Source of the DNA: a virus
IMG/VR virus record: IMGVR_UViG_3300001213_000217
Span: 1-21,609 of that record
Direction: 5' to 3' (one strand)
Length of the DNA: 21,609 nt
A program made the translations under genes and the position numbers. Within the stretch, counting starts at the first letter, position 1; every line of letters starts with the position of its first letter. The notes beneath the pieces were generated by a model. The model ran no database searches, was not told the origin of the DNA, and was given only the letters and a program-made list of their open reading frames with translations. Shown here one piece after another: positions 1 through 21,609 of the stretch.

Positions 1-30
1 GTCCTCCGGACAGATGTTCGATGCCTACAC

Positions 31-60
31 AAAGGCCCGGCCCCCGCCGGGCCTTTACTT
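31..60 (+). terminator. Rho-independent terminator before the late operon
   Basis: A perfect 11-bp inverted repeat, AAAGGCCCGGC at 31-41 and GCCGGGCCTTT at 46-56, flanks a CCCC loop and is followed by ACTTT. This is the form of an intrinsic terminator. It lies just before the small terminase and probably stops transcription from an upstream gene outside the window. It also argues against extending either terminase reading frame back to the left edge, although both frames stay open there. The first 30 bases hold nothing else I can support. Confidence 0.8.
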
Positions 61-72
61 TGCGGAGGACGC

Positions 73-573
73 CTGTCTGACGAAACCATCGACGCAGAAC
101 TCGTGGACGGAGACGGAGGGAGCGACCTCTTCGACACCGACGAGTCTCGACGCGCCAACGGCACCTTCGGACCAGGTAACAAAGCCGCCAAGGCCAGACT
201 CAATCCCGGTCACGTCGTCCCCAAGAAGTTCCGCAAGCAACTCGGGGAAGCCCTCGCCTACTCCATCGTCGGAGAGACCGGCAAGTTCCGTCGCCTCGCG
301 AACCGGTTCCTCCAGTCGGAAGACGACCGCGTCGCGTTCGAAGCCTTCCGCTTCCTCACGGAGCAAGCGTTCGGGAAGGCCACGATCCGTCAGGAAATCC
401 AAACAGAGCAGCGAGTCGTCGCCATCCAGTTCGACCTCGGAACCCCTGCCGGACCTCCAGCCGGGGTCGTCACCGGAACTGATGGAGCTCCGCAAATCAC
501 CGGAGGCGACGAACACGCTGACGGTCCGGTACAGCCGCCCGAAGGTGAGTCCGGATCAGGCGAAGCTACTTGA
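73..573 (+). CDS. Putative terminase small subunit
   Basis: This gene probably encodes the small terminase, which recognises phage DNA and hands it to the large subunit; the next gene is an unmistakable large terminase. The protein has a Gly/Asn-rich basic N-terminal stretch (GTFGPGNKAAKAR), then a helical part whose segment around AFRFLTEQAFGKAT resembles small-terminase-like phage proteins, and a Gly/Pro-rich tail. A CTG at 73 is favoured as start: it follows GGAGG (64-68) by four bases and gives a typical opening, (M)SDETIDAEL, for 166 aa. The conservative start is GTG at 103 (156 aa), which has no Shine-Dalgarno. The 3' end overlaps the large terminase in another frame. The family is inferred mainly from position and general sequence character. 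Confidence 0.68.
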   Translation: MSDETIDAELVDGDGGSDLFDTDESRRANGTFGPGNKAAKARLNPGHVVPKKFRKQLGEALAYSIVGETGKFRRLANRFLQSEDDRVAFEAFRFLTEQAFGKATIRQEIQTEQRVVAIQFDLGTPAGPPAGVVTGTDGAPQITGGDEHADGPVQPPEGESGSGEAT

Positions 574-1813
574 CACCCCTGCGCGGTTCACGTTCTGCGG
601 CGCCGGCACGAAGACGGGGAAGACCGTCGCGGGCGCTATCTGGATTCTCGAGGGTCTCCTGCAGGGCATGAGGTGCGCGTGGATCGGTCCGTGGTTCAAG
701 CGCACGAAGACCGGCTACGAACACGTCAAGTCGATGCTCCGCGATTTCGAGAAGGCGGGCATCGCGAAGACGCGCGACACGGACCTCACGATCGACGTTT
801 TTCAGACGACCACGGGGCGCCCTGGTCGTCTTGAGTGTTTCTCGGGCGACTCGCCCGACTCGGTGTACGGCGACGCGTTCAACAGAATCTTCCTAGACGA
901 GGCGACGCGCCAGCCGGAAGCGATCTTCCCGTCCGCACGGTCCACGACCACGGCGACCGGCGGCAGCATGATCATCGCCTTCAACACCGACAGGTCGCCG
1001 CGCCATTGGGCGATCAGGGAGTTCCTCCGGGCGAAGCGTGGCGAAGAGCCGACCTACGGCTACGTCACGATGCCAACGAGCGCCTCGCCCTACGTCCCCA
1101 AGGAGGACGTGGCCCAGGCCAAGCGCATCCTGCCGGACCGCATCTTCCGCGCGCTCTACAACGCGGAAGTTTTCGAGGACGGCGCCTCGGTCTTTGAAGA
1201 CCCGCGCGCGTGCATGCACGGGTCGTCGCAGTTCGACAAGCCGCAGCACGGCGTTGACTACTGCATGGGCGTGGACCTCGCGCGCAAGGCCGACTACACG
1301 GTCGTGTGCGTCTTCAACAGGCGCACGCGGCGACTGGTGCAGTTCCGGCGCTGGTACGGACTCCCGTGGGCCGAACAGCGCCGCCGCATCGCAGACCTCG
1401 CGCGCGAGTACAACAACGCGCGCGTCGTCGTGGACGCGACCGGGCTGGGCGACCCGAACGTCGAGGAACTTGTTCGCGACGGGCTGTCCGTGGACCCCTT
1501 CATCTTTTCGCAACCTTCGAAGCGCGAACTGATCGAGCGACTCATCGTCGCGCTTGAACAGAAACTCATCTCGTTCCCGGCCAACACGGAACTCGACGTA
1601 CTCATGCACGAGCTTGAGTACTTCGAATACGAGACCACCGCCGCCGGCAACCTCGTGTACGGCAGCGCGGACAACGAACACGACGACTGCGTCATGGCGC
1701 TTGCGCTCGCAGTCCGTGGTCTCGGACCGATCAGTCCCCTCGCGGCGCGCGGTGTCGAGAGGGTGCGGCTGGGCGACTCGGACACCGCTGACTCCGCATG
1801 GGCGTGCCTGTGA
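482..1813 (+). CDS. Terminase large subunit (ATPase and nuclease)
   Basis: This is the packaging motor, which translocates DNA through the portal and cuts the concatemer. In the 443-aa product the N-terminal ATPase has a Walker A loop GAGTKTGKT (residues 40-48), a Walker B strand RIFLDE (135-140) with D139/E140, and a likely motif III around AFNT (166-169). The C-terminal RNase H-fold nuclease shows D264 in GVDLARKADYT, D318 in VVVDATGLGD and an Asp pair at 401-402 in EHDDCV, as expected for the metal-binding site (Terminase_6C type). The frame is open from position 14, but that stretch is the small terminase read in another frame. ATG 482 is chosen as start; GTG 545 is possible and still keeps Walker A. 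Length is normal and all key residues are present. Confidence 0.96.
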   Translation: MELRKSPEATNTLTVRYSRPKVSPDQAKLLDTPARFTFCGAGTKTGKTVAGAIWILEGLLQGMRCAWIGPWFKRTKTGYEHVKSMLRDFEKAGIAKTRDTDLTIDVFQTTTGRPGRLECFSGDSPDSVYGDAFNRIFLDEATRQPEAIFPSARSTTTATGGSMIIAFNTDRSPRHWAIREFLRAKRGEEPTYGYVTMPTSASPYVPKEDVAQAKRILPDRIFRALYNAEVFEDGASVFEDPRACMHGSSQFDKPQHGVDYCMGVDLARKADYTVVCVFNRRTRRLVQFRRWYGLPWAEQRRRIADLAREYNNARVVVDATGLGDPNVEELVRDGLSVDPFIFSQPSKRELIERLIVALEQKLISFPANTELDVLMHELEYFEYETTAAGNLVYGSADNEHDDCVMALALAVRGLGPISPLAARGVERVRLGDSDTADSAWACL

Positions 1814-3384
1814 AGAAATCGACCAGAAAGCGGGACGCGAACGGGCGCTTCGTGACGATGTCGCAGAACATCAACACGGCGTTCAACACGCCCAACCCCG
1901 CGACGCTGCTGATGCCCGCGAACTCTGCGGGCGGCGGTTCGCTTGTGACGGAGTGGGAGCCGGGGCGCATCGTCCAGAAGGACTGGCGCGACCGTCTCCT
2001 CGTTCCGTCGGGCATCGCGTACAAGCCGTCGGACTTCCTCAACTACCTCGTTCTCGCGGAGATGGGCGACACGCGCTACCTCTCCGTGCTGTACGACGAC
2101 CTTCGCGCGCGCGACCCGCACCTGGACGCGGAGCTTTCGAAGGCTGAGGACTACCTGACGGGCGCACGGATCAACCTTCTCCCGCCCCGGCGTTTCCGCG
2201 CGGGTAACGACGGCGCGTCGGGCAAACGGGAGTCGAAGCTCGCGCAGGACATTTGCGCGGACCTCGAGGACCAGCTTCTCGGCGGCAACGAGGTTCGCAT
2301 CGACCTCGCCATCCGCCACTTCGCAACCGGCCTCTGGAAGGGCATCGCCGGCAACGAGGTCGAGTCGATCCCGTTCTCGCCGTCGTACTCGACGCGCGCG
2401 AAGGAGCGCATCGTCGCGCTGCGCCCCATTCCGACGCAGCGGTTCCGCTACCTCCCCGGCAGCACGACGCTCGTTCTCCAGCAGACCGCGATGATCGATG
2501 ACTACATCCCGGTCGAGGCGCTGGGCGACAGGCTCGCGCTCCTGATCGCGGACAAGTCGATCCCCAGCCCGGCGCGGCGCGGCATCATGCGGCGCCTCCT
2601 CGCGCTGATGATCATCCGGCTCTACGGCCCGCAATGGTGGAGCCGGTTCGTGGAACTCTTCGGCTCTCCGATGCGCGTCGGCAAGACCGCCGGATCGGAC
2701 GCCGGGACGGAGGCGCGGCTTTCCAGCGCGCTTGCCAACATGGGGTCGTCGGCGTGGGCGATCATCCCCGACACCGCTCAGATCGAGTTCATCGAGAACG
2801 TGAGCCGCGGCAACGGCGTTGCGCCCCACGAGCTCCTGATGGACTTCACCGCGCGCGAGATCAGCAAGGTCGTCCTCGGCGCGACGCAGTCCACGGACGT
2901 TCAGCGCAACACCGGCTCGCGCTCGTCCGCCCAGGTCCACCACGACGTGACGGTCGCCCGGTCCTACGCGCGCGCCGTCGAGATTTCGTCCGTGGTGCGC
3001 TCGCGGATCCTGATGCCGTACGTCTGCCGCAACTATGGCATGGAGGCGGCGCTCAAGTTCACGCCTGAGTTCAAGATCCGCGTCGAGACGCGGCCCGACA
3101 TGTACAACGCGTCGCAGAGCGTGAAGATGCTCCTCGACGCCGGGATGGAGACGATCCCCGTGTCGTGGGTCCACGACATCCTGCAGATTCCGGTTCCTGT
3201 CGAGGGCGAGCCTGTCGTGAAGCTGCCGCTCATGCCCGGCATGCCGACCGGCGGCGACCTCGGCGTCCCGCAGGAGAAGAAACCCAAGGGCGGCCCCGTC
3301 GCGGAGGGCAAGCCCGCTGTCAACGACGCGCCGAACGCGAGCGCGAAGGGTGATTCCGCTGCAAGCGACAAGGAGACGAAGTGA
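1810..3384 (+). CDS. Portal protein, Mu gp29-like (DUF935)
   Basis: This is the portal, forming the ring at one capsid vertex through which DNA enters and leaves. The central block, RRGIMRRLLALMIIRLYGPQ then WWSRFVELFGSPMRVGK, and the later block AREISKVVLGATQST...TGSRSSAQVHHDV are characteristic of the DUF935 portals of Mu-like phages. The C-terminus is a Pro/Lys/Ala-rich tail, normal for portals. GTG 1810 overlaps the terminase stop as GTGA and gives the natural opening (M)KKSTRKRDANGRF, 524 aa; ATG 1798 would add four residues. Neither has a clear Shine-Dalgarno, so translational coupling to the large terminase is likely. In Mu the next gene is the gpF minor head protein (gp30), which is absent here. 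Confidence 0.94.
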   Translation: MKKSTRKRDANGRFVTMSQNINTAFNTPNPATLLMPANSAGGGSLVTEWEPGRIVQKDWRDRLLVPSGIAYKPSDFLNYLVLAEMGDTRYLSVLYDDLRARDPHLDAELSKAEDYLTGARINLLPPRRFRAGNDGASGKRESKLAQDICADLEDQLLGGNEVRIDLAIRHFATGLWKGIAGNEVESIPFSPSYSTRAKERIVALRPIPTQRFRYLPGSTTLVLQQTAMIDDYIPVEALGDRLALLIADKSIPSPARRGIMRRLLALMIIRLYGPQWWSRFVELFGSPMRVGKTAGSDAGTEARLSSALANMGSSAWAIIPDTAQIEFIENVSRGNGVAPHELLMDFTAREISKVVLGATQSTDVQRNTGSRSSAQVHHDVTVARSYARAVEISSVVRSRILMPYVCRNYGMEAALKFTPEFKIRVETRPDMYNASQSVKMLLDAGMETIPVSWVHDILQIPVPVEGEPVVKLPLMPGMPTGGDLGVPQEKKPKGGPVAEGKPAVNDAPNASAKGDSAASDKETK

Positions 3385-4484
3385 AGATGAACCTTCGTGA
3401 CTTGAGGACTTGGCACGGCGAAGTGGACGTGACCGACTCGGTCGAGTTCGAAGCCGACGGCGAAGTCAAACCGAAGTGGATCCAGATCATGCCCTTCGGT
3501 GAGCCGCAGATGAACGACCAGCAGCGTCTGCGCGTGACCGAAGAGGACATGCGCGCGCTTGAGGCGGATCTGTCCAAGAAGACGGACAAGCGGATCCCGA
3601 TCCTGTTTCGGCACGGCAAGGATCCGGTGAAGGGCGGCGAGGCCGGGGGCTGGTTCCTCAACTTCGAACGCCGCGCCGACGGTCTCTACGGCCTCGTGGA
3701 GTGGACGAAGAACACGGCGCAGGAGATCAAGAACAAGGTCTGGCGCTTCCTGTCCCCAGGCTTTTGGGGACGCGAGGACGGCGAGGGCTTCATTCGCCCG
3801 TCGTCCATCTACGAGGTCTCTCTCACCAACATCCCCGCGATCCACGGCATGAAGCCGGCGGAAGCGGAGGCACAACTCAACCACACCTCGTCCAGCAAGA
3901 ACGAGGACTTCAAGGAGGAACAGCAGATGGATCTCAAGGAGATCGCCCTCTCGCTGGGTCTGGACGAGGCGGCGGACGCCAGCCAGGTCAAGGCGAAGAT
4001 CGAGGCGCTCAAGGCGAGCGACGCCAAGCGCACCGAGATGGAGAACGCGGCAATCGAGGCCGCGAAGCCGAAGGTCTACACCTTCACGCAGGAGCAGTTC
4101 GACGCGGAGATCACGAAGCGCGCCGAAGAGAAGGCCGCTGCGGAGCTCGAGGCGAAGACGAAGGCCGCGAAGGTCGTCGCGCTCATGGAGGCCGGGGCCA
4201 AGCTCGGCTCGATCACGCCCGACAACAAGGACGCGCTCCAGAAGGTCGCGGAGCAGTTCCCGGTCGAATTCGAATCGGTCATCCTGCCGAACCTCAAGGT
4301 CGTCACGCCCGTCGGCTCCAAGGTCGAGCGCGACGGCAGCGCGGAGCGCGCCGTGAACCTCGAGACGGCGTTCAACACGGACGAACTCGACACGAACGCC
4401 GCGCGCGTCGCGAAGCAGTTCGGCATGTCCATCGCGGACGCGAAGTCCGCCCTCATCGCTGGCCGCATCACGGTCAAGAAGTAA
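3381..4484 (+). CDS. Mu I-like head maturation protease with scaffold domain
   Basis: This 367-aa protein has the layout of Mu gpI: an N-terminal serine-protease-like domain (about 1-165) and a C-terminal scaffold domain. Visible family features are RIPILFRHGKD (H79), GGEAGGWFLNFE, GLYGLVEWT, RFLSPGFWG (S125) and EVSLTNIPAI near 145-154. H79 and S125 are my candidates for the catalytic pair, by resemblance only. The C-terminal half is rich in Ala, Lys and Glu and predicted helical, as in scaffolds. GTG 3381 overlaps the portal stop (GTGA); ATG 3387 is also in frame, and AGGAG at 3371-3375 could serve either. In the family, the protease cleaves scaffold and itself during prohead maturation; that is family knowledge, not visible here. 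Confidence 0.92.
   Translation: MKMNLRDLRTWHGEVDVTDSVEFEADGEVKPKWIQIMPFGEPQMNDQQRLRVTEEDMRALEADLSKKTDKRIPILFRHGKDPVKGGEAGGWFLNFERRADGLYGLVEWTKNTAQEIKNKVWRFLSPGFWGREDGEGFIRPSSIYEVSLTNIPAIHGMKPAEAEAQLNHTSSSKNEDFKEEQQMDLKEIALSLGLDEAADASQVKAKIEALKASDAKRTEMENAAIEAAKPKVYTFTQEQFDAEITKRAEEKAAAELEAKTKAAKVVALMEAGAKLGSITPDNKDALQKVAEQFPVEFESVILPNLKVVTPVGSKVERDGSAERAVNLETAFNTDELDTNAARVAKQFGMSIADAKSALIAGRITVKK
3913..3919 (+). promoter_or_regulatory. Internal Shine-Dalgarno for the nested scaffold
   Basis: AGGAGGA lies eight bases (from the end of GGAGG) before the in-frame ATG at 3927. It is one of the strongest ribosome binding sites in the window and sits exactly at the junction of the protease and scaffold domains. 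Confidence 0.8.
3927..4484 (+). CDS. Nested capsid scaffold (Mu Z-like), internal start in the I-like gene
   Basis: An in-frame ATG at residue 183 of the protease gene is preceded by a strong AGGAGGA (3914-3918 GGAGG core) with an eight-base gap. The product would be 185 aa starting MDLKEIALSLGLDEAAD. It is helical and rich in Ala, Lys and Glu, and ends VKK with the parent protein. In Mu (I/Z) and lambda (C/Nu3) the scaffold is likewise made from a start inside the protease gene, so that scaffold is produced in excess over protease. The Shine-Dalgarno here is better than that of the parent gene, which fits that role. The existence of the separate protein is inferred. Confidence 0.8.
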   Translation: MDLKEIALSLGLDEAADASQVKAKIEALKASDAKRTEMENAAIEAAKPKVYTFTQEQFDAEITKRAEEKAAAELEAKTKAAKVVALMEAGAKLGSITPDNKDALQKVAEQFPVEFESVILPNLKVVTPVGSKVERDGSAERAVNLETAFNTDELDTNAARVAKQFGMSIADAKSALIAGRITVKK

Positions 4485-4496
4485 CGGAGGCCGCGC

Positions 4497-4877
4497 ATGG
4501 CGTTCAACGACATCGTGCGTCGCGGGCCTCTTTCGCTGACCGCCGCAGCCGCGCTCACGCAGGGCTACCTCGTGAAGCTGGACACGAGCGCCAAGGCCGC
4601 GCTCGCTGGGTCCGGTGACGTTCCGCTGGGCGTCGTTTCCGAGACCGTCGCGTCCGGTGACACGGTGTCCGTCGAGCCGTGCGAGGGCGTCGTCAAGCTC
4701 GTCGCCAGCGCCGCGATCTCCATCGGTGACTACGTCTGCGCCACGACGGGCGGCAAGGTCGCCAAGGAGGACGCGCCGATCACCCACGCCAACACGCCCA
4801 CGGCGTTCACGATCGGACAGGCGATCACCGCCGCCACGACCGACGGCGACGCTGTGTTCGTGGCCTCGCTGCGCTAA
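4497..4877 (+). CDS. Capsid decoration (cement) protein, copy 1
   Basis: This 126-aa protein sits between scaffold and major capsid genes, the usual place for a head decoration protein. It is rich in Ala, Gly, Val and Thr, predicted all beta, with the pattern LTQGYLVKLDTSAKAALAGS, GDVPLGVVSETVASGDTVSV and AISIGDYV, like the DUF2190-type and related small capsid stabilisers. Such proteins bind the outside of the expanded shell. GGAGG (4486-4490) lies six bases before the ATG, a strong site fitting a high-copy product. It is about 74% identical by hand alignment to the next gene. Compared with that copy it has a four-residue insertion near residue 93 and two cysteines (C62, C81) where the paralogue has F and K. 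The exact family is uncertain. Confidence 0.8.
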   Translation: MAFNDIVRRGPLSLTAAAALTQGYLVKLDTSAKAALAGSGDVPLGVVSETVASGDTVSVEPCEGVVKLVASAAISIGDYVCATTGGKVAKEDAPITHANTPTAFTIGQAITAATTDGDAVFVASLR

Positions 4878-4900
4878 CACCCAAGGTTCGCCCACATCCC

Positions 4901-4918
4901 AGCGCGTGTAGGCGCGCT
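4901..4918 (+). promoter_or_regulatory. Hairpin between the two decoration genes
   Basis: AGCGCG (4901-4906) pairs with CGCGCT (4913-4918) across a six-base loop in the 64-base gap between the duplicated genes. No T-run follows, so it is probably not an intrinsic terminator. It could be an RNA processing or stability element, or a chance GC-rich hairpin. Confidence 0.35.
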
Positions 4919-4941
4919 GTACAGAAACAGGAGACAGCCAC

Positions 4942-5310
4942 ATGGCTTTCAACGACATCGTCAGGCGCGGTCCGCTCTCGCTGATCGCTGCCGCCAACCT
5001 CACCCAGGGAAACCTCGTCAAGGTGGACACGGCTGGGAAGGCCGCGCTCGCCGGCGCGGGCGACGTGCCGCTCGGCGTCGTCTCGGAGACCGTCTCGGCG
5101 GCGGACGCCGTCGCGGTCGAGCCTTTCGAGGGAATCGTCAAGGTCGTCGCTGGTGGCGCCATCGCCATCGGTGACTACGTCAAGGCCGGCGCGTCCGGCA
5201 AGGTCGTGGTCGAGACCTCCGCCACCACGCCGACCGCTTTCACCATCGGTCAGGCCTTCACCGCTTCCAGCACCGACGGAGACGCGATTTTCATCGTGTC
5301 CCTCCGCTGA
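4942..5310 (+). CDS. Capsid decoration (cement) protein, copy 2
   Basis: This 122-aa paralogue directly follows copy 1. The first 14 residues (MAFNDIVRRGPLSL) and the blocks GDVPLGVVSETV, IGDYV and PTAFTIGQA match, and about 90 of 122 aligned residues are identical. Most changes are conservative, such as V/I/L and S/A swaps, so both copies are likely functional beta proteins of the same fold. It has its own AGGAG site ahead of the ATG. It is placed just before the major capsid gene, consistent with a shell-binding role. Whether the two mix on one capsid, occupy different sites, or are alternatives cannot be told from sequence. Confidence 0.8.
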   Translation: MAFNDIVRRGPLSLIAAANLTQGNLVKVDTAGKAALAGAGDVPLGVVSETVSAADAVAVEPFEGIVKVVAGGAIAIGDYVKAGASGKVVVETSATTPTAFTIGQAFTASSTDGDAIFIVSLR

Positions 5311-5339
5311 TCAATCGCGACAAGGAGCAGGACAGAAAC

Positions 5340-6458
5340 ATGAGCCAGAACTTCGGCAAGTACACGCCCACGGATCCCAACCTCGTCGCGCAGTTCGGCC
5401 ACGCCGCCGGCTACGCGCTGGAGCAGGGCGGCGACAAGCCCGCCCCCGGCCTCGACCGCTACACGATGACCGCGATCACGTCCAACCGTCAGGGTGGCGT
5501 CTCGCGCGCGCCCATCGGGATCGGGTTCCTCCAGTCCCCGATGGTCTCCTCGGAGATCCTCCCGCCCGTCAACGCGACGCCCGACGGGAACGAACTCGCC
5601 TACTTCCCGGTCTTCAAGAAGGAACACTTCGTCGTCCCGGCGAACGACACGGTCGCCATCGGCGGCAACGTGCTGACCTCGGACGTGGAGTTCAGCTTCG
5701 ACTCGATGACCCTCACGGTCCACGCGCACGAGGTTCTCGCGGAGCCGCGCGAGCTTCGCATCGCCGCCGCCAACGGCGTCGATCTCGCCTCGATCAAGTA
5801 CGACATGGCGAAGGCCAAGGTCGAGCTCTACCGCGAACAGGCCGCGGCGACGCTCCTCACGACCACGAGCAACTACAACGGCGGCACGAACCACACGGCG
5901 CTCACGTCGGGTGGCACGGGCACGATGTGGTCGAACTACGCGGCCAGCGGCGGCGTGTACTACTCCAACCCGCTGACGAACATCTTCGACAAGATGGAGT
6001 CGATCCGTCTGTCGTCCGGCGTCCGCCCGAACACGCTCCTCATCACGGCCCCCGTGTGGCGCGCGCTCAAGCAGCACCCGGTGATCCTCGCCCTCATCGC
6101 GTACGCCGGCCAGAAGATCGGGACGCCCGCCGCTCCCGCCACGCTGGAGACGCTGTCCGCGATCTTCGGTCTCAACATCATCGTCGCGGAGGCGCTGACG
6201 GCGTCGTCCCCGACGGCCACGGCGTTCACGGACCTGTGGGGCAAGAATGCGATCCTCGCGTACGTCGGACCCGCGTCGCTCTACGCGCCGCAGTTCGGCA
6301 ACACGTTCCAGTCCTCGGGCTACCCGAAGACGCTCCAGGGCTTCGACCCGAAGAAGGGCGCGGAGGGCAGCCAGACCTACCGCTACATCGACGCGTACGG
6401 CTTCAAGCTGCACATGTCGGGTGCTGCGGGCTGGCTCTTCGACGGCTGCGTCGCCTAA
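5340..6458 (+). CDS. Major capsid protein
   Basis: This 372-aa protein is the major head subunit, almost certainly with the HK97 fold. Position after protease/scaffold and decoration genes and length are typical. Supporting stretches are the N-arm followed by SSEILPPVNATPDGNELAYF, the spine-helix-like VDLASIKYDMAKAKVELYRE, the block LLITAPVWRALKQHPVILAL and LETLSAIFGLNIIVAEAL, seen in capsid proteins of this type, and the late YRYIDAYGFKLHMSGAAG. There is no long N-terminal delta domain, which fits a separately encoded scaffold. A strong AAGGAG site precedes the ATG. Hairpins follow the stop, as is usual for a highly expressed gene. Confidence 0.92.
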   Translation: MSQNFGKYTPTDPNLVAQFGHAAGYALEQGGDKPAPGLDRYTMTAITSNRQGGVSRAPIGIGFLQSPMVSSEILPPVNATPDGNELAYFPVFKKEHFVVPANDTVAIGGNVLTSDVEFSFDSMTLTVHAHEVLAEPRELRIAAANGVDLASIKYDMAKAKVELYREQAAATLLTTTSNYNGGTNHTALTSGGTGTMWSNYAASGGVYYSNPLTNIFDKMESIRLSSGVRPNTLLITAPVWRALKQHPVILALIAYAGQKIGTPAAPATLETLSAIFGLNIIVAEALTASSPTATAFTDLWGKNAILAYVGPASLYAPQFGNTFQSSGYPKTLQGFDPKKGAEGSQTYRYIDAYGFKLHMSGAAGWLFDGCVA

Positions 6459-6477
6459 CGAATCCGCAGCGGGGTAG

Positions 6478-6496
6478 CGCGCGGTAGCTCCGCGCG
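6478..6496 (+). promoter_or_regulatory. First of two adjoining hairpins after the capsid gene
   Basis: CGCGCGG (6478-6484) pairs with CCGCGCG (6490-6496) around a TAGCT loop. It directly abuts the larger hairpin at 6496. It may protect the capsid mRNA 3' end or tune read-through; no T-run belongs to it. Confidence 0.5.
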
Positions 6497-6552
6497 AGGT
6501 GGGCGACGGCGGTCGGTTTCGTCCGACGGTCGCCCACCTCCCCCGCGTTTTT
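6496..6552 (+). terminator. Terminator-like hairpin after the capsid gene
   Basis: A perfect 12-bp stem, GAGGTGGGCGAC (6496-6507) with GTCGCCCACCTC (6529-6540), encloses an inner stem GTCGG/CCGAC (6512-6516/6523-6527). TTTTT follows at 6548-6552, about seven bases after the stem. The gap before the T-run makes it a partial rather than full-strength terminator, which would allow the capsid message to exceed the downstream lysis and connector message. Confidence 0.65.
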
Positions 6553-6568
6553 CCAGAACAGGAGCGTC

Positions 6569-6769
6569 ATGCCTCAGTACAGAGTCGTCAGGGACTTCAC
6601 GATTGACCCGTTCACGTTCAAGGTGGGCGAGGCCGTCGCGGAGGCCGAACTCTCCCTATTCAAGCAGGAACTCGTAGGGTCCGGATGCGTCGTGCCAGTC
6701 GAAGACGTGCCGCCGGCCGCGCCCGTGACGCCCGTGGTGGCAGCGAAGCCGACCAAGGCGCCCAAGTGA
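6569..6769 (+). CDS. Small hypothetical protein downstream of the capsid gene
   Basis: This 66-aa protein is not assigned to a family. The first half (MPQYRVVRDFTI, FTFKVGEAVAEAEL) looks like a short beta unit of the kind often found in tiny proteins next to phage capsid genes; the second half is a Pro/Ala/Val-rich tail ending in KPTKAPK. AGGAG stands just before the ATG. Its stop overlaps the GTG start of the lipoprotein (GTGA at 6766-6769), so the two are probably translationally coupled. It could be a minor head component or an accessory to the lysis cassette; I see no evidence to decide. Confidence 0.65.
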   Translation: MPQYRVVRDFTIDPFTFKVGEAVAEAELSLFKQELVGSGCVVPVEDVPPAAPVTPVVAAKPTKAPK

Positions 6770-7104
6770 CTCGGTCCGCTCTGTACGCCGCCGTCTTGAT
6801 CGTCCTCGTGCTGGCCGCGCTGGGCGCCGGGTGCGACAAGGCGACGCCTACAGAGCCGGTGCCGGTGCCGACACCGACGCCCACGGCGACACCGACGCGA
6901 GACGCGTGTGTGCCGAACGAGCCGCCCTTCGGTTGTATTTGGGGTTGCCCGTGCAGCTACACGCCGACTCCGACTCCGACGCCGCTCGTGACGTGGACGC
7001 CGACGCCGACACCGCCTCCGGTTTTCACCCCGACCCCGACACCGACCAAGACCCCGACCCCAACGCCAACCGCACCTTGCCCTCCTGGTCCCGGCGGGTG
7101 CTGA
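6766..7104 (+). CDS. Pro/Thr-rich lipoprotein, candidate outer-membrane spanin
   Basis: From GTG 6766, which overlaps the previous stop, this encodes 112 aa. It has a short basic start (TR), a hydrophobic segment ALYAAVLIVLVLAALGAG and a lipobox-like cysteine at residue 23. The rest is dominated by Pro-Thr repeats, with a Cys-rich island at residues 48-63 (C48, C57, C61, C63) and two more cysteines at 105 and 112. Small proline-rich lipoproteins next to holin and endopeptidase genes are typical o-spanins (lambda Rz1), which help fuse inner and outer membranes at lysis. The position -3 residue is Gly rather than Leu, a weak point. It is longer and more cysteine-rich than Rz1, and could instead be a surface lipoprotein of lysogens. 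Confidence 0.7.
   Translation: MTRSALYAAVLIVLVLAALGAGCDKATPTEPVPVPTPTPTATPTRDACVPNEPPFGCIWGCPCSYTPTPTPTPLVTWTPTPTPPPVFTPTPTPTKTPTPTPTAPCPPGPGGC
6856..7074 (+). repeat. Low-complexity Pro-Thr coding repeats in the lipoprotein
   Basis: Imperfect six-base units of the CCGACG/CCGACA type repeat in three blocks and encode runs of Pro-Thr. The blocks are separated by the Cys-rich island and a short aromatic spacer (LVTWTP, PPPVFTP). Such repeats readily change in copy number. Confidence 0.75.
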
Positions 7105-7114
7105 GAAGAACGCC

Positions 7115-7261
7115 ATGAGCTTCACAGACGCGATCAAGGGCATCGTCGGCGCCGCGAGTGCGGTCGCATTCTTCTGGTACTTCGTCCGTCCGTGGATTCC
7201 GCCCCTGTACGCGCGCTACAGCGAATGGGTCAAGACCACGGCCTCGGGGAAGAAGTCGTGA
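7115..7261 (+). CDS. 48-aa single-TM peptide in the lysis cassette
   Basis: ATG 7115 opens a 48-aa reading frame: MSFTDAIKGIVG, a hydrophobic stretch (AASAVAFFWYFV, about residues 8-24), then RPWIPPLYARYSEW and a basic end (GKKS). It follows a weak GAAGAA-type ribosome site and its stop overlaps the holin GTG (7258) as GTGA. One membrane segment with a basic C-terminal tail in a holin operon suggests an accessory holin, antiholin or other lysis-timing peptide. No family is recognised. Confidence 0.65.
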   Translation: MSFTDAIKGIVGAASAVAFFWYFVRPWIPPLYARYSEWVKTTASGKKS

Positions 7262-7698
7262 ACTGGCTCGAGGAAGTGTTTAAGGGCGGCGTGTCCGGTC
7301 TGCTCGCGCCTATCGCGGACATCATCGCGAAGTTCAAGGCCGACCCGACCATCATGGCGCAGAACGGCCAGAAGGTCATCGAGCTTGAGTACGCTGCAAA
7401 ACAGGTGCAGTTGCAAGCCGAACTGCAGCTACAGCTTGCCCAGGCCAAGATCAACGAGGTCGAGGCCGCGAGTCCGGACAAGTTCAAGTCGTGGGCGCGC
7501 CCGGCTGCGCTGTGGGTCTGCGTCGTCGGCTTCGCGTACGCGAACCTCGGCTACCCGCTCCTAGGGTGGCTGTCGATCAACATGGGGTGGAAGCCGCCCC
7601 TCGAGTTGAACACCAACGCTCTCGACACGATGCTCGCCGCGCTTCTCGGCGTCGGCGCGTACCGCTCGTTCGACAAGTGGAAAGGCAGCAGCAAGTGA
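7258..7698 (+). CDS. Holin of the 3-TM type (GTA holin-like)
   Basis: This 146-aa protein from GTG 7258 has an N-terminal amphipathic region, a Gln/Ala/Glu-rich helix (VIELEYAAKQVQLQAELQLQ) and a hydrophobic C-terminal half: ARPAALWVCVVGFAYANLGY, YPLLGWLSINMGW and TMLAALLGVGAYRSFDKWKG. The RP start of the first membrane segment and the ending LLGVGAYRSFDKWKG fit the 3-TM holins known from gene transfer agents and many phages (PF11351 type). Holins oligomerise in the inner membrane and open it at a set time, releasing the endolysin. Overlap with both neighbours (GTGA at each end) indicates one coupled lysis operon. Confidence 0.85.
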   Translation: MNWLEEVFKGGVSGLLAPIADIIAKFKADPTIMAQNGQKVIELEYAAKQVQLQAELQLQLAQAKINEVEAASPDKFKSWARPAALWVCVVGFAYANLGYPLLGWLSINMGWKPPLELNTNALDTMLAALLGVGAYRSFDKWKGSSK

Positions 7699-7970
7699 CG
7701 CCGCGCGACGGAGAACCGCCGCGCTGGATCAAGTGGCTGCAGTTGATTCCGTGGGTGCTGGTTCCGTTGTTCGTCGCCGGCATGGCGTGGATCTCTTCGC
7801 GGATCGACGCTGCTGACGCAAACAAGGAAGTGCAGTACCGCCGCGAGTTCGTCCTGCGCGAGCAGTACGAGGCGGACCAGCGATCCCGTGACTACCTCCG
7901 CGACCAACTCGACAAGCGGCTGGAGCGCATGGACCAGAAGCTGGACGAACTCATCTCGCGAAAGAAGTAA
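7695..7970 (+). CDS. Membrane-anchored coiled-coil protein, candidate inner-membrane spanin
   Basis: From GTG 7695, overlapping the holin stop, this encodes 91 aa: a short polar N-terminus, one membrane segment (WLQLIPWVLVPLFVAGMAWI, about 15-34), then an almost wholly charged helix with heptad-like spacing (RDYLRDQLDKRLERMDQKLD). One N-terminal anchor plus a coiled coil is the layout of i-spanins (lambda Rz), which pair with a lipoprotein o-spanin across the periplasm; a candidate partner is the Pro/Thr-rich lipoprotein three genes upstream. At 91 aa it is shorter than Rz. It could also be a lysis accessory of other kind. Confidence 0.65.
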   Translation: MTPRDGEPPRWIKWLQLIPWVLVPLFVAGMAWISSRIDAADANKEVQYRREFVLREQYEADQRSRDYLRDQLDKRLERMDQKLDELISRKK

Positions 7971-8354
7971 ATGCCGTCGCGCGATCTGAACGACTGCGAA
8001 CCGCAACTGGCCGACGCGTTCCGCGCGATCAAGGTGGACTACGAACAGAACAACCCCGGCTGCGTGCTGCAACCTTTCGTGACGTATCGGTCCCCATCCG
8101 AACAACAGGCCGAATACGCCAAGGGTCGCACGATGCCGGGCAGCATCGTCACCAACAAGGACGGGGTCACGAACCTGTCGAAGCACAACTACAAACCGTC
8201 ACGCGCGATCGACGTAATGGTCGTGATCGACGGCAAGGCGCGCTGGAACCCAGGTCTCTACATCCCGCTCGGGCCGCTAGCCGACAAGCACGGACTCCGC
8301 TGGGGCGGACGCTGGCAGAAACCCGCTGACTTCGTTCACTTGGAGATTGCCTGA
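7971..8354 (+). CDS. Endolysin, M15-type L,D/D,D-peptidase
   Basis: This 127-aa single-domain enzyme cuts peptidoglycan peptide stems at the end of infection. The zinc site of the M15/VanY family is readable: SKHNYKPSRAID supplies H72 and D81, and ADFVHLEI supplies H123. The substrate-side motif TYRSPSEQQAEYAKGR near 38-53 also matches M15 peptidases of phage origin. The usual G in SxHxxGxAxD is replaced here (KPSR), a mild deviation. There is no signal peptide, so release by the holin is expected. ATG directly follows the previous TAA, and the stop overlaps the next start as TGATG. Confidence 0.9.
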   Translation: MPSRDLNDCEPQLADAFRAIKVDYEQNNPGCVLQPFVTYRSPSEQQAEYAKGRTMPGSIVTNKDGVTNLSKHNYKPSRAIDVMVVIDGKARWNPGLYIPLGPLADKHGLRWGGRWQKPADFVHLEIA

Positions 8355-8812
8355 TGCCCGCACCCGCGAACCTGTACGCCACGGAGAGCGAGCTCCTGTC
8401 CATGCTAGATCAGGAGTCGCTGGACCAGTTCACGATCGGTCCTGCTGCGACGCAGGACAACGTGATCGTCTGGAAGGTGCTGGACGACGCGTCGCGCGTC
8501 ATCGACGGCTACATCGGCGGGCGCTACGTCGTGCCCGTGACCGACGCCGGCGCGATCACGATCCTGCGCCCGCACGCCCTCGCCATCGCGAAGTCCATGT
8601 TTCTCGAGCGGCGATTCGCCGGCAAGTACGACCAGGCCGCGCAGGAGGCGCGCTGGAACGCCGAGAAGTTCCTCGGGATGGTTGCCAAGCGGTCCGCCTC
8701 GATCGCGGGCCTCGAGGACCGCAGCGCGGGCGACGGCACGACGACGCTGACCGCTGGCTCCAACGACCCTGTCTTCATCGACCCGGCGTCCGCGACCGGA
8801 GCGTCCCTTTGA
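8354..8812 (+). CDS. Head-tail connector, Mu gp36-like (DUF1320)
   Basis: This 152-aa protein resembles DUF1320 proteins such as Mu gp36. The pattern is clear: YATESELLSMLDQESL at the start, a helix DDASRVIDGYIGGRYVVPV, then ILRPHALAIAKSMFLERR, and the repeat-like WNAEKFLGMVAKRSASIAGL. Members are adaptor proteins at the portal exit. It is coupled to the endolysin by TGATG, which places a head-completion gene inside the same message as lysis genes. The last 30 residues are Gly/Thr/Ala-rich and low in structure. Confidence 0.85.
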   Translation: MPAPANLYATESELLSMLDQESLDQFTIGPAATQDNVIVWKVLDDASRVIDGYIGGRYVVPVTDAGAITILRPHALAIAKSMFLERRFAGKYDQAAQEARWNAEKFLGMVAKRSASIAGLEDRSAGDGTTTLTAGSNDPVFIDPASATGASL

Positions 8813-9504
8813 AGCTGACGTTCAAGGCGGACACGGCGCCTGTCACGACGCAACTGAACGCGATGCTGAAGCGCCTCAACGCGTCGCAGATCGCCGCCAT
8901 CGGAGCGTACGTCCAGGTCGAGGGTGTGCCCTTTGCGGACAGCATCCCCGCGCGCTTCAAGATGGGCGGGCCGGGCTGGCACACGCCCGTCCTGCGCCCG
9001 ACCGGCGAGCGGATGATCGACACCGGTCGCCTGTCCGAGAGCATCGCCTACGAGGTCCAGCCGGGCGGGCTGGCGCGCATCGGGACGAACGTCCCGTACG
9101 GCGCGCAACTCAACGGCGACTACGGCGATTCGTTCACCATCGAGGCGCGGAACCGCGAGTGGCTCACGGTCCCGAACCCGGCGGTCCTCACGCCGTCGGA
9201 GGTCCGCAGCGCACAGGCGACGGACTTCCCGAAGGCGTTCAAGCTCGTCTACGGCCCGGAGGGACCTGGCATCTACCGCCAGCGCGGCCCCAGCGGGCGT
9301 CGCTTCATCGAGAAGCTCTTCTCGCTGAAGAAGTCCGTCACGATCAGGGCGCGCAAGTTCCTCAAGGTCTCGGAAGCCGGAATGGAGATCGCGCTCCAGG
9401 CCGCGCAGCACTTCGTCCACACGGGCGAGACCATGTACGGGATTCCGATCAAGCAGCGCCACGGCAACCCGGACGTTGGCCCGCGTAAGGGAGGTCGCCC
9501 GTGA
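8809..9504 (+). CDS. Virion morphogenesis / tail completion protein, Mu gpG-like
   Basis: The central part, GERMIDTGRLSESIAYEV and GLARIGTNVPYGAQLNGDYG, is the hallmark of the phage virion morphogenesis (gpG-like) family: a 'dTGrL..si' motif followed by 'iGtnvpYa..hq'. These proteins act at the head-tail joint. The preferred start is TTG 8809, overlapping the previous stop as TTGA, giving 231 aa opening (M)KLTFKADTAPVTTQL; the open frame further upstream only shadows the gp36-like gene. The C-terminal 100 residues (from about FPKAFKLVYGPEG) form an extension with a basic segment (KKSVTIRARKFLKV). In Mu gpG is encoded before the protease; here it has moved downstream of the capsid and lysis genes. 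Confidence 0.82.
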   Translation: MKLTFKADTAPVTTQLNAMLKRLNASQIAAIGAYVQVEGVPFADSIPARFKMGGPGWHTPVLRPTGERMIDTGRLSESIAYEVQPGGLARIGTNVPYGAQLNGDYGDSFTIEARNREWLTVPNPAVLTPSEVRSAQATDFPKAFKLVYGPEGPGIYRQRGPSGRRFIEKLFSLKKSVTIRARKFLKVSEAGMEIALQAAQHFVHTGETMYGIPIKQRHGNPDVGPRKGGRP

Positions 9505-9977
9505 GCGCCCTCAATACGACGCGCGCCGCGATCGTCAGCGCGCTCAAGACGCTGTTCGCGGCACACCCTGAGGTCGAGATCAGCGCGACGACCGACATCG
9601 GCAAGGTGTGGGGCGTCGCACGGCGCAAGCCAGCCGTCTTCGTGATCTACAACGGCACGAGCGCGGCGCGCCAGATGCAGCAGATCGGGCAGCGCCTCCA
9701 CACGCCTGTCCACCAGGATTGGGTCATCGTCGTCGTCGCGGAGAACTTCCGCAACACGACGGAAGCCGAGACTGGATACGGCACGCGCCTTGGGCTTGAC
9801 GACATGGTTGAGCTTGTGCGCGGGATCCGCAACGTCGCGATCTCGCAAGCCGGGATCTCCACGCCGCTCTATCTGTTTCTCGCAAGCGAAAAGCCAGTCG
9901 AGGAGTCCGACAACCCGCCTACCGGCGGCACGGTCGCCTACATCTGTCACTACCAGACTCAGCCGGTTTGGGTCTAA
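9501..9977 (+). CDS. Tail terminator-like protein, Mu gp37-like
   Basis: This 158-aa protein starts at GTG 9501 in a GTGA overlap with the gpG-like gene. Its alpha/beta pattern (RAAIVSALKTLFAAHPEVEI, KPAVFVIYNG, QDWVIVVVAENFRN, GLDDMVELVRGIRNVAIS) and its position between gpG-like and tube genes fit the Mu gp37/DUF1834-like group and tail-terminator proteins, which cap the tail tube and join it to the head. Assignment rests on gene order plus general similarity; the fold could be tested by structure prediction. Confidence 0.7.
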   Translation: MSALNTTRAAIVSALKTLFAAHPEVEISATTDIGKVWGVARRKPAVFVIYNGTSAARQMQQIGQRLHTPVHQDWVIVVVAENFRNTTEAETGYGTRLGLDDMVELVRGIRNVAISQAGISTPLYLFLASEKPVEESDNPPTGGTVAYICHYQTQPVWV

Positions 9978-10006
9978 GCACAAGCGCACTCTAGGAGGAG
10001 CAAACA

Positions 10007-11017
10007 ATGTCTGCGAAAGTTCCCGCCCTCGGATCCCAGTCCGCGCTGGTCATGGGTTTCGAGACCACCTACGGCACCATCGCTGGCGCCGCAACGGGTA
10101 AGAAGTTCGGCTTCATGAAGGCCGGCGTCAAGGGCACGAAGTCCCTCATCGACAACATGACGCTCACGAGCGACACGAACCTCCGTGACGCGATCCGTGG
10201 GCGGCAGAACGCGGGCGGGCCGCTCTCGTTCTACCTCGACCCGATCAACGCTCCGTTCGTCTTCAAGGCCGCGCTCGGCAGCTACTTGGGCACCGGTCCG
10301 TCGAACTGGGTCCACACGATGAAGATGGGCGCGGCCCAGCCCCCGTCCTTCACCGTCGAGGAGGCGTTCACGTTCGCGGACGCGTCCGGCGCGTGGGTCC
10401 AGGCGCTCGGTTGCCAGATCGACTCGCTCAAGCTCTCGGGCAAGGTGGACGGCTACCTCGAGGCCGACTGCACGATCGTCGGCGCGAAGACGCAGCACAA
10501 CACCACGGCGTCCAACTTCACGACGCCCACGGACTGGACTGCGAACCCGAACCCGTTCGAAAACATGATGATCGCCGCCGCCGACGTGCTGTTCGGCACG
10601 ATGGGATCCCCCGCCGCCTTCACCGGCATGACGGAGTGGGGTCTGACGATCAACAACAACCTCTTCAAGAACGACTACCGTGTCGGCGGCGTCGGCACGC
10701 GCGCCTCCTCGACGCGCGCGAAGTCCCGCGTCGAGCTCACGATGAAGTGCATGTTTGAGGACGAGGCGTCGTGCTACGCCCTCCTCACCAACGCCGCGAA
10801 CACGCCGCGCGAGTGGAGCGTGAAGTACACGATCGACTCCAACACCTACCTCACGATCCGCATCCCGCGTCTCTTCCTCGAGTGGAACGACCCGGAGATC
10901 ACGTCCGGCGAACCCGTCACGATCGATGTCAAGGGCGTCGCCGCCTACGACTCGTCGGCTCAGACGCAGCTCGTCGTCACGGTCGGCAACAACACCGCCG
11001 ACACCGTCTACGCCTAA
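10007..11017 (+). CDS. Major tail tube protein
   Basis: This 336-aa, beta-rich protein lies between the tail terminator-like gene and the chaperone, the place of the tube protein. Features usual for siphoviral tube proteins are the opening SQSALVMGFETTYGTIA, a midsection with LGCQIDSLKLSGKVDGYLEA, and the late strand run TYLTIRIPRLFLEWNDPEI then GEPVTIDVKGVAAYDSS. No sheath gene accompanies it, so the tail is taken as non-contractile. AGGAGG (9993-9998) stands eight bases before ATG, one of the best sites in the window, and a strong terminator follows, both fitting a product needed in hundreds of copies. Confidence 0.87.
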   Translation: MSAKVPALGSQSALVMGFETTYGTIAGAATGKKFGFMKAGVKGTKSLIDNMTLTSDTNLRDAIRGRQNAGGPLSFYLDPINAPFVFKAALGSYLGTGPSNWVHTMKMGAAQPPSFTVEEAFTFADASGAWVQALGCQIDSLKLSGKVDGYLEADCTIVGAKTQHNTTASNFTTPTDWTANPNPFENMMIAAADVLFGTMGSPAAFTGMTEWGLTINNNLFKNDYRVGGVGTRASSTRAKSRVELTMKCMFEDEASCYALLTNAANTPREWSVKYTIDSNTYLTIRIPRLFLEWNDPEITSGEPVTIDVKGVAAYDSSAQTQLVVTVGNNTADTVYA

Positions 11018-11023
11018 GTAATC

Positions 11024-11061
11024 AACGAGGGGGCGGCACGCGCACCGCCCCCTCGTTTCCC
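11024..11061 (+). terminator. Intrinsic terminator after the tail tube gene
   Basis: A perfect 13-bp stem pairs AACGAGGGGGCGG (11024-11036) with CCGCCCCCTCGTT (11045-11057) around an eight-base loop, followed by TCCCTTT. The T-run is short and interrupted, so some read-through into the chaperone and tape measure genes is likely. This would set tube protein above the other tail proteins. Confidence 0.8.
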
Positions 11062-11113
11062 TTTCGCGCACCGCCCGCCAGCGGAGTCCATCACAAACGA
11101 GAAGAGGAGAACC

Positions 11114-11458
11114 ATGAGCGACTTCACCCGCGAGTACTCGTCCAAGTCCGGCAAGATCAAGATGACGATCGCAGCCGCCTCCACGGAGCGCATGGCGCGC
11201 GTCATCAGGGAACTCAACGCGACGGCGAAGGGCCGCGTGTCCAGCCTCGACTCCGACCTGGAGCGCAACATCGACTTCAAGGTGGCGCTCGCCGCGACGT
11301 ACCTCGTCGCGCTGGAGATCGACGGCGTCGCCAAGGACGCTGCCGCCCGCCGCGAGTGGGTCCGCACCTACCCCGGCGCTTCCGACACCGTCATCGACCG
11401 CGCGAAGGCGCTGGAGACGGAGTTCAAGGCCGAACTCGAGGCCGACGAAAAAAACTGA
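11114..11458 (+). CDS. Tail assembly chaperone (lambda G-like product)
   Basis: This is the unshifted product, 114 aa, mostly helical (RMARVIRELNATAKGR, VALAATYLVALEIDGV, DRAKALETEFKAELEADEKN). Its place between tube and tape measure genes, and the slippery site at its very end, identify it as the G-type tail assembly chaperone that coats the tape measure before tube polymerisation. AGAGGAG precedes the ATG. The reading frame ends at TGA 11456-11458 immediately after the slippery heptamer, so most ribosomes stop there. Confidence 0.88.
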   Translation: MSDFTREYSSKSGKIKMTIAAASTERMARVIRELNATAKGRVSSLDSDLERNIDFKVALAATYLVALEIDGVAKDAAARREWVRTYPGASDTVIDRAKALETEFKAELEADEKN

Positions 11459-11874
11459 TCGCGGTCGCGCGTAGCGGCTGGGAGATCGGTCACGTCCGCC
11501 GGAAGTTCAAAGAGGAATGCAAAGGGTGTCGCGCTGAGGGCCAGCGCAAGTACAACTCACCGACACCCGTTTGCCTCTTCACCGGAGGCGCATGTAAGCG
11601 CGAGCAGAAGTTCGCGCTCCCTTCCGATGCCAAGCTCTCGCTGCGCGCGACCGACGCCCTCCAGGTGTTCAATGCGTGCCAGACACAATGGCGCGTTGGT
11701 TTCGGCGGCGCGTACGGCTTGATCTACGGGGAGGCGCGCATCGCGGCGCGCGAACTCGGGATCGACTGGCTCGACGTGAAGCCCCTCGTCCAGGCGCTTG
11801 AGTACGAACGCCTCGCGTTCGACTCCGAGAAGGACGAGGAAGCCAACAAGGATTCCAAGAAGAAGACGAGGTAG
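11114..11874 (+). CDS. Tail assembly chaperone frameshift fusion (lambda GT-like)
   Basis: A -1 shift at A AAA AAC (11449-11455) joins the 114-aa chaperone to a second frame that is open up to TAG 11872-11874. The fusion is about 253 aa, continuing LIAVARSGWEIGHVRRKFKE after the slip. The extension (139 aa) has a four-cysteine set, C-x2-C-x14-C-x6-C, in its first third, a helical middle (GGAYGLIYGEARIAARELGI, WLDVKPLVQALEYERLA) and a charged end (DSKKKTR). In lambda the T part recruits tube protein to the chaperone-tape measure complex. The T frame has no plausible start or Shine-Dalgarno of its own, supporting production by frameshift. Confidence 0.85.
11449..11480 (+). other. Programmed -1 ribosomal frameshift site
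   Basis: The heptamer A AAA AAC is in phase with the upstream frame and is directly followed by its TGA stop. After a six-base spacer, CGGTCGC (11462-11468) can pair with GCGGCTG (11474-11480), a seven-pair stem including two G-U pairs, around a five-base loop. Slippery heptamer, spacer and stem-loop are the three parts of a classic -1 signal. Confidence 0.87.
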
Positions 11875-11877
11875 TCC

Positions 11878-14800
11878 GTGTCCACGTTCCGCACCGAAAT
11901 CGAGATCGGCTGCAACCCGAACCCTGCGGTCTCGGGCATCCAGCAGATTCTCTCTGAGGTTCAGAAGCTGCGCTCTGACTTGGCGTCGCTCTCCACGAAC
12001 GTCTCGAAAGTTTCGAGCGACATGGAGAAGACTGCCGCGTCGGCCAAGAAAGCGCAGGGCGACATCGAGGGACTCGCGAACTCGATTCGGACAGCCGCAG
12101 CCGCGCTCGGCCTGATGTGGGCCGCGAACAAGGCGTTCGACTTCATCAAGGACGGCTTGATGGCGGCGTGGCAGGCTGGCTCCGAGTTCAACCAGATCAT
12201 GGAAGTCGGGCGCATCGGCATGGCCGCGATGTTCACGACTCTCCGCACCTACACGGACGAACACGGGCGCGCCGTCGAGGGCGAGCGCGCCTTTGCCGCG
12301 GCGATGCAGGACTCCTACCGAGTGCAGGAGCTCATGCAGAGCGCCGTCTTCAAGACGAACACGACGCTGCAGGAACTGCAGGGCACGTTCTCGCGCATCC
12401 AGATGGGCGCCGCGTCGCAGAAGGCGACGACTGAGGAGATGGTCCGCCTGACCGTCGCCGTCACGAACATGGCGACGGCGACCGGGCGCAGCCCTGAGGC
12501 GCTGTCCCAGCAGCTTTCGCTGATGATGAACGGCATCGTGCGCGCGCAGGGCGCGATGGGCGGCTTCATCAAGTCCCTCGGCCTCTCGACGGAGGAGGTC
12601 AAGAAGCTCGCGGCGAGCGGCGACCTCCTGCACGTCATGTTGCAGAAGATGGACCAGTTCGAACGCGCTGGCGGAATGATCCAGCAGTCCTACCAGGGCG
12701 TCATGTCCAACGTCAAGGACGTGTGGCAGCAACTGTCCGGAGCGTTCGCGCAGCCCCTGATGGATCAGGCGAAGATCCTCGGCACGAAGTTCATCGAGAC
12801 GTTCACCGAGACGTGGGTGGACGCGCAGGGCAACACGCAGACGCGCGTGTCCGATTGGGGCAAGACGATCGCGCAGAACTTCGGCAGCGGCTTCAAGGAC
12901 GGTCTGATGATGATCCTTGAGACCGTCATGCCGAAGTTCGACAACCTGTCGTCCTTCGCCGCCAACTTCGCGACGGCCATGCGCGAGATCCGCGATAGCT
13001 GGCGCGACCGCAACGTGGACACGAAGGATCCCGGTCGGTCCGGACTGATCGCGCACCTCGAGGAGCGCGCGTCGATCACGGGCTTCAACCTTGACGACGC
13101 CGTCCAGCGCGAGGCGGATGGTCGGCGCGCGGAGCAACTGAAGGCCGGCGCAGACCTCACCTCCGCAGAGCGCGCGCTCGCGAACCAGTACCTCGCGGAG
13201 TACCAGCAGCGCGAGGAGTCGCAGCGGTCGTTCAAGGACCGCATGACGATCGTCCAGCGGTACGGCGTCACGCCTGAGATGCTGATCGGTAACGGCGCTG
13301 GTCCCGGCGACGCGATGTCGAAGCCGACGCCGCGCGCCATCGAACCCGCGATGGTGCGGTTCGCTGAGGGCTTCAAGGACTTCAAGAAGCTCTTCTCCGA
13401 GAAGATGGAACTCGGCGGACTCGAGGGCGTCGAGAAGCAGTTCCAGCAGATCGACATCCAGCTTCAGAACAACATCAAGACCCTCGACGGCTGGGAACAC
13501 AAGCTGCAGGGCAAGACCCCTGAGGAGCTCGCGGCGCAGGGCATCTTCAAGACGCGCGACAGCAAGGGCAACCTCTCGTACACGGGCCAACTCAAGGACG
13601 AGGCTGAAGAGAACGCCATCCGCGCCAAGATCCTGCTGGAGGACCAGCGACAGGAGAAGCTGCGCGAGGGCATGCTGCGCCTGACCGAACTCACGAAGCA
13701 GACGCTCGCGGAGCAGATCAGCGCGGAGGAGGCGGCCGGCGAGCGCAAGATCGCGGTCGCCGCACGCACCGCAACCGCACAGACGCGCACGCTGGAGGAA
13801 CTCCACGCCGTGTGGGAGGCGGAGGCGAAGGCGAAGGAGGCGCTGTTCAACACGACAGACCTCAAGCGCGCCGCTGCCGAGTTCGAAGCGTCCGGCGAGT
13901 GGGACAAGCTCGTCGCGGTCGTCGCGGCCCAGGGGCGCGACGCCGGTCAGGGATTCACGGAGTCGTTCGTCGCCGCGTTCGGCGTCGCCGCCGAGAAGGC
14001 GTACGCGAAGGCCGACGACATGGCGTCCGGCGTCGCCGCTGGCCTCCAGAAGATCCGTGCGACGTACAAGACCGAAGGCAAGATCATCGCGGACACGATG
14101 AGCGAGGTGTGGGGCCAGATTGGCGACACCTTCGCGAACGTCGTGAGCGGCTCCATCACCAACGGCATCGAGGGCATCAAGGGCGCGTTCAAGGGTCTCG
14201 TCAACTCGCTGCTGAACGACTGGGTCAAGATGATCAAGGACATGGCGATGAGCGCCGCGTCCCTCAGCGTCGGCAGCGGCGGCGGCGTTGCGTCCGGGTT
14301 CGGGAGCCTGATTCGCGGGTTCGCCGGCGAGAAACCCGAACGCTACCTCTACGCCGGGATGGACGAGGGCGGCGATCCGACGTGGGGCAACAACCCGAAC
14401 TTCGGGATGCAGACCGCCGGCTACGTTGGCGGAAGCGCGCTCAAGGGGTACGGCGTCGGCGGCGCGATCGGCGGGATGTCTGGCGCGCCCGGCTGGAACT
14501 CTGGCGCGACGATCGGCGGCGCTGTCGCGTCTGCCGGTATCGCTCTGGCCGCGTCCGGCGCGCTCGGCGCGGCTGCGGCTGGCGCTGTCGCTGGCTCCGT
14601 GATCCCGGTCCTCGGCACGATCATCGGCGCCGTCATCGGCGGCATCATCGGCATCCTGTCATCTCCGAACACCGAGATGAAGTCCTATCAGGTCGGCAAG
14701 TACTCACAGGCCGCCCAGGTGTCCGGTCAGGCGATGAGTACGTTCTCCGGGTCGATGCTCGATCTCTACGGCACGTCCGCGTCCGCGGGGCGCGACGTGT

Positions 14801-16695
14801 TCGCGCAGAGCATGTCAGACATCATCAAGGGCTACATGCAGAAGCTCTCGTTCAAGATCCACGCCGGATCGAACGAAGACCTCCAGAAGGATTTCGAGCA
14901 ACTCACCAAGGGCATCATCCCCGCCGAGATCCTGCACCAGATGTTCGGGCAGGGGCGGCGCGGCGGCAAGGACTACGCGGGCATCGACGGCGGGTCCAGC
15001 TACACGGACATGGTCGCGACCGACGCCGGCCCGCTGACGAAGTGGATGAAGGAGATCGGGTTCTCGATCGAGAAGATCAACGAGATCACCGGACAGATCG
15101 ACCAGCGAGGCGCTGAGGCGTTTCAGCAGTACCTCGTCAAGCTCGTCGGCGTCGTCATCAGCTTCAACAACAACATCAAGAATCTGAGCAAGACGAGCGG
15201 CGAGCTCTTTGCCGACGCGTCGAAGTCGAGCGACCAGAATGCCATCGAGGCGTTCCACGAGTCTGCCGTCGCGCTGACGGAACAGGCGAAGGAACTCTCG
15301 CAGTACTCGGGCGACGATCAGATCGCTCGCGCGCAGAAGCTCAACGACGCCGTCGCCGCGCGCTACCAGCAGGAACTGCAGTTCATCCAGCAGATCATCC
15401 AGACGATCAAGAGCGAGAGCGCCGCGTTCCTGTCGCTTCGCATGACGCTGGGCGACGCTACGGCGCGCTCGCGGATGACTAGCCAGCAGTACGACGCCTA
15501 CCGGGTGGACGACTGGAAGACGCGCATCTACGGCAAGGAGATGCAGTCGGCTGGTGACCTCCCGATCTTCGGCTACCGCCAGCAGATTATGAACACGCAG
15601 GATCCTGCGACGGTAATCGAACTCGCGGCCAAGGCGCGCGACGCGATCAAGCAGTACTTCGACTACCTCAACAACCTCCTGTCACAGAACCTCCAGCTTC
15701 TCTCCGGGTTCAAGGATCTCAAGGCGAACTTCGGCGCCGGGAGCGCGGGCCTCATCGGCGCCGCGATGCCCGACACGTCGCTGCAGGGTTGGCTCGCCGG
15801 CGTCGGCACGCTCAAGACCCAGGTCACGGACGCGGCGAAACTGACCGGTCAGGCGCAGATCGACGCGATGAAGAAGGTGCAGCAGACGGCTGCGGAGCGT
15901 TATCAGCAGGAGCTCGGCTTCATCCGCGACATCAAGAGCAACCTCGCGAGCTTCAAGGCGTCCATCGCCGGGTTCAAAGAGAACATCAAGATGGACGGGA
16001 TGAATGACCAGGAGAAGGCGACCTACCTCGCGTCCAAGCTGAGGGACGACGAGGAGAAGATGCGGACCTCCAAGGATCCCGCCGAGATCAAGCGGCTGCA
16101 GGACGAGATCATGCAGTACGCGCAGCAGTACTACGGCCTCTTCAAGGAGGGCGACCCGCGCCGCGCGGAGGCCGGGCGCTATATCAGCGACGTGCTGGAT
16201 CGCGCTGCAGCCATCGCGGAGGCGAAGTCCAACGAACTGATCGACATCATCACGGAGGCGTCGAACTCGTACGCCCAGGTCATGCAGGACGCGGCGGACA
16301 CGACGCAGGAGACCATCGACACGATCAACGCGGAGATCGGTCGCCTCAACGTCGAACTCGGCAACCTCGAGACGGCGGTCCGGACGAAGCTCAAGGGAGT
16401 CGTGGACACGCTCGTGGCCGACAACACGCGGCTCGCCGCCGAACTCGCGAAGGACGCCGACCTCTTCACGAAGACCAACGCGCAACTCACGAACCTCACG
16501 GACCCGACGAGCGGCACGCTCAAGCGGACCGGCGATGCGTTCGACGGCCTCAGCGCCAAGGCGCGCGCCCTCGGGGCGGCATTCGACACCATCCTTGGGG
16601 CCGGCGGCTCTGGCGGCAACAGCACCAGCGTCGGCGCACAGGCCTACAACTCGAGGACGTACTCGTACGCCTTCTCGCCCGCAACGGGGGTCTAA
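11878..16695 (+). CDS. Tail tape measure protein
   Basis: At 1605 aa this is by far the longest gene, in the usual place after the chaperone. It sets tail length and leaves the tail during DNA ejection. The N-terminal 100 residues form coiled coil (VQKLRSDLASLSTNVSKVSS), followed by a tape-measure N-terminal-like domain (LQELQGTFSRIQMGAASQKA, SQQLSLMMNGIVRAQGAMGG). Then come long charged helices (500-750), a Gly/Ala-rich hydrophobic segment (about 850-931: GAAAAGAVAGSVIPVLGTII, GAVIGGIIGIL) that could cross a membrane, and more helices with an internal duplication (from 1162 and 1341). No peptidase or muramidase motif is visible. GTG 11878 is preceded by GAGG six bases away. By the usual rule of about 0.15 nm per residue the tail would be around 240 nm. 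Confidence 0.94.
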   Translation: MSTFRTEIEIGCNPNPAVSGIQQILSEVQKLRSDLASLSTNVSKVSSDMEKTAASAKKAQGDIEGLANSIRTAAAALGLMWAANKAFDFIKDGLMAAWQAGSEFNQIMEVGRIGMAAMFTTLRTYTDEHGRAVEGERAFAAAMQDSYRVQELMQSAVFKTNTTLQELQGTFSRIQMGAASQKATTEEMVRLTVAVTNMATATGRSPEALSQQLSLMMNGIVRAQGAMGGFIKSLGLSTEEVKKLAASGDLLHVMLQKMDQFERAGGMIQQSYQGVMSNVKDVWQQLSGAFAQPLMDQAKILGTKFIETFTETWVDAQGNTQTRVSDWGKTIAQNFGSGFKDGLMMILETVMPKFDNLSSFAANFATAMREIRDSWRDRNVDTKDPGRSGLIAHLEERASITGFNLDDAVQREADGRRAEQLKAGADLTSAERALANQYLAEYQQREESQRSFKDRMTIVQRYGVTPEMLIGNGAGPGDAMSKPTPRAIEPAMVRFAEGFKDFKKLFSEKMELGGLEGVEKQFQQIDIQLQNNIKTLDGWEHKLQGKTPEELAAQGIFKTRDSKGNLSYTGQLKDEAEENAIRAKILLEDQRQEKLREGMLRLTELTKQTLAEQISAEEAAGERKIAVAARTATAQTRTLEELHAVWEAEAKAKEALFNTTDLKRAAAEFEASGEWDKLVAVVAAQGRDAGQGFTESFVAAFGVAAEKAYAKADDMASGVAAGLQKIRATYKTEGKIIADTMSEVWGQIGDTFANVVSGSITNGIEGIKGAFKGLVNSLLNDWVKMIKDMAMSAASLSVGSGGGVASGFGSLIRGFAGEKPERYLYAGMDEGGDPTWGNNPNFGMQTAGYVGGSALKGYGVGGAIGGMSGAPGWNSGATIGGAVASAGIALAASGALGAAAAGAVAGSVIPVLGTIIGAVIGGIIGILSSPNTEMKSYQVGKYSQAAQVSGQAMSTFSGSMLDLYGTSASAGRDVFAQSMSDIIKGYMQKLSFKIHAGSNEDLQKDFEQLTKGIIPAEILHQMFGQGRRGGKDYAGIDGGSSYTDMVATDAGPLTKWMKEIGFSIEKINEITGQIDQRGAEAFQQYLVKLVGVVISFNNNIKNLSKTSGELFADASKSSDQNAIEAFHESAVALTEQAKELSQYSGDDQIARAQKLNDAVAARYQQELQFIQQIIQTIKSESAAFLSLRMTLGDATARSRMTSQQYDAYRVDDWKTRIYGKEMQSAGDLPIFGYRQQIMNTQDPATVIELAAKARDAIKQYFDYLNNLLSQNLQLLSGFKDLKANFGAGSAGLIGAAMPDTSLQGWLAGVGTLKTQVTDAAKLTGQAQIDAMKKVQQTAAERYQQELGFIRDIKSNLASFKASIAGFKENIKMDGMNDQEKATYLASKLRDDEEKMRTSKDPAEIKRLQDEIMQYAQQYYGLFKEGDPRRAEAGRYISDVLDRAAAIAEAKSNELIDIITEASNSYAQVMQDAADTTQETIDTINAEIGRLNVELGNLETAVRTKLKGVVDTLVADNTRLAAELAKDADLFTKTNAQLTNLTDPTSGTLKRTGDAFDGLSAKARALGAAFDTILGAGGSGGNSTSVGAQAYNSRTYSYAFSPATGV
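15361..16161 (+). repeat. Internal duplication in the tape measure protein
   Basis: Two related segments start at residue 1162 (nt 15361) and residue 1341 (nt 15898), 179 residues apart. Shared landmarks are QIxxxxKxxxxxAxRYQQELxFI at the start and a DPA motif (D1242 and D1400) before a helix ending in QY-Y/F. The second copy is about 21 residues shorter between landmarks. The repeat is at protein level; the DNA has diverged. Confidence 0.55.
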
Positions 16696-17589
16696 GTGTC
16701 GTACACGTTCGCCGCTAACGGCGCGAGCAACACCAAGGTCTCGTTCTTCCTGCTTGAGATCGCGTTCGTCAACGGCACGCTGCGCCTCACGAACGCCGAC
16801 ATCGACATCGCGACCGTCGCTGGCGCGTACAGCGCGGGGGCCACGCCCGGCGCGCACACTTGGCTCGCGCGCTCGGCTGGCGGCGGTCGCTCGTTTGTTA
16901 TCTCGTCCATCTCAGCCGGTATCGCTGAGACCGCCGGCTCCGAAAAGATCATCCTCGACAACGCGGACAACTACATCTCCGCGATCCTGTTCGGCGCGCA
17001 CAACCCCGCTGGTGCGGTCGTCAAGGTCTATGAGGCGCTGTTCGACCCCGCGAACCTGACGACGAACAAGCCCGACGACGTCAAGCTACGCCTCCTGCGC
17101 CGCGTCGCGTCGATGTCGCTCAAGGCGGACGTGCGGAAGCGCGAGGCGGAGATCACGCTGGACCCGTACGTCGTGCTGCAGTCGCTCGTCATGGGGCGGC
17201 GCCACCTCGGCCCGAAGTGTACGTTCGCGTACCGCGAGGCCGAATCGTGTCAGGCGACGCCGACGACCGGCACCGCGACCTTCACGAACGGCTCCACGTC
17301 CGTCACGAGCGTCTCGCCCGCGCTGGCGGCGACGAACTGCCTGGTCGGCGCGACCGTCACGGTCGGCAGCGTCACGGGCGTCGTCTCGGCAAACACCACG
17401 ACCACGATCACCCTCTCGTCCGCGTGGACCGGCACCACGGGCGCGTCGCAGTCGTTCGGGGCGATCGACGCGTCGTGCGATCACACGCTCACCGCGTGTT
17501 CAATGCCGACCAAGCGTAGCGGCACGCCGGCGAACGGGAACCGCGACAACTTCGGCGGGTTCGTCACCATCCCCGCGACCAGCCTGTAA
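16696..17589 (+). CDS. Distal tail protein, gpL / BR0599-like, with cysteine cluster
   Basis: This 297-aa protein from GTG 16696, right after the tape measure stop, has an N-terminal beta domain (IAFVNGTLRLTNADIDIATV, EKIILDNADNYISAILFG, AGAVVKVYEALFD) typical of tip proteins that follow the tape measure. The C-terminal part has C175, C185, C261 and C268 with the ending NRDNFGGFVTIPA, like the BR0599/DUF2163 C-terminal region and lambda gpL, where four cysteines hold an iron-sulfur cluster. Between C185 and C261 lies a Thr/Ser/Val-rich beta module (about 190-256: TGTATFTNGSTSVTSVSP, ITLSSAWTGTTG) containing a fifth cysteine, C215. It probably links the tube to the tip complex. Metal binding is inferred. 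Confidence 0.75.
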   Translation: MSYTFAANGASNTKVSFFLLEIAFVNGTLRLTNADIDIATVAGAYSAGATPGAHTWLARSAGGGRSFVISSISAGIAETAGSEKIILDNADNYISAILFGAHNPAGAVVKVYEALFDPANLTTNKPDDVKLRLLRRVASMSLKADVRKREAEITLDPYVVLQSLVMGRRHLGPKCTFAYREAESCQATPTTGTATFTNGSTSVTSVSPALAATNCLVGATVTVGSVTGVVSANTTTTITLSSAWTGTTGASQSFGAIDASCDHTLTACSMPTKRSGTPANGNRDNFGGFVTIPATSL

Positions 17590-17600
17590 ACGGAGAAGCG

Positions 17601-18191
17601 ATGGCAAATTTCCCGAACATCGCACCCAGCGAATCGTACACGCCCGCCCTCGAGAACTTCACGTTCATCGCGGACGGCTACCCCAGCGGCGTGCAGCTTG
17701 CGCGGGCCGGACGCCTGTATCAGGTCTACGCGTGTTCGATGCGGTACGACAACATCTCGTACACGTCGCTCCAGACGCTGTGGGACTTCCATCGCTCCAT
17801 GCGCGGGCGACTCACGACCTTCACGTTCACGGACTGGGCCGGATGGGACGCGACGCCGACCGGGATCGCGTGGCCGAAGCTGTACATCGGAACCACGGAC
17901 GGCGTCACGACCGGGTTCGACGTGCCGATGAAGTCGTCGTCCAGCTACACGCTGTACCGCGCCGGATCCGCGTTGACGCCCGTGACGGACTACTCCTTCG
18001 GTTCGGGGACCGGCGTGGACGGGCGCGACAAGATCACGCTGGTATCTGCAGGGGCGTCCGGCGACCTCCTCGAGTGGGTCGCGACAGGGCGCGCGGCGTT
18101 CAACGTCCGCTTCGGGAGCGACAAGTTCCCGATGACGTTCATGTCCAACGGCGTCGCGTCGTGCGCGCTTGACGTGATTGAAGCCCGCTAA
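17601..18191 (+). CDS. DUF2460-like tail tip protein
   Basis: This 196-aa protein has the DUF2460 signature: an early beta part (LENFTFIADGYPSGVQLARA), then YTSLQTLWDFHRSMRGRLTT followed by FTFTDWAGWD, where family members have a 'F..ar.Gr..gFrf.Dw.D' motif. DUF2460 proteins are tip components in gene transfer agents and related siphoviral tails (GTA gp12 group). A C-terminal part with DLLEWVATGRAAFNVRFGSD and FPMTFMSNGVASCALDVIEA matches the remaining family pattern. GGAGA precedes the ATG. In gene transfer agents DUF2460 comes before the BR0599/DUF2163 gene; here the order is reversed. Confidence 0.8.
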   Translation: MANFPNIAPSESYTPALENFTFIADGYPSGVQLARAGRLYQVYACSMRYDNISYTSLQTLWDFHRSMRGRLTTFTFTDWAGWDATPTGIAWPKLYIGTTDGVTTGFDVPMKSSSSYTLYRAGSALTPVTDYSFGSGTGVDGRDKITLVSAGASGDLLEWVATGRAAFNVRFGSDKFPMTFMSNGVASCALDVIEAR

Positions 18192-20476
18192 TGGAATCGT
18201 TCGAAGTCCCGTTCGACCCAAACCAAAACGGACTCGTCGTCCGGAGAGACTGGAACTACTTCGATCCGAACGCGTGGCCGTTCCCGTGGCCCCCGCCTAC
18301 GCCGACGCCTGGCAACACGAACGCCGGCGCTGGCGACCGTGGCGGCGCGGTCAACGCCGCGCTGCCCGGCACGGTCATTCCCGTCATCTACGGAAGGCAG
18401 CGCGTCAAGGGGCAACTCCTCTTCGCTGACGCGTGGAGTACGAGCGCCCAGGCTGACTTCTGGTACTCCATCGGTGAGGGTCCGATCAACTCGGTCGAGG
18501 ACTCGTGGGCGAACGATGCGCGCCTCACGACGAACCCGTACATCACGGTCACCCTTCACAACGGCGACAAGGCGCAGTCGCAGGACTCCACCTTCAACAC
18601 GCGCAGCACGAACATCTCGAGGCTTCCCCGCACGGCGTACGCGCGCGTGTCGGCTGTGGATCCGCGCTCGCTGAACCCGGACTGGCACAACGTCTTCCCC
18701 GGCGGTGAGAGCTACATCAGCGAGGTCTATTTCGAGGTCAAGGGACTCAAGGTCTACGACCCGCGCCTCGACTCGACCGTCACGGGCGGCAGCGGTTCGC
18801 AGCGCGCGAACGACCCGACGACCTGGGCGTGGTCTGACAACCCCGTTCTCTGCATCCGCGACTTCCTGTGCGACCCCGTACACGGCTGCGGACTCGGGCA
18901 CTCGTCCGGCTACGTCAACGACGTGAACATCATCGCCGCCGCGAACGCGTGCGACACCCTCGGGTTCACGCTCAACATCGCGCTCACCTCGGAAGGCGAC
19001 GCCACCTCGTGGCTCGACCAGATGCGCCTCGTGTGCAACGCGACCGTCTACGTCGATAACGGGCAGTACTGCATCTTCATCGACCAGACGCAGTCGTCGG
19101 TCGTCGTGGACTTCACGACGCTCGGCTCTGGCGCGAACTGCCGCCAAGTGAATTACATCCCGGTCTCACAGCGCGACCAACCCACGCGCGTGATCGTGGA
19201 GTACCCGCACGCCTCCCACAAGTACGCGCAGGACACGGTCACTTGCGACAACCCCGGCATCGCGCTCGGGACTGTCCAGGTGCGCGAGGCTCGCTACAAG
19301 GCGGACGGGATCGTCACGGAAGCGCAAGCGTGGAAGATCGGGACGTACATCGTCAACAAGGCGACCTACCCGCTGCGCGTGGACTTCCTCGCGTCGTTCG
19401 TCTCGCACAAGCTGACCGTCGGCTCGCTGATTACGCTCACGACCGACGAGGGGCTGGCCGCGCAGAAGTTCGTAGTGGACGCCATCGAGGAGCAGGACGG
19501 CGTTGGCGAGGTCAAGGTCACGGCCCGCATCTACTTTGACGACATCTTCTCGTCCACGATCGTCACCGGCGACACGGCCCCCTCTACCTCGATTCCCGAC
19601 GCCAACGGGACGCCGCCGGACATCACGCTCGTGGGCGTCTCTCCGACCAGCACGACGCCGTCCTCGCTGCCGAACACGACAGCCCGCAAGATCGTCGTGA
19701 CGACGAACACGGCGACGCAGTCAACCAAGACCGAGTACGTCGCCGTCGATTACACGCCCCCGACGACGTTCCCGTGGGCACACGAGCTCGTGATCCGCTG
19801 GGACTCGTCTATCGGGTTCGCGACCGCAACCTGGGCTTCGATGTCAGCGAACGAGCTCGTGATCCCGCTCTCTGGCAACACGGATCCGTGGAACGAGGGC
19901 GGCGCGACGTTCTGGTTGCCGGGCCTGATTGGCGAGATCACCACGAACTTATTCGCTGCCAACGGCGAGGTGATCGGCGGCACGCTGTCGGGCGGGCAGT
20001 TCCGCATCATCGCCCGCGTGAGGTCGATCGCCGGCAACCTCTCGTCAGGGGTGACGATCGACTGCCTCGGATACATGTCTTCCACGGCTGCAGCCGACGG
20101 CGGCGCTGAGGTCAAGACGCGCCCGCTGATCCTAGTCGAGGACACCCTGCCCGCCGTAAGCGCCGCCGGCGAGGCCAACATCGTCATGGACTCCGCGACG
20201 CACACGGTCAAGATCAGCGTGAACGGCGGCGCGTACGCCGCCCTCGGCGGAGGTGGTGGCGGCGGCACGCCGACCCGCATCTACGGCGGCAGCGGCATCA
20301 CCGGCTCGATCAACGACTCAAACACGACGTTCACGACCTCCGTGAACGCATCGGTCGCAACCTTCTTCCTCGTCATCGTTGACGGCGTCATCGACTTCGC
20401 GGCGACGTGGTCCGGCACCACGCTGACGCCGAGTAGCGCGCCTCACGCTGGCATCGACGTTCTGTACTGGAGCTAA
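18191..20476 (+). CDS. Tail tip / hub protein, lambda J-like
   Basis: This 761-aa protein is the central tip protein. After a Pro-rich N-terminus (WPFPWPPPTPTPG, 29-41) come VIPVIYGRQRVKGQLLFAD (62-80) and NPVLCIRDFLCDPVHGCGL (217-235), both familiar from J/TipJ-type hub proteins. From about 460 on the sequence becomes Thr/Ser-rich beta modules, ending in a seven-glycine linker (686-692) and a 68-residue C-terminal beta domain (RIYGGSGITGSINDSN ... GIDVLYWS) that may contact a fibre or receptor. ATG overlaps the previous stop (TAATG). It is shorter than lambda J (over 1100 aa). The protein is relatively cysteine-rich between 221 and 352. Confidence 0.87.
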   Translation: MESFEVPFDPNQNGLVVRRDWNYFDPNAWPFPWPPPTPTPGNTNAGAGDRGGAVNAALPGTVIPVIYGRQRVKGQLLFADAWSTSAQADFWYSIGEGPINSVEDSWANDARLTTNPYITVTLHNGDKAQSQDSTFNTRSTNISRLPRTAYARVSAVDPRSLNPDWHNVFPGGESYISEVYFEVKGLKVYDPRLDSTVTGGSGSQRANDPTTWAWSDNPVLCIRDFLCDPVHGCGLGHSSGYVNDVNIIAAANACDTLGFTLNIALTSEGDATSWLDQMRLVCNATVYVDNGQYCIFIDQTQSSVVVDFTTLGSGANCRQVNYIPVSQRDQPTRVIVEYPHASHKYAQDTVTCDNPGIALGTVQVREARYKADGIVTEAQAWKIGTYIVNKATYPLRVDFLASFVSHKLTVGSLITLTTDEGLAAQKFVVDAIEEQDGVGEVKVTARIYFDDIFSSTIVTGDTAPSTSIPDANGTPPDITLVGVSPTSTTPSSLPNTTARKIVVTTNTATQSTKTEYVAVDYTPPTTFPWAHELVIRWDSSIGFATATWASMSANELVIPLSGNTDPWNEGGATFWLPGLIGEITTNLFAANGEVIGGTLSGGQFRIIARVRSIAGNLSSGVTIDCLGYMSSTAAADGGAEVKTRPLILVEDTLPAVSAAGEANIVMDSATHTVKISVNGGAYAALGGGGGGGTPTRIYGGSGITGSINDSNTTFTTSVNASVATFFLVIVDGVIDFAATWSGTTLTPSSAPHAGIDVLYWS

Positions 20477-20479
20477 TAC

Positions 20480-21609
20480 ATGAAGCGTCTGCTCTTGCTG
20501 GTTGCGCTGCTCGCGACGCCCGCGTACGCGCAGGAGAAGTTCAACCTCTTCAACCGCGCCGTCGCGCCGGGCTGCACGACCGGCGACCTCGTCTACGTCA
20601 CCTCGACGCCGACGCTCGGCTGCGGGTCCGTCCTGACCGCGATCGGCAACGGGTACGTCAAGCTGCAGGGGTCGTACCCCGGAACGCAGCAGACCGGCAG
20701 CTTCAACGTCAGCGGCGCGTCCGGCTCTGGCACGTTCACGACGACGGCGATCTCTGGCGGCGGTTCATCGACGTACAACTCCATGAACATTTTCGACAAC
20801 GGTTCGTCGGCCCCAACCGACTACTACACGACGACCATCGGAAAGTCAGGATCCACCGCCGACCAACTGTTTATCTGGCACCGCGTTCCGTCGGCGGTAG
20901 GCGGTCAAGCGTCAACGTGGGGATTCAACCGCGCCGACAAGCTCAAGTCGTCCGGCTTCATCCTCATGCAAGTGAACTCGTCGCTCTACACGACCGGGTG
21001 CTTCGCTACCGACCGCAGCGCCTTTGACGGCTACGCCTCCCATTGTGAGGCGGCGTCTGGCGTCGGCACCGTCCTAGCGGCTGGTGAAACCGGCAGCAGC
21101 TTCGGGTTCGGCGTGGACAACAGCGGCGACCTCTCGCGCATTAAGGGCGTGACCTACGCGTGGCCGTCATCGAACCCCGGCAGCGCGGCGTGCCTCCGCA
21201 ACAGCAGCGGCACCCTGTCATGGGACACGTCGTGCGGGAGCGGCGGGACCGGGGGCGTATCGAGCGTCGGGCTTTCGCTGCCGTCGATCTTCACCGTTAG
21301 CGGCTCGCCCGTAACCAGCACCGGCACGCTGACGGGCACGCTCGCAACGCAGACTGCGAACTACGTCTTCGCTGGGCCGACGACGGGTGCGGCGGCAGGG
21401 CCGACATTCCGTGCGCTGGTCTCTGCGGACATCCCGAACAACGCCGCGAACACGACCGGTTATGCCGCCGCCCTCAAGAGCGCAACGACGACCGTGGATG
21501 TCGGATCGGCAACCGCGCCAAGCTCGGGCCAGGTGCTGACGGCGACAAGCTCCACGACCGCGACGTGGCAGAACCCGGCGTCCAACCCGACGACCACGAA
21601 GGGCGACCT
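20480..21609 (+). CDS. Tail-fibre-like protein with Sec signal peptide (partial, 3' end missing)
   Basis: The reading frame from ATG 20480, three bases after the J-like stop, stays open to the right edge (376 codons seen). It starts MKRLLLLVALLATPAYAQE, a textbook Sec signal: K2/R3, hydrophobic 4-12, and an AYA/Q cleavage site after residue 17. The mature part is Gly/Ser/Thr-rich beta sequence with cysteines at 32, 48 and several later positions. From residue 260 it carries GVSSVGLSLPSIFTVSGS ... FAGPTTGAAAGPTFRALVSADIP-type sequence, and from 349 SGQVLTATSSTTATW ... PTTTKGD, both common fibre-shaft repeats in phages. It is therefore placed as a tail fibre by content and position, yet fibres are normally cytoplasmic. 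No clear Shine-Dalgarno is visible, so coupling to the J-like gene is likely. Confidence 0.85.
   Translation, partial: MKRLLLLVALLATPAYAQEKFNLFNRAVAPGCTTGDLVYVTSTPTLGCGSVLTAIGNGYVKLQGSYPGTQQTGSFNVSGASGSGTFTTTAISGGGSSTYNSMNIFDNGSSAPTDYYTTTIGKSGSTADQLFIWHRVPSAVGGQASTWGFNRADKLKSSGFILMQVNSSLYTTGCFATDRSAFDGYASHCEAASGVGTVLAAGETGSSFGFGVDNSGDLSRIKGVTYAWPSSNPGSAACLRNSSGTLSWDTSCGSGGTGGVSSVGLSLPSIFTVSGSPVTSTGTLTGTLATQTANYVFAGPTTGAAAGPTFRALVSADIPNNAANTTGYAAALKSATTTVDVGSATAPSSGQVLTATSSTTATWQNPASNPTTTKGD

Follow-up and report, generated by a model that had tools for sequence, protein, structure and literature searches.

Signal peptides on phage tail fibre genes suggest that some viruses may export their fibres for maturation outside the cytoplasm

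Introduction

Why should the tail fibre gene of a phage begin with a signal for export from the cell? The tail fibres of a phage determine its host range, and their folding and assembly are assumed to take place in the cytoplasm. The last gene of the viral DNA stretch analysed here encodes a fibre-like protein with the N-terminus of a Sec preprotein. A sequence-only reading of this locus had judged an export signal to be out of place on a fibre, rightly so for textbook phages, and had offered three explanations: a secreted decoy, an N-terminal anchor that is never cleaved, or the captured start of a host secreted protein. The comparisons reported below point to an option absent from those three, a fibre that is exported and ends up on the virion.

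Results

Gene context of the fibre ORF

The window, that is, the whole stretch of DNA analysed, is a complete linear IMG/VR-type record (G000) of 21,609 bp, with the fibre ORF open at its 3' end. From left to right it encodes a terminase, a portal, capsid genes, a holin and an endolysin, a tape measure protein (11878..16695, plus strand; phrog_167), a DUF2460 tail protein (17601..18191, plus strand; PF09343), a lambda-J-like central tail fibre or tip attachment protein (18191..20476, plus strand; phrog_31 and phrog_5616) and, directly downstream, the fibre ORF. This gene order reads as a siphovirus-like late region. A position in the late module after the tail-tip genes (J-like, DUF2460 and tape measure upstream) is typical of a Caudoviricetes tail fibre. 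The J-like gene ends with a TAA codon at 20474-20476, 3 nt before the fibre ATG, and a Shine-Dalgarno sequence, GGAG, lies 7 nt before this ATG (20469..20472, plus strand). The TAA codon is in frame with the fibre ATG, from which only one codon, TAC, separates it, such that readthrough would yield an in-frame fusion (20474-20480).

The window portal gave matches of 23-33% only, in cultured phages, Acidobacteriota and Bacteroidota alike (24-31% in the two bacterial phyla), and scans with the J-like and DUF2460 proteins singly returned no relatives. The scan with the large terminase subunit identified two contigs from other metagenomes (L070, 100% identical, and L071, 84% identical), neither of which spans the fibre region. 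A Pro/Thr-rich protein with a lipoprotein-like leader (VLVLAALGAGC) is encoded at 6766-7104 (plus strand), adjoining the holin (7192-7698) and the endolysin (7971-8354). It is a candidate Rz1-type outer spanin, a prediction that would imply a diderm host.

The leader, cysteines and shaft of the window fibre

The fibre ORF, P0001, runs for 376 aa from an ATG start without reaching a stop before the end of the record (20480..21607, plus strand). Its first 17 residues, MKRLLLLVALLATPAYA (20480..20530, plus strand), have the features of a Sec/signal peptidase I leader, with a charged n-region, a hydrophobic core and an AxA motif; the leader ends in AYA, with Q18 at position +1. The Sec signal peptide noticed in the sequence-only reading was confirmed by a home-made, rule-based caller (not SignalP), which finds 17 of 20 E. 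coli control signal peptides. P0001 scored 5.84 with this caller, against a maximum of 5.53 for the controls, and the predicted cut falls after A17, such that the incomplete mature fibre (20531..21607, plus strand) would begin QEKFNLF. There is no lipobox cysteine at +1 of P0001, the residue there being Q18, which does not fit a signal peptidase II lipoprotein. The caller was also triggered by 16% of shuffles of residues 2-30; amino-acid composition thus accounts for much of the signal, and the comparative evidence weighs more. The first further in-frame Met is residue 102, so a leaderless later start is unavailable, and homologues do not all start at a later, leaderless Met: many retain the leader.

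The mature part of P0001 contains six cysteines, arranged as three close pairs: C32/C48 (CTTGDLVYVTSTPTLGC; 20573..20623), C174/C189 (20999..21046) and C238/C252 (21191..21235), all on the plus strand. Together with the class statistics given below, these pairs indicate adaptation to an oxidising compartment. Residues 252-350 (21233..21529, plus strand) form a shaft module common to phage fibres with and without signal peptides (hereafter referred to as SP+ and SP- fibres). The fibre shaft recognised in the sequence-only reading was borne out by a match to phrog_9625, a family of unknown function (E=4e-14), and by parts of residues 238-332, which are 75-88% identical to fibre ORFs on other viral contigs; several of these ORFs begin as ordinary fibres do, with no leader. 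Comparison with PHROG and Pfam profiles identified no N-terminal virion-anchor domain in P0001, and PF03906 was not found. No cultured-phage matches were obtained for P0001, for the N-terminus of the L098 spike or for the L088 fibre. A single-sequence structure prediction for P0001 (pLDDT 33) was not used. We would assign the window fibre to the SP+ class on the basis of its leader, three close cysteine pairs, shaft and gene position, all features of the sequence.

Recurrence of signal peptides on fibre genes

When viral contigs were scanned with P0001, 55 loci were found to share its shaft. Signal peptides were found on about 15 distinct viral-contig loci of this set, most of the others starting with ordinary leaderless fibre N-termini. 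The SP+ shaft genes adjoin portal, terminase, baseplate, head-closure or tail genes of several morphotypes, and SP+ relatives of the fibre were found on podo-, sipho- and myovirus-like contigs. Across related phage contigs, the caller fired on 22 of 63 fibre genes, versus 22 of 520 non-fibre genes, an enrichment inflated by the choice of some of these contigs for their SP+ fibres.

SP+ fibre-like genes also occur in runs on whole contigs, with three in G013, five in G017, four in G307 and five in G371; the G307 run includes a 2,030-aa pectate-lyase-type spike with a signal peptide. An SP+ fibre of 938 aa in G371 matches 363 cultured phage records, many annotated as tail fibre, and all five of the cultured homologues sampled lack a signal peptide. 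Leaderless fibres are present alongside SP+ genes in G371, G010 and the isolated phage Tunturi 4, and none was seen in contigs G007 and G013. Domains of secreted enzymes (CHB_HEX_C_1, Fn3_assoc and Big_2) are present among the SP+ genes. Small proteins of 113-149 aa, most with signal peptides, lie within fibre runs (L098 6436-7233; L283 18687-19474) and are possible fibre chaperones or export partners. One SP+ fibre (L046 4746-7346) has a GDSL/SGNH-like esterase motif (YGDSIT ... DxxH, recognised by eye), like some phage tailspikes.

The shaft is also found in cells: chromosomal proteins of Acidobacteriota and Bacteroidota with the same shaft as P0001 carry signal peptides too. The cellular Bacteroidota proteins (L057-L066; 750-1,826 aa), with shaft module and signal peptide, are nearly cysteine-free.

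A virion-anchor domain behind the leader in a T7-like clade

Contig G013 is T7-like by its portal, capsid and tail tubular proteins A and B, and its SP+ genes occupy the position of gp17, the T7 tail fibre. A scan with tail tubular protein B yielded 68 relatives of this contig. About 15 distinct relatives reaching the gp17 position have a signal peptide on the fibre, and one (L216) does not. In most SP+ fibres of this T7-like soil clade, a conserved domain of about 115 aa lies directly behind the signal peptide. This domain is homologous to residues 1-119 of leaderless fibres from cultured Pelagibacter, Klebsiella, Alteromonas and Vibrio phages, which are annotated as tail fibre or tailspike and the coding sequences of which begin at the domain itself. 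The copy in Klebsiella phage BUCT711 is PF03906, the T7 fibre N-terminal domain.

A Pfam search of the SP+ fibres gave no direct match to PF03906, and they are linked to this family by way of their cultured homologues, a profile match in the PDB and a comparison of folds. The domain profile matched residues 5-123 of the Dpo36/Dpo31 spike (E=4.5e-4). The predicted structure of the domain (pLDDT 83) had as its best PDB matches the N-termini of virion-bound fibres (LME-1, Carin1, HRP29, P-SCSP1u, Kp7 and T7 gp17), and its best BFVD matches were N-termini of viral tail fibres. The TM-scores of these matches were moderate (0.4-0.6) and the rmsd values large, with the leading matches consistently to this one domain.

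The three residues before the domain conform to [AVSG]xA in 17 of 20 cases, with A at -1 in 18 of 20, the boundary being defined by the domain and not by the signal peptide caller. The predicted signal peptidase motif thus falls exactly at the start of the anchor domain, and cleavage there would restore the N-terminus of the leaderless phages. In many T7-like members, a conserved protein of about 420 aa and unknown function (M.EYSTKSVAVVDNG.FSELA) is encoded directly before the SP+ fibre (L085 15279-16571; L088 15129-16385; L156 16159-17409, and others).

Coupling between the leader and cysteines

We compared 49 distinct copies of the domain. Both conserved cysteines were present in 20 of the 21 SP+ copies (the remaining copy had one), whereas neither was found in any of the 28 SP- copies; this 21:28 table does not represent 49 independent events, because the SP+ copies of the clade stem from one gain. 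The domain tree requires one gain and one loss of the signal peptide. In the tail tubular B tree (rows L166 and L187, being out of frame, disregarded), L216 was sister to an SP+ phage with strong support (100/99). L216 is nested within the SP+ clade in both trees and has neither feature, which indicates that the leader and the cysteine pair were lost together.

The same tendency was observed in a broader collection of fibre-like viral proteins, with redundancy removed, in which cysteine content was 1.68% for SP+ and 0.33% for SP- proteins (p=4e-9), and even cysteine counts were found in 23 of 28 SP+ proteins (p=5e-4) versus 19 of 51 SP- proteins. A regular expression for a cysteine hairpin gave matches too rare to be of use. 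The cysteine pattern of the SP+ fibres is that predicted for proteins folding in an oxidising compartment, and would not be predicted for an anchor retained in the cytoplasm.

Signal peptides in phages isolated on an acidobacterium

Five phages isolated on the acidobacterium Tunturiibacter were described in 2025 (PMC11924767), in a paper the main text of which does not contain the term signal peptide. In the deposited genome of Tunturi 1, we found signal peptides on gp12, gp13 (tail fibre), gp14 (tail spike), gp16 and gp17 (virion structural), and in Tunturi 2 on gp13 (tail fibre), gp14 (pectin lyase), gp16 and gp17, gp12 having been examined in Tunturi 1 only. These product names are depositors' predictions for which PHROG support is weak or absent. 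The large SP+ proteins of the two phages have 10-34 cysteines, and the structural region of Tunturi 1 revealed no further large fibre candidate. As both are infectious isolates, the only large fibre or spike candidates of which in the structural region carry signal peptides, these proteins very likely reach the virions.

In Tunturi 4, signal peptides are present on gp113 (tail protein) and gp114 (virion structural protein), and the annotated tail fibre, gp111, has none. The fibres of Tunturi 3, and the tail-fibre genes in the one stretch of Tunturi 5 examined, have no leader and few cysteines. It is the Tunturi isolates and contigs from acidobacterial bins, and not the window, that link the trait with acidobacteria; G307 and G371, from such bins, may be phage contigs binned there and were excluded as proof of host. 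The trait is not universal in phages of Acidobacteriota, leaderless fibres being found in P2-like elements of acidobacterial genomes and in Tunturi 3.

Discussion

A proposed extracytoplasmic route

We consider that the product of the window gene is probably a receptor-binding tail fibre synthesised as a Sec preprotein, which would be exported, cut and disulfide-bonded in the periplasm, and would dock at lysis. The leader would send the late-expressed fibre through the Sec translocon during late infection, signal peptidase I would cut it after A17, and the mature fibre would trimerise and form its disulfides in the periplasm. Virions, built in the cytoplasm, would meet the fibre only once lysis mixes the compartments, and docking on the tail of the finished virion would take place at or after this point. 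In vitro, T4 fibres and P22 spikes will attach to particles that are already complete. More generally, we lean slightly towards the view that such a route evolved in tailed phages infecting acidobacteria and other bacteria of soil, with Sec export, cleavage at the anchor domain, periplasmic disulfides and docking at lysis. That SP+ fibres are exported, cleaved, oxidised and docked after lysis is what we infer from the leader, its repeated occurrence on fibre genes of many other soil phages, the anchor-domain junction in relatives, the coupling with cysteines and the presence of signal peptides on fibre and spike genes of isolates.

The main rival to an exported virion fibre is that the SP+ proteins are exported yet never form part of the virion, acting instead as phage-encoded secreted depolymerases, adhesins or receptor-masking proteins, produced along with the late gene products and containing domains borrowed from fibres. 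We regard this as unlikely, but as deserving serious weight: the leader and cysteine signature, the consecutive SP+ genes (small ones included), the domains known from secreted enzymes too and the leaderless fibres encoded by some SP+ phages would all be expected of such proteins. A T7-type virion-anchor domain directly behind the signal peptide and a gp17 position across the T7-like clade would not, and the infectious isolates Tunturi 1 and 2 have signal peptides on their large fibre and spike candidates; nor was a leaderless fibre seen in the G007 and G013 contigs. The decoy of the sequence-only reading therefore keeps its place as the main rival, with the anchor domain, the gene position and the isolated phages pointing instead to an exported fibre ending on the virion. 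The anchor domain weakens the rival for the T7-like clade, whereas for the window fibre, in which no anchor domain was recognised, the rival keeps its weight.

Two further explanations fare worse. Attachment sites are found at fibre N-termini in known phages, and the leader might accordingly be a retained hydrophobic segment fixing the fibre to the tail rather than an export signal. This is improbable, because the T7-like relatives have a separate attachment domain behind the leader, at which their leaderless relatives begin, an AxA motif stands exactly at the junction and the leader covaries with the cysteine pair. It is harder still to believe that a bacterial secreted gene was fused or misassembled onto phage DNA, making the window protein uninformative about phage fibres: the fibre ORF follows the J-like gene at a distance of 3 nt and has a ribosome-binding site of its own, and the pattern recurs in many independent contigs and in complete isolate genomes. 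Secreted proteins containing this shaft module are indeed encoded on chromosomes of Acidobacteriota and Bacteroidota, and a captured host start is possible as the origin of the leader, but not as the full explanation. An exported virion fibre thus remains our preferred reading.

To our knowledge, fibre export and maturation outside the cytoplasm before fitting to the particle have not been described, and a literature search of open-licence papers found no report of signal peptides on tailed-phage tail fibres. Phage DGR proteins have been stated to lack signal peptides (PMC6199706). Our results suggest that some viruses export their fibres, which mature outside the cytoplasm before being fitted to the particle. 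If so, phage particles would be finished outside the cytoplasm, tail fibres could be stabilised by disulfides and co-infecting phages could share fibres at lysis. Sec, signal peptidase and Dsb would then be host factors for infectivity, and host-range prediction would have to allow for fibre export. The isolated Tunturi phages provide a system in which fibre export is testable now.

Comparison with known systems

Exported proteins are known in tailed phages, among them the Rz1-type spanin lipoproteins and lambda Lom and Bor. The T4 RI antiholin has a cleavable signal peptide (PMC8385771). These proteins use the host Sec system as the SP+ fibres would, but they are lysis or lysogenic-conversion factors. 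The coat proteins pIII and pVIII of filamentous phages are virion proteins with cleavable signal peptides; unlike SP+ tail fibres, they are placed in the inner membrane and assemble as the particle is extruded, with neither a tail nor lysis involved. The closest parallel for the T7-like soil clade is provided by the gp17-type fibres (T7 gp17, Dpo36/Carin1, Klebsiella BUCT711 and Pelagibacter HTVC010P), with which it shares the PF03906 anchor and the gene position; the known members begin at the domain, whereas the soil clade has a Sec signal peptide ahead of it and a cysteine pair inside it. The window phage differs from both in being siphovirus-like, with no PF03906-like domain in P0001. Its fibre resembles the annotated tail fibre, spike, tail and virion structural proteins of Tunturi 1, 2 and 4 in having a signal peptide and in being cysteine-rich, although there is no close sequence match between them.
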